A DNA stretch of 55,479 nt. It comes from Bacteroidaceae bacterium. GTDB lineage: Bacteria; Bacteroidota; Bacteroidia; Bacteroidales; Bacteroidaceae. Shown in pieces: positions 1 to 55,479 of this stretch (position 1 is the stretch's first letter; every line of letters starts with the position of its first letter). The stretch spans positions 1 through 55,479 of the forward strand of contig JAFWYF010000004.1 in NCBI GenBank assembly GCA_017522785.1. Direction: 5' to 3'. A program made the translations under genes and the position numbers. The notes beneath the pieces were generated by a model. It saw nothing but the letters and a program-made list of their open reading frames with translations, was not told the DNA's origin and did not search any database.

Positions 1-85
1 ATTTCTTACCGCTCTCGTTCATGGCAAGCACTTTGCTCTCCAATTTTACATTGATATACGGACCTTTTTTTAATGAACGACTCAT
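1..85 (-). CDS. rpsS: 30S ribosomal protein S19, N-terminal part (cut by window edge)
   Basis: The first 28 codons of S19 are visible, reading MSRSLKKGPYINVKLESKVL and onward; the rest lies outside the window. S19 is a small-subunit head protein that contacts S13 and 16S rRNA near the A site. The SLKKGP(Y/F) opening is the family hallmark. It starts 24 nt after the rplB stop, the expected position after L2 in the S10 operon, so it is surely co-transcribed with the ribosomal genes upstream. Confidence 0.93.
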   Translation of the reverse strand, partial: MSRSLKKGPYINVKLESKVLAMNESGKK

Positions 86-109
86 ATTATTTCAAAAATT
101 TCCTTATTA

Positions 110-934
110 TTACTTCTTTCTTCTCTCAATAATGTACTTAGTAGACTGCTTCTTGGGCGCACGAGTCTTAAGACCCTTAGAGTACAAGCCCTTACGAGAT
201 CTAGGATGACCTCCGGAAGCACGTCCTTCACCACCACCCATGGGGTGATCGACAGGGTTCATAACAACACCACGGTTGTGAGGACGACGACCCAACCAAC
301 GTGAGCGACCTGCTTTACCAGAGCTCTCGAGAGCGTGATCTGAATTACCTACTGTACCAATTGTTGCGCGACAAGTACCGAGGATACGGCGAACCTCACC
401 CGAAGGCAACTTGATTACACAGTAGTTCTCCTCACGAGACACGATTTGAGCAAAGTTACCGGCTGAGCGAACCAATGCCGCACCCTGACCGGGACGAAGT
501 TCGATGTTGTGTACTACTGTACCGATAGGAATTGACTTCAAAGGAAGTGTATTACCCAACTCGGGTGCTACGTCTGCACCTGACATCAAAACTGCGCCAA
601 CTTCCAAACCGTTAGGAGCAATTATATAACTCTTCTCGCCATCAGCATAATAAAGCAAAGCAATGCGAGCCGAACGGTTAGGATCGTACTCGATAGTTTT
701 TACTGTAGCGGGAACACCATCTTTGTTACGCTTGAAATCGATAAAACGGAATTTACGTTTATGACCGCCACCTCTGTAGCGCATTGTCATTTTACCGGTG
801 TTGTTACGACCGCCGGTAGAACGTTTACCAATTACAAGCGATTTCTCTGGTACCGAAGCAGTGATTTCATCGAAGGTACCAATAATCTTATGTCTTTGGC
901 CCGGTGTTGTAGGCTTAAATTTACGTACTGCCAT
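110..934 (-). CDS. rplB: 50S ribosomal protein L2
   Basis: Full-length L2 of 274 residues, normal for the family. L2 binds 23S rRNA at the peptidyl-transferase region and is needed for subunit association. The opening [15 protein letters not shown], the central RNA-binding OB-fold and SH3-like part (about residues 40-200), and the conserved C-terminal loop [15 protein letters not shown] are all present; that loop contains the invariant His near the catalytic centre. It follows rplW by 5 nt and precedes rpsS, the standard S10 operon order. Nothing unusual is seen. Confidence 0.98.
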
Positions 935-939
935 CTTCT

Positions 940-1230
940 TTAAATGTTACTATAAAAATCAATTGTATCGCCCTCTTTAAGTGTGACGATAGCCTTTTTA
1001 ACGGCATTTGTACGACCCTTAACAAAACCTGCTTTGGTGTAACGGCTCTTATTCTTACCCGCGTAGTTCATTGTGTTCACGTCTACTACCGTTACGTTGT
1101 ACATAGCCTCAATCTCTTTCTTAATTACCAACTTGTTAGCCTCGGGACGAACGATAAATCCGAAACGATTAAACTTATCGGTAATTGCTGTCATTTTCTC
1201 TGTAACCAGAGGTTTAATCAATACTCCCAT
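940..1230 (-). CDS. rplW: 50S ribosomal protein L23
   Basis: L23, 96 residues, a small beta-alpha-beta protein at the exit of the ribosomal tunnel, where it docks trigger factor and SRP. The start [14 protein letters not shown] matches the family signature (I-x-P-x-x-T-E-K), and the segment [18 protein letters not shown] is the basic rRNA-binding hairpin. It lies 3 nt after rplD and 5 nt before rplB, so it is tightly coupled within the ribosomal operon. Confidence 0.96.
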
Positions 1231-1233
1231 TGT

Positions 1234-1872
1234 TTACGCCTCCTTATTTGTTAATGTATTGTTAATAATTTCTAGAGAACCCTCAGTTATAACCAAAACA
1301 TCAGCGTCCATAATCACGTAAGTGTTTATGTCCGAAGCTGTTGAAACTTTTGTTCTCTGCAAATTACGAGCTGACAAATATACGTTTTTATTATTAGATG
1401 GCAAAACAAACAGTTGTTTTCTTTCAGAAACATTAAGTTTATTTAACATCTCAACAAAAACTTTTGTGCTCGGAGCCTCGTAGTTGAAGTCCTCAACAAC
1501 AACGATTGCGTTCTCAAGAGCCTTCTGAGAAAGAGCAGATTTGCGAGCAAGCTGCTTAACTTTCTTGTTAAGTTTGAAACGATAATCGCGAGGTTTGGGA
1601 CCGAATACACGTGCACCACCTACCAAAAGAGGAGAGTTGATATCACCACGACGAGCACCACCGCCACCTTTCTGACGGCCAAGTTTACGGGTTGAACCCG
1701 ACATCTCGCTTCTCTCTTTTGACTTGTGTGTTCCCTGACGTTGGTTGGCAAGATACTGTCTAACGTCCATGTATACTACATGCTCGTTAGGCTGGATGCC
1801 GAAGACAGATTCGTCCAACGTAACCTTTCTTCCGGTGTTTTCACCATTTATATTTAATACGCTGACTTCCAT
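1234..1872 (-). CDS. rplD: 50S ribosomal protein L4
   Basis: L4, 212 residues. The long internal loop (around residues 45-100, with [15 protein letters not shown] and [11 protein letters not shown]) is the extension that lines the nascent-peptide tunnel and the site where macrolide-resistance changes occur. The globular Rossmann-like domain follows. Its ATG overlaps the rplC stop by one base (TAATG), which suggests translational coupling. In E. coli, L4 is the autoregulator of the S10 operon; whether this holds in Bacteroidota cannot be told from the sequence. Confidence 0.97.
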
Positions 1873-2489
1873 TATTTCTCAACTATTACGATTGAACCAT
1901 TGTAACCCGGAACAGAACCCTTAATAACCAAAAGGTTGTGCTCAGGAATTACTTTTAACACCTGAAGGTTGTGTGTAGTAACACGAGCGTTACCCATTTG
2001 ACCACCCATGCGAAGTCCTTTGAATACCTTTGCAGGATAAGAACATGCACCGATAGAACCCGGTTTACGCGCTCTGTTGTGCTGACCGTGAGTAGCCTGA
2101 CCTACACCACCGAAATTGTGTCTTTTAACAACACCCTGGAAACCTCTACCTTTAGAAGTACCGGTTACTGTAACATAAGCGGTATCAGCGAAGAGATCCA
2201 CTGTAACTACATCGCCCAGTTTGAGCTCTGTATCAAAATCCTTGAACTCGGCCAAGTGTCTCTTGGGAGTTACGCCGGCTTTTTTGAAGTGTCCGAGAAG
2301 AGGCTGATTAACGCGACTCTCTTTTTGCTCCTGAAAACCTACCTGAACAGCCTCATAGCCATCGTTCTCGATAGTTTTCACCTGTGTAACTGCGCAAGGA
2401 CCTGCTTCGATAACAGTGCATGGTATGTTTTTACCATCGGCACTGAAAACGGACATCATTCCGATTTTTTTTCCTAATAATCCTGGCAT
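1872..2489 (-). CDS. rplC: 50S ribosomal protein L3
   Basis: L3, 205 residues, an early assembly protein reaching into the peptidyl-transferase centre. The start [15 protein letters not shown] and the central signature [15 protein letters not shown], followed by [15 protein letters not shown], are diagnostic. The residues GGVGQATHG correspond to the loop whose Gln can be methylated in other bacteria. It follows rpsJ after 40 nt and overlaps rplD by one base. No anomaly. Confidence 0.97.
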
Positions 2490-2529
2490 TTCAGTTTAAT
2501 TTTAATAATTTATAAAAAAGTTAATTGTA

Positions 2530-2835
2530 TTAGACTTTGATTTCTACCTCTACACCGCTGGGCAACTCAAGCTTCATCAAAGCATCTACTGTTTTAGCTG
2601 TTGAACTGTAGATGTCGATAAGTCTCTTGAAAGAAGAGAGTTGGAACTGCTCACGCGACTTCTTATTAACGAAAGTCGAACGGTTTACTGTAAAGATACG
2701 TTTGTGTGTAGGCAAAGGTATAGGACCGCTTACGATTGCACCTGTAGCCTTAACTGTCTTAACGATTTTCTCAGCTGATTTATCAACCAAGTTGTGATCG
2801 TAAGATTTTAGTTTGATTCTAATTTTTTGACTCAT
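2530..2835 (-). CDS. rpsJ: 30S ribosomal protein S10 / NusE
   Basis: S10, 101 residues, a 30S head protein that also serves as transcription antitermination factor NusE. The start [18 protein letters not shown] and the motif [20 protein letters not shown] are diagnostic. It is the first gene of the classical S10 block, but here it lies 74 nt downstream of fusA, with a 12-bp hairpin in the gap (2868-2903). Str and S10 genes therefore form one block without tuf between them, the usual Bacteroidota arrangement. Confidence 0.97.
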
Positions 2836-2867
2836 GTCTTTTTAATTATTTATAAATGTTTTTAATT

Positions 2868-2903
2868 GCCTGTCGGTTAAGAGTCATTCGCTAACCGACA
2901 GGC
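2868..2903 (-). promoter_or_regulatory. Intercistronic hairpin between fusA and rpsJ
   Basis: A perfect 12-bp inverted repeat (GCCTGTCGGTTA, 12-nt loop, TAACCGACAGGC) fills most of the 74-nt gap between fusA and rpsJ. On the coding (minus) strand the hairpin is followed by an A-rich stretch rather than a T tract, so it does not look like a simple intrinsic terminator. It could be an RNA-processing or stability element, or a regulatory leader for the S10 genes; this is inference. Confidence 0.6.
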
Positions 2904-2909
2904 TTTATT

Positions 2910-5003
2910 TTACTTTTTAAGTTCTTCCAAGATTGTCTTGGCGAGTGATGCGCTCACCTGATCGTGGTGGTCGTAAACCATTGAAGATGTTGCACGACCC
3001 GATGTGATGGTACGCAATGATGTTACATAACCGAACATCTCTGCAAGGGGTACCATTGCCTTAACAATACGAGCACCTGTACGGCTGGTCTCGAAACCTT
3101 GTACCAAACCACGACGTTTGTTCAAGTCGGCAATTACATCACCCATGCTCTCCTCGGGTGTTACAACCTCGAGTTTCATGATAGGCTCGAGCAATACGGG
3201 GTTTGCTTTCAAACATGCGTTCTTGTAAGCCTGAATTGCACAAACCTCGAAAGACAACTGGTCGGAATCGACAGCGTGGAATGCACCATCGAGAAGTGTT
3301 ACCTTCAACGACTCCATAGGATAGCCTGCGAGAACACCGGCTTTGAGCGCTGTCTGGAAACCTTTCTGTACAGAAGGAATAAACTCCTTAGGCACGTTAC
3401 CACCCTTAACCTCGTTAAGGAACTGCAAGTTACCCTCTTTGAAGTCTTCGTCTGCAGGACCAACAGAAACAACGATGCGAGCATATTTACCCTTACCACC
3501 GGTCTGTTTCTTATATGTCTCATCAACCTCAACAGTACCTGTGATTGCCTCTTTGTAACTAACCTGAGGTTTACCTTGGTTACACTCAACGTTGAACTCA
3601 CGTTTCAAACGGTCAACGATAATCTCCAAGTGAAGCTCACCCATACCTGAGATGATTGTCTGACCAGACTGCTCATCTGTTTTAACAGTAAATGTAGGAT
3701 CCTCCTCTGCAAGTTTTGCAAGACCGTTAGCAAGTTTGTCGAGGTCTTTCTGAGTTTTAGGCTCAACAGCGATAGAGATAACGGGATCGGGGAACGACAT
3801 TGACTCGAGTATAATAGGTGCATCCTCATCACAAAGTGTATCACCGGTACGAACATCCTTCAAACCGATTACTGCACCGATATCACCGGCACCGAGAACC
3901 TCTATAGGATTTTGCTTGTTAGAGTGCATCTGGAACATACGAGAGATGCGCTCTTTGCGTCCTGAACGTGTATCGAAGATATATGAACCTGAATCGAGTT
4001 TACCTGAGTATACACGAACATAAATCAAACGACCAACGAAGGGGTTTGTCGCAATTTTGAACACGAGAGCCGATGTCTTGTCTTCCTCGCTGGGACGACG
4101 TGTCTCAATCTCGTCTGTTTTGGGGTTCATACCCTCAACAGCGGGAGTATCCAAAGGTGAAGGCAAGAATGCGCAAACAAAGTCGAGCAAAGGCTGAACA
4201 CCTTTATTCTTAAATGAAGAACCACAAGTCATAGGAGTAATCTCCATTGCAAGTGTACCCTTACGTATTGCTGCGATTATCTCCTCTTCGGTGATGCTGT
4301 CGGGATCCTCAAGAACCTTCATCATCAACTCCTCATCGTAGTCTGCAGCCTTCTCGAGAAGGTGCTCACGCCACTGATTAGCCTCGCTAACCAACTCTGC
4401 AGGAATTTCCTCAACTGTATAATCGAGGCTGCCATCTCTATAAACGAGAGCCTTCATTCTGATGAGGTCTACAACTCCAAGGAATTTCTCCTCTGAACCG
4501 ATAGGAATTGTTACAGGGCAAGGATTAGCTCCAAGAATCTCCTTCATCTGACGCATTACAGAGAAGTAGTCTGCACCTGAACGGTCCATCTTATTAACGT
4601 ATGCAATACGAGGAACATTATACTTGTCAGCCTGACGCCATACAGTCTCTGACTGAGGCTCAACACCACCTACTGCACAGAATGCAGCGATAGCACCGTC
4701 GAGCACACGCAAAGAACGCTCAACCTCAGCTGTAAAGTCTACGTGTCCCGGAGTGTCAATCAAGTTAAACTTGTACTGTTGATCTTTCCATTTCCAGAAA
4801 GTTGTTGTAGCAGCAGAGGTAATTGTGATACCACGCTCCTGCTCCTGCTCCATCCAGTCCATTGTAGCAGCACCGTCGTGTACCTCACCAATTTTGTGAG
4901 AAAGACCTGTGTAGAACAATATACGCTCCGATGTAGTAGTTTTACCAGCATCGATGTGAGCACTAATACCGATATTACGGGTAAATTGAAGTTCGTTTGC
5001 CAT
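2910..5003 (-). CDS. fusA: Translation elongation factor G
   Basis: EF-G, 697 residues: the GTPase that drives translocation of tRNA and mRNA on the ribosome and, with RRF, recycles ribosomes. G-domain motifs are clear: AHIDAGKT (residues 15-22), the switch segment [15 protein letters not shown] (83-90) and NKMD (137-140). Domains II to V follow, with the domain IV/V signatures [11 protein letters not shown] and [19 protein letters not shown] near the C-terminus. It lies 19 nt after rpsG in the str block. Bacteroidota often carry a second fusA-like gene, but this one sits in the housekeeping position. Confidence 0.98.
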
Positions 5004-5022
5004 CTTCTTATAGTGTTACGGA

Positions 5023-5499
5023 TTAGAAACGGAAATGTGCAAAAGCACGGTTAGCCTCAGCCATACGGTGCATATCTTCCTTACGTTTGTAAGCACCACC
5101 CTGGTTGTTATATGCATCCATAATCTCACCACAGAGTTTCTCAGACATAGATTTACCACCGCGTTTGCGAGCGAAGAGAATCATGTTCTTCATTGAGATA
5201 GACTCTTTACGGTCGGGACGAATTTCAGTAGGAACTTGGAATGTTGCACCACCGATACGACGCGATTTAACCTCTACTTTAGGAGTGATGTTCTCCAAAG
5301 CCTGTTTCCAAATCTCAAGGGGAGTCTTCTCCTCGTTCTTCATTTTAGCAGAAACAAGGTCAAGAGCACCATAGAAAATTGTGTACGAAATGTTTTTCTT
5401 TCCGTCATACATCAGATGGTTAACGAACTTAGATACCATCTGATCGTTGTAAACGGGATCCGGAAGGACCACGCGTTTTTTTGGTTTTGCTTTTCTCAT
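5023..5499 (-). CDS. rpsG: 30S ribosomal protein S7
   Basis: S7, 158 residues, a primary 16S rRNA binder that nucleates assembly of the 30S head and lies beside the E site. [19 protein letters not shown] at the start, the motif [16 protein letters not shown], and [15 protein letters not shown] followed by [17 protein letters not shown] are characteristic. A 188-nt spacer separates it from rpsL; no gene is visible in that spacer, only a weak AAGCC/GGCTT repeat. It is followed by fusA after 19 nt. Confidence 0.97.
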
Positions 5500-5687
5500 T
5501 TTGAAAATTTAATGTTTTGTTTGGGGCTGCGTTATTGCAATTCTTCAACGTCTCCACCGAGACATTTACTCAACCTTTATAACTTATTCCAACAAACCAA
5601 AACGGTTATTTAAATATGTAAGTTCGAGATTGCATTCCTTTTATTTACAAGCCGGAACATCTCATCGCAAGGCTTGATAACTTTAAA

Positions 5688-6068
5688 TTACTTTTTAGCT
5701 TTAGGACGTTTTGCACCGTATTTAGAACGACGCTGTGTGCGGTTAGCAACACCTGCAGTATCCAATGTACCGCGAATGATGTGATAACGTACACCGGGAA
5801 GGTCTTTAACACGACCACCACGTACTAACACGATTGAGTGCTCCTGAAGGTTGTGACCCTCACCTGGAATGTAAGAGTTAACCTCCTTTTGGTTCGTCAA
5901 GCGAACACGAGCAACTTTTCTCATTGCAGAGTTAGGTTTCTTAGGTGTGGTTGTATATACACGAACGCAAACACCACGACGCTGCGGACAGTTGTCGAGT
6001 GCAGGCGACTTGCTCTTCTCAACCAATACCTCTCTGCCTTTTCTTACTAATTGCTGAATTGTAGGCAT
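5688..6068 (-). CDS. rpsL: 30S ribosomal protein S12
   Basis: S12, 126 residues, the decoding-centre protein and first gene of the ribosomal block. [33 protein letters not shown] (residues 27-46) and [13 protein letters not shown] (84-96) are the conserved parts. The lysines of TPKKPNS and the VKDLPG loop, where streptomycin-resistance changes fall, carry the ordinary residues. A perfect -7 element lies about 80 nt upstream (6150-6157). Confidence 0.98.
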
Positions 6069-6149
6069 TTTTGATTAATTTTTTAGTTATTATTTATATT
6101 ATTTTAATTATTTTCCTTATTATAAAGCGCAGTTGCACTTTTCGGCTTG

Positions 6150-6157
6150 CAAAGATA
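6150..6157 (-). promoter_or_regulatory. -7 promoter element of the str/S10 operon
   Basis: TATCTTTG on the minus strand, a perfect match to the Bacteroidota -7 consensus TAnnTTTG and followed by C as often seen. No matching -33 TTTG is obvious at the usual 19-21 nt spacing. Expected transcription start is near 6143, giving a leader of about 75 nt before rpsL. Confidence 0.6.
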
Positions 6158-6392
6158 GACATTATTTTTATAATAAAAAAGCGTTTAAATCTTTTTTCTC
6201 CATTTCGGTGGATTTTAACTGCCTACAAGGGCTGTTTAGAGGCACAAAAAAGCAAATTTTAACATTTTTTATGCTTTTTAGATTCCTAAACAACATAAAA
6301 ACGATGAATTTTACTTGCAAACTAAGCAATATATAACAGCCGGCAAATCATAAAAATTCATAAAACATATATACTATTATTTAGAATTATTT

Positions 6393-6400
6393 TATATTTG
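6393..6400 (+). promoter_or_regulatory. -7 promoter element of the T9SS cargo/sulfatase pair
   Basis: TATATTTG followed by C matches the TAnnTTTG consensus exactly. Transcription would start near 6407, giving a leader of about 75 nt before the ATG at 6482. It helps to choose that ATG over an in-frame ATG at 6398 that lies within the element. A -33 TTTG is not evident. Confidence 0.6.
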
Positions 6401-6481
6401 CGACTGGCAGTATGCGTACAAATCTACGAGACACCATCCAAACCAAAAGAAGATTATAGTACTATACCTTATTTATATATT

Positions 6482-8932
6482 ATGAAAAAATTTACTTTAC
6501 TGACATATTTCACATTTCTACTGCTCACACTGCAACCAATAGTGGCACAAGAGAACATTGAAATAAGATTTAACAGAACAGATGCATCGAATGCATCTGC
6601 AACAGTTACAGACGGGAATGGCATTGCAATCGAGGGCGCAACAGCGACAATTGCTCTTTCGGGCAGTACATCTATTTGGAAAAGCAATGGAGAACTTGCA
6701 ACATCAACAAATGTTATTTGCCCCGATGTTAATGCAAACACCAACCCAACTATCGAGATGACTGTTACAATTAATGGTCTTGGTAGCAAAAAACTAACAT
6801 CTTTGGGTTTGGACATCCACGCATTAAACAGCAGTGGTAATCATCAGTTAAATGGAAGTAATGAACCCGACCGCCATTGGAACGTAGATGTTAAGGCAAA
6901 TGATACATCATTTGCTTCTTACACAGACTTGGAGATTGCAAGAGGATGTGTAACAGATGGTGTTACACACAAAATGCACAATGCTGAGAATGTAACAGCT
7001 ACAGAGGTTACAGACCCATTGACTCTAAAACTCACAATTGGTAAAGGCAGTAATAACGGTGGTTGCTTCTTTGGCTTGGAGAAAATAGTACTTGGTACAG
7101 GCGAAGAGGGCGAATCTAAACCCGAGACAACTCTTCCAGATGTAGACGAAAATGCAGGCAAGATTTACATTATATCATGGAAAAACACCGGTGGCAACTA
7201 CATTACAGAGAGCGACAACCACAAAATGGTTGTTGATGGCTACAGTGTTACCAAACGTCAATTCTGGCAGTTTATACCATCGGGCAAGGAGAACTGTTTT
7301 TATATACGCAACACCGCTACCAACCGATATATAGGTAGTTGCAATCTTACTCCTGCTTCGGCTTCAAAAATTTATACAACCACAGAGCCTGTAGAATATT
7401 ATGTAGGAAAAACCAGTGCAACAAGTGGTGAAAATGCAAATTGCTGGTATTTCAGTTCCACCGATTGTACCGATTACGACAAAGAGGCAAATGGGCCACG
7501 TGCTCTTAACAAGGACGGAGCATCGAGCGACGTAATTACATGGCAAGCCGGAACAAGCAGAGTTGGTTCATATTGGCAACTGACAGAGACAACTGACCTT
7601 TACGAACTTCGCCCATTTGATGCAGGCGAAGAAATAGGTACAATTGTCGCAAGCTACTATATAAAGAGCAAAAATGGTTCTTACCTTACTATTAATGAGA
7701 ATGCATTGTCTTTAACAGAGCCCGACATTTACAACGATAGCCAAGAATGGTATTTTGTTGGAGTATTAAACAGCAACGGTTGGCAAATTGCATCGGTTGC
7801 AAGCCCTGCAGTTACAGTTGGCTTACAAGAGGAGAATATTATTGTGAGCGAGAGCAATACAAGCAGATGGAAAGTAAAGGCAAGCAAAGAGAATAAAGGC
7901 TATTTCTATTTTGTAAACAAGGACGATGAAACCATTACCCTTTCTGTCGATGGAGAGAGCCTGTTCCAATTCGAAAAGATACGTAGTGCCTATTCACGCG
8001 CACAACAGATATACAACAACCCATGTGGTAGCGCAGGCAACAATTATATTACATCACTGACTGTTGCAGGCGAGGATGTATTGGGCAAACTAACATATAG
8101 CACCGATGCTAAACCATCGAGCTGGCATGTTATTCACAGCAAAGACAAAGCATGCGTTGCTATAGGAAAAGAATTCAACATGGAAGCAACACTCTCATCA
8201 AGCCCGGCAAGCGACCTTCTCGTTAATGCCTATTTCGATTGGAACTGCGACGGGGTATTTGAGACAACTGAGAACTTAACACTTAACGGTCAAAAAGCAA
8301 CATGCTCTGCCACTGTACCAACATGGGCAAAAGAGAAACAGAGCCGTATGCGTATAAGAGTAAACCAAAGCGGACTTGACCTTGCAGAAGACGATGTAGA
8401 GGGCTTTGTATATGACTTTAATATAATTGTTGCCCAGCCACAAACAATGCGCACAGTAACAACAACTGCAAACGAAGGAATTCGTGGTACAACATCCTTA
8501 TCGGCACAAGCAAAAGAGTATGCTTATGGCACAACACTCACTGCAACGGCAACTCCAATAGGAAACAGCAATTTCATTTGCTGGCGCGAGGGAGCAACCG
8601 TTGTATCTACCGAAGCAGAATACACATTCACCGTAGATCATAACATTAAACTTACAGCATATTTCTCACCCAACACCGACGAGGATAGTTATACAGCAAT
8701 AACTGCAGCGACTACCGATGAAGAGATTACAATTGAGCAACAGAACAATACATTAGTAGTTCTGAGTAGTTGCGAGATAAAGAACTTTGCATTATACACA
8801 ATAAACGCTACACTCGTTGCAAAGACAAACAGCAACATATTGAGTACAAGCAGTTTGAGCGAAGGTGTATATATTGCCAGAGTAACAACTGCCAACGGCT
8901 ACAAAAACCTTAAGGTATATATTAAGAAATAA
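6482..8932 (+). CDS. Secreted multidomain protein with T9SS type A sorting tail (GEVED and InlB-like repeat)
   Basis: 816 residues from the ATG at 6482, chosen because it opens a signal peptide (MKKFTLLTYFTFLLLTL, cleavage likely near VAQ, residue 23) and because the earlier ATG lies inside the promoter. Visible parts: a beta-rich N-terminal region (25-210); two stretches with Trp/Gln-rich, ricin-like carbohydrate-binding character (about 225-370 and 385-500); a GEVED-type domain (about 575-650, FDWNCDGVFETTE and DDVEGFVYDFNI); an InlB B-repeat-like domain (657-728); and a C-terminal domain of about 65 residues ending SEGVYIARVTTANGYKNLKV, typical of T9SS type A sorting signals. It is probably exported to the cell surface or medium. 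The sulfatase gene follows after 33 nt, so both may act on the same glycan or glycoprotein. Its substrate is unknown. Confidence 0.8.
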   Translation: MKKFTLLTYFTFLLLTLQPIVAQENIEIRFNRTDASNASATVTDGNGIAIEGATATIALSGSTSIWKSNGELATSTNVICPDVNANTNPTIEMTVTINGLGSKKLTSLGLDIHALNSSGNHQLNGSNEPDRHWNVDVKANDTSFASYTDLEIARGCVTDGVTHKMHNAENVTATEVTDPLTLKLTIGKGSNNGGCFFGLEKIVLGTGEEGESKPETTLPDVDENAGKIYIISWKNTGGNYITESDNHKMVVDGYSVTKRQFWQFIPSGKENCFYIRNTATNRYIGSCNLTPASASKIYTTTEPVEYYVGKTSATSGENANCWYFSSTDCTDYDKEANGPRALNKDGASSDVITWQAGTSRVGSYWQLTETTDLYELRPFDAGEEIGTIVASYYIKSKNGSYLTINENALSLTEPDIYNDSQEWYFVGVLNSNGWQIASVASPAVTVGLQEENIIVSESNTSRWKVKASKENKGYFYFVNKDDETITLSVDGESLFQFEKIRSAYSRAQQIYNNPCGSAGNNYITSLTVAGEDVLGKLTYSTDAKPSSWHVIHSKDKACVAIGKEFNMEATLSSSPASDLLVNAYFDWNCDGVFETTENLTLNGQKATCSATVPTWAKEKQSRMRIRVNQSGLDLAEDDVEGFVYDFNIIVAQPQTMRTVTTTANEGIRGTTSLSAQAKEYAYGTTLTATATPIGNSNFICWREGATVVSTEAEYTFTVDHNIKLTAYFSPNTDEDSYTAITAATTDEEITIEQQNNTLVVLSSCEIKNFALYTINATLVAKTNSNILSTSSLSEGVYIARVTTANGYKNLKVYIKK

Positions 8933-8965
8933 CACTTTTGTAAAAAAACAAAAAACTTCATAGAT

Positions 8966-10483
8966 ATGAACAACAATAAATTATTACTATTTGGTTGCGG
9001 TCTGTTGGCTTCGGCGACAGTACAAGCACAAGAGGCACAGAAACCTAATATAATATATATAATGTGCGACGACCTTGGTTATGCCGATGTAGGTTGTTAC
9101 GGACAACAATATATTAGCACTCCAAACCTTGACCGTATGGCCGCAGAGGGCATGCGTTTTACTCAAGCGTATGCAGGAAGCCCTGTAAGTGCTCCTTCAC
9201 GTGCCACATTCATGACCGGACAGCACACAGGACACACACATGTCAGAGGCAACAAAGAGTATTGGCCCAATTCAGGTTCTGTAACTTATGGTAAAAACAC
9301 CGACTACGCTCGCGTGGGCCAAGAGCCATATACAACAGACCACAAAATTATCCCCGAGATAATGAAAGCTGAAGGCTACACAACCGGCATGTTTGGTAAA
9401 TGGGCCGGTGGCTACGAAGGTTCGCAAAGTACACCCGACAAGCGTGGCATAGACGAATATTATGGATTTATTTGCCAATTCCAAGCACACCTCTATTACC
9501 CCAATTTCCTAAATGCATATAGCAGAGATGGTGGCGACACTGAAGTTCGTCGTGAAATATTGGAGAACAATATAAACTATGCAATGCATGGCAACGATTA
9601 CAAGAACCGAAAAGACTACTCTGCCGACCTCATTCACCAAAGAGCAATGGCATGGATAGACAAACAAACCAATGAGAAGCCTTTCCTAGGTATATTTACA
9701 TATACACTCCCCCATGCAGAATTGGCACAGCCCGAGGATTCAATATTCAGAGCATACCAAGGGACATTCTGCACAGAAAAAAGTTACGGAGGAGATGCCG
9801 GTTCACGCTACAACCCAACAGATTGCGGACACCAGCAGTTTGCAGCAATGGTAACCCGTCTCGATACATACGTAGGAGAAATTCTTGATAAACTTAAAGA
9901 GAAAGGGTTTGACAAGAACACTTTGGTACTCTTCACAAGCGACAACGGCCCTCACACTGAAGGCGGTGCCGACCCCGATTATTTTAATACAGAAAGATTG
10001 CTACGTGGAACAAAACGTTCTACCACAGAAGGTGGTATTCGCGTACCCTTTATCGCATGGTGGCCGGGCGTTGTAGAGGCAGGTAGCGTAAACGACCATC
10101 AATTGGCTTTCTACGATATGATGCCCACATTCTGCGAGCTTGCAGGTGTTGAAAATTATGTAGAAAAGTACAAGAACCCCAACTTGGAGAATGACTATTT
10201 CGACGGTATATCTATTGTACCTACATTGATAGGCAAAGGCCAACAGGAAAAACATGAGTTCCTATATTGGGAGTTCCACGAAACAGATATGATGGCTTTG
10301 CGCATGGATAATTGGAAGTTAGTTGTAGAAAAGGGTAATTGCTACCTATACGACCTAGCGAATGACCTACACGAGGATAAAAATATTGCTTCGCAGTATC
10401 CGGAGATTGTAGACAAGATGAAGACGATACTCAAACGTGAGCACACCAATAGTTCGCTCTTCCAAGTAACTTTACCACAATAA
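8966..10483 (+). CDS. Sulfatase, serine-type (arylsulfatase family S1)
   Basis: 505 residues with a signal peptide ending near AQAQE (about residue 22). It hydrolyses sulfate esters, probably from glycans, in the periplasm or at the surface. Active-site features: the metal pair D35-D36 (YIMCDDLGYADVG); the maturation motif S75-A-P-S-R79 followed by TFMTG, in which S75 would be converted to formylglycine; K145 (GMFGKW); H250 (LPHAE); and D326-N327 with H330 (SDNGPH). Because the modified residue is Ser rather than Cys, it needs an anaerobic radical SAM maturase (anSME), which is not in this window. It is co-directional with the preceding secreted protein and ends within a long palindromic terminator. 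The sulfated substrate cannot be told from the sequence. Confidence 0.93.
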   Translation: MNNNKLLLFGCGLLASATVQAQEAQKPNIIYIMCDDLGYADVGCYGQQYISTPNLDRMAAEGMRFTQAYAGSPVSAPSRATFMTGQHTGHTHVRGNKEYWPNSGSVTYGKNTDYARVGQEPYTTDHKIIPEIMKAEGYTTGMFGKWAGGYEGSQSTPDKRGIDEYYGFICQFQAHLYYPNFLNAYSRDGGDTEVRREILENNINYAMHGNDYKNRKDYSADLIHQRAMAWIDKQTNEKPFLGIFTYTLPHAELAQPEDSIFRAYQGTFCTEKSYGGDAGSRYNPTDCGHQQFAAMVTRLDTYVGEILDKLKEKGFDKNTLVLFTSDNGPHTEGGADPDYFNTERLLRGTKRSTTEGGIRVPFIAWWPGVVEAGSVNDHQLAFYDMMPTFCELAGVENYVEKYKNPNLENDYFDGISIVPTLIGKGQQEKHEFLYWEFHETDMMALRMDNWKLVVEKGNCYLYDLANDLHEDKNIASQYPEIVDKMKTILKREHTNSSLFQVTLPQ

Positions 10484-10538
10484 AATAGATATAAAAATAA
10501 TGGCAACTGTTTGGTTGCCATTATTTTTATATCTATTT
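10483..10538 (+). terminator. Long palindromic terminator overlapping the sulfatase stop codon
   Basis: A perfect 25-bp inverted repeat (arms 10483-10507 and 10514-10538) with a 6-nt loop. The core ATGGCAAC/GTTGCCAT is flanked by A-rich left and T-rich right arms, so it can act in both directions. The left arm begins at the last base of the sulfatase TAA. Confidence 0.85.
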
Positions 10539-10613
10539 AGTTCATTAAACAAGAACAATAGGATAAATATTACATTGTTAATATAACTCTAAAAGTAAAA
10601 CTCTTAACTAAAG

Positions 10614-10649
10614 ACAACCCACCACTGAACTAATCCAGTGGTGGGTTGT
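10614..10649 (-). terminator. Hairpin downstream of the DUF3472-type gene
   Basis: A perfect 14-bp inverted repeat (ACAACCCACCACTG, 8-nt loop, CAGTGGTGGGTTGT) located 30 nt past the stop of the minus-strand gene 10680-11978. The T tract after it is weak (CTTTAGTT), so it may be a terminator or a transcript-end stabiliser. Confidence 0.6.
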
Positions 10650-10679
10650 TATAATACTCCATGAATCTATCAACCACTG

Positions 10680-11978
10680 TTATTCGAGAGTAGAGAAATC
10701 GACATCAGGCGCATCTGTTGTATTGCCTGTACGGTCGAAATATGTACCTGCTGTCATGTATTCATCAAAGAAACCTCCCATTGAGAGGAAGAAGTTCTCA
10801 CCTTCTACACCACCCGTATAGTCGAGACGCATCTCTTCTCTACCTGTTGCATCACAAGTAAAACGAGCTTTTGTTACAGGAATCCAACGACCATCTGTAG
10901 TACGCGCCCACTGATTACCATAACACGCCTTTCTTGTAATGTAGCCCATTACAGGGTTGAAGTTCTCTAGGAATGAGTGTGCATTAGTGTACCAAGTTGA
11001 AATTTTTGGACGACGGAAAGAGGCAACAAGTTGCCACTGACCTTTGTCATTATTAAAGAAATAGGCAGTGTAGACAGTGCTTCCTTGACCATCGGGCTTA
11101 ACACCCATAAGGAAACGGCAACGCTCACCAGCTTTCCAATCATAGTGCATATAGCTTTGACCACCTGAGCCTTCGTTTCCAAAATCCTGCACTTTTACAC
11201 CTTCGCCTTTTTTAACAAGCGTTACACGCAATGAGTCGGGAATTTCTGCGGCATTGTCTGTTTCATAAGGACTCCATACAGAGAAAAGCACTCTTCTTGG
11301 GTGTGGAGTGTTGTTCTGCATACCAAAATAGCCCTCTCCAAATCCACAAGCCATATAGTAGCTGCTAGGGATATCACCCTCTTCAGGTACAATAACTTCG
11401 TTATAGAACCACTCTATATTTTCGTTAGGAAGAGTGTAACCTAAATGTACCGATGGGCCACGACGTCCAAAATGGGTGCTGAAGTTTGGAGCAACATAAA
11501 CAACAGGAGCGACATCACTACCAATGATAGCTGCAGAAACATTACCAAAGTCGGAACCTTCGTTTATTTTCACTCCACGAATATCCATTTTTATATATCC
11601 GGGACTCTCAACATTGAAACTACCTATTTCAACGCGTGTAAGAGTGTCGCTGTTTAATGTAACGTTTTTCTTTTTGTCCAACAAAGAGACCTCTATATCT
11701 GAGTGTCCCTTAGCTTGCAATGCAACATTTATTTTACTACTCTCTTTTGCCCTAAAATAGAAGCTGATGACTGTCTCATTATCATTCCAGTTGCGTATGG
11801 CACAACTATTCTCATCGATAGAAGCTGTGTTCCCCGAGGTTATATACGCATTACCCGATAAGTAGACAACACTCTCATTCTGAGTAACAACCGGCGAAGA
11901 TTTGAACGAGACCACAGCCAAAGAGATGAGCAAAGCCACCGCCAAAAATGCCAAGCACAAAACTAGTTTCTTTTTCAT
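10680..11978 (-). CDS. DUF3472 domain protein with N-terminal DUF5077-like domain
   Basis: 432 residues. An N-terminal hydrophobic segment (residues 4-25) is a signal peptide or membrane anchor. Residues about 35-165 form a beta-sandwich of DUF5077 type (VYLSGNAYITSGN). Residues about 175-370 match the DUF3472 pattern (FGRRGPSVHLGY, FGEGYFGMQNN, RFLMGVKPDGQG, FLENFNPVMGYITRKACYGN). This combination is common in Bacteroidota secreted proteins near glycan-degradation genes, but no activity is known to me. It is a monocistronic gene with its own -7 element (12034-12041) and a hairpin behind it. Family assignment is by recognition of the sequence pattern only. Confidence 0.75.
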   Translation of the reverse strand: MKKKLVLCLAFLAVALLISLAVVSFKSSPVVTQNESVVYLSGNAYITSGNTASIDENSCAIRNWNDNETVISFYFRAKESSKINVALQAKGHSDIEVSLLDKKKNVTLNSDTLTRVEIGSFNVESPGYIKMDIRGVKINEGSDFGNVSAAIIGSDVAPVVYVAPNFSTHFGRRGPSVHLGYTLPNENIEWFYNEVIVPEEGDIPSSYYMACGFGEGYFGMQNNTPHPRRVLFSVWSPYETDNAAEIPDSLRVTLVKKGEGVKVQDFGNEGSGGQSYMHYDWKAGERCRFLMGVKPDGQGSTVYTAYFFNNDKGQWQLVASFRRPKISTWYTNAHSFLENFNPVMGYITRKACYGNQWARTTDGRWIPVTKARFTCDATGREEMRLDYTGGVEGENFFLSMGGFFDEYMTAGTYFDRTGNTTDAPDVDFSTLE

Positions 11979-12268
11979 AGATAAACTGTATTAGAAATTA
12001 TCACTTAAATATTTATATACAAAGCATAAAGTGCAAAAGTAATTAAAAAACATTTCACTCCTATAGCAAATGTAAAATTTGTTAATTCTATAAATTTTAT
12101 TTGGTTACTCAATAATTACACTATGAATTACAAACTACTGAATATTTTGCAATAATAGGAAGATAGTTTCATTGCAAAAAGTCTGTAAATATATAATTCT
12201 CACCCCCTATATTTCTAATTAGACATCTAAGCAAACTGCTTCGAAGTTGCGCAAAAGGTGTTGAAGAA
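11979..12268. other. AT-rich intergenic region upstream of the DUF3472-type gene
   Basis: About 290 nt with no credible gene between the DUF3472-type gene and the tRNA-Pro terminator. The only feature I can support is the minus-strand -7 element at 12034-12041. A short CACCCCC-containing segment near 12200 has no recognised meaning. Confidence 0.5.
12034..12041 (-). promoter_or_regulatory. -7 promoter element of the DUF3472-type gene
   Basis: TACTTTTG on the minus strand, an exact TAnnTTTG match about 56 nt upstream of the ATG. The nearest upstream TTTG lies 25 nt away, longer than the usual 19-21 nt spacing. Confidence 0.5.
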
Positions 12269-12310
12269 AACAAAAATGGTTCTACAGATATTTGTAGAAC
12301 CATTTTTGTT
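12269..12310 (-). terminator. Terminator of tRNA-Pro
   Basis: A perfect 18-bp inverted repeat (arms 12269-12286 and 12293-12310, 6-nt loop). On the minus strand the core stem TGGTTCTACA/TGTAGAACCA is followed by TTTTTGTTTTC. It begins 2 nt beyond the tRNA 3' end, so it ends the tRNA transcript. Confidence 0.88.
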
Positions 12311-12311
12311 G

Positions 12312-12386
12312 TCGGGATGACTGGATTCGAACCAGCGACCACACGCCCCCCAGACGCGTACTCTAACCGGACTGAGCTACATCCCG
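12312..12386 (-). tRNA. tRNA-Pro, anticodon GGG
   Basis: The minus-strand sequence folds as a cloverleaf: acceptor stem CGGGATG/CATCCCG, D-arm with AGCTCAGTCCGGTTAGAG, anticodon stem CGCGT/GCGTG with loop CTGGGGG (anticodon GGG at 12351-12349, preceded by U33), and T-arm containing GGTTCGAATCC. The discriminator base is A. The 3' CCA is not encoded, so it must be added after transcription. It reads CCC and CCU proline codons. A promoter lies just upstream and a terminator just downstream, so it is a single-gene transcript. Confidence 0.95.
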
Positions 12387-12410
12387 CTCTTCTTTGTCTG
12401 TTTGCGATTG

Positions 12411-12441
12411 CAAAGGTACATCTTTTTTGTCAATCTGCAAC
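12411..12441 (-). promoter_or_regulatory. Promoter of tRNA-Pro
   Basis: On the minus strand GTTG (12441-12438), a 19-nt spacer and TACCTTTG (12418-12411). The -7 box is a perfect match and the -33 box matches three of four bases of TTTG at the standard spacing. The start would be near 12404, about 18 nt before the mature tRNA. Confidence 0.65.
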
Positions 12442-12521
12442 AATCTTAGAAGATTTTTTTCATCTTTTTCGAAATTTTATTTACATCATATTGTTTTTCA
12501 GTAAAATAAGAACAGCAAATG

Positions 12522-14285
12522 CTACCTCCCTTGCTGAACAAGCCCCATAACACGCAACCAATTTCCACCCCACAGTTTCTCTATATCCTCCTCTTTATAT
12601 CCACAGCGCAACAATTCACGTGTTAAGTTACGTAATTGAGATGCATCGGCACAGCCAACAACAGTTCCATCGCCGTCGAAATCGCTGCCAATGCCGACAT
12701 GGTCAATGCCTGCAATATTCACAGCATGATTCAGATGACGCATAAAATCGTCTAATGTAGCTACGCCATTATCAACTAGAAAACCACTATACATGGTTAT
12801 TTGCACAACACCACCGCATTTTGCCAAAGCACGCAACTGGTCATCTGTTATATTTCGAGGATGATTGCATAGTGCTTTGCACGAAGAGTGTGAACAAACA
12901 ATCGGTAGTTCACTTGCCTGCAACACATCATAAAAAGTTTTCTCCGAGGTATGCGACAAATCGACCATCATTCCAACTCTATTCATCTCACGCACCACTT
13001 TATAGCCAAAGTCGCTTAAGCCGTTATGTTCTCCTTTTCCACGTGCAGAGTCGCAAATATCATTATCACCATTATGGCATAGTGTCATATACACAACACC
13101 CATTTCGCGAAAACGTTCTATATTTGACAAATCGCCCCCTATTGCATATCCATTTTCGATACCACACATAATAGCCTTTTTACCGAAGTGCTTGCATTGC
13201 AAAAGTTCGTTCGGGGTACTACACAAAGCCACGTGCAAAGAAGAACGCTCCACCCTATTTGCAATGCCTCTTAGAAGAGAATTGGCTTTCTCTGTTGCCA
13301 ATGATAAGGAGAGCGCATCACGTTCTTGTTGAGGCAGATAGGCGACCATAGTTGCGACATCCAAACCACCTTCATCCATTTTATGCAAATCGACAAGAGC
13401 CACATTACTACGAACATCTAACTCATAGCCCTTTTCAAAGAGCATTGGAGTGTCGCAGTGGGAATCGAGGGTAATAATTTTACGATGTAACTCTTTCGCT
13501 CGATTATACAACGACGCTTCATGCACAAGCCATTCAAAGAGTGGCATCATACAACGATTGGAATCCTTTAGAATGAAACTTTCGGGATGCCACTGCACAC
13601 CAATAACAGCATGTCCATCAACGGCTTCCATGCCCTCTATAACCCCATCGGGAGAAATTGCCGAGATTAAGAACCCTTGCGGAACCTTACTAACCGCCTG
13701 ATGATGAAACGTATTTACAGCAAGAGACTCACAGCCGAAAATTGTTGCCAATTTAGAGCCCGGTACTATGTTTACTGCGTGCGTAGCAACACCACGCTCC
13801 TCGGTTTGGTCGTGGTTCAACAACTCTTTGCCAAGAGCGGCATATATATCTTGATGCACTTTGCCACCCAAAGCAACAGCCAGCGTTTGTATACCACGAC
13901 ATATTCCCAAAATGGGCAACTGTCTATCGAGTGCCAGCTTTACAAGCAACAGTTCCTGTTCATCTCTTTTGGGGTTTATGGTGTGCAGGAGTGAATAATC
14001 GGGTTCATCCCCCATGTAACGTGGGTCGATATCGGCACCACCAGAGAGCACTATCGCATCAACAGTTTTCAAAGTATCGACAAGTGCATCGCGATGCAAA
14101 TATGGGGGAATTAGCAAAGGTACTCCGCCCGCCTCGAGAACAGAAGCATAGTAAGCTTCTGCTAAACAGGCATTACCTTCGTTGAAATTTGCAGTAATCC
14201 CTATAAGCGGTTTATTACCACCTATAGGGAATTTTGCATGTAGTTCATTATATTCACCTGCAAGATTGAATTGTACCATCTCCAT
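12522..14285 (-). CDS. Fused class I glutamine amidotransferase (C26/PuuD-like) and M19 membrane-dipeptidase-like enzyme
   Basis: 587 residues, no signal peptide, so probably cytoplasmic. The N-terminal half (about 25-255) is a class I glutamine-amidotransferase/gamma-glutamyl hydrolase domain with nucleophile C129 in LGICRG and the H233/E235 pair in GVQWHPE. The C-terminal half (about 265-585) is a peptidase M19 (renal dipeptidase) domain with metal ligands H276 and D278 (DSHCDTP), E377 (GIENG), H445 (DLSHTSE), H466 (CSHSS) and D535 (GIGSDFDG). All expected catalytic residues of both halves are present. Known C26 members remove gamma-glutamyl groups, and M19 enzymes cleave dipeptides such as Cys-Gly, so the fusion could degrade gamma-glutamyl peptides in two steps; this is inference. 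Its ATG overlaps the stop of the Lrp/AsnC regulator (TAATG), implying coupled translation. Confidence 0.88.
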   Translation of the reverse strand: MEMVQFNLAGEYNELHAKFPIGGNKPLIGITANFNEGNACLAEAYYASVLEAGGVPLLIPPYLHRDALVDTLKTVDAIVLSGGADIDPRYMGDEPDYSLLHTINPKRDEQELLLVKLALDRQLPILGICRGIQTLAVALGGKVHQDIYAALGKELLNHDQTEERGVATHAVNIVPGSKLATIFGCESLAVNTFHHQAVSKVPQGFLISAISPDGVIEGMEAVDGHAVIGVQWHPESFILKDSNRCMMPLFEWLVHEASLYNRAKELHRKIITLDSHCDTPMLFEKGYELDVRSNVALVDLHKMDEGGLDVATMVAYLPQQERDALSLSLATEKANSLLRGIANRVERSSLHVALCSTPNELLQCKHFGKKAIMCGIENGYAIGGDLSNIERFREMGVVYMTLCHNGDNDICDSARGKGEHNGLSDFGYKVVREMNRVGMMVDLSHTSEKTFYDVLQASELPIVCSHSSCKALCNHPRNITDDQLRALAKCGGVVQITMYSGFLVDNGVATLDDFMRHLNHAVNIAGIDHVGIGSDFDGDGTVVGCADASQLRNLTRELLRCGYKEEDIEKLWGGNWLRVMGLVQQGR

Positions 14286-14752
14286 TACATTGGAAGATTC
14301 CTTTTTACACTGCCATCGAGTACAATCATAGTCTCTGTACTAACAACTCCGGGTATGTTTTGAACTTTACCGTTCAACAACTCCATAAGTTCCTCATTAT
14401 CATGGGCATACATTTTAACCAATATAGAATATGGGCCTGTTGTATAGCAACATTCTACCACTTCGGGTATCTCTTTGAGATGCTCTACCGCAGTTTTATA
14501 CATAGAACCTTTCTCTAAACGAATTCCTATGTAGGTACATGTTTTATATCCTAGACTCTTGAAATCTATTTCGTAACATGAACCGGAAATTATACCCATA
14601 TCTATTAGATGTTGAACGCGCAAATGAATTGCTGCGCGCGACACCCCACATAGTTCGGCAACATTACGGAAAGGAGTTCTGGCATCTTTGGAGATGATAC
14701 TGAGAATTTTCAAATCGAGGCTGTCGACTTTACACTCTGTACTGTTTTTCAT
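14285..14752 (-). CDS. Lrp/AsnC family transcriptional regulator
   Basis: 155 residues. An N-terminal winged helix-turn-helix (about 10-65, with DLKILSIISKDARTPFRNVA and GVSRAAIHLRVQHLIDMGII) precedes an AsnC-type RAM ligand-binding and oligomerisation domain (about 75-150, with VVECCYTTGPYSILVKMYA). Such proteins sense amino acids and control amino-acid metabolism genes. It directly precedes and overlaps the amidotransferase-dipeptidase fusion, so it probably regulates, or responds to products of, peptide degradation. A 9-bp inverted repeat (14771-14807) lies just upstream. Confidence 0.93.
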   Translation of the reverse strand: MKNSTECKVDSLDLKILSIISKDARTPFRNVAELCGVSRAAIHLRVQHLIDMGIISGSCYEIDFKSLGYKTCTYIGIRLEKGSMYKTAVEHLKEIPEVVECCYTTGPYSILVKMYAHDNEELMELLNGKVQNIPGVVSTETMIVLDGSVKRNLPM

Positions 14753-14770
14753 GATATTTGTTGATAAGGC

Positions 14771-14807
14771 TGAAGCTTATGCGACTATCATTTCGCTGTA
14801 AGCTTCA
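14771..14807 (-). repeat. Inverted repeat upstream of the Lrp/AsnC gene
   Basis: TGAAGCTTA and TAAGCTTCA form a perfect 9-bp inverted repeat with a 19-nt loop in the 68-nt gap between the FKBP lipoprotein gene and the regulator. It could be a weak intercistronic hairpin or an operator for the regulator; the sequence alone does not decide. Confidence 0.4.
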
Positions 14808-14820
14808 AAAGGTTAGTTAG

Positions 14821-15648
14821 TTATTTTGTTTTATCTATTACTTTTACAATTTCCAAATCGAACACCAAAACACTATAGGGCGGTATTCGAGAGGTTCCTT
14901 GTGCACCATAGCCTAATTGCCATGGAATATACACTTTGCACACTGTTCCTTCTGGTATAATTTGCAATGCCTGAGAAAAACCCGGTATTACATCCTTGAC
15001 AAAAAACTCAACTTCACGACCGCGTGACGTATCAAACATGCGACCATTTGTGAACGCTCCTTTGTATATACACGACACAGCATCGTCTATTGTAGCAATT
15101 GCCCCATTTCCTTGTCTTAATATTTTGTATTGCAGACCATTTGGAAGAGAAACCACTCCCTCGCGTGTTGAGTTCATTTGCATAAATTTTTCACTTTCGC
15201 CACGATAACGAGAACTATTCACGCATTCGATAGCCTCACTGTTATCCATTAAGCCATGCCCTTTTACACATGCAATGACTCCTTTAATAAAAAGCTCTGG
15301 ACACAATGTGCGAAGCGTGTCTGTTCTATAGATTGTTTTATTTGCTTGACTTAGCATATCGATAGCCGTTGCTCCCACGCCAAGGCCACGCGAATAGGCC
15401 AAAGCTTTCGAGTTGTCGGATTTTGGGAAAGCATCGTACACCCCACGAAGAAAATCTTCAATATCGGCAGAATCTACGCCCAATTCTTCGTAAATGATAT
15501 TAGGAAGTTCCTGAGCCATATATACACCTGCCGAATATGACAAAGAATCGTCAAGAGTATTCAATGAAGCATCATTATCTGCCATCTTACCACATGATGT
15601 TATGGCAAGCAACAGACCTGCGACAAAGAAATAAACAACCTTTTTCAT
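14821..15648 (-). CDS. FKBP-type peptidyl-prolyl isomerase lipoprotein
   Basis: 275 residues. The N-terminus (MKKVVYFFVAGLLLAITSC) is a lipoprotein signal with lipid-bearing C19, so the protein should be membrane-anchored and act on periplasmic or envelope proteins. An FKBP N-terminal dimerisation-type domain spans about 30-150 and a C-terminal FKBP domain about 175-275, with NGRMFDTSRG, VIPGFSQALQIIPEG, and YGAQGTSRIPPYSVLVFDLE. It lies 6 nt downstream of a second FKBP gene, which has the same two-domain layout but no signal, so the two probably arose by duplication. Confidence 0.9.
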   Translation of the reverse strand: MKKVVYFFVAGLLLAITSCGKMADNDASLNTLDDSLSYSAGVYMAQELPNIIYEELGVDSADIEDFLRGVYDAFPKSDNSKALAYSRGLGVGATAIDMLSQANKTIYRTDTLRTLCPELFIKGVIACVKGHGLMDNSEAIECVNSSRYRGESEKFMQMNSTREGVVSLPNGLQYKILRQGNGAIATIDDAVSCIYKGAFTNGRMFDTSRGREVEFFVKDVIPGFSQALQIIPEGTVCKVYIPWQLGYGAQGTSRIPPYSVLVFDLEIVKVIDKTK

Positions 15649-15654
15649 TTCTAT

Positions 15655-16239
15655 TTAAAGAACTTTGATGAGTTCCACATCGAAAATGAGAGCACTGTAT
15701 GGAGGAATGTGCTCACCTGCACCGTGCGCACCATACGCCATTTCCTGAGGTATGAAAAGACGCCATTTTGCACCTTCGGACATTAGTTGCAATGCTTCAA
15801 CCCAACCTGCAATAACCTGTGAAACCCCAAACACAGCAGGTTCGCCACGTTTAATAGAACTATCGAAGATTGTTCCGTCTATTAATGTACCCTCGTAGTG
15901 GCACTGCACTCTATCTGTTGCCTTAGGTTGTTTACCATTACCCTCCTTTAGCACCATATATTGCAAACCACTGGGAAGAGTAACAACACCCTCGCGTTTC
16001 TTATTCTCTTCGAGGAATGAGACACCGGCCTCTTTTACCTTTGCGTAAGCCTCTTCTGCTAGTTTCTGAAAATGTTCACTGACAACTTTCTGAGCCTCAG
16101 CATGCGACATTTCTGTTTTGCCACCCGCCAGAACATCTTTGACTCCTTTTACAAATTCGTCCAAAGCAAGCTCATTTACACCCATAGAGAGAAGGTTCTG
16201 CCCTATGCCCATTCCTAATCCATATGCGAATTTATCCAT
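15655..16239 (-). CDS. FKBP-type peptidyl-prolyl cis-trans isomerase (FklB/Mip-like)
   Basis: 194 residues without a signal peptide. The N-terminal helical part (about 1-85) matches the FKBP N-domain (FAYGLGMGIGQNLLSMGV). The C-terminal FKBP domain (about 100-194) has CHYEGTLIDGTIFDSSIKRG, FGVSQVIAGWVEALQLM and YGAHGAGEHIPPYSALIFDV. It catalyses proline isomerisation during protein folding, presumably in the cytoplasm. It is the first gene of a minus-strand group with the FKBP lipoprotein, Lrp/AsnC and the fused peptidase. A weak -7-like TATATTCG lies about 95 nt upstream. Confidence 0.9.
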   Translation of the reverse strand: MDKFAYGLGMGIGQNLLSMGVNELALDEFVKGVKDVLAGGKTEMSHAEAQKVVSEHFQKLAEEAYAKVKEAGVSFLEENKKREGVVTLPSGLQYMVLKEGNGKQPKATDRVQCHYEGTLIDGTIFDSSIKRGEPAVFGVSQVIAGWVEALQLMSEGAKWRLFIPQEMAYGAHGAGEHIPPYSALIFDVELIKVL

Positions 16240-16658
16240 TATTAAAAATTTTAAGATTTATAAATTATTATTTTTCCACTATTATTCTGTCATTTTGTAA
16301 AAGCCAGTTCCCGCTAAACAGAGAACGGTTCGGTGCGAATATACAACATATTTATTTACAATTGATATTTTTTGCAAGATTTTTTTAGTACGAAAACCAC
16401 CACAACAGCAAAAACGATGAATACAAAGGCTTTAATCTTTACATTTTGTCATTTTACACAAAAAGAACTTTTTGATACCAATATCATCTTTTTTGCATAA
16501 AAACTGTTTTAGGATTTATAGATACCTAAACAGTGTATAAATATCATTAAAAAAGAGATTTTTTGATAAAGTTAAAAACACCAATTACATTAAACCTCAA
16601 TTTTATTTTATAACTTAGCAACCTAATAAATTTACAGCAATTCAAATTTGAATAATAG
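16240..16658. other. Divergent AT-rich intergenic region (FKBP pair / metal permease operon)
   Basis: About 420 nt without a gene. A TATATTCG sequence on the minus strand (16335-16342) is one base off the TAnnTTTG consensus and could drive the FKBP genes. TAACTTAG at 16611-16618 on the plus strand is a similar one-mismatch candidate for the downstream operon. An imperfect hairpin (ACTGTTTTAGG ... CCTAAACAGT, 16503-16534) lies between them. None has a convincing -33 element. Confidence 0.4.
16335..16342 (-). promoter_or_regulatory. Candidate -7 element of the FKBP pair
   Basis: TATATTCG on the minus strand, one mismatch from TAnnTTTG, about 95 nt upstream of the FKBP start. No -33 box at normal spacing, so this is a weak candidate. 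Confidence 0.35.
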
Positions 16659-17039
16659 ATGGACCCATTCACAATTATACTCATCGTTGTAGCCACAATA
16701 ACCGTAATTTTGTTCTTGATTCAAACATTTGTGAATAGGAACAAAAATATAGAAGAAGATGACCATCATCACGATGGTGAAAATGGTGTATGCTGTGGCA
16801 GACACGCAGTGTGTAGCCATGGTTACGACAAAAAAGACCTTTACTTTGACGATGAGGAGCTTGACCGTTTCAAAGAAAAGCCACAAGAGGAGTACACCGA
16901 CAAGGAGATTGAAGAGTTTCGTAATGTTCTGTACACCATGCAAAAAGATGAGGTTAACTTGTGGATTAAATGTTTGGAGAAACGTCAAATAGAGATTCCG
17001 GAGCAGATAAAAGATGAAATTCTCTTAATATTGCAATAG
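16659..17039 (+). CDS. Small membrane-anchored protein with His/Cys cluster
   Basis: 126 residues, family not recognised. A single N-terminal transmembrane segment (about 4-25, FTIILIVVATITVILFLI) is followed by a short linker with a metal-ligand-rich cluster (DDHHHDGENGVCCGRHAVC, about 34-52) and an acidic, helical C-terminal domain (60-126). It lies 13 nt upstream of a metal ABC permease gene, which suggests a role linked to metal handling, but that rests on the cluster and neighbour only. The topology (anchor first, soluble domain after) cannot be oriented with confidence. Confidence 0.75.
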   Translation: MDPFTIILIVVATITVILFLIQTFVNRNKNIEEDDHHHDGENGVCCGRHAVCSHGYDKKDLYFDDEELDRFKEKPQEEYTDKEIEEFRNVLYTMQKDEVNLWIKCLEKRQIEIPEQIKDEILLILQ

Positions 17040-17052
17040 AGAGCATTGATGT

Positions 17053-17862
17053 ATGGAGATTTTAGGTTACCAATTCTTTCAGAATGCACTTATAGGCAGT
17101 TTACTCGCTTGCTTGGCATGTGCTATCGCAGGGACCTATGCTGTAACTCGTCGTTTGCTATTCATCAGTGGTGGAATTTCACATGCCTCATTTGGAGGTG
17201 TTGGGCTTGGGATGTTTTTGGGCATAAACCCCACTTTGCCAGCATTTATTTTTGCAATTTTATCGGCTTTGGGTGTTCAAAGGCTTGGACGTAGCAAGGA
17301 GATTAGAGAAGATTCTGCAATTGCCGTCTTTTGGGTCTTGGGAATGGCATTGGGAGTTATATTTTGCTTTCTCACTCCAAACTACTCCGGTGAGTTATCG
17401 ACATATCTGTTTGGAAATATATTAGCAATAGACAATAGTGATATTATTTTGCTGGCATGTATATCACTTGCATTAATACTATTCACACTAATTTTCTTTC
17501 GTACCATTTTACTAGTTGCGTTTGACCCTGAGTATGCCATATCACGTAATATCCCGGCACACTTGTTTGAATGTATTATGATGATTTTTATAGCCATAAC
17601 CATAGTGGCAACTCTTCGATTGGTTGGTATAATTCTTGTTATATCGATGCTCACTATCCCACAGATGACAGCTATGATTTTTACAAAAAGTTACAAAAAT
17701 ACGATTATACTATCTGCAATATTCGGTTATTTTGCCTGTATTGTGGGGTTATATATATCATACATAATAGACATTCCATCGGGAGCTTCAATAATAATCT
17801 GCTCTATCTCCATTTATCTTTTATGTATGATAGCGAGGGTTGGCAAAAGGGGTTTAAGATAA
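17053..17862 (+). CDS. Metal ABC transporter permease (ZnuB/TroC type)
   Basis: 269 residues, almost entirely hydrophobic, with about eight transmembrane segments. The segment YAVTRRLLFISGGISHASF is the recognisable ABC-3 family region that contacts the ATPase. The family imports zinc, manganese or iron with a binding protein and an ATPase, neither of which is encoded nearby, so partners must be elsewhere in the genome. It is 13 nt after the His/Cys-rich protein, and a 73-nt gap separates it from the PorW/SprE-like gene. The transported metal cannot be told. Confidence 0.9.
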   Translation: MEILGYQFFQNALIGSLLACLACAIAGTYAVTRRLLFISGGISHASFGGVGLGMFLGINPTLPAFIFAILSALGVQRLGRSKEIREDSAIAVFWVLGMALGVIFCFLTPNYSGELSTYLFGNILAIDNSDIILLACISLALILFTLIFFRTILLVAFDPEYAISRNIPAHLFECIMMIFIAITIVATLRLVGIILVISMLTIPQMTAMIFTKSYKNTIILSAIFGYFACIVGLYISYIIDIPSGASIIICSISIYLLCMIARVGKRGLR

Positions 17863-17935
17863 TTGATTACCCACTTTACAATAAAAATAACTTTTATTAG
17901 TTATTATAATTATAATATATATTAGAAACTATATT

Positions 17936-19357
17936 GTGAAACTACATATACGAAACATACTATTCATATCTCTACTGCTTACCATTGGCCTATGCGGATG
18001 TGCTAGTCGCAAGAAGAACACGGCTCAAACACGTATGTATCATGCATTCTTTGCGAAATATAATACATATTACAATGGAAATGTTTCATATAAAAAGGCT
18101 AAAAAAGAGCAGATTAATCAGCACAAAGACAACTATCTGGAACAATTGCCACTGCTCATTGTAAGCAACACAAGCACACGTTCAATTGGTTCTTCGGATT
18201 ACGACCGTGCAATAGAGAAATCGCAAAAGGCTATAAAAAACCACTCTATAAAAAAGAAGCCTATTAGAAAAGCTGGAGAAAAACTATCTGCAAAGAAAAA
18301 AAAGTTCTTTGCACAAAAAGAGTTCAACCCTTTCTTGTGGAAAGCATGGATGATGATGGCAAATTCCTATTTCGAGAAAGGCGAATTCACCGAAGCTGCA
18401 AGTACATACATATACATAACACGATTATATGAGAACGACCCAAAGGTTATGGCAATGGCACGCATAGGCCTAGCAAAGTGTTATACCGAAATGGACTGGT
18501 TGTATGAAGCGGAGGACCTTATTGCGCGAATACGTCGCGACAGTGTGCCCGATGCGCAGGAGCCGGAATTAGCACGCGCACAAGCCAATCTTTTGATAAA
18601 GCAAGAGAGATACAGCGAAGCACTACCTCTTTTGGAAAAAGCCATAAAAAGAAAAGATGCAACATCGCGCGAGAAAGCACGTGAATTCTACCTTATGGGA
18701 CAACTGTATCGCGAACTAGGGGACAACACCGCGGCATTTAAAAGTTTTGGAAAAACAATCTCAAAGAACCCTCCATACGAACTGGAATTCAATGCAAGGA
18801 TAAGACAAACCGAGACTGTAACCAACGAGGACAAGAAAAAGATAATTCGCTCGTTACAACGAATGTTGAAATCGCCAAAGAACGAAGATTACATATCGCA
18901 ACTACACTACGCGATAGGTAACCTGCACATGAGTTCCAAAGACACTATAGAGGCCATTAAATCGTACGAGACAGGTGTTGCGGAGGGTGCTAGCAGTGGA
19001 TACGGCACAGCAATGCTACATCTTTCATTAGCAAAAATCTATTGGGAGCAGGAACGTTTCTCTAAATCGGATGCCAACTACAAGAAGGCTATTAACATGA
19101 TTGACAAAGAGAGCGATGATTACAAACTACACAAACATCGTTCGGATATTCTACCCGACTTAGTAACACACACAGACATTATAGAGGAGAACAGCGAACT
19201 ACTCTATTGGGCATCACTGAGTGAAGAGGAGCTTATACCATTGATTGACAAAAAAATTGAATTTGCAAAGTGGGAAGAAGAGTTACGCAAAAAAACTGAG
19301 AAGAAAGAAGTAAGAGGCCGGAGGTTCTGCCGGCAACGATCTTGCCGCGGCAAGTAA
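17936..19357 (+). CDS. porW: PorW/SprE-like TPR lipoprotein, N-terminal fragment (gene split by frameshift)
   Basis: 473 codons from a GTG start. The N-terminus (VKLHIRNILFISLLLTIGLC then GC) is a lipoprotein signal with lipid-bearing C22. Tetratricopeptide-like helical repeats occupy about 120-430 (for example FLWKAWMMMANSYFEKGEFT and AREFYLMGQLYRELGDNTAA). In T9SS bacteria, PorW/SprE is an outer-membrane-associated lipoprotein needed for type IX secretion. The last residues (VRGRRFCRQRSCRGK) are Arg/Cys-rich, unlike the rest, because the frame has shifted: removing T19311 gives codons for KKEEEAGGSAGNDLAAASN and continues without a stop into the next fragment. It is either a recent pseudogene or a sequence error. 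The symbol rests on pattern recognition and the porX neighbour. Confidence 0.8.
   Translation: MKLHIRNILFISLLLTIGLCGCASRKKNTAQTRMYHAFFAKYNTYYNGNVSYKKAKKEQINQHKDNYLEQLPLLIVSNTSTRSIGSSDYDRAIEKSQKAIKNHSIKKKPIRKAGEKLSAKKKKFFAQKEFNPFLWKAWMMMANSYFEKGEFTEAASTYIYITRLYENDPKVMAMARIGLAKCYTEMDWLYEAEDLIARIRRDSVPDAQEPELARAQANLLIKQERYSEALPLLEKAIKRKDATSREKAREFYLMGQLYRELGDNTAAFKSFGKTISKNPPYELEFNARIRQTETVTNEDKKKIIRSLQRMLKSPKNEDYISQLHYAIGNLHMSSKDTIEAIKSYETGVAEGASSGYGTAMLHLSLAKIYWEQERFSKSDANYKKAINMIDKESDDYKLHKHRSDILPDLVTHTDIIEENSELLYWASLSEEELIPLIDKKIEFAKWEEELRKKTEKKEVRGRRFCRQRSCRGK
19311..19311 (+). other. Probable single-base insertion splitting the PorW/SprE-like gene
   Basis: The sequence reads AAG AAA GAA GTA AGA GGC in the upstream frame. 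Deleting T19311 gives AAG AAA GAA GAA GAG GCC GGA GGT, which joins the upstream frame exactly to the frame of the downstream fragment and yields 941 codons plus stop. In the downstream frame, the stop containing this T (TAA, 19311-19313) is the last stop before the fragment, so a shift must lie here or within the next 45 nt. Confidence 0.7.
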
Positions 19358-19367
19358 TGCTGCCAAT

Positions 19368-20762
19368 ATGACAATTGCGAACAGCAATGAGCAAGAGTTA
19401 TGGTATTTCTATAACCCTCAATTGGTAGCCCAAGGAATAAAAAGTTTCTCTAACACATGGGGAAATAGGACCTTAAAAGATTTTTGGCGATTGAGCAAAG
19501 AGAATATCTCTTTTGCTATGCAAGACAGCATACAGAATGACAGCACCGATATAGCAATATCTAACGACTCTTTGACCGTTGCACTATCTGATTCCATTGC
19601 ATTAGAAGAGATTGAGGAAGATACATTGTCTACAGACCCGACAACGCGAGAATACTACTTGGGAAGAATTCCACACGATGATGAGACAAAAGCCGAGATG
19701 CACAAGAAATTAAGTGATGCCATTTTTAATTCAGCACTTGTCTTTGAGGAGAAACTTGGGGATAAGGAGTTGGCGCTATCATATTGGGAACGACTTGTAA
19801 ATGAGTATCCTGAATACGATAAAATGTCGGACGTATATTATCATCTATATCTATCTTGTTCGCGTTGGGAAGAGAGCGAGAAGGCCGAATTATATCGAAA
19901 CATGCTACTGACAACATATCCCGATAGCACAGTAACAATAAAAATACAAGACCCGGACTTCTTTGAAAGCGTTGCTGTCAAAGAACACAAAGAAGACTCT
20001 ATTTATGTCGAAAGTTACGAACTATTCAAAAAGAAACTTTATGCACAAGTTATAGAGAATAATAGTTATGCAACAAAGAAATATCCCAAGGGGAAACATC
20101 GTGCCCGTTTCATGTTTATAGATGCTCTCTCGAAACTCTATAACGGACAGCAAGATGAAGCTCTAGAGGCAATTGAGAATCTCGCAACAGAATTCTCCGA
20201 GGAGGAGATTACAGCAATGGCGCAAGAGATTTCGACAGGAGTAAAAGAGGGACGCCTGCTCAACAGTGGAATATCGCTATCCATTTGGGAGCGTAAAAGC
20301 GATGGAACAATAAAGGGCGACATGGACAGTGTTCCTGAATTTAGCAGTGAACGCAATGAACCATATTACTTTATTCTTGCATACCCCAACGACTCGTTAG
20401 ACGAAAAACGTCTGTTATTCGAGATTGCCCGTTATAACTTCTCACGATACATGGTGCGTAATTTTAAAATGGAGTTTAACAAGCAGGCGGCAATTACTTT
20501 GTTAGAGATAAAAGAGTTCTTGAACTTTGACGAAGCATTCATTTATAGGAAACGACTATATTCGAATGGAGATATGGCAAGATTACTAGAAGGTATAAAC
20601 GCTTTTATAATATCAAAATCGAACCTTGATTTGTTATTGAATTACTATAGTTTTGATGACTATAGAAAGTTCTACGAGGAGAATCTGCAGAACATCCCCG
20701 AGCCGGAGATAGATGGATATACCCTTGATGAACCCGACTACGAAATTACCAAAGAACAATAA
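19368..20762 (+). CDS. porW: PorW/SprE-like TPR lipoprotein, C-terminal fragment (gene split by frameshift)
   Basis: 464 codons from the first ATG, but the open frame reaches back to 19314 and encodes EAGGSAGNDLAAASNAAN before that Met, a continuation of the preceding fragment. The start of this piece has no signal peptide, consistent with it being the second half of one protein. It contains NEQELWYFYNPQLVAQGIKS and further helical TPR-like repeats (about 130-300). An ATG that overlaps the upstream stop (TAATG at 19355-19359) is in a third frame, so it cannot restart this piece. The fragment ends 11 nt before porX. Confidence 0.8.
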   Translation: MTIANSNEQELWYFYNPQLVAQGIKSFSNTWGNRTLKDFWRLSKENISFAMQDSIQNDSTDIAISNDSLTVALSDSIALEEIEEDTLSTDPTTREYYLGRIPHDDETKAEMHKKLSDAIFNSALVFEEKLGDKELALSYWERLVNEYPEYDKMSDVYYHLYLSCSRWEESEKAELYRNMLLTTYPDSTVTIKIQDPDFFESVAVKEHKEDSIYVESYELFKKKLYAQVIENNSYATKKYPKGKHRARFMFIDALSKLYNGQQDEALEAIENLATEFSEEEITAMAQEISTGVKEGRLLNSGISLSIWERKSDGTIKGDMDSVPEFSSERNEPYYFILAYPNDSLDEKRLLFEIARYNFSRYMVRNFKMEFNKQAAITLLEIKEFLNFDEAFIYRKRLYSNGDMARLLEGINAFIISKSNLDLLLNYYSFDDYRKFYEENLQNIPEPEIDGYTLDEPDYEITKEQ

Positions 20763-20773
20763 AAACAAAACAG

Positions 20774-22324
20774 ATGATATACAAACTGCTTTGGGCCGAT
20801 GATGAGATAGAACTACTGAACGGTCATATAATATTCTTAAAGTCTAAAGGCTACGAGGTTACAACCGTAACAAACGGCTTAGACGCTGTAGAGGCATGCA
20901 AGAACGAGACTTTCGACCTTGTGCTGCTTGACGAAAACATGCCCGGCTTGAGCGGTTTAGAGACACTGATACAGATTAAAGAGATATTGCCTGCAACACC
21001 AATAGTAATGGTTACAAAAAGTGAAGAGGAGGATATTATGGAAGAGGCTATTGGTTCCAAGATTGCCGATTACCTGATAAAGCCTGTGAACCCCAACCAG
21101 ATACTATTGTCTTTAAAAAAGAATATTCACAAGAAAGAAATTGTTACTGAAAAGACAAACAGCGCCTACCAACAGAACTTTGGAAAATTGGGAATGCAAA
21201 TATCCGAGTCCTTAAACATAGAAGATTGGATAGATGTATATAAAAAGATAGTCTACTGGGAATTTGAGCTTGAAAGTGCGGACGACAGCATGCACGAGAT
21301 GTTACAAGCTCAAAAGAGCGAAGCAAATTCAATGTTCGCCCGCTTTATTAAGAAGAATTACATGAATTGGATGGGTAGCGACAGAAGCGAACGTCCAATG
21401 ATGAGCAACGACATATTTCGCGAGCGCATATTTCCACTCCTAGACCGTGGTGAAAAGGTGTTTCTCATTGTAATCGACAATTTTCGTTACGACCAATGGA
21501 AAGTGCTTGCCAATGAAATTGGTGGAATGTTCGCAATTGAAGAGGAGTTATACACAAGTATATTACCAACTGCAACACAATATGCGAGAAATGCAATATT
21601 CTCGGGATTAATGCCATCACAAATAAAGAGTATGTTTCCACATTTGTGGGTAGATGAAGAAGAGGATGAAGGGAAAAATCTTAATGAAGAGGCATTGATA
21701 GAGACCCAGATAGCTCGCTATCGTCGTAAGGACAGTTTCTCGTACAACAAAGTATTAAACTCATCTGCAGCCGATAAATACTTGGATACTATAAACAATT
21801 TGTCGGGAAACAACCTGAATATTTTGGTAATGAACTTTATAGATATACTATCGCATGCCCGAACAGAATCGATGATGGTTAGAGAATTAGCATCGAACGA
21901 GGCGGCATACCGTTCTATTACTCATTCTTGGATACGCCATTCGGCTATTACACGCCTGTTTAAATACCTTGCAGATAGTAACTACACCGTTATAATTACC
22001 ACCGACCACGGAAGTGTTCAGGTAAATAACCCAACAAAAGTTGTAGGCGACAAAAATACAAATACCAATCTTAGATATAAACTTGGCAAAACACTAAACT
22101 ACAACCCCAAAGAGGTATTCGAGGTGAAAGAGCCGGCGAAAGCATTCTTGCCTGCTCCAAACATAAGTACAAGTTATATTTTTGCTACAGGTGAAAACTT
22201 CTTTGCCTATCCCAACAACTACAACTATTATGTATCGTATTACAAGGATACGTTTCAACATGGAGGTATCTCACTTGAGGAGATGCTTATACCAATAATA
22301 ACAATGCGTCCAAGAGGGAAATGA
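20774..22324 (+). CDS. porX: PorX-like response regulator with PglZ phosphatase-like domain
   Basis: 516 residues. The receiver domain (1-120) has the acidic pair D9-D10, phospho-acceptor D53 (LLDENMPG), T81 and K103 (LIKPVNP). A helical linker is followed by a PglZ/alkaline-phosphatase-like domain (about 225-515), with candidate metal and catalytic residues D235 (VIDNFR), T266/T268 (PTATQYARNA), D357 and H361 (IDILSHAR) and D411-H412 (TTDHGSV). PorX works with the kinase PorY and an ECF sigma factor to control T9SS genes in Porphyromonas, and can bind zinc and hydrolyse signalling nucleotides. All key residues are intact, in contrast to the split gene before it. It overlaps tsaE by 4 nt (ATGA). 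Confidence 0.92.
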   Translation: MIYKLLWADDEIELLNGHIIFLKSKGYEVTTVTNGLDAVEACKNETFDLVLLDENMPGLSGLETLIQIKEILPATPIVMVTKSEEEDIMEEAIGSKIADYLIKPVNPNQILLSLKKNIHKKEIVTEKTNSAYQQNFGKLGMQISESLNIEDWIDVYKKIVYWEFELESADDSMHEMLQAQKSEANSMFARFIKKNYMNWMGSDRSERPMMSNDIFRERIFPLLDRGEKVFLIVIDNFRYDQWKVLANEIGGMFAIEEELYTSILPTATQYARNAIFSGLMPSQIKSMFPHLWVDEEEDEGKNLNEEALIETQIARYRRKDSFSYNKVLNSSAADKYLDTINNLSGNNLNILVMNFIDILSHARTESMMVRELASNEAAYRSITHSWIRHSAITRLFKYLADSNYTVIITTDHGSVQVNNPTKVVGDKNTNTNLRYKLGKTLNYNPKEVFEVKEPAKAFLPAPNISTSYIFATGENFFAYPNNYNYYVSYYKDTFQHGGISLEEMLIPIITMRPRGK

Positions 22325-22758
22325 CCATGAGAGAGAAAATAATTGAAATAGCAACCCTAGCCGACTACCCCATTGCAGCTAAGGAATTTATAGACAACAT
22401 GCAAAATAATCATATTTTTGCATTCTATGGTAAAATGGGTTCAGGAAAGACGACCTTCATAAAAAGTATATGCGAAGAGCTTGGTGTGCAAGATACTATA
22501 AATTCACCCACATTCGCTATAGTAAACGAATACGAGGATGCCAACAGAAACACAATCTTTCATTTCGATTTCTATAGGATAAAGAGCATTGCCGAGGTAT
22601 ACAACATGGGATACGAAGAGTATCTATACAGCAATGCATACAGTTTTATAGAATGGCCTGAACTTATTGAAGAACTACTCCCCGAAGAGTGTGTAAAGGT
22701 ATATATCGAAGAGGGAGAGAACGAAAAGCGCATAGTAAGAATAGTTTCAGAAAAATGA
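22321..22758 (+). CDS. tsaE: tRNA threonylcarbamoyladenosine biosynthesis ATPase TsaE
   Basis: 145 residues. The P-loop GKMGSGKT (37-44) is followed by the TsaE-typical INSPTFAIVNEY, HFDFYRIKS and FIEWPELIEELLPE. TsaE is the ATPase that, with TsaB and TsaD, completes the t6A modification at position 37 of tRNAs reading ANN codons; length is normal. The ATG overlaps the porX stop (ATGA), although a second Met two codons later is possible. Housekeeping gene embedded in the porW-porX transcript. Confidence 0.95.
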   Translation: MTMREKIIEIATLADYPIAAKEFIDNMQNNHIFAFYGKMGSGKTTFIKSICEELGVQDTINSPTFAIVNEYEDANRNTIFHFDFYRIKSIAEVYNMGYEEYLYSNAYSFIEWPELIEELLPEECVKVYIEEGENEKRIVRIVSEK

Positions 22759-22764
22759 TATAAT

Positions 22765-23091
22765 ATGAAAATTAACGCAAACGCATCGGGAACAAGAACC
22801 ATTGAGGTTAATGAACAGATGTTTTTAACAGTAAAAAAATATTCTTTATTCGAAAGAATAGCCAACAGTATAGGAATCGTAGACGAAGATATTCTTGAGA
22901 AACTACGTTGCACCGTTCGTTCGTTAATTGCATCGCAAGAGGAGGACTCAAAAGCCCTGCTTGAACTTGCATTAGTGCTATACAACGACAACATGAAGGC
23001 ACTTGGACTTAGCAACCTTATAGCGGCATATAACAGTTGGTTGGTAGAACAACCCACCGAAGAAGAGAAAACAGAAACATGCAATGAATAA
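22765..23091 (+). CDS. Small conserved-looking hypothetical protein
   Basis: 108 residues, no family recognised. It has no signal peptide or membrane segment. The first third (KINANASGTRTIEVNEQMFL) is polar and beta-prone; the rest is helical with an acidic C-terminus (EQPTEEEKTETCNE). It starts 6 nt after tsaE and overlaps the following radical SAM gene by 8 nt, so it is almost certainly translated as part of the operon. Nothing more can be said about function. Confidence 0.8.
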   Translation: MKINANASGTRTIEVNEQMFLTVKKYSLFERIANSIGIVDEDILEKLRCTVRSLIASQEEDSKALLELALVLYNDNMKALGLSNLIAAYNSWLVEQPTEEEKTETCNE

Positions 23092-24940
23092 CCACAAACC
23101 AACTGATTGGCTACCCACGACACGTAAAGAGGCACAGATGCGTGGTTGGGACGAAATGGACGTTGTCATAATAAGTGGCGATGCCTATGTAGACCACCCC
23201 TCATTTGGTGCTGCCGTAATAGGACGACTGTTAGAAGCCGAAGGATTACGTGTGGCTATTGTTCCGCAACCCAATTGGCAAGACGATTTACGCGATTTTA
23301 AGAAGATGGGACGTCCACGTCTTTTCTTTGGTATATCGGCTGGTTGCATGGACTCCATGGTAAACAAATACACAGCAGCCAAACGTTTTCGTTCCGAGGA
23401 CGCATATTCTCCAAATGGGAAACATAGCATGCGCCCGGAGTATGCTACAACCGTCTATTCAACAATACTAAAGAAGTTATTCCCCGATTCGGCAGTTGTG
23501 ATTGGAGGAATAGAAGCATCGATGCGTCGCTTTACACATTACGACTATTGGCAAGACACACTAAAAAAGAGTATTCTGATAGATAGCAAAGCCGATATAC
23601 TTGTATATGGAATGGGCGAACAGCCCATTTTAGCAATTGCTGATGCTATGCAACAAGAATTAAGCAATAGTGGAGCCGAATACATTACTGCTAACAAAGC
23701 AAGGGAATTGGTTGCCAATATAAGACAAACCGGATACCTGATTGAAAAAAAAGGGATAGTAGTAGACGAAGAGAGCGACAAGATGCTCTTTGCACACTCT
23801 GCATGTATTAAAAGCAAAGAGATGCAGGCTGCAAATTTCCTATCTATCGAAAAGGAATCTAACAGAGTGAATGCAAAAAGGTTGATACAAGAGTATGACG
23901 AAGGATATGTAGTGGTAAACCCTCCTTATCCAACAATGACAACCGAACAACTCGACCATAGCTTCGACCTGCCCTATACACGTCTGCCACATCCAAAATA
24001 CAATGGCAAACGTATTCCTGCATACGACATGATAAAATTCTCGGTGAACATTCATAGAGGATGCTTTGGTGGTTGCTCTTTTTGTACGATATCGGCACAC
24101 CAAGGAAAGTTCATTGCCAATCGCAGCGAACGTAGCATACTGAATGAGGTTAAAGAGATTTGCAAGATGCCCGATTTCAAAGGCTATCTGTCGGATTTGG
24201 GAGGACCATCGGCAAACATGTACATGATGCGTGGAAAAAATAGTGAGATGTGCGCAAAATGTTCACGTTCTTCATGTATTCAGCCCAAAATTTGCCCCAA
24301 CCTCAATACAGACCACACAGCTCTGCTGAACCTATACAAAAAGGTTGATGCCATTCCACAAATAAAGAAGAGTTTTATTGGAAGCGGAGTCAGATACGAC
24401 ATGCTTCTGCACAGAAGTGGAGATAAAGAGATAGACAATGCTACTGAACGCTATACCGAGGAACTTATAAAAAACCATGTTAGCGGACGTTTGAAAGTAG
24501 CTCCGGAGCACACGAATGACGCCGTACTTAAACTAATGCGTAAGCCTTCATTCAAACAGTTCCATGAGTTCAAACGCATCTTCGACCGCATAAATAGCAA
24601 ATATAATCTAAAACAGCAGATTATTCCATATTTTATCAGCAGTCATCCGGGAAGTACAGTGGAGAGTATGGCTGAATTAGCCACAGAGACAAAACAGATG
24701 AATTTTCATTTGGAACAGGTACAAGATTTCACACCCACTCCCATGACCATGTCTACAGAGATGTACTACACAGGTATAAACCCTGAAACAAAGAAGGATG
24801 TATATTGTGCGCGTACCATGCACGACAAAGAGGCACAAAGAATGTTTTTCTTTTGGTATAAGCCCGAGGAACAGAAGAACATAAGGAATATTCTAAAAAG
24901 AATGGGGCGTACCGACCTGCTGAAAAAACTAAAACTCTAG
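23084..24940 (+). CDS. YgiQ family (UPF0313) radical SAM protein
   Basis: 618 residues. The radical SAM cluster motif C327-x3-C331-x2-C334 lies in HRGCFGGCSFCTISAHQGK, with the N-terminal UPF0313-type domain before it (GDAYVDHPSFGAAVIGR; GGIEASMRRFTHYDYW). A further Cys set (C390, C393, C398, C404) follows the core and could hold a second cluster. DYDYW-like and VQDFTPTPMTMSTEMYYTG segments are typical of YgiQ proteins. The substrate is unknown for the family. It overlaps the previous gene by 8 nt and ends at a strong bidirectional terminator, closing the operon. Confidence 0.93.
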   Translation: MNNHKPTDWLPTTRKEAQMRGWDEMDVVIISGDAYVDHPSFGAAVIGRLLEAEGLRVAIVPQPNWQDDLRDFKKMGRPRLFFGISAGCMDSMVNKYTAAKRFRSEDAYSPNGKHSMRPEYATTVYSTILKKLFPDSAVVIGGIEASMRRFTHYDYWQDTLKKSILIDSKADILVYGMGEQPILAIADAMQQELSNSGAEYITANKARELVANIRQTGYLIEKKGIVVDEESDKMLFAHSACIKSKEMQAANFLSIEKESNRVNAKRLIQEYDEGYVVVNPPYPTMTTEQLDHSFDLPYTRLPHPKYNGKRIPAYDMIKFSVNIHRGCFGGCSFCTISAHQGKFIANRSERSILNEVKEICKMPDFKGYLSDLGGPSANMYMMRGKNSEMCAKCSRSSCIQPKICPNLNTDHTALLNLYKKVDAIPQIKKSFIGSGVRYDMLLHRSGDKEIDNATERYTEELIKNHVSGRLKVAPEHTNDAVLKLMRKPSFKQFHEFKRIFDRINSKYNLKQQIIPYFISSHPGSTVESMAELATETKQMNFHLEQVQDFTPTPMTMSTEMYYTGINPETKKDVYCARTMHDKEAQRMFFFWYKPEEQKNIRNILKRMGRTDLLKKLKL

Positions 24941-24941
24941 C

Positions 24942-24990
24942 ATATAAAAAGTACTCAGCAAACGAAATGTTTGCTGAGTACTTTTTATAT
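24942..24990. terminator. Bidirectional terminator between ygiQ-like gene and rubredoxin
   Basis: A perfect 22-bp inverted repeat (24942-24963 and 24969-24990) with a 5-nt loop. The core GTACTCAGCAAAC/GTTTGCTGAGTAC is flanked by an A-rich left arm and T-rich right arm, so both converging transcripts can end here. Confidence 0.9.
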
Positions 24991-24998
24991 TGGAAATC

Positions 24999-25163
24999 TT
25001 ACTCTTCAACAGGTTCAAAATCCTCTTTACCTACTCCACATAGGGGGCATACCCAATCCTCGGGAATATCCTCAAACGCGGTTCCGGGCTCTATACCCGA
25101 CTCGGGGTCGCCAATCTCAGGGTCATAAACCCACTGGCATACTGAACAAAAATATTTCTTCAT
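24999..25163 (-). CDS. Rubredoxin
   Basis: 54 residues on the minus strand. The iron-binding pairs are C6-x2-C9 ([16 protein letters not shown]) and C39-x2-C42 ([11 protein letters not shown]). Rubredoxin is a small one-iron electron carrier, often used by anaerobes for oxygen or peroxide reduction; its partner here is unknown. It has its own -7 element (TATATTTG, 25256-25263) and converges on the bidirectional terminator. All four Cys and the usual aromatic residues (Y4, Y13, W37) are present. Confidence 0.96.
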
Positions 25164-25255
25164 AACTTTACATTTTAATTATTACACAATTTGCAAATAA
25201 AACATCCTTATGCCTTTTACAGCAAATTAAGTTTCGCTCTATTTGTATCACCTTA

Positions 25256-25263
25256 CAAATATA
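25256..25263 (-). promoter_or_regulatory. -7 promoter element of rubredoxin
   Basis: TATATTTG on the minus strand, a perfect TAnnTTTG match about 93 nt upstream of the rubredoxin ATG. No -33 TTTG is seen at normal spacing. Confidence 0.5.
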
Positions 25264-25320
25264 ACAACTTTTTCTATTATTTGTTTTTATTTGAACAATA
25301 TTATGAAAAATTTATTTTTA

Positions 25321-26025
25321 TTACGGTAAATATTTGTTGATTATCGTACGCATACCCTCAGACGCTCCGGCTTTGATTATTACTACATTGCGTACCGAAT
25401 TTACATGAACATCATTTGGGTCTATCAAATAGACAGGTACTGAATTTGGTACATAATTGAGCAACCCTGCAGCAGGATATACGTTTAGAGAGGTACCTAT
25501 TATTAAAAACATGTCGATATCATTTAATGCCATTATAGCATCTTCTATACGTGGAACTGCCTCACCAAACCAAACAATGTATGGGCGTAATTGCGAGCCA
25601 TCGGCACACATATCACCTAGTTCGATATATGGTTCTTCGGGCGACAATTCGCGCACATAACGCATATCTTGCGAATTATGCGATGAACAGACTTTAGTAA
25701 GTTCACCATGTAAATGTATCACATTTGTAGAGCCGGCACGTTCGTGGAGATTATCGACATTCTGGGTAATTACACAGACATCATAATCCTTTTCCAGAGA
25801 GGCAATGAGCATATGCCCTTCGTTTGGTTCCACTGTGGAAAGTTCATTGCGACGTTTCTTGTAGAATTCCAAGACCAAAGAGGGATTGGCAATGAAACCT
25901 TCGGGAGTTGCCACCTGCTCAACAGGATATTCATCCCATAGGCCTCCGCCACCACGAAATGTGCCCAATCCGCTCTCTACACTCATTCCGGCACCGGTTA
26001 GTATCGCTATTCTTTTTTTAGCCAT
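25321..26025 (-). CDS. Sir2 family NAD-dependent protein deacylase
   Basis: 234 residues. NAD-binding motifs GAGMSVESGLGTFR (11-24) and TQNVDNLHERAG (87-98) and catalytic H106 in HLHGEL are intact, so it should remove acyl groups from lysines using NAD. Y55 and R58 (FYKKRR) fit the Y-x2-R signature of desuccinylating, CobB/SIRT5-type enzymes. The zinc-ribbon Cys are reduced: only C113 and C140 remain where four are usual, so the zinc site is probably lost or altered. It is preceded by the susD terminator and followed by rubredoxin, both on the same strand. Confidence 0.93.
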   Translation of the reverse strand: MAKKRIAILTGAGMSVESGLGTFRGGGGLWDEYPVEQVATPEGFIANPSLVLEFYKKRRNELSTVEPNEGHMLIASLEKDYDVCVITQNVDNLHERAGSTNVIHLHGELTKVCSSHNSQDMRYVRELSPEEPYIELGDMCADGSQLRPYIVWFGEAVPRIEDAIMALNDIDMFLIIGTSLNVYPAAGLLNYVPNSVPVYLIDPNDVHVNSVRNVVIIKAGASEGMRTIINKYLP

Positions 26026-26042
26026 AAACAGATATATTAAAC

Positions 26043-26076
26043 ATATCGGGAAGTAATTTAGATTACTTCCCGATAT
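26043..26076 (-). terminator. Terminator of the fasciclin-SusC-SusD operon
   Basis: A perfect 14-bp inverted repeat (ATATCGGGAAGTAA, 6-nt loop, TTACTTCCCGATAT) 9 nt past the susD stop on the minus strand. The following T-rich stretch (GTTTAATAT) is modest. Confidence 0.75.
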
Positions 26077-26085
26077 TATAATTAA

Positions 26086-28224
26086 TTATTCAGTAGGAGC
26101 TGATTCATTTTCGGAGCTGTCAGGTGTTCCTTCAGGAGTGGTATCGTCGACACCGTCCTCAGGAGCTGAAGGTTGCTCACCACTTGTGCTATCATCGTCT
26201 TCATTATCGGTTGCACCATCTTCGGGCTGTTCTGTAAAATCGAACTCAATATTTACCGGCAGTGGCAAATACCAATTCTCTTCGCTAGAGAGAAGATTAT
26301 ACAAGTCGGTATCATACTCAAACTGAGTATCAGACTCTGAACGATATGGAACGGTATTGCTGTACTCACGAGCAGCTACACGTTTTGCAAGAGCATCATT
26401 ATCGTTTGTAGCCTTTGCTATACGTATGAGGTCTGTAAAGCGATAGCCCTCAAATGCAAACTCCATAGCCAACTCATCAACAATGAGGTCGGTAATATAG
26501 TTCAATGAGTCTTGACGTGTTACCTCGCGATTAAAGGTTATTGTTTCTTCATAACCCTCCTCGCTCTCTTCTTTCAAGAAACCATAGTAGCGTGCTATAC
26601 AGGTATCGCTAAGTGAGTAATATTCATTATACTCCGATGGACCTGAACCGCGTGAGTGTATTCCCTCGTTTCCATCGAAAGCAGGATCGGTGAAGTCGAA
26701 TTTAATAGAATCACCCAATATTAATGTTTTGTATATAGGTTCGCCGTTTTCATCTACCTTAGGTTCTCCATTTGCATCGAGTACAGGCTCTTTGCTATAT
26801 ACAGGATTGTTTATGATTGTATATTTATATGTATTCCAATCATTATCCTTGTTCTCATCGTACAAACCCTCTTTAAGCACACTCATAGCCATTTCTAGGG
26901 CACCATACGCACCATTACGAGCCATACCAAGAGCAGCCTCTGCCAGACGCATGTAGAGAAGTTCTGCACGATACAATCGTACATAGTTGGTAAACTCGTT
27001 AAAACCAGATTGTCCAACCAATTCATCATTATTTATAGAGTGCGAAGACAAGTTATGCTTATTTATAATACCACTATATACAGAATTTGTCAATATATCT
27101 CTTTGAATAGATGTAGTGGCCAAAATTCGCATATCACCGGCAAAATCGATATTAGGATTATAATACAAATCATATTCATCTGTATTAGGATCCTCATAAC
27201 GATACAACGTGGTTTGTCTTTTGCTTATAGCGGCGCAACCCGGAGAAGAGAGAACCTGATTTCCACCAAGAACATTATGAGGAGCAAATATACTTGGCAA
27301 TTCCGAAACATAGCCTTCCCAAATAGATGTACTCATGGGCACAAGGAACAAACTGTTGTTCTTTGTTACAGCATCTGCGTTGAAATTAGCTGAATAAGAA
27401 TTAACAATAAAACCCTCTTCGTCTGAATAATACGCTCTGTAGTCTTTGTCAATGAACTTATTATCATAAATCATCTTATAATAATACTGTGCAGCCTTAT
27501 CATAATTGCCCAACCACAAGTTCAATTCTCCCAACAAAAGACGGATAGGTGGGAATAACTTTTTTGTATTAATATTTTTGCCATCACCACTGGTGATTCC
27601 TGTCCAATAGGGCATAGGATATAGAATAGGATCCTCAAACGGCGCAAGTTCTTTCACAAGCTCATTAGCAACACCTGCCATATCAAGGAATTTGCTCTCA
27701 TCTGCCAAAATCTCTTTTGCAGCAGAGTGAGTAAGTATTGGCTCTTTGAAATAGGGTACTCTACCATAGTTCATAGCCAACTGCATGTATGTCCATGAAC
27801 GGAGACTTTGTACTGCAACGAACTCACGTAGCATCAACTTCTTGTTATCACGTATAAGTGTTGTATCTACACGATGCAAAAAGAGGTTACAGTTGTTGAT
27901 TATAGCGTAATAATCTTTAGCTGCAATATACTTGTTTTCTGAATCGTAAGTGAAGTTTGATAATTCCTGAATATCAAATACAGCCTTAGTTGGATTTACG
28001 CTTACAAGGTCGCCACGCAACTCGCCAAGCAACACCTGACGGTCGGCAACTTTCTGAACACTTTTCAATATTCCCAATACCGAATATACTGAGTCGCCGA
28101 GAGTGAGATCGCCATACTCATAAATCACACGTTTTGAATCGACATTGAGCATATCCTCACATGAGTTAAGAGTCAAAGCTCCACTCAGCAAGATACATAA
28201 GGTATAAATAATTGACTTTTTCAT
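26086..28224 (-). CDS. SusD/RagB family outer-membrane lipoprotein with long acidic C-terminal tail
   Basis: 712 residues from the Met at 28224, chosen because it opens a lipoprotein signal (KKSIIYTLCILLSGALTLNS then Cys); an in-frame ATG 81 nt upstream overlaps the susC stop region. SusD-type proteins cap the SusC channel on the cell surface and capture ligand. Family features include TPR-like helices and SLRSWTYMQLAMNYGRVPY near the N-terminus, and the end motif ENWYLPLPVNIEFD. About 50 residues beyond that normal end (663-712) form a tail rich in Asp, Glu, Pro, Ser and Thr. It is the last gene of the six-gene operon, 80 nt after its SusC partner, with a hairpin in the gap. Confidence 0.92.
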   Translation of the reverse strand: MKKSIIYTLCILLSGALTLNSCEDMLNVDSKRVIYEYGDLTLGDSVYSVLGILKSVQKVADRQVLLGELRGDLVSVNPTKAVFDIQELSNFTYDSENKYIAAKDYYAIINNCNLFLHRVDTTLIRDNKKLMLREFVAVQSLRSWTYMQLAMNYGRVPYFKEPILTHSAAKEILADESKFLDMAGVANELVKELAPFEDPILYPMPYWTGITSGDGKNINTKKLFPPIRLLLGELNLWLGNYDKAAQYYYKMIYDNKFIDKDYRAYYSDEEGFIVNSYSANFNADAVTKNNSLFLVPMSTSIWEGYVSELPSIFAPHNVLGGNQVLSSPGCAAISKRQTTLYRYEDPNTDEYDLYYNPNIDFAGDMRILATTSIQRDILTNSVYSGIINKHNLSSHSINNDELVGQSGFNEFTNYVRLYRAELLYMRLAEAALGMARNGAYGALEMAMSVLKEGLYDENKDNDWNTYKYTIINNPVYSKEPVLDANGEPKVDENGEPIYKTLILGDSIKFDFTDPAFDGNEGIHSRGSGPSEYNEYYSLSDTCIARYYGFLKEESEEGYEETITFNREVTRQDSLNYITDLIVDELAMEFAFEGYRFTDLIRIAKATNDNDALAKRVAAREYSNTVPYRSESDTQFEYDTDLYNLLSSEENWYLPLPVNIEFDFTEQPEDGATDNEDDDSTSGEQPSAPEDGVDDTTPEGTPDSSENESAPTE

Positions 28225-28240
28225 TTTTATAATATTTTTT

Positions 28241-28295
28241 CCGAATAGTTCGAAACTAAAATTCTTATTATCATTTTTATCCCGAACTATTCGGG
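28241..28295 (-). repeat. Inverted repeat between susC and susD
   Basis: CCGAATAGTTCG (28241-28252) and CGAACTATTCGG (28283-28294) form a perfect 12-bp inverted repeat with a 30-nt loop. The right copy also folds by itself (CCCGAA-cta-TTCGGG, 28281-28295), so alternative structures are possible. On the coding strand it is followed by A-rich sequence and the susD ATG, so it is not a simple terminator. Confidence 0.6.
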
Positions 28296-28304
28296 TATTG
28301 TTCA

Positions 28305-31300
28305 TTAGAGATTAACCTTTACGCCAAGATGGAAACTGCGACTCTGTGGGAGCCAACCTGCATCTACACCCTGATATAACACATTATTACTTATAGAAGT
28401 CTCGGGATCGTTACCCAAATACTTTGTCAATGTAAGAAGGTTCTCGGCTGCACACCATACGGTTATACCCTGCAACCAACTTGTTGATACGGGTACCTTA
28501 TATGACAACTGAACAGTCTTTAATTTCAAATATGAGCCATCCTCAATCCAACGGTCCGAGAAACGTGCATTGCCCATTGGGTCGCCATATACGGCACGTG
28601 GCATTGATGTTTGCATACCATCGACAGACCAACGATTCAACATTGCAGTAGTTTGATTGAAGAAGTTGCTACCGCTCTCCAACTGTTGACGATAGTAATT
28701 ATATACATCGTTACCCAATGAGTAGTTAAGTCCAACATTCAACTGCCAATTATTGTATGTAAACTTAGTAAAGATATTACCGTACAAGTCGGGGTTTGGA
28801 TCTCCAATAACAGTTTTGTCTGCTTCGCTAATGCAACCAACACCGTCTGTTTGATCTATATCTACAAAGCGGATATCACCTGCTTGGAAATAGTCTCTTG
28901 CACCTGTTGCATCCTTTTGATACAATTGTAATTCGGACGCCTGAGTAGAAGATGTTATTACGCCCTGAGTTTTATAACCATAGAAGACTCCGACAGGATG
29001 ACCTACCTGTGTAAGAACCTCTCCGCCATAAACCTTTGTTGGGTCAATTTTCTCATCAAGTGCTGTTACTTCGTTCTTATAGTGTCCTACAGATGCGCCA
29101 AGTTCCCATTGGAAGCTTGCAGTGTTGATAAGTTTTGCAGAGAAAGCTGCTTCAAAACCGGTATTTTCCATTTCGCCACTATTGCTCCAATAGGTTTCCA
29201 TACCGGTTACAAAGTCGTATGCTTTGGGAACCAACATATCCGTTGTCTTAGATTTATACCAATCGAATGAGAGTGCCAAACGGTCATTAAACAGAACAGC
29301 ATCCAAACCAACATTGAAGCGTGCAGTTTTCTCCCATTTAACACCATCGTTCTCTACATTACCAATTTCGAGACCCATTTTGTCGCCCTGATACTGTACT
29401 GTCTGCAAATAACTGCGAGCTGCATAGAAATCGACAGCATCATTACCTGTGATGTCGTAACCCGCACGTAATTTCAATGAGTTAATTGGTTTCACATTAA
29501 ACCAAGACTCAGATGAAACAAGCCATGCTGCTTGAACAGAGGGGAAAAGACCCCATTTCACACCACCTAGACTTATACCACCATCGGCCTTTTTACCAAA
29601 ACGTGATGATGTTTCCATTGAAGCAGAAGCCTCCAAGAAGTAGCGTGTCTTGTAGTTATATGCAAAATGTCCATACCATGAAAGATTGGTCCACACATTA
29701 TCATCACCGGTATTTGTTACATAGTCATAATCGGCACTGATATTAACAGCTTTGTCGTTACCGGAGTTAGCAGCCTCGAGGAAATTATTATCGAAACTGA
29801 AGTTGGTATAACGGAAACCAAGCATAACATCGAGACTATGAGCACCCAACAACTTAGACCAACGTCCCTGAGTATCGCTTACAAATTGTGCCTCTTTACC
29901 GAATGAAGAAGATATCCAGTTACCTATACGCCCTAAATTTGCAGCATAAAACTGCTGATATGTATTAGGTGTTGCATATGGCAGATAATACTTCTCATTC
30001 ATTCTGTGTAATGAATAGTTAAATACCTCTGTTATCTTAAAATCTCCAAGTGTCAGTTCAGGTGCAATAGTGATACCGAAATGTGTATACTCCTGCTCAT
30101 TCTTATTATCACCTGCGCCAACCGAAAGGATTGTCATGGGATTATATACAGAGTTATTATCGTATGAAGAGTTGGTATCGATACCAAGAGCATATGTGTC
30201 GGCAATGTCGAATGTAGAGGTTGGATTACCATACATATCAAACTTATACGGACTCAAGAATGGAGATTTTATCATCGATATGAAACCGGGTGAAGATACC
30301 GGATATGCTGTGAAATCGGCACCTACTCCATCATCTAGAAGTTCACGTGATACACGACTATATGAAATATCGAAACGTGTTTTAAGATAATCTGCTAAAA
30401 TAATATCCGAATTGAAACGTATATTCAAACGGTTAAAAGAGTTTTTCTCGAGAGTACTTTCTGCATCGCTATAACCCAATGAGAAATTATACATAGCCAC
30501 GTCATCACCACCCTCTACATTTACCTTGTAGTTTTGACCTATTGCCTCACGATAGATGTAATCGGCCCAATCGGTATTGTTATGATAGGTGTTGTAATAA
30601 TAGTAATCTTTATTGCTTTGCAAGAAAGGATATTGTATAAGCTGATTACCACTATTATTCTTTATTGTACCTATCATTTCATTGGCATAGGTACGATACT
30701 GCTCTGCACCCATTAAATCGGGTAACTTAGGTTCTAATGTTACTGAACCATAGATGTTAGCAGTGATACGTGTAGCCATGCTCTTGCCACGTTTGGTGTT
30801 AATGAGGATAACACCGTTAGCAGCACGAGTACCATAAATGGCTGCGCCATTTTTCATCACCTCTACGCTCTCAATATCTTGCATATCTATTGCAGACAAG
30901 ATATTGTTATATGCACCAAGGTGCAATGCCGAAGAATTCTCTTGTATATCGAGAATTAAACCATCGACAACGAACAATGGTTGTGTATTTGCATTTAATG
31001 AATTGATACCACGTATGAACATTGCCGCACCGATACCGGGAGTGCCGGAACGCATTATAGTGCGAACATCTGCACCAAGCTTATTTTGGATATCGGAATC
31101 TATGGTAAGTGAAGGAGAAACCTCAACATCAAAACTATTAGTTGCAGTAACTTTGATATCGTCGCTGTAAGTCGATGAGAAGTTTTCGGTATAAAGGCGT
31201 ACGTTTATAACATCTTTACCTGCAACAGCACGTTGCACCATACCATACTCAGGAGTAGAGAATGATATAAGTGTTACATACTTGGGGATGTTCAACTTAT

Positions 31301-31580
31301 AGTTACCCTCTGCATCTGTCATAGTTGTAACACGCTTATGTCCGGTTCCTTGCACACGCACACCAGGCAAAGGAGTGTTTGTTGCAGCATCGTAGACAGT
31401 ACCGGTGATAGTACGTGTCTCCACTGTTGCTTTCTCTTCTTCAACTTTAACAGCATCATTTGAGTCGTGAACGCAAATGGTAGTAGCTGTAGCTGAAATT
31501 GCCGGTAACATTAATATTGCAAATGCTACCATCGATTGCATAAATTGTCGCATATACATAGTTATTTTATTTTTCTTCAT
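28305..31580 (-). CDS. SusC/RagA family TonB-dependent outer-membrane transporter
   Basis: 1091 residues. A signal peptide (about 1-33) precedes a carboxypeptidase-regulatory-like domain (TITGTVYDAATNTPLPGVRV, about 57-130), the plug (about 145-270, with MFIRGINSLNANTQPLFVVDG and IESVEVMKNGAAIYGTRAAN) and a beta-barrel ending SFHLGVKVNL. It imports a ligand delivered by the adjacent SusD protein, powered by TonB. It is the fifth gene of the minus-strand operon, 8 nt after a fasciclin-domain lipoprotein. Ligand unknown. Confidence 0.95.
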   Translation of the reverse strand: MKKNKITMYMRQFMQSMVAFAILMLPAISATATTICVHDSNDAVKVEEEKATVETRTITGTVYDAATNTPLPGVRVQGTGHKRVTTMTDAEGNYKLNIPKYVTLISFSTPEYGMVQRAVAGKDVINVRLYTENFSSTYSDDIKVTATNSFDVEVSPSLTIDSDIQNKLGADVRTIMRSGTPGIGAAMFIRGINSLNANTQPLFVVDGLILDIQENSSALHLGAYNNILSAIDMQDIESVEVMKNGAAIYGTRAANGVILINTKRGKSMATRITANIYGSVTLEPKLPDLMGAEQYRTYANEMIGTIKNNSGNQLIQYPFLQSNKDYYYYNTYHNNTDWADYIYREAIGQNYKVNVEGGDDVAMYNFSLGYSDAESTLEKNSFNRLNIRFNSDIILADYLKTRFDISYSRVSRELLDDGVGADFTAYPVSSPGFISMIKSPFLSPYKFDMYGNPTSTFDIADTYALGIDTNSSYDNNSVYNPMTILSVGAGDNKNEQEYTHFGITIAPELTLGDFKITEVFNYSLHRMNEKYYLPYATPNTYQQFYAANLGRIGNWISSSFGKEAQFVSDTQGRWSKLLGAHSLDVMLGFRYTNFSFDNNFLEAANSGNDKAVNISADYDYVTNTGDDNVWTNLSWYGHFAYNYKTRYFLEASASMETSSRFGKKADGGISLGGVKWGLFPSVQAAWLVSSESWFNVKPINSLKLRAGYDITGNDAVDFYAARSYLQTVQYQGDKMGLEIGNVENDGVKWEKTARFNVGLDAVLFNDRLALSFDWYKSKTTDMLVPKAYDFVTGMETYWSNSGEMENTGFEAAFSAKLINTASFQWELGASVGHYKNEVTALDEKIDPTKVYGGEVLTQVGHPVGVFYGYKTQGVITSSTQASELQLYQKDATGARDYFQAGDIRFVDIDQTDGVGCISEADKTVIGDPNPDLYGNIFTKFTYNNWQLNVGLNYSLGNDVYNYYRQQLESGSNFFNQTTAMLNRWSVDGMQTSMPRAVYGDPMGNARFSDRWIEDGSYLKLKTVQLSYKVPVSTSWLQGITVWCAAENLLTLTKYLGNDPETSISNNVLYQGVDAGWLPQSRSFHLGVKVNL

Positions 31581-31588
31581 AACAAAAA

Positions 31589-33394
31589 TTATTCTAACTC
31601 ATCATCGGCAACAGGTTCAAGGATAATACAGTCTAAGCGGAACGATCTGTCCAAGTTTGGATCGGGCCCCCACCACATCTCTTCTTCCTCATCTGCATCA
31701 AATCTCAATTTTAATTGTACTGTTGTCTCTTCTGTGGTATAGCCATATTCACAACGGTCAAATTTAATTTTTGCAGGTTCACGCAATGAAACATCATAAC
31801 CATTTTCTCTATCCTTATCAACATCGAAAAGATATACGCTGTCAATACGTGTAGGATCGTTCATCAATCCATGTATCATATCTGTCTTGTAGAATGGTTC
31901 TAAACTTTTTCCCTCTGTCAATGAAACAGATATACGTGTAGGTTTCAATTCCTCGACTTTCATTTGCTGATTTGTAATGTGAGCAGGAACAAACACAAGA
32001 CGTATATTGTATGATGCAGACAATGTATTGGGAATGGTGAATGTAACCTCGGGAGAATCGTATTCCGCCTTTGGAGCAATCTGCAAATAGGTATTACCGG
32101 AAAGTTCACCCTCCACATCCTTATTCTTTGATACTTTGTTTACATAATTACTTGTTGGGATGGTATTTATGGTTGTATACTTATAATTATTTGAGTTCTC
32201 AGCCTCTAGTTTAATAGTATCGTGCCAAATATCAAAATCACAGAAATTATAGTTGTCTTTAATGTATATAATACCATTAGACAACTCTTTGCTATCTATT
32301 ACACCATCCATTAGTTCGTTCTTGGCAAACTTGCGACGAACAACTTTATATGAATTACCATAATATTTGCATGTAGACATTAATGAGTCGGAATGTACAT
32401 CTTCATATCTTTGCTCGTTATTGTTAAACACCAAATGGTTACACAACATCTTACGGGCATACAGATATTGCAATGAGTCGTAATACTCTTTTTCTGCCTC
32501 GTTTATATCATCGGCATATCTGAAGTTGTAGTATTTTGTGGTTTTCTCAACCATTTTATCCCACACCTCATTTGTGATTGCAAACATTGTGAATGTAGAG
32601 TCCTCTACATCAATTTGTCCGAAACCGGTTGTTTTTTTGTCATAAGTATTATCTTTAAACCAGAAATTGGAGTTTACGAATGCACTTGCTGAATCGAGAT
32701 ATGTTACTTCGCCATTGACTGTCGGACCAACGATAGCCAAACCGGGTTCGAATCTTCTTTCATTATGAGAATAGAGGAAATCGGACATTTGACTTATACG
32801 CTCATCTTGTTCGAGATACTCCCAAATGTTCACTTTATATTCAATGGCATGCTCCAGTTTATGCAACAGACCATTGCTAAGGCGAACATTATACTCACCT
32901 GCCTCTGCCGATAAAGCTACATTATCGAATGTATAATTTGCATTGCTACCTGTAAAATTGATAACCTTCTTATTTAAAAGAAGGATATTATTATTCTCGG
33001 GTAGAGTTCCATTTGCCGGATGAAGATAATTTGTCATGTGTGCTTTCACAAAACGCTTTAGCACATTATCACGACGTCCTTCTTCGATTTCACCAAGTAA
33101 TGAATCGACATTAAAAGTTCCATCTTTTGGAGCCCACAATGTATATACACGCGTTTGGTTCAGCAATGAATCGGCACATCCGCAAGCATCAACAACCTTA
33201 TAGAAATCGTGTAACTGACTATCTTCGGCCTTTATTGCATCTAAAAGTGTCATAGAAGGATTTAATTGCCCTGCATCACCGTCAACGAAGGCACCATCAT
33301 TATAGTGATTGTCCCACTCATCGTTGCACGACATGGCAAAGAACATTGTACTTATCAATGCCACCCCTGTCAGAAATTTAAACTTCTTATTCAT
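31589..33394 (-). CDS. Fasciclin-domain lipoprotein (second module)
   Basis: 601 residues from the Met at 33394, chosen because it begins a lipoprotein signal (KKFKFLTGVALISTMFFAMS then C23). One clear FAS1-type domain spans about 45-200 (TLLDAIKAEDSQLHDFYKVV, RVYTLWAPKDGTFNVDSLL, LSNGLLHKLEHAIEYK). A second, divergent FAS1-like region and a C-terminal beta-rich part follow. The EWDNHYND stretch after the lipid Cys is common in Bacteroidota fasciclin lipoproteins. FAS1 domains mediate adhesion or binding. It sits between two SusC/SusD pairs, which suggests a surface-exposed accessory binding protein of the transporter. Confidence 0.85.
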   Translation of the reverse strand: MNKKFKFLTGVALISTMFFAMSCNDEWDNHYNDGAFVDGDAGQLNPSMTLLDAIKAEDSQLHDFYKVVDACGCADSLLNQTRVYTLWAPKDGTFNVDSLLGEIEEGRRDNVLKRFVKAHMTNYLHPANGTLPENNNILLLNKKVINFTGSNANYTFDNVALSAEAGEYNVRLSNGLLHKLEHAIEYKVNIWEYLEQDERISQMSDFLYSHNERRFEPGLAIVGPTVNGEVTYLDSASAFVNSNFWFKDNTYDKKTTGFGQIDVEDSTFTMFAITNEVWDKMVEKTTKYYNFRYADDINEAEKEYYDSLQYLYARKMLCNHLVFNNNEQRYEDVHSDSLMSTCKYYGNSYKVVRRKFAKNELMDGVIDSKELSNGIIYIKDNYNFCDFDIWHDTIKLEAENSNNYKYTTINTIPTSNYVNKVSKNKDVEGELSGNTYLQIAPKAEYDSPEVTFTIPNTLSASYNIRLVFVPAHITNQQMKVEELKPTRISVSLTEGKSLEPFYKTDMIHGLMNDPTRIDSVYLFDVDKDRENGYDVSLREPAKIKFDRCEYGYTTEETTVQLKLRFDADEEEEMWWGPDPNLDRSFRLDCIILEPVADDELE

Positions 33395-33478
33395 ATTCAA
33401 ATATGTTTTATTTTTTACTTCTACGATTATTGAAAAAATCGCCAAGTTATTTTTACATTCTTACTTTTTATTAATCTA

Positions 33479-35272
33479 TTACTGCTGTTGAATAGATTCT
33501 GATTTCTCAAATGCAGGGTTCTGCTTGAGCAAAGGATTAATATCTATTTCTCTTTCTGCAATGGGGAAGAATAGAGCATCGATAGATGATAATTTAGCCT
33601 TCACAGCACCTTGGTTCGAAGTCAATTTATCGGCAACAAAAAGAATATTCTTTGTTGATTTTTCTCTTAGAGCCTTACGAACCAAGTCGTACCAACGTTT
33701 GCCCTCGAATGAAAGTTCGCGTAGACGTTCATCTAGTACCAATGCATGCATTCCTTCCGCTGTTTTATAATTATTTGTCTGCTTCAGAGCCTCTTTTTTC
33801 TTTATGATTGAACGGTCGTTTACTGCTTTAACCAATTCAAATGAAGCTGACAACTCTTCTTCGGTAGGCGAGGAGAGAAGTGCCAACGCCTCTGCCTTCA
33901 TTAACATTACATCGGTCTTACGATAGAAAATCCAGTTGGCATCACATTTAGAGCTCTCACGGAATGCGTCTTTTATAACGCCCTCTCTCTCTGTAGCAGC
34001 CGGAGATGATGATGCGACATATTTTGCGACACGCACCTCTTCCTTTTTATCACTACCGGCAGAAGCACCACCTGTAGTTAATTTTGCTGCTGTGGTGAAC
34101 GAGCAAACACGTAAGTCGTCTTGTTTATTGTTATATTTTGATGATTTATCATCAACGAAAGCGCGAGACACACATAATTGTCCAACAGCATCGGGACGAC
34201 CATAGAGATTCATCAAAACACCATTTACATTTTTATCTTGGTCGAACTGCAACTCAAAGATTGATTCAAGCATAGAATTACCAAAACCGAAAATTGAGTT
34301 ATAGGCCCAACTTTCTCTTGTTTTGTTTACATTAGGTTCCTCTTCATTAAGCGTTAGATAGTATGGGTTCTCGGTTCCGGGTCCCATTTCTTCCAACTCG
34401 GGATTGTTATTTTTTTCATACTCTCTGACTATATGCTTGTTCATTGCATCTATAACAGAGTCGCAACATTCTATACATTCGCGATAGTAATCGTCTCTAT
34501 TACGAACTACAACACCTTCGGGTAATTCCTCACCTTCGCAATACTCGGCAAAAGCAGCCTGCCAAAGAGCTACATCGGCTTTCATAGCACGAACTGCATT
34601 GCGAGTTATACGTCCATAGTTATATGTATAATGAACTGCCGGATAAGCACCGGAACGCATAACTAAATATTCTGCACGCTCCAAATCGTGCATAATGCTA
34701 TCAAGAGCAACTAATGGATGAACCTGAGGATAATCGGGCAATTCACTATCGTTAAAACTTGCTTTGTACGACAAAGGAATGTCGCGGAATGTGCGCACAA
34801 GATAGAAATGAGATAGAGCACGGATTGCATACATTTCACCCAATACTATATCTAAGTCGCCATGAGTGAAGTTAGGGTCTCTATCGGGCACCAAAGGAGC
34901 AAACTCAAGAACATAGTTTGCATAGTTTATCGCCTTATAGAATACATTCCAACTGCTGTAGCTATTGTCGGACATAAGGTTTGCCTCTACAATATATTTG
35001 AGTTCCTGTGATGTTGTTGAGGTAATGTTCAAGTTGTCGGCGCGTAATTCGCCCCAAACAATGTATCTTGAAATAGCATCATCTGATAGCAATTCCAAAT
35101 ATGTTGCAGCTACCATGCCATTAACGTCATCGGCAGTTTGCCAATATCTCTCATGAATAACGGCATTTGTCGGATAAACAGTCAAATAGTCGGTACAGGA
35201 TGTAAACAATGTAGTACAACCCAATAGGACTATCAAAATGAATGATTTTAATATATTATTTATCTTTTTCAT
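33479..35272 (-). CDS. SusD/RagB family outer-membrane lipoprotein (first module)
   Basis: 597 residues. Lipoprotein signal (KKINNILKSFILIVLLGC, lipid-bearing Cys at 26 in FTSCTDYLTVYPTN). SusD features include ERYWQTADDVNGMVAATYLE near the N-terminus, the EMYAIRALSHFYLVRTFRDI segment that forms the TPR helices, and RELSFEGKRWYDLVRKA near the C-terminus. It lies 21 nt downstream of its SusC partner and 84 nt before the second fasciclin gene's ATG. Ligand unknown. Confidence 0.94.
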   Translation of the reverse strand: MKKINNILKSFILIVLLGCTTLFTSCTDYLTVYPTNAVIHERYWQTADDVNGMVAATYLELLSDDAISRYIVWGELRADNLNITSTTSQELKYIVEANLMSDNSYSSWNVFYKAINYANYVLEFAPLVPDRDPNFTHGDLDIVLGEMYAIRALSHFYLVRTFRDIPLSYKASFNDSELPDYPQVHPLVALDSIMHDLERAEYLVMRSGAYPAVHYTYNYGRITRNAVRAMKADVALWQAAFAEYCEGEELPEGVVVRNRDDYYRECIECCDSVIDAMNKHIVREYEKNNNPELEEMGPGTENPYYLTLNEEEPNVNKTRESWAYNSIFGFGNSMLESIFELQFDQDKNVNGVLMNLYGRPDAVGQLCVSRAFVDDKSSKYNNKQDDLRVCSFTTAAKLTTGGASAGSDKKEEVRVAKYVASSSPAATEREGVIKDAFRESSKCDANWIFYRKTDVMLMKAEALALLSSPTEEELSASFELVKAVNDRSIIKKKEALKQTNNYKTAEGMHALVLDERLRELSFEGKRWYDLVRKALREKSTKNILFVADKLTSNQGAVKAKLSSIDALFFPIAEREIDINPLLKQNPAFEKSESIQQQ

Positions 35273-35293
35273 AATAAAACTCCTTTATACTAT

Positions 35294-38200
35294 TTAGAAA
35301 CCGACATTAAGAGATATTGTATATGAACGTGCACGAGGTGTTCTTGCATTATCGTATGCAACACCCTCACTTGAGTTAATTGAGATATCTGGGTCGATAC
35401 CTGTATATTTAGACCAGTGTGCGATGTTGTCGGCTGAGACAGATATTGCACAACTTCTTAAACCTATTTTCTTCAAAAACTCCGGTTCGAAGCGATATGA
35501 AGCCTGCAAATAGGTAAAACGTAAATATGATGCATCCTCTACATATCTGTCACTACCCAAAGAGTTGTATCCATAGTTGTAGAGAGCACGAGGTATCCAA
35601 GTGATATCACCCTCTTTACGCCAACGCCAGTTCACAGCAAAACTTTGGTTGTCGTTTGAGCGCATGCTCTCTACACCCAAACGAGCGCTGTTCACAACAT
35701 CTACATCATAGCGGAATGCGAAGTTAGTTCTGAGAGAGAAACGCTTATAACTGAATGTAAAACCAAAACCACCATTAATTTTGGGGTTAGAGTTTCCAAG
35801 ATACACCAAGTCTAACTGATTGATTTGTCCATCATGATTAATATCCTCATATATTGCATCACCACCATTGAAACTGTATAACGCTTGTCCTTTTTCGTTA
35901 TCATAGAACAGAACCATTCGTTTGGGGGTACCATCTGCATTATAAACAACCTTACCGGCTGCATCGTACACGATAGGACATGTACCATTTTTGCCAGCCT
36001 CTGCTTCGCTTAATGCTTTTTCCCAATTTTTGTAACTATAGCGGTAAACACCTTTGTAACGGAAACCATAGATTGAACCTATAGGGTTACCAACTTGAAT
36101 ACGTCCTAAGTATTTGCCATTGCCGGGAGATGTATAATCGGGATTACGCTGGTCCAAAACAGCTTTTTCCATAGATGTAATCTCGTTGAAGTTCTGAGCA
36201 AGATTCAAATATGCTCTTATCTTGAAATCTTTATACACCTTTATATCTGTAGTACTAATATTGAACTCCCAACCACGATTTTCCAACGAACCTGTATTCT
36301 TATATTTTAGCGATTCATAACCGCTGGATGCAGGTATCGGATATCCAGGTTGCAACTGTTTTGATGTTGTGTTACGATAATAGTTGAAAGAACCGGTGAT
36401 GAAATCGTTAAAGAAACCAAAGTCAGAACCAATGTTCAACTCACGCTTATCAGTTGCAGTAAGATTGCTCAAGCGAATAGCCTCAGGTACAAAAGCTGTC
36501 ATACCCAAATACGAACCTGTTCCCATGACATAGTTGGTATACATGAGATAGTCTTCACCGGGAGCATTACCCGACCATCCATAACTGGGACGTATTGACA
36601 ACATCGAAAGTACCGGTTTTGCCCACTGCATCCAAGACTCATCTGAGATATTCCAACGTCCTGACAATGATGGGAATATGAGCCATTTCTGGTCCTTACC
36701 AAACTTTGTACAACCATCACCACGAACAGAAAGGCCAATAGCATATTTTGACTTGTATGAGTAGTGTGCTTGGAAGCCAAAACTTAGATTACGAGAATCG
36801 CTTTTACCAGTTGAAGCAATTTCAAGTTCCGAACCTGCCACTGTACTGTTTATACCATTAGGCAAACCATAGGTTTTCTGACTTTGCCTTATACTATTGC
36901 TCGACCACATTTCAAATTGTGCACTCATTGTGAGGTAGTGATCTTTATTTCCTAAATAGGGAGTAAAGATAAGGTTGTGGCGGGTTGTAAATTGAAGCGC
37001 CTTGTTATCGTTAAGTTCCGAGACATTCACATTCTTAGAAGACCAACTTTCCGAAGGCAACGAAAGGGTTGCAGGCAGATATGCTGTATTAGAAAGAGTT
37101 GATGCATTCATATTGACCAAACCACGATACTTTAATTGTGTTTGATTATCTTCGAGGCCCAACAAATTGTATTCCAAAATGATTTGCGGGTTGATACTAT
37201 ATGACTCCTCATTTTTCCTTGCAAGATTAGCCAATGCAACCGGGTTTCTCTTTGACTTTTGGTCGGAAAGAGCTTCACTTGCACTATTTGACATTTTATA
37301 GTAGTCTGAAGTATTTATACCATCCTGACCTTGGAAATATACACTCATATTAGGCATAATATTCTGAGCAATAGAGAGGAGGTCGCCATAAGTGTTATAG
37401 TTCTGTTTGTTATCTGTATATGAGAAAGCAAACTCAGCCATTACCTTGATACGATCTGACACATAGTAGTCCAAAGATAGACGAGATGTATATTGATCGA
37501 GTTGCTGTTTAATACTTGTACCTGTTTGAGTTGCATAGGTTCCTGAGATACGGAATGTAGCCTTCTCACCACCTCCTGAAAGGTTAAGAGATACATCGTT
37601 ACGATAACCATGTTGTGTTACTTGGTCTACCCAATCGGTGTTCTCATTAAAGTTCTGCCAATCGAACAATTCGTCGGGGTTATAGTTCAATTCCGGAATA
37701 TCGGCATTTGCAGGATTTTGAGTGGGATTAAAGTGAGACTCCTTGAGCAACATCGTATAATCGTCACCATTCAAAAGATTCAAACTTTTGCCCATCCAGC
37801 TATCTTTGAATGTGTATCTGAAGTTTACACGTGTGGGACCGCGTGAACCACGTTTTGTCTTAATTTTGATGACACCATTTGCACCTCGAGAACCCCACTG
37901 TGCACAAGATGCGGCATCTTTCAACACTTCAATAGATTCAATATCTTCGGGGTTCACCGAAAGAAGTGATGAGAACTGCTCTTCGTTAAGGTTTTCTTGG
38001 TCGAGTGTTTCGCCTTCGGGGATATTGAATTCTACATCATTAACGACAATCAATGGGTCGGCATTACTCATATCCAAACTTGCAGTACCACGCAAACGCA
38101 TCTGAGTACCGGAACCAAGGTTACCACTACTGAAGACGACATCGAGACCGGCTATTTGTCCTTGCAAAGCCTCATCAACAGTTGTAAAAGAGAGACCTTC

Positions 38201-38629
38201 CATGTCGCTCATATTAAACTTTTGTGTAGCCTGTGTTACCTCACGGTCCAAGATATCGAGTGCACCGTTGCGACTTACCTGCTTAGCAACAACCACAACA
38301 TCTTCAAGGACATTATCCTCGACCATTTTAATATTGAAAACGGTTCTTGCACCAATCTCAATTTTTTGTGTTTTGTAACCAATATACGAAATCTCAAGGC
38401 GGTTACTTGTGTTCTTTACAACCATACTGAAGTTACCCTCCATATCGGTTATAGCAGCCTCAACAATACGGTCGTTCTTGTCGCGCTCTGTAACGTTTAC
38501 CATCATAAGCGGACCTTCGGAATCGCTATACACATTTCCGGAAATTCTCGCACTTTTTTGAGCAAATAGGGATGTTGTACCCAAGATACAACAAAGTGCA
38601 AGTAATAATAAATGTTTTATCTTTATCAT
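35294..38629 (-). CDS. SusC/RagA family TonB-dependent outer-membrane transporter (first module)
   Basis: 1111 residues from the Met at 38629, which opens the signal peptide (IKIKHLLLLALCCILGTTSL, cleavage near FAQ). The regulatory-like domain (ARISGNVYSDSEGPLMMVNV), plug (QIAGLDVVFSSGNLGSGTQM; ESIEVLKDAASCAQWGSRGA) and beta-barrel ending RSYTISLNVGF are present. The plug sequence reads DAASCAQWGSRGANG, where most SusC proteins have DAAATAIYGSRGANG, so this loop is unusual. It follows the large fasciclin gene after 47 nt. It is a TonB-driven importer whose ligand cannot be told. Confidence 0.95.
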   Translation of the reverse strand: MIKIKHLLLLALCCILGTTSLFAQKSARISGNVYSDSEGPLMMVNVTERDKNDRIVEAAITDMEGNFSMVVKNTSNRLEISYIGYKTQKIEIGARTVFNIKMVEDNVLEDVVVVAKQVSRNGALDILDREVTQATQKFNMSDMEGLSFTTVDEALQGQIAGLDVVFSSGNLGSGTQMRLRGTASLDMSNADPLIVVNDVEFNIPEGETLDQENLNEEQFSSLLSVNPEDIESIEVLKDAASCAQWGSRGANGVIKIKTKRGSRGPTRVNFRYTFKDSWMGKSLNLLNGDDYTMLLKESHFNPTQNPANADIPELNYNPDELFDWQNFNENTDWVDQVTQHGYRNDVSLNLSGGGEKATFRISGTYATQTGTSIKQQLDQYTSRLSLDYYVSDRIKVMAEFAFSYTDNKQNYNTYGDLLSIAQNIMPNMSVYFQGQDGINTSDYYKMSNSASEALSDQKSKRNPVALANLARKNEESYSINPQIILEYNLLGLEDNQTQLKYRGLVNMNASTLSNTAYLPATLSLPSESWSSKNVNVSELNDNKALQFTTRHNLIFTPYLGNKDHYLTMSAQFEMWSSNSIRQSQKTYGLPNGINSTVAGSELEIASTGKSDSRNLSFGFQAHYSYKSKYAIGLSVRGDGCTKFGKDQKWLIFPSLSGRWNISDESWMQWAKPVLSMLSIRPSYGWSGNAPGEDYLMYTNYVMGTGSYLGMTAFVPEAIRLSNLTATDKRELNIGSDFGFFNDFITGSFNYYRNTTSKQLQPGYPIPASSGYESLKYKNTGSLENRGWEFNISTTDIKVYKDFKIRAYLNLAQNFNEITSMEKAVLDQRNPDYTSPGNGKYLGRIQVGNPIGSIYGFRYKGVYRYSYKNWEKALSEAEAGKNGTCPIVYDAAGKVVYNADGTPKRMVLFYDNEKGQALYSFNGGDAIYEDINHDGQINQLDLVYLGNSNPKINGGFGFTFSYKRFSLRTNFAFRYDVDVVNSARLGVESMRSNDNQSFAVNWRWRKEGDITWIPRALYNYGYNSLGSDRYVEDASYLRFTYLQASYRFEPEFLKKIGLRSCAISVSADNIAHWSKYTGIDPDISINSSEGVAYDNARTPRARSYTISLNVGF

Positions 38630-38676
38630 GGCTATATTCTTTATTCTATACAATTATCTGATTCGCCATCTGTTAA

Positions 38677-41600
38677 TTACTCGATTACGCTTCCGTTATT
38701 ATCGACTTTGACAGGAGTGCCAACGTTTCCGTCTTTGTCTACAAAGTCATAATATTTTTCATCGGACTCGTCAACAAGTTCTTTTATTATGTAACCATCC
38801 TCGGTTATCAAGATTTTCTCGTCGTTAGAATCCAAAACATATTCTTCTCTTGCATAAGCCGAGGTTGCATCTTTGATGGGTTGCATTAAATAACCTATGC
38901 GTTTAGTTGTAGCATTGCCATTGGCATCGACCTGCTCAATTTCGCCACAATCTGCAACAAGATATTTGTTTACCTCATCAATTGTTACATTACCGGCATT
39001 TGCAGGAACATTTGCCACTGTCATTGTATCTACAAGTTCTCCATCGGGAGCATAACGCAAGAAACGTCCGTCATAACCCAAATAACTATTGGACATGAGC
39101 GCTCTATCTATTTGATGAATTGCGACAAAGGAAGATGTTGATATACTTGTTGCATTCTTTGCAGTCAAGTCGGAACTGCTCAACAATAAGTCGCGAGCCA
39201 TTATATTCCATGTGATGTCCTCTTTACCCGATTCATTCAAGACGTATGCAGTGTTACCTAAATCATCACGCAACGAAATTGTAGTAAGACCGTTTTGTGG
39301 ATTTGTAGCACTCTCTACGCGCAATTCAAGGAATCGACCTGTGCGTAAATCAGTTGATGCTGTCTCAAAGTTTGCATAATTTGAAACGACACCTGCTGTT
39401 TCAAATGAGAATGGTTCTTTATCGACAAAAACAGAATTATCTTGGAAGTAATAACGAACATAGTTATTAATTTGACGCATCATCAGAGTTGCTCTTTCCA
39501 AGTTTCCTGCATTTGCCTCTGCCAATGCATCGTTCCACGAAGGTAGACCTTGTTTATACAAATCTTTAACTGCATCATTTGTAGGTATATATACAGAATA
39601 GTGATATGTACTAAAGAAAGGAACAGCATAATCAAGAGGAACCTCTGCCGCGCTTTCCGCTGATGCAAATATTGAGTATGCTCTAATAGAATCGTTCAAT
39701 TGATCTTCATCGGTTATACCGGGGTAAATCTTCGAAATAAATGCAGACATACCACCGGCAGGACCTGCACATAATTTGTAGAATTCAGAGAAATTGGAAA
39801 CTCCATTAATTCTTGCATAAAGAGATTTTGTTGCAGGTGAAGGTATACCCGATGGATTAGTTTCATCCAAAGAGTATGTACAGTATGTTACACCATTGTC
39901 CTGACCGTAAGAGTTTTTTGTATCAACCTTACGACCCAACTCCAATTGCTCACCTCCATAGAATGTAATTGAACCGTTCTCTTTAACACATTTAATTGTT
40001 GAGTATCCCTTTGTAATATGATATTGATTCTTTGTTACAGAGTCTTCTATAGCTCCTAATATAATAAGGTTGTCCAACAATTCACGTGCTATGGCATCTG
40101 ATATACCATCAGCTTCGCCAACAGAGTCTTTAATTATCACATAATCATTGTTTTCAACTTTAAAAGTAGATTTCTTATGCCACATCTTCGCTTCAGAAGT
40201 TGCTGTTGCACCTTTGTATTTTTTATCGTAGTGATAGGTGTACATAGTAGATGCATCCTTTTTAAGAGTAGAAGGATCGTAATAGACAAAATAGTCATTA
40301 TCGGGAACAATGAAACTATACTCAGCATCCATAGCCAATAGATATGAATCGTATTTCATTTTGGTTATGAGGTGCAACATTATAGACATATTGCTAAGAA
40401 TGAGAGGTGGAGCCGATACCGAACGATATTTTGCAGGACCAAATACATTATTTAATATATAAATTACACCGTTATTTGCAACAATGCATGAGTCTACATC
40501 ACTCGGTTTAACACCCAACTCTTCGAAGCTGTCGTCTTGTATCTTGTCGAATTTCGAAGGTACACTTGCTACGAAAGAACGATTCATTAGGTTTTCGGCA
40601 AATGCAACAATAATATCATTAGGAATGCTATCCAATGCAGGAATTATAGAGTATATATCATCGGTTATTTCTACGTCGGGAGCATATCGCTGTACAAGTG
40701 AATAGCCCGAACCACCGGGAGTAAAGAATTTGTACATGTATTCATCTTTAGGTACAAACATAGCTGCCATATCGGCCTCAGCAGCTGTTCCACCATCTTG
40801 ATACATATTCCATCCCGGATCAAATGGTAAGAAGTTGTATGTTTTGTTTGCCTCCATAGTTGTGATGGGCAAGTTTCTCTCATTAACGCCAACCAATGTA
40901 TGAGTTGTCGATTCGTTGAGATAACGAAGCATGAAAACACTATCGGGCTCGTTTCCATAGTTGTAGATTGTGTTATACATATTATCTACACCACCCTCTA
41001 CTCTACCATCGTGAACAGGAATCGAAAAACGGTCGAGAATGCGACTGAATATTTTTGTATCGGGATTACGACGCAACTCCTCAGCCATATTAGAAGGTGT
41101 AACAAGTACATCTTCCAAACGATATACATAACCGTTCTTACAGATTACAGTCATTGTGTCATCGGAGTAGCCTTCATAGACTATACCACTGGCAAGCACC
41201 TTATCTTGGAAAATAAATGCTTCATCATCTTTTCTTGTACGGCCGTTGAAGATTATTTGCATATCTTCGTTTGTGATTTGGTTGTTTCTCAAAAAGTCGT
41301 TCAAGAAATGAACCATCATGGGTTTTGTTCCATCAAGTGCAATGCGTATACCTTCTCTTGTGCGGAATCTGTCCCAATATTTGTTATGTTGAGGAAGTTC
41401 TTCGGGTTTGAAGAATGGCACAGAATCGACAATTGTGTTAGATGTTTCGCGACGCAGACAAGCACCCTCGGCAGTTGTACCATCTTCTTTTTTTGTAGAA
41501 GCATTCGAAAGCATATCAAGAAGATAGGCATTGTCGAGCATAGCGCTACGGAACAACAATTTCATTTGCACCTCTGTAAGATCTTCAAAGCATGTTACAC

Positions 41601-41922
41601 CCCAACGATTCTTGGCATAGAAACGTTCAAACGCGGCATCATCAGCCACAAACAAGGTCTTACTACCTGTGCGAGAGAGAACCTCCTTCATATCGAGACG
41701 TTCTATGAGAGACATGAAGTTTCGATAGGTATGTTCTCCACCCTTTTCTGTCTCCTCTTGCAGGAAAGCATAAATGCTTGAACCCAACCAACCCGGCTCC
41801 TCGTCGTCGTATGAATACTCATCAAAAGCATCCTGACACGACATTACGAAACTACCGGTAAAAAGCAAAGACAACGCAACAAACGTTGTACTGCAAAATT
41901 TACTTAAACGGTGTTTTAACAT
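38677..41922 (-). CDS. Large multi-fasciclin-domain lipoprotein (first module)
   Basis: 1081 residues from the Met at 41922, chosen because it begins a lipoprotein signal (LKHRLSKFCSTTFVALSLLF; lipid-bearing C29 in VMSCQDAF). Several FAS1-type repeats can be traced: about 60-230 (RNFMSLIERLDMKEVLSRTG, TLFVADDAAFERFY), about 270-460, about 500-640 and about 780-1000 (STYHYSVYIPTNDAVKDLY). It is first in the six-gene operon, with a leader of about 75 nt from a consensus promoter. FAS1 repeats suggest adhesion or ligand binding at the cell surface; the length and repeat number exceed those of the second fasciclin protein in the same operon. Confidence 0.85.
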   Translation of the reverse strand: MLKHRLSKFCSTTFVALSLLFTGSFVMSCQDAFDEYSYDDEEPGWLGSSIYAFLQEETEKGGEHTYRNFMSLIERLDMKEVLSRTGSKTLFVADDAAFERFYAKNRWGVTCFEDLTEVQMKLLFRSAMLDNAYLLDMLSNASTKKEDGTTAEGACLRRETSNTIVDSVPFFKPEELPQHNKYWDRFRTREGIRIALDGTKPMMVHFLNDFLRNNQITNEDMQIIFNGRTRKDDEAFIFQDKVLASGIVYEGYSDDTMTVICKNGYVYRLEDVLVTPSNMAEELRRNPDTKIFSRILDRFSIPVHDGRVEGGVDNMYNTIYNYGNEPDSVFMLRYLNESTTHTLVGVNERNLPITTMEANKTYNFLPFDPGWNMYQDGGTAAEADMAAMFVPKDEYMYKFFTPGGSGYSLVQRYAPDVEITDDIYSIIPALDSIPNDIIVAFAENLMNRSFVASVPSKFDKIQDDSFEELGVKPSDVDSCIVANNGVIYILNNVFGPAKYRSVSAPPLILSNMSIMLHLITKMKYDSYLLAMDAEYSFIVPDNDYFVYYDPSTLKKDASTMYTYHYDKKYKGATATSEAKMWHKKSTFKVENNDYVIIKDSVGEADGISDAIARELLDNLIILGAIEDSVTKNQYHITKGYSTIKCVKENGSITFYGGEQLELGRKVDTKNSYGQDNGVTYCTYSLDETNPSGIPSPATKSLYARINGVSNFSEFYKLCAGPAGGMSAFISKIYPGITDEDQLNDSIRAYSIFASAESAAEVPLDYAVPFFSTYHYSVYIPTNDAVKDLYKQGLPSWNDALAEANAGNLERATLMMRQINNYVRYYFQDNSVFVDKEPFSFETAGVVSNYANFETASTDLRTGRFLELRVESATNPQNGLTTISLRDDLGNTAYVLNESGKEDITWNIMARDLLLSSSDLTAKNATSISTSSFVAIHQIDRALMSNSYLGYDGRFLRYAPDGELVDTMTVANVPANAGNVTIDEVNKYLVADCGEIEQVDANGNATTKRIGYLMQPIKDATSAYAREEYVLDSNDEKILITEDGYIIKELVDESDEKYYDFVDKDGNVGTPVKVDNNGSVIE

Positions 41923-42004
41923 AAATACAAATTTTATAATTAATTTAGAATTTTCTACAACACAAAACAGCACACAACATCCAAAATAGGAGTTATGTAA
42001 TGTG

Positions 42005-42035
42005 CAAAAATAAGTCTTTTCGGGAAATGTTCAAA
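42005..42035 (-). promoter_or_regulatory. Promoter of the fasciclin-SusC-SusD operon
   Basis: On the minus strand TTTG (42035-42032), a 19-nt spacer and TATTTTTG (42012-42005), an exact match to the Bacteroidota -33/-7 pattern with standard spacing. Transcription should start near 41998, about 76 nt before the ATG at 41922. It lies downstream of the terminator of the preceding operon. Confidence 0.75.
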
Positions 42036-42091
42036 TAAAAACGGATTATTTTCACAATAGAGACCATTTTTTTAATAAAAAGGGATAAAAA

Positions 42092-42128
42092 AAGGACCTC
42101 GTTGCAAAAAAACGCAAATTAGGTCCTT
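42092..42128 (-). terminator. Terminator of the beta-propeller lipoprotein operon
   Basis: On the minus strand AAGGACCT, a 21-nt loop region containing a small inner stem (TTGC/GCAA), AGGTCCTT and then a run of T followed by ATCCC. It lies 42 nt past the stop of the gene at 42170-43675. Confidence 0.85.
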
Positions 42129-42169
42129 AAAAGATTATTTGTATTTATTTAACAATCAAATGTTAATTT

Positions 42170-43675
42170 TTACATACCGTTTACTGAATATTTAACCTTA
42201 GTTTCATCGCCACATGCAATTTCAGCAAATTGGTGAGGAGTAAATTTTACCGGCTCAACCATAAACTCCGGTACATTGTAAGACCTATCAAAAAGAGGGT
42301 AGAAATTGGGCGATTTCTGTGGTAATACAAACGCCTTGGATGGTTTACCTTCGGGAGAGATGTGAGCAATGTACAAACGGGTGTAATTAGTATCATCGCG
42401 TCGGCTTGAGAAAAGTATCCAACGTGAATTACTACTCCACGAGTGGTAGCTTTCGGCATGAGGGGAATTTGACTCGGTCAATGGCCAATAATCACCTGTC
42501 TGCAAATCCTGAAGATAGAGGTCGGCATCGTTGTGCCAAACATGGAAACAACCATATTCACCAAGCGCAAACAGTAGATATCGGCTATCGGGAGAGACAC
42601 GTGGGAATGTAGCGCTCTTACCTAATTTTGTAGCAGCAAACACAGTATCGGCCTCGCCAAACTCAAAGGTTTCGGGATTCCATGAACGACGCAAGATATC
42701 GTATTTGATTTCGCGATAGCGTATAACCTCTTCGGCCATTCTCTCTTTTGTTGAATCTATCTTCTCAAAATGTGCCGAGCCGTAATAGAGCATGCGACCA
42801 TCGGGCGACCACCATGGAAAGACCTCGAGGTCGGTTGTATCATTTACCACATTTGTAACAACGTTTGCTACGGGATTATAGAGAATAATGTCGCTATAAA
42901 GGTCTTGCACCTCTACTTTATTGGAATGTTTGGTGTGAAAAATTTGTCCTGTTTTATTAACAGAATATGCCACCACATCGTATACTGGATTAAATGCAGG
43001 ATAGACTCCGGCAGACAAGGTTGAATCTGTATTCATATTTAGTTTAACAGCTTCGCCATTATGCACAAACAATGTACCTCCTTTGTACTGTCTCATGTGG
43101 AACTGCATATTATCGGTACGATAATTTTTGTAGGCGTGGCAATTTATGCATTGTCCCTTATCCTCAGATGCCGCAAGCATATTATTGTATATTACATCTT
43201 CGTCGTAATTCGATAGATTACGTTGATTTATTGACAGCATCTCGTAGCACACATAAGATGGCGGAATAAGACGATATGAAATATATTGGTCTATTGTGTC
43301 AGAAGAGACAAAATAGGAAAAAGGCTTATATGATTTCCAACTTTCATTTTCACAAGTAAAGACCTCAACTTTTATCTCTTTTCCTGCTGCAACAGAAAGC
43401 AGTTCTTGCCAATCTTTTAGCGACGGTTGCACCTCCTTACCACCCAAAATAATTTCGCTATTGGCATACGACAAACGTGTAACATACTCACTTGCATCGT
43501 TTTTTATTTCAAATGTCAAAGGAGCAATATTGCAAGGAATTGTAACATCTATGTAATCGGGATACAGAGAAGGCAATTCATTAATTGTCTCATACTTTTC
43601 GGGTAACGACGGGGTACAAGCGGCTAAGCATAGCAACAACACCGCGAACAGATATTTTGTTATGTTGATTTTCAT
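42170..43675 (-). CDS. Beta-propeller (PD40/TolB-like) lipoprotein with CxxCH motif
   Basis: 501 residues from the Met at 43675, which opens a lipoprotein signal (KINITKYLFAVLLLCLAAC, lipid-bearing C20). The N-terminal part (about 25-150) is a beta-rich domain of unknown family. A CxxCH motif (C176-x2-C179-H180 in GQCINCHAYKN) follows, as in c-type cytochromes. From about 225 the protein shows WD40/TolB-type propeller repeats (PAFNPVYDVVAYSVNKTG, VFPWWSPDGRMLYYGSA, FPRVSPDSRYLLFALG, YHSWSSNSRWILFSSRRD). Heme attachment is possible but unproven. It follows a membrane protein by 27 nt in one transcript ending at a strong terminator. Confidence 0.85.
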   Translation of the reverse strand: MKINITKYLFAVLLLCLAACTPSLPEKYETINELPSLYPDYIDVTIPCNIAPLTFEIKNDASEYVTRLSYANSEIILGGKEVQPSLKDWQELLSVAAGKEIKVEVFTCENESWKSYKPFSYFVSSDTIDQYISYRLIPPSYVCYEMLSINQRNLSNYDEDVIYNNMLAASEDKGQCINCHAYKNYRTDNMQFHMRQYKGGTLFVHNGEAVKLNMNTDSTLSAGVYPAFNPVYDVVAYSVNKTGQIFHTKHSNKVEVQDLYSDIILYNPVANVVTNVVNDTTDLEVFPWWSPDGRMLYYGSAHFEKIDSTKERMAEEVIRYREIKYDILRRSWNPETFEFGEADTVFAATKLGKSATFPRVSPDSRYLLFALGEYGCFHVWHNDADLYLQDLQTGDYWPLTESNSPHAESYHSWSSNSRWILFSSRRDDTNYTRLYIAHISPEGKPSKAFVLPQKSPNFYPLFDRSYNVPEFMVEPVKFTPHQFAEIACGDETKVKYSVNGM

Positions 43676-43702
43676 AAAACGATATGTCATTTTTTGTTTA
43701 CA

Positions 43703-45595
43703 CTAATTACTCTTTATTCCACGCACAAAGAAATAGAAGTACCAATAAGTATCTCCAAAATCCTCTTTAAAATGATGTGCTATTTCTTCTTCTTTCTGCC
43801 CTTTAAATTGTTTTGCTCTTTTCATGAACGAAGAGAAACGCATGCGAACAGCCTCATCAATAGGTATTTGAGAGGCGTCTACGTTTCTATCAAGATTTGA
43901 ATATAGAACTACTGCCTCTTGATAGTGTATTGGCAAACGAGATACTTTGCGCCCAGACAAATATGCCACAAGAGTATTCCAGAACATTTTGCGATCTTTT
44001 CGGGTGAGCACCGACATGAGTGCGGCCTCGGCATACAAAGGTGGTGTATCGGAATAGAGATAGCTTGGTATGTTCTTCAATAGATATACCTCTACAAACG
44101 ACTCATCGACATCGAGAACATCGGGATAGAAATACATTTGTAATGGTAATTTAAATTCGGGATTCTTTTTTATCAACTCCTCTTTATTCAAGAACTTTTC
44201 GTAATCCTCGGCCCACGACTTATGGAACAAAGTATGCTTTAATATATTTATATAACGTTCCGCAACAGCATATTCACCCGACAACAACATGCAACGAACC
44301 GAGTGCTTAAGATACTCAACTTTCCATCCGTGTTCCACAGCATTCTCTACGCACCAACGATAGCAAAAATTAAACCTGCCGTAGCTGTAATAGGTCATTA
44401 AGCCACCTGTATGAGTAAGATGCACATTCATTGGAGCATCTATTTCGGAGCTTCCGTCGGGATAGGCAAACATTTCGGAACCGGCCTTTCCCAAACAAAG
44501 CAAAGCAATATTCTTGTTCAAAACAATTTGACGCGAAGGTAATTCTGCATCGCGAGCATAATCGGCAACTTTTTGCCAATCCTCTTGCCACATAGCAAGG
44601 TCTTGCTGGTTTTCTATACGAAAATTAGCATCTTTGTACCAATATTCATAGAGAAATCCTAATTGAATAATTGCCAGCAAGAGCATATATATAGTATGTT
44701 TCTTCTCGGTAATTGCCTTTATGCGATTTGAATATAAAGACAAAAACAGTATATACAAAAACAGTATTGCAAATGGAACCCAATAGGGAATAATGGTACT
44801 TTTAAATGTTTTGGAACCTATAGAGAGATGGTATACAGGAAGTGCTGATAGATGAATATTTTCTATAGAAACCGTTGTGTATTGGTAGTAATACAATATA
44901 GGGACAACAATCGACAACAACAATGCAAAAGTAATAGGCAATACACCTCGCATTATAGAGTTTCTACCGTCTTTTTCGAATATTTTGGAGAGAGAGATTG
45001 CTCCCATGCATATTGCTGCGAACCAAGCAAACATTCCAAACAACGGGAACCCTACAGACACCCATAGCAGGATAAAGAACAGAGAGGCAGGAAAGGATAG
45101 TTTACGATATAACCAAATTGCAAGTAGGACTGTTATTATGCCCAGCAGAGCAACATAGTACCAACCGGGATGCTTAATATAGTATATGAGATATCCCAAT
45201 TGCGTGTTTGTAGCAACCAAAAGCACCGAAGGCACCAAAGCCAACAGAGAATACTCTTTGGGAATAGAGAAAACTTTCTTTACCAAGAAGAATTGTGCGA
45301 CAAGCAACAAAACAAAAATAGTTGCACCTAATGCCGGATAATAGAAAAACTGCATGAGAAAACAACCGGCATAAGCTAATAGACCGGCCGGCGATTTCAT
45401 CATATTGTAAAAGAAGTTTTCATCGAACAAAAAAAGCGATTGCGCATCGACACGCACAAGTTGCGAATGTTCGTAGAAAGAGAGAAGAGCCCACAATACG
45501 ACAAAAAAAGCAATTATAAACGACGATTGCCTTTTATTTGCCTTTTTTGAATATTCCGAACTGAAAATTGCACAATTATCAGATGTTTGCTTCAT
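43703..45595 (-). CDS. Multi-pass membrane protein, possibly DUF6057 family
   Basis: 630 residues. About eight transmembrane segments occupy residues 25-325 (for example FIIAFFVVLWALLSF, LGATIFVLLLVAQFFLV and FALLLSIVVPILYYY). A soluble helical region of about 300 residues follows (LAMWQEDWQKVADYARDAEL and onward), with TPR-like character. I do not recognise its function; the DUF6057 label is a tentative recognition. It is the first gene of a two-gene unit with the CxxCH propeller lipoprotein, 27 nt downstream, so the two probably act together in the envelope. An 87-nt gap separates it from aroC. Confidence 0.8.
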   Translation of the reverse strand: MKQTSDNCAIFSSEYSKKANKRQSSFIIAFFVVLWALLSFYEHSQLVRVDAQSLFLFDENFFYNMMKSPAGLLAYAGCFLMQFFYYPALGATIFVLLLVAQFFLVKKVFSIPKEYSLLALVPSVLLVATNTQLGYLIYYIKHPGWYYVALLGIITVLLAIWLYRKLSFPASLFFILLWVSVGFPLFGMFAWFAAICMGAISLSKIFEKDGRNSIMRGVLPITFALLLSIVVPILYYYQYTTVSIENIHLSALPVYHLSIGSKTFKSTIIPYWVPFAILFLYILFLSLYSNRIKAITEKKHTIYMLLLAIIQLGFLYEYWYKDANFRIENQQDLAMWQEDWQKVADYARDAELPSRQIVLNKNIALLCLGKAGSEMFAYPDGSSEIDAPMNVHLTHTGGLMTYYSYGRFNFCYRWCVENAVEHGWKVEYLKHSVRCMLLSGEYAVAERYINILKHTLFHKSWAEDYEKFLNKEELIKKNPEFKLPLQMYFYPDVLDVDESFVEVYLLKNIPSYLYSDTPPLYAEAALMSVLTRKDRKMFWNTLVAYLSGRKVSRLPIHYQEAVVLYSNLDRNVDASQIPIDEAVRMRFSSFMKRAKQFKGQKEEEIAHHFKEDFGDTYWYFYFFVRGIKSN

Positions 45596-45619
45596 AGTTT
45601 TCGCTTGTTAATGAAAGTG

Positions 45620-45627
45620 CGAAGTTA
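45620..45627 (-). promoter_or_regulatory. Candidate -7 element before the membrane-protein/propeller pair
   Basis: TAACTTCG on the minus strand in the aroC to membrane-protein gap, one mismatch from TAnnTTTG, about 25 nt upstream of the ATG. No -33 box is evident; a weak candidate. Confidence 0.3.
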
Positions 45628-45682
45628 TCTAATTATTCCGAAAAAACATTAAAAATAGGGATTTATTTAAATAATCAGACAT

Positions 45683-46756
45683 TTACAAACGTGTAACCTT
45701 ATGTAATAAATAGAAATCGAGAACATCAAGCGCAGCCATAGCCTCAACCACCGGTACGGCACGAGGCACCACACATGGGTCGTGTCGTCCACGTGCAGTT
45801 ATTGTGGTTTCTTCACCTGAACGGTTTACCGTTTTTTGCTCCATGAGCACCGTAGCCACCGGTTTAAATGCTACGCGGAAATAGATGTCTTGTCCATTAG
45901 ATATTCCGCCCTGAATACCTCCACTGTTGTTTGAACGGGTTGTTATACCTTTCTCTCCTTTTACAAAAATATCGTTCTGAGAAGAGCCACGCCCTGTTAC
46001 CGACGAAAAACCGTTGCCATATTCAAAACCCTTTGCCGCGTTTATAGATAGCATTGAGTGTGCCAAACGTGCCGATAATTTGTCGTACAGAGGTTCTCCA
46101 AGGCCAACAGGAGCGCCTTTTACAACACATGAGACAATCCCACCCACTGTATCGCCACAGCGTTTTACATCGAGAATGAGTTGTTCCATTTCTGAAGCCT
46201 TGCATGTATCGGGACAACGAACCGGATTACTCTCTACCAAAGAGAGGTCGTAGCTATCATAACCATTATCAAGAGCGATATCACCCACCTGCGAAGTGTA
46301 AGCCACAACAGAGATTCCTACTCTGGCAAGTGCCAATTTGGCTAATGCGCCGGCACAAACACGCACTGCAGTTTCACGAGCCGACGAGCGTCCTCCACCT
46401 CTATAATCTCGTATGCCATATTTTGCATCATAGACATAGTCGGCATGAGATGGACGAAAAGCATCTTGTAAATTTCCGTAATCTTTGCTACGATTGTTTG
46501 TATTGCGAATTATAAAAGCAATAGGAGTTCCTGTAGATTTTCCCTCGAAGACGCCCGAAAGGAATTCAACCTCATCGGCTTCGTTGCGTGATGTTGTAAC
46601 GGCACTTTGGCCCGGACGACGACGTTGCATCTCATTGCGCACAAACTCTTCGTCTATTTCAATACCCGAAGGATAGCCGTCGAGAACTCCCCCGATAGCA
46701 ACCCCATGCGATTCTCCAAAGGTGGTGAGTCGCAATAATCTACCGAAACTATTCAT
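45683..46756 (-). CDS. aroC: Chorismate synthase
   Basis: 357 residues from the ATG at 46756, whose product begins [18 protein letters not shown], the first family signature. A longer in-frame ORF reaching 46867 adds 37 Val/Ala-rich codons that overlap the tail of slyD and are discarded. [18 protein letters not shown] and [19 protein letters not shown] are the other signatures. It converts EPSP to chorismate, the last step of the shikimate pathway, using reduced flavin. It is the last gene of the etf-acd-slyD-aroC run, 31 nt after slyD. Confidence 0.97.
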
Positions 46757-46787
46757 ATTCTTATCTTTATAATTACCCGTTAATGCA

Positions 46788-47369
46788 TTAATGACAGTCG
46801 CAACCGTCGCCACAGCCTCCGTCGCCACAACTACCACCACTGCATCCGCTACAACCGCCACAGCCACATTGAGAAGCTTTCAACGAGTCATAAAACTTTT
46901 TCATTTCCGACTCTTTCGCAGGACGAGATTCCACTATTGTTCCCACGAATTGCAAATCGCAACCTGCAAGAGGATGATTAAAATCCATTGTTACTTTAAA
47001 AGGAGTTACCTCTTTTACTGTACCCAATATGGGAGAACCATCGGCACGCATCATTTCAACAACATTTCCTTCGAAGATGTGAGCAGAATCGAATTTTCCA
47101 TCTATTGTGAAGACCTCACGATTGAAATCCTGAACATGGTCGGGGTCGTATTCACCATAAGCATCAGCAAAAGGTATTGTAAAATCAAACTCATCACCTT
47201 TCTTTAAATCCTTAAGATTATCTTCGAAAGCATCGAGAGTATAACCCACACCTGTCAAAAAACTAAAGGGTTGTTCACGTGTTGTTTTTTCAACCTCTTC
47301 ACACTCTCCGTTTTTGTGCGATAGCAGTGTATATGTCACACGCATATACTTGTTCACATTATTTTCCAT
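46788..47369 (-). CDS. slyD: SlyD-like FKBP-type peptidyl-prolyl isomerase with metal-binding tail
   Basis: 193 residues. The FKBP core with inserted-flap (IF) chaperone domain spans about 9-150 ([53 protein letters not shown]). The C-terminal tail (168-193) is almost only Gly, Cys, Ser and Asp, with eight Cys and a final His, as in SlyD proteins that bind nickel and other metals. It couples prolyl isomerisation, chaperone activity and metal storage or delivery. It begins 2 nt after the acyl-CoA dehydrogenase stop and is thus co-translated with a flavin/acyl-CoA operon, an uncommon setting. Confidence 0.92.
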
Positions 47370-47371
47370 TA

Positions 47372-49078
47372 TTATCTGTTTTTATAGTATGTCAATAATT
47401 GAGGGTCGAAATTGCGGATATATGTTGCATGGTTAGCCACTATTGCTTCGGACATTGCGACAAAGCGATTGAGCGACGAGTAGAACAACTCCTCGTTGGC
47501 CGATGCATCGAGCAACAACAAAGAGGCCATAATGCAATACGATGCAATTTCATATATACGACGCGCAAGGAAATCGAGTATTTCTTGGTCGCCAAAAGCC
47601 TGTGCTCGTTCCAAAACCTCTTTATAAGTATTAACAAGCGATATAATTCGCGCTTGTAATGGTTTAAGATTATCGGGAACCTGAGCCGACATATATTCAT
47701 CCAGAAGTTGCGAATAATAGCCACCTGTTGCATAGCGTATTGCAGCAACTACCTGTAATTGAGTAGTACCTTCGTAAATGGATGTTATGCGTGCATCGCG
47801 ATAGAGACGTTCGCAAACATAATCGCGCATATATCCGGAGCCACCATGCACCTGAACACAGTCATATGCGTTTTGGTTGGCTATTTCACTACCGATACCC
47901 TTTACAATGGGAGTCAATGCATCGGCTTTTTTAGCGAATAGTTTCGATTCGGTGCGTTCTTCGGGTGTGAGAGAGCGTTCACGAGCAATGTCGTTAAAAA
48001 GAGAAGATATATCTACACTGCGTGCTGTTTCATAGAGCAGACTTCGAGTAGCATCGAGACGCGCTTTCATTGTTCCCAACATATCATAAACTGCAGGGAA
48101 ATTCACAATTTCCTTACCAAATTGTTTTCTGCTGTTGGCATATTCCAAAGCCTCGTTATATGTGGCTTGTGCCAAACCTACACTTTGAGTTGCAATGCTC
48201 AAACGTGCCCCATTCATTAGCGACATCACATATTTTATGAGGCCCATACGACGGCTGCCACATAGTTCTGCAGGAGCATGATTAAATACTATTTCGCATG
48301 TAGGAGAGCCATGAATACCCATTTTATCCTCTATGCGACGTGTATGAACTTTTCCGCAATTCTTGTCAACGATAAAAAGAGATAGTCCACGTCCATCTAC
48401 ACTACCCTCTTCACTACGTGCAAGAACAAGATGTATATCGCTGTCGCCGTTGGTGATAAAGCGTTTAACACCGTCGAGATACCAGCAATTGTTATCTTCG
48501 CAGTATGTTGCTTTCAAACGTACACTCTGCAAATCACTACCGGCATCGGGTTCTGTAAGGTCCATCGACATTGTTTCGCCCGCACAAACACGTGGCAGAT
48601 ATTTTTGTCGTTGTTCTTCGCTACCAAAATTATTGATTGTCTCGGCACAATCCTGCAAGGCCCACAAGTTGCCAAAAGCGGCATCGGCACGACTAAGGAC
48701 ATCGGCCATAAGTGTAAAAACTGTCATAGGAAAGTTCAAGCCACCATAGCAACGTGGCAAAGATACTCCCATGAGACCGGCTTTGCGAAAGAGGTCGAGA
48801 TTCTGTTCTGTAGCAGGAGCATATTTCACACGACCATTTTCGAGCGTAGGACCGTTGTTTTCTATCTCCATAGCATTTGGAGCGACAAACTCGGCACACA
48901 ATTCACCTACAAGATTTAATACTCCTTCGTAACCCTCTATAGCCTCTTCAAAATCTATTGGAGCATAATCATAATCGGTTGATTGAGTATAATCACGCTC
49001 TTTCATCTCTACTATACGGCGCATCAAAGGATGCTCCAGATAGTGTTTTAATATTTTATTATCGGTATAATAATTCAT
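47372..49078 (-). CDS. Acyl-CoA dehydrogenase
   Basis: 568 residues. Family features include the mid-domain (MSMDLTEPDAGSDLQSVRLK; KRFITNGDSDIHLVLARSEE), the catalytic C-terminal domain (NGARLSIATQSVGLAQATYN) and VQVHGGSGYMRDYVCERLYR followed by DARITSIYEGTTQLQ, where the catalytic Glu is in IYEGTT. A C-terminal helical extension of about 130 residues makes it longer than the 380-residue short-chain enzymes. It oxidises an acyl-CoA and passes electrons to ETF, whose two subunits are encoded just upstream. The chain length used is not evident. It overlaps etfA by one base (TAATG). Confidence 0.94.
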   Translation of the reverse strand: MNYYTDNKILKHYLEHPLMRRIVEMKERDYTQSTDYDYAPIDFEEAIEGYEGVLNLVGELCAEFVAPNAMEIENNGPTLENGRVKYAPATEQNLDLFRKAGLMGVSLPRCYGGLNFPMTVFTLMADVLSRADAAFGNLWALQDCAETINNFGSEEQRQKYLPRVCAGETMSMDLTEPDAGSDLQSVRLKATYCEDNNCWYLDGVKRFITNGDSDIHLVLARSEEGSVDGRGLSLFIVDKNCGKVHTRRIEDKMGIHGSPTCEIVFNHAPAELCGSRRMGLIKYVMSLMNGARLSIATQSVGLAQATYNEALEYANSRKQFGKEIVNFPAVYDMLGTMKARLDATRSLLYETARSVDISSLFNDIARERSLTPEERTESKLFAKKADALTPIVKGIGSEIANQNAYDCVQVHGGSGYMRDYVCERLYRDARITSIYEGTTQLQVVAAIRYATGGYYSQLLDEYMSAQVPDNLKPLQARIISLVNTYKEVLERAQAFGDQEILDFLARRIYEIASYCIMASLLLLDASANEELFYSSLNRFVAMSEAIVANHATYIRNFDPQLLTYYKNR

Positions 49079-50094
49079 TATTTTTGCTGATAAAAAGTTA
49101 TTAGTTTAGGAAGAACCTCTTCGACACTGCCGGTTATCACATAATCGGCAATCGCATTTATGGGAGCATCCGGGTCGCTATTTATGGATATTATTATACC
49201 ACTCTGTTGCATACCCGAGATATGCTGTACTTGTCCCGAAATACCACATGCTATATAAACCTTCGGGCGCACTGTAAGGCCTGTTTGTCCTATTTGACGA
49301 TCGTGTGTAGCAAAACCCGCATCTATTGCCGCGCGTGTTGCACCTACCTCGCCATGCAAAAGATGTGCCAATGTGTGTAACAGTTCAAAGTTCTCTTTGC
49401 AACCCATGCCATAGCCACCTGCTACAACTATAGGAGCATTCTTCAAATTGTTTTCTTGAGGCTGAACATGACGCTCCAGAATACGAACCACAAAATCGGC
49501 ATCATTAACATATTCTGCAACATTGTGGTGGATAGTATTTCCCACGTATGAGTCGGGACGCACTTTATTCAAAGGCATAACACCCTCACGCACTGTTGCC
49601 ATTTGAGGACGATGATAGGGATTCACAATTGTAGCAACAATATTCCCTCCAAAAGCAGGACGTATTGAGTATAAAAGATTTTCTATTTTTTCTCCACTCT
49701 TTTTATCTTCAAAATCGCCAAGTTCCAATGCTGTACAATCGGCGGTCAAACCACTCTCAAGAGTAGATGATATACGAGGAGCAAGGTCGCGACCTACCAC
49801 TGTTGCACCAAGCAAAAATATTTGAGGCTTTTCCTCTTCTATCAACTTGCACAAAGCCGAAGTGTGTGGAAGTGTTGTGTAGTGTAACAAACGGTCATCT
49901 TCGAAAAGATGCAATACATCGACACCATAGGGATATACTTGTGTCGGCACCGAAGATAAATTGGCACCAAGAGCGACAGCTTCGAGCGAAACACCTAACG
50001 TGTCTGCCAACTGGCGTCCTTTGCTCAACAACTCTAGGCTGACCTCTGCAACACGACTACCATCGAATTCACAATATACAAATATATTATTCAT
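49078..50094 (-). CDS. etfA: Electron transfer flavoprotein alpha subunit
   Basis: 338 residues. The C-terminal FAD-binding region is clear: VAGGYGMGCKENFELLHTLA, ATHDRQIGQTGLTVRPKVYI, ACGISGQVQHISGMQQSGII and INSDPDAPINAIADYVITG. With EtfB it forms the heterodimer that carries electrons between the acyl-CoA dehydrogenase encoded next and the respiratory or fermentative chain. It lies 29 nt after etfB and overlaps the dehydrogenase gene by one base, so the three form a stoichiometric unit. Confidence 0.96.
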   Translation of the reverse strand: MNNIFVYCEFDGSRVAEVSLELLSKGRQLADTLGVSLEAVALGANLSSVPTQVYPYGVDVLHLFEDDRLLHYTTLPHTSALCKLIEEEKPQIFLLGATVVGRDLAPRISSTLESGLTADCTALELGDFEDKKSGEKIENLLYSIRPAFGGNIVATIVNPYHRPQMATVREGVMPLNKVRPDSYVGNTIHHNVAEYVNDADFVVRILERHVQPQENNLKNAPIVVAGGYGMGCKENFELLHTLAHLLHGEVGATRAAIDAGFATHDRQIGQTGLTVRPKVYIACGISGQVQHISGMQQSGIIISINSDPDAPINAIADYVITGSVEEVLPKLITFYQQK

Positions 50095-50123
50095 AATTAT
50101 TTTCTTTTAGTTTTGCAAAGAGA

Positions 50124-50996
50124 CTATCCAATTGTGTGGTTGGCCAGCAACTCGGCTACAAGCCCTTTCAGTTCGTCATCGTTTGCAGTCAAACGTTTGT
50201 TCTCTTTTGCCTGAAATACAACATTCTCAACTTTTCGCACCTTCGTAGGTGAACCACTTAAACCACAACGCGAAGCATCGCCATCGACATCGGCAAGACT
50301 CCACTCTTTTAACTGAAGAGAATTATCTTGCTCTATCTGTTCTTTGTATCTGTAAGCCTCGGAAGCAATCTCTGCTGGTATTGCCGCACGATGATATTTC
50401 AAGAAACGGTAGACATTGCGTGGACGACATGGTGCCGCGGCACCATCAACAGTGAGCAGCAATGGCATAGGCGCCTCTACAACTTCTATTCCGTTTTCAA
50501 TAGAACGCTCCACTGTTATCTTATCATTTTCTAAAGATACAATGCGACGTGTATATGTAATTTGTGGCAAGCCCAACTGCTGTGCCACCTGTGGCCCCAC
50601 CTGAGCGGTGTCGCCATCAATCGCCTGACGACCACATAGCACAATGTCATATTTTCCAATTTTTCTTATGGCAGTAGCAATTGCATACGATGTAGCCAAC
50701 GTATCAGCACCTGCAAAAGCTCGGTCGGTTAATAGTACACCTTCGTCTGCACCACGATAGAGAGCTTCGCGCAACACATCTGCTGCACGATAAGGTCCCA
50801 TAGTCAGAACGGTTATTCTCGATTCCGGATTAGTATCCTTTATTATTAAGGCTTGCTCCAATGCATTCAAATCTTCGGGATTAAAAATAGCAGGAAGAGC
50901 TGAGCGATTTATAGTTCCATCGGCATTCATAGCCTGTTCACCCACATTACGAGTATCAGGTACCTGTTTTGCCAAAACAATAATATTCAACTTCAT
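50124..50996 (-). CDS. etfB: Electron transfer flavoprotein beta subunit
   Basis: 290 residues from the ATG at 50996, whose product begins KLNIIVLAKQVPDTRNVG, the normal ETF-beta start; a longer in-frame ORF to 51242 adds Lys-rich sequence overlapping the promoter and is discarded. LCGRQAIDGDTAQVGPQVAQ is the AMP/flavin-binding signature of the family. It is the first gene of the etf operon, about 117 nt downstream of a -7 element (51113-51120). Confidence 0.95.
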   Translation of the reverse strand: MKLNIIVLAKQVPDTRNVGEQAMNADGTINRSALPAIFNPEDLNALEQALIIKDTNPESRITVLTMGPYRAADVLREALYRGADEGVLLTDRAFAGADTLATSYAIATAIRKIGKYDIVLCGRQAIDGDTAQVGPQVAQQLGLPQITYTRRIVSLENDKITVERSIENGIEVVEAPMPLLLTVDGAAAPCRPRNVYRFLKYHRAAIPAEIASEAYRYKEQIEQDNSLQLKEWSLADVDGDASRCGLSGSPTKVRKVENVVFQAKENKRLTANDDELKGLVAELLANHTIG

Positions 50997-51112
50997 ATAA
51001 CAAAATTTATATTTCCTTAGGCAGAGAAGCTCATTGGCTTCAAATTTCATTTTCAATAAAGCACGCCCGGTAAAAAAAATATTTATCGGAGTCTTTTTTA
51101 GTTGCCACTTTG

Positions 51113-51120
51113 CAAATGTA
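51113..51120 (-). promoter_or_regulatory. -7 promoter element of the etf operon
   Basis: TACATTTG on the minus strand followed by C, an exact TAnnTTTG match. It would give a leader of about 110 nt before etfB and supports the short start at 50996, since the longer ORF would begin upstream of it. Confidence 0.55.
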
Positions 51121-51314
51121 AGAAACCCTTTTGATTTATTAAAATAATTGAGCCGGAATGAACATTTTTTTACAATTATTTTTTTCAATTTAGCATATTT
51201 GCACCGTATTTTATGAACAATCTCCACTTTCTCTGAAATCATTTATTGAACAAGCACACAAAAAAGAGCAATGAATTTGATTTATAATTATTTTTAAACT
51301 TCAAAACAGTTTCT

Positions 51315-51322
51315 TATATTCG
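51315..51322 (+). promoter_or_regulatory. Candidate -7 element of the mannoside operon
   Basis: TATATTCG followed by C, one mismatch from TAnnTTTG, 28 nt before the GH5 ATG. Weak but well placed. Confidence 0.4.
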
Positions 51323-51350
51323 CAGATATTATTTTTAAATAAAAATAAAA

Positions 51351-52673
51351 ATGTGCACACAGACTCTTAGAACATTGTTTATAAATGCAATAGCCATTAT
51401 GGGAACACTCATGACAGTAAATTGCAACACAACTATTACCAACCCAAAAGGTACTTTTGTAACCACCGAGAATGGCAAAATTGTACAAAACAGCAAACCG
51501 CAATATTACATTGGAACCAATTTTTGGGGAGCACCCATATTGGGCTCTACAGGATGTGGTGGAAACAGAGAGCGTTTGCACAAGGAACTTGACAACCTGA
51601 AAGCTTTGGGCATTGACAATTTGCGAATACTCGTTGGTGCCGACGCAGGGAGCAAGAATGCCAACAGCGTATATCCCTATCTGCAACCGCAACCCGGAGT
51701 TTTGAACGACACTCTGTTAGTTGGTTTAGACTACACACTCGCTGAATTGGAAAAACGCAACATGACAGCTGTTCTTTACCTCACAAATTCATGGGATTGG
51801 AGTGGCGGATACGGTTTTTATCTGCGCGAATGCGGCTATGGAGACTCACCTAACGCATCGGGCGATGGCTACGGCGATTATGTTAAATACTCTGCCGATT
51901 TTGTACGAGATGAACGTGCAAGGGAGATGTATTACAACCATGTTCGTAGCATTGTTTCGCGTAAAAACAGCATTACAGGCCGCTACTATAAAGACGAGCC
52001 GTCGATAATGTCATGGCAAATATGTAATGAACCTCGCCCCTTTGATGAGAGAAACAAACAGTTATTTGCAGAATGGATTGCTACAACAGCACAGATTATA
52101 AAAAGCATAGATGTCAACCACCTTGTATCAACAGGAAGCGAGGGACTTTATGGATGCGAAGTAGACGAGCAACTCTGCGAAAAAATTCACAGCGACAAAA
52201 ACATAGACTACTTGACAATACATATATGGCCACTTAATTGGGGCTGGGCATCGCGCAATGCCCCCGACGAAGGGATTGAGAGTGCATGTGAAAAGGCAAA
52301 AGAGTACATCGACCTGCATGTAGCCATGAGCAAGCGCATTGGTAAACCACTTGTAATTGAAGAGTTTGGATATTCTCGCAGAGAGAACCGTTACACTCTC
52401 GATGCCGATGTAGATAGCAGAGATAAATTTTATGCATACATTTTCGATTGCGTAATAGAAAGTGCTTCACAACAAGGAGTAATTGCAGGATGCAATTTCT
52501 GGGGTTGGGGTGGCATGGGACGTCCTAGAGCCACTGTTTGGAGTGCCGGAGACGACCTTTTATGCGACCCTCCACACGAGCCACAAGGTTGGTATTCAGT
52601 CTTTGATTGCGACAGCACCACTACAAGACTCATTTCCGAGAAAACCGAAAAATTAAAACAATATATAAAATAA
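51351..52673 (+). CDS. Glycoside hydrolase family 5, subfamily 7-like (endo-beta-mannanase)
   Basis: 440 residues with an N-terminal export signal, possibly a lipoprotein (C25 in MTVNCNTT, imperfect lipobox). The (beta/alpha)8 fold is marked by YYIGTNFWGAPILG, LGIDNLRILVGADAG, TAVLYLTNSWDWSGGYGFY, acid/base E227 (SWQICNEPRP) and nucleophile E337 or E338 (VIEEFGYSR). This set resembles GH5_7 enzymes that cut beta-1,4-mannans. It is the first gene of a unit with a ROK sugar kinase and a GH92 alpha-mannosidase, which supports a mannose-containing substrate. Subfamily assignment is by recognition only. Confidence 0.88.
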   Translation: MCTQTLRTLFINAIAIMGTLMTVNCNTTITNPKGTFVTTENGKIVQNSKPQYYIGTNFWGAPILGSTGCGGNRERLHKELDNLKALGIDNLRILVGADAGSKNANSVYPYLQPQPGVLNDTLLVGLDYTLAELEKRNMTAVLYLTNSWDWSGGYGFYLRECGYGDSPNASGDGYGDYVKYSADFVRDERAREMYYNHVRSIVSRKNSITGRYYKDEPSIMSWQICNEPRPFDERNKQLFAEWIATTAQIIKSIDVNHLVSTGSEGLYGCEVDEQLCEKIHSDKNIDYLTIHIWPLNWGWASRNAPDEGIESACEKAKEYIDLHVAMSKRIGKPLVIEEFGYSRRENRYTLDADVDSRDKFYAYIFDCVIESASQQGVIAGCNFWGWGGMGRPRATVWSAGDDLLCDPPHEPQGWYSVFDCDSTTTRLISEKTEKLKQYIK

Positions 52674-52681
52674 AGATAACT

Positions 52682-53779
52682 ATGTACAGTAACGACAAAC
52701 GCATCGTAATTACACTCGATGCAGGAGGTACAAACCTCGTATTTGGTGCAATGCAAGCAGGTAAATTCATTGTAGAGCCTATCTCAATGCCCTCTAATGC
52801 ACAGGATTTGGACAAATGTTTGGCAACAATGGTGTCGGGATTCCAGCAGGTAATAGACAAGCTGGACGAGAAGCCCGTTGCCATAAGTTTTGCATTCCCC
52901 GGCCCGGCCGACTATCCTCGTGGCATCATTGGCGGTTACCTGCCCAATTTCCCCTCTTTTCGCGATGGTGTGGCACTAGGTGCGTTCTTGGAGGATAAAT
53001 TTGGTATTCCTGTATTCATTAACAACGACGGCGACCTCTTTGCCTATGGCGAGGCATTAGGCGGTGTTCTACCCGAAATAAACGCTCGTCTTAAAGAGCT
53101 TGGTTCACCCAAACAATACAAAAACCTCATTGGATATACTTTTGGCACAGGATTTGGTATTGGTGTAGTTGTAGAGAACAGATTAAACAGAGGCGATAAT
53201 TCATGTGTAGAGACATTCTGTCTGCCACATAAAGAGATGCCTAATATTATTGTAGAGGAGGGAGTTTCTATTCGTGCCGTATGTCGTGTTTATGGAGAGA
53301 AATCGGGAAACATGGAACATGGACTCACGCCACGTGATATTTGCGAAATAGCCGATGGTGTTCGAGAAGGAGACATAGAAGCTGCAAAAGAGGCATTTGC
53401 CACAATGGGACGTATTGCCGGAGCTGCAATTGCAACAGCAACAACAATCATCGATGGCCTTGTGGTACTTGGAGGAGGAGTAACTGCTGCAAGCCGTTGG
53501 ATTATGCCTGCACTGCTCAAAGAGATGCGTTCCAAATTGCATACTCTCAAAGGCGATGAAGTGAACCTTGTTCAAATGAAGGTATACGACCTCGACAACC
53601 CCGATGAATTCGTGCAATTTGCTAAAGGCGAGGTGCGCACCATCAAAGTATATGGTTCGGAACGCACAGTAGAGTATGACACACAAAAGAGAGTAGGAAT
53701 TGCTATTTCACGCATGGGTGCAAGTCAAGCCATAAGCATGGGAGCATACTCATTTGCTTTGAGTGAACTCGACAAATAA
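52682..53779 (+). CDS. ROK family sugar kinase (mannose/glucose kinase-like)
   Basis: 365 residues from the ATG at 52682; the in-frame ATG 75 nt earlier overlaps the GH5 gene and adds a Lys/Arg-rich stretch. The phosphate-binding DAGGTNLVFGA, the catalytic-Asp region FINNDGDLFAYGEALGG, GTGFGIGVVVENR and VVLGGGVTA are ROK features. The Cys-rich zinc motif (CxCGxxGCxE) usual in ROK kinases is absent. It probably phosphorylates mannose or a related hexose released by the neighbouring mannanase and mannosidase; this is inference from context. It starts 8 nt after the GH5 stop. Confidence 0.88.
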   Translation: MYSNDKRIVITLDAGGTNLVFGAMQAGKFIVEPISMPSNAQDLDKCLATMVSGFQQVIDKLDEKPVAISFAFPGPADYPRGIIGGYLPNFPSFRDGVALGAFLEDKFGIPVFINNDGDLFAYGEALGGVLPEINARLKELGSPKQYKNLIGYTFGTGFGIGVVVENRLNRGDNSCVETFCLPHKEMPNIIVEEGVSIRAVCRVYGEKSGNMEHGLTPRDICEIADGVREGDIEAAKEAFATMGRIAGAAIATATTIIDGLVVLGGGVTAASRWIMPALLKEMRSKLHTLKGDEVNLVQMKVYDLDNPDEFVQFAKGEVRTIKVYGSERTVEYDTQKRVGIAISRMGASQAISMGAYSFALSELDK

Positions 53780-53788
53780 TACAATATT

Positions 53789-55479
53789 ATGAAACGAATA
53801 CTATTAGCCACAGCACTTCTTTTAGGCCTGCATATAAATGCTCAAGAACCCGCCGACTATGTAAATCCATTTATTGGTACAACAAATTTCGGAACAACAA
53901 ACCCCGGTGCAGTATGTCCAAATGGTATGATGTCGGTTACGCCTTTCAATGTAATGGGTTCCGACCTTAACAAGTTCGACAAGGATGGTCGTTGGTGGTC
54001 TACCCCCTATGAATTCACCAATAAATATTTCACCGGCTACGCACACGTTGCACTAAGTGGTGTAGGTTGTCCCGAAGCATCGTCGCTTCTTGTGATGCCA
54101 ACCTGCGGTGAGTTAGACGTAGATTATCATAACTACGGTTCTGAGTATAGTGACGAAAAAGCATCACCCGGATACTTCTCTAACATACTTACTAAATATG
54201 GTATAAAGAGTGAGGTAACTGCAACCACCCGTAGTTCCTGCGAACGTTACACCTTCCCTGCCGGCAAAGGGCATATACTTTTAAACTTAGGACAAGGACT
54301 CACCAACGAATGTGGAGCAACAGTTCGTCGCGTTAGTAGCACCGAGATTGAAGGACACAAGTTACTAGGCACATTCTGTTACACAACAAATGCCGTATTC
54401 CCTATATACTTTGTGATGCGTGTAGACAAGGAACCTTCCAAGAGTGGTTATTGGAAGAAACAACCTCTACTGCAAGGAGTTGAGGCAGAATGGACTGTCG
54501 ATGATGGAGAGTATAAGCTATATACAAACTACAACCGCGAATTGTCGGGCGACGATGTAGGATTCTGGTTCAGTTACGATGACCTTAAAGAGGGGGAGCA
54601 AATAACAGTGCGCATGGGTGTATCTTTTGTTTCAACAGAAAATGCACGTGAGAACCTCGACAAAGAGCAAAAGGATCTCAGTTTCGAAAAGATTCATGCC
54701 TTAGCACGTAAAGAGTGGAACAACAATCTTGGACGAATACGTGTATCGGGTGGAAGCAAAGAGAAACAACAGATTTTCTACACTGCACTATACCATGCCC
54801 TTATACATCCTAGTGTCATGAGCGATATCAATGGAGAATATCCAAAGATGGAGAGTGGGATAACAGTTCGTGCAAACCACCCACGCTACACAGTATTCTC
54901 GTTATGGGATACATATCGCAACCTTCACCAACTGCTAACACTTGTATATCCCGAGCGTCAGACCGACATGCTTCGTTCAATGGTAGATATATACAAAGAG
55001 TGGGGTTGGTTACCACGATGGGAACTTTTTGGCCGAGAAACCTTTACTATGGATGGCGACCCTGCCGCCATTGTCATAGCCGACAGCTATGTAAAAGGAC
55101 TACGCGATTTTGATTACAATACAGCATTCGAAGGAATGATTAAATCGGCAACAACAGAAAGTGCAAAAAACCCTATTCGCCCCGACATAGACCCTTACAT
55201 TGAGAAAGGATACATTCCGCTAGGATTTTTCGCGAACGATTTATCGGGCGACAATTCCGTTTCGCATGCTTTGGAATATTGCCTTGCCGACTATGCCATT
55301 GCACAAATGGCCGATTCATTAGGCAAGAAGGAGTTAGTAAAAGAGTATTTGAAACGTGCTAGAAGCTACAGAAACTATTTTTGTAAAGAGTACGGCACAT
55401 TACGCCCCATAACAAAAGAGGGTAAATTCCTAGAAGATTTCGATGCAGAGATAGGAAAGAACTTTGAGAATGTTCCCGG
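53789..55479 (+). CDS. GH92 family alpha-mannosidase, N-terminal part (cut by window edge)
   Basis: 563 codons visible, no stop before the window ends. The signal peptide (MKRILLATALLLGLHINAQ) is followed by the GH92 N-terminal beta-sandwich (YVNPFIGTTNFGTTNPGAVC, PNGMMSVTPFN) and the start of the (alpha/alpha)6 domain (FSLWDTYRNLHQLLTLVYPE, MDGDPAAIVIADSYVKGLRD). GH92 enzymes remove alpha-linked mannose, for example from N-glycans or yeast mannan, in a calcium-dependent way. The catalytic residues lie beyond the visible part. It starts 9 nt after the ROK kinase stop, so it is in the same transcript. Confidence 0.94.
   Translation, partial: MKRILLATALLLGLHINAQEPADYVNPFIGTTNFGTTNPGAVCPNGMMSVTPFNVMGSDLNKFDKDGRWWSTPYEFTNKYFTGYAHVALSGVGCPEASSLLVMPTCGELDVDYHNYGSEYSDEKASPGYFSNILTKYGIKSEVTATTRSSCERYTFPAGKGHILLNLGQGLTNECGATVRRVSSTEIEGHKLLGTFCYTTNAVFPIYFVMRVDKEPSKSGYWKKQPLLQGVEAEWTVDDGEYKLYTNYNRELSGDDVGFWFSYDDLKEGEQITVRMGVSFVSTENARENLDKEQKDLSFEKIHALARKEWNNNLGRIRVSGGSKEKQQIFYTALYHALIHPSVMSDINGEYPKMESGITVRANHPRYTVFSLWDTYRNLHQLLTLVYPERQTDMLRSMVDIYKEWGWLPRWELFGRETFTMDGDPAAIVIADSYVKGLRDFDYNTAFEGMIKSATTESAKNPIRPDIDPYIEKGYIPLGFFANDLSGDNSVSHALEYCLADYAIAQMADSLGKKELVKEYLKRARSYRNYFCKEYGTLRPITKEGKFLEDFDAEIGKNFENVP

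What the first reader, a model, noticed from the sequence alone, without database searches (positions are those of the whole stretch)
17936..20762. PorW/SprE-like gene split by a single-base insertion beside an intact porX
Two adjacent frames encode the two halves of one TPR lipoprotein. Deleting T19311 turns AAG AAA GAA GTA AGA into AAG AAA GAA GAA GAG and joins the frames exactly into 941 codons. Both halves keep good coding character, so the change is recent or a sequence error. If real, type IX secretion or its control may be impaired in this strain, although a T9SS cargo gene and porX are intact.
Basis: partly seen in the sequence, partly recalled or inferred. Interest (0 to 1): 0.75.

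Follow-up and report, generated by a model that had tools for sequence, protein, structure and literature searches.

The report
Broken type IX secretion lipoprotein gene
In this uncultured gut bacterium a gene needed for its protein export machine is cut in two by a frameshift, and a second gene of the same machine is also cut by a stop codon, so the machine is probably switched off in this genome unless both are sequence errors.

Summary
The adjacent frames at 17936-19357 and 19314-20762 are two halves of one PorW/SprE protein (NF052312). It is one whole frame in 22 of 23 matched congeners and in 99 of 100 family genomes over the cut-off. The frame change lies in a variable linker that maps to the Finger Region of Flavobacterium johnsoniae SprE. 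The upstream product keeps lipobox and TPR array; the downstream half has no evident signal peptide. Both halves keep nearly every invariant residue, so the break is recent or an error; no reads were available. New here: porE of the same genome has an in-frame stop. Among 151 compared places of this genome only porW and porE are broken inside. Two congeners carry single stops (G022 porW, G018 porE); Sov is whole in 19 of 19 genus genomes. Ten other T9SS genes looked at are unbroken. Best reading: a recent natural loss of T9SS function, of the kind seen in phage-exposed Flavobacterium columnare. Assembly error is the main rival. Ordinary as a lesion, mildly interesting as a possibly recurrent one.

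The parts
17936..19357 (+). upstream half of porW/sprE: GTG start, signal peptide with lipobox, TPR array, then about 15 out-of-frame residues and stop
   Evidence: (NF052312 profile 2-427, 388 bits)
19314..20762 (+). open frame of the downstream half of porW/sprE; first ATG at 19368; no evident signal peptide (by eye)
   Evidence: (NF052312 profile 449-716, 216 bits)
19314..19354 (+). stretch open in both frames; the frame change lies at its left edge or within it; corresponds to the start of the SprE Finger Region
   Evidence: falls between SprE residues 441 and 491
20774..22324 (+). porX, response regulator/PglZ domain protein, intact, 516 aa, 11 bases behind the downstream half
   Evidence: NF052313, 827 bits
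6398..8932 (+). putative T9SS cargo, 844 aa, C-terminal sorting domain at 8744-8926
   Evidence: TIGR04183 26.7 bits, over cut-off 23; one search scored the protein 20.4, below the cut-off

Best explanation
This is a recent, real loss-of-function allele of porW in an uncultured gut Bacteroidaceae. Shown: a frameshift in the linker behind the first TPR array ends the open frame about half way. Inferred: the cell makes a truncated outer-membrane lipoprotein that may still dock on Sov but lacks the second half. The second half, if translated from ATG 19368 at all, stays in the cytoplasm because it has no export signal. Without a whole PorW the extended translocon cannot release cargo, and T9SS secretion stops. 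The nonsense change in porE of the same genome (shown) fits a lineage in which T9SS has just been switched off, before Sov, PorU, PorV, PorKLMN, PorX or the cargo genes have had time to decay.
For: Single equivalog over two frames. Whole frame in 22 of 23 matched congeners and in 99 of 100 family genomes over the cut-off, among them two more congeners, G378 and G407. No second PorW over the cut-off in the genome. The lesion is not in a homopolymer: the nearest long runs, A7 at 19250 and 19289, lie upstream of the TAA at 19311, so a shift there would not reach the downstream frame. porE is cut by an in-frame TAA into 148 and 516 codons, both parts hitting NF052230. Only porW and porE are broken inside among 151 own places (191 kb) compared with congeners. 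porW is given, so the fresh evidence is that the one further broken gene is T9SS: 8 of 150, 0.053 by chance. Single lesions in two congeners: G022 porW TAA, G018 porE TGA. [quoted passage not shown] PorW links Sov and PorN in P. gingivalis (PMC8754138); PorE is essential for T9SS (PMC7192894); phage-exposed F. columnare isolates carry mutations in gld/spr genes, mostly stops and frameshifts, one with sprE and ompA changes (PMC9233685).
Against: No reads, no second assembly and no isolate of the species could be inspected. The genome is a 40-contig draft, and one indel plus one nonsense change in 191 kb could also come from assembly errors. Both halves keep invariant residues about as well as intact copies (87 of 88 and 92 of 93), which a never-broken gene would also show. 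Sov is intact in own and all 18 congeners searched, and 13 cargo domains score over the cut-off, so there is no sign of longer decay. The concentration of the two congener lesions in porW/porE is not significant alone (0.14). Against the coupling part of the mechanism: PMC10994853 says the PorW C-terminal region that binds the Hub is not required for transport, and the last 112 residues of SprE and its disordered finger are dispensable; but the break here costs far more than these.
Confidence: 0.6

Rival explanations
1. Consensus error or strain mixture in a metagenome assembly: the gene is whole in the living population and the frameshift (and the porE stop) exist only in the assembly.
For: Draft assembly in 40 contigs; the named congeners are all metagenome-assembled genomes; near-perfect preservation of both halves; the other ten T9SS genes looked at are unbroken.
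Against: The lesion is not in a homopolymer; the second lesion is an in-frame stop, not an indel, and both fall in one pathway; the other compared places are clean.
Confidence: 0.33
2. The two halves still work: either by recoding (ribosomal or transcriptional frameshifting) or as a two-chain PorW, because the break lies in the dispensable, disordered Finger Region.
For: The break falls between SprE residues 441 and 491, and residues 445-550 of SprE can be replaced by a short linker without detectable loss of function (PMC10994853 passages).
Against: The downstream half has no evident signal peptide; no homopolymer run of 5 or more G/C or 6 or more A/T lies in the only stretch where a shift would join the frames; the congeners aligned do not use two genes or a frameshift here.
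Confidence: 0.04
3. Ancient split into two genes, functional as such.
For: Both frames are long and well conserved.
Against: No genome over the cut-off in the family census, and none of the congeners aligned, has two normal genes; the tail of the first frame matches nothing; the second part lacks an evident export signal.
Confidence: 0.01

Closest known systems
PorW (Porphyromonas gingivalis) / SprE (Flavobacterium johnsoniae), NCBIfam NF052312
   Same: Lipobox, TPR repeats, both halves match the equivalog in order, porX next door
   Different: Here split over two frames; neither half covers the whole profile
T9SS/gliding mutants of phage-exposed Flavobacterium columnare, one of them with an sprE poly-A length change and an ompA change (PMC9233685, passages)
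   Same: Frameshift or stop in sprE or other T9SS genes
   Different: Those arose in laboratory co-culture; this is a wild gut genome, the break is not in a homopolymer, and no phage pressure is shown
PorE family (NF052230) of the same genome
   Same: Second lesioned T9SS lipoprotein gene
   Different: In-frame nonsense, not a frameshift

Membership tests
PorW/SprE (NF052312) | Score over the curated cut-off of 250 bits | tested here: met
   Upstream half alone 388.2 bits; downstream half alone 216 bits, below the cut-off but on the consecutive part of the profile
PorW/SprE (NF052312) | Lipoprotein signal peptide with lipobox | tested here: met
   N-terminus with LCGC-A aligned with the congeners' lipoboxes; by eye and simple pattern, no predictor run
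PorW/SprE (NF052312) | TPR repeats before and after a linker | tested here: met
   Pfam TPR families in both halves, one weak (28.9 bits) in the second; both halves align to SprE chain 8gl8_I
PorW/SprE (NF052312) | One continuous reading frame | tested here: not met
   Two frames; 99 of 100 family genomes over cut-off have one. So: a PorW gene, broken, not a working PorW
PorW/SprE (NF052312) | Required for T9SS secretion | not testable with these tools
   Known for other species from paper passages
PorX (NF052313) | Receiver plus PglZ domains, score over 300 bits | tested here: met
   827.1 bits, profile 2-513 of 513; Response_reg and PglZ
Complete T9SS | Core genes present and unbroken | tested here: not met
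   Of 12 looked at, 10 unbroken (PorX, P, K, L, M, N, U, V, Q, Sov) and 2 broken (PorW, PorE). PorT, PorZ, PorG, PorF, PorY, SigP, PorD, SkpA and Plug were not looked for

The most novel reading that the evidence does not exclude
In this genus of gut Bacteroidaceae the periplasmic lipoproteins PorW and PorE are recurrent targets of selected loss: T9SS is switched off by fresh null mutations in wild gut populations, perhaps to escape phages that use T9SS-exported surface proteins, while the translocon is kept.
Probability: 0.2. Interest if true: 0.6.

Novelty: new member of a known kind. Interest (0 to 1): 0.36.

Why it matters
If real, it is a natural T9SS null in a wild gut Bacteroidaceae that still holds most of the machine and its cargo, with two lesions in one pathway. 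Together with single lesions in two sister species it makes it testable whether T9SS is switched off by selection in animal guts, as happens to Flavobacterium columnare under phage in the laboratory. If it is an assembly error, it only warns that the gene should not be annotated as two proteins.

Tried and rejected
Programmed frameshifting: rejected as unlikely. The only stretch where a shift would join the frames has no long run, and the aligned congeners need none. Slippage at the A7 runs (19250, 19289): rejected, because the downstream frame meets TAA at 19311. A second PorW elsewhere: none over the cut-off. General decay or poor sequence of the genome: not seen in the other compared places.

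Rows dropped from the census: stops in the last residues (L050:2005, L055:11317, L064:622), and short or antisense reference frames that are not genes (L049:11068, L051:423, L058:19346, L059:16989, three short frames opposite Sov in L064). An L055:6397 row with 10 stops appeared only in the earlier run with untrimmed reference frames. Of the 151 places, 3 look like antisense artefacts themselves, so about 148 are real genes. In G022, multi-frame rows that look like the tandem FKBP genes were dropped. The first census filter missed porW itself and was corrected. My first count 'all congeners whole' was wrong for G022 and was corrected after looking at its N-terminus. One cargo-domain match with a TAG inside (C19:6972) only runs past its own stop. 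Stops reported inside matches of other-family genomes (G030, G040) were not pursued; one search lists G030 as one unbroken frame of 890 codons.

The census cannot see the out-of-frame sorting domain of the GH84 gene (see noticed), because the closest reference, G009, has it out of frame too. Literature: PorW + frameshift + natural gave 0 papers. A search on T9SS with pseudogene or loss gave 17, 12 listed, none on this by title or abstract start. No structure was predicted.

Full report
What is there. The window lies on contig C25 of a 2.10 Mb, 40-contig draft with 98.64% completeness. The three closest named records are metagenome-assembled 'Bacteroidaceae bacterium' genomes from water buffalo cecum, sheep rectum and roe deer cecum. 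The gene order is metal ABC permease (17053-17862), porW in two frames, porX (20774-22324), then tsaE and a YgiQ-type radical SAM gene. The closest congener, G009, has permease, porW and porX in the same order with porW in one frame.

The split. The upstream frame (GTG 17936) stops at 19355-19357. The downstream frame is open from just after a TAA at 19311-19313 to 20760-20762, and its first ATG is 19368. The two products hit NCBIfam NF052312 in consecutive parts, 2-427 and 449-716. Aligned apart to 23 congeners, the homology passes from one frame to the other in a Lys/Glu-rich then Gly/Ala-rich linker that varies among species. Comparison therefore fixes a short interval, not a base.

Base rate. 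Of 24 same-genus genomes, 23 match the downstream half, each in a long open frame; G015 (75% complete) has no match. Inspection of the N-termini showed one exception: G022 has an in-frame TAA soon after the lipobox, so 22 of 23 are whole. In the family, 100 of 131 genomes score over the cut-off; 99 have one unbroken frame of 907 codons or more (two further congeners, G378 and G407, among them) and only this genome is split. At order level 270 of 295 score over the cut-off.

Age. Of the gap-free columns invariant in the 23 congeners, the two halves keep 87 of 88 and 92 of 93. Congeners treated the same way keep 0.94-1.0, apart from the 5'-broken G022 at 0.89 in the first half. The break is recent or is not real.

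Position in the protein. The halves align to SprE of F. johnsoniae (8gl8_I): query 13-460 with SprE 12-441, and the downstream half from its residue 10 with SprE 491-745. The break thus falls where SprE has its Finger Region. The passages I read (PMC10994853) say that residues E445-T550 can be replaced and the last 112 removed without detectable effect, that SprE is nevertheless essential for type 9 secretion, and that N-terminal parts of SprE contact SprA. Passages of PMC8754138 give PorW as the link between Sov and PorN in P. gingivalis, while PMC10994853 notes that the Hub-binding C-terminal region is not required for transport. Inference: the truncated lipoprotein may still dock on Sov but lacks the second half of the scaffold, which has no way out of the cytoplasm. 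Loss of translation of the second half might also lower porX expression by polarity; untested.

A second lesion. I compared the held part of the own genome (412 kb of 2.10 Mb) with proteins from 1.82 Mb of four congeners (G007, G009, G020, G024). This gave 151 places with a reference of at least 150 aa, 191 kb; 3 of these look like antisense artefacts. Two places are interrupted inside: porW, and a gene at G000:C30:1659-3653 (L046) cut by an in-frame TAA into 148 and 516 codons. Both parts hit NF052230 T9SS_PorE. With NF052230, 23 of the 25 genus genomes (own and 24) score over the cut-off; G012 and G024, both incomplete, do not. Own has one TAA, G018 one TGA, 21 none. The G018 stop stands at another place, where the other copies seen have tryptophan. 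PorE is reported essential for T9SS in P. gingivalis, with a TPR domain at residues 25-149 (PMC7192894, passages), so the own PorE would end at about the end of its TPR domain.

How much this means. The held stretches were chosen around T9SS genes, and porW was given. Among the other 150 places, 8 are T9SS core genes (porX, E, P, K, L, M, U, V), so the chance that the one further broken gene is T9SS is 0.053. In congeners the two lesions fall in porW/porE. None falls in Sov (18 of 18 congeners whole, own too) or in the other compared genes on the G018 and G022 contigs (41 places in all, 2 of them the broken genes). The chance of that under equal rates is 0.14. Suggestive, not proof.

State of the rest of T9SS. 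Unbroken: PorX, PorM, Sov, 2469 codons, PorU, PorP, PorK, PorN, PorV, PorL, PorQ. The TIGR04183 search gave 17 matches at E 0.01 or better, 13 over the cut-off. One of these 13 is the GH84 gene whose sorting domain is out of frame with the enzyme. PorT, PorZ, PorG, PorF, PorY, SigP, PorD, SkpA and Plug were not looked for.

Why a cell would do this. Passages of PMC9233685 report that nearly all phage-exposed F. columnare isolates sequenced had mutations in gliding/T9SS genes, mostly premature stops and frameshifts, among them one isolate with ompA and sprE changes, and that controls without phage had none in gliding genes. A fresh T9SS null in a gut population could be such an escape mutant. 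Nothing here shows phage pressure.

Verdict. Error remains at about a third, because no reads could be seen.

Noticed in passing
L046:1659-3653 (G000:C30:1659-3653): porE (NF052230) of the same genome is cut by an in-frame TAA at C30:2103 into 148 and 516 codons; 21 of 22 congeners over the cut-off have it whole.
   Followed up: yes
L185 (G018:C21:36900-39100) and L016 (G022:C114): Two sister species each carry one in-frame stop, G018 in porE and G022 early in porW; no other compared gene on those contigs is broken. G018 Sov is whole; G022 Sov was not among the genomes searched.
   Followed up: partly
L047:13501-16369 (G000:C30:33501-36369): A GH84-type NAGidase gene has its T9SS sorting domain out of frame behind an A12 run, the only A/T run of 10 or more in the 412 kb held. 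G009 has an A12 run at the same place with the domain in yet another frame; G001 has A11 and G006 A9 with the domain in frame. Of 17 loci looked at by eye: 8 in frame, 2 out of frame, 6 without a visible domain, 1 cut by a contig end. It could be a slippage or phase-variation switch between cargo with and without the sorting signal, or a homopolymer error.
   Followed up: partly
window 22765-23091: A 108-aa reading frame between tsaE and the radical SAM gene matches no Pfam or NCBIfam family at E 0.001.
   Followed up: no
L075:12861 (G009:C4): An A14 run in the closest congener; its place relative to genes was not examined.
   Followed up: no
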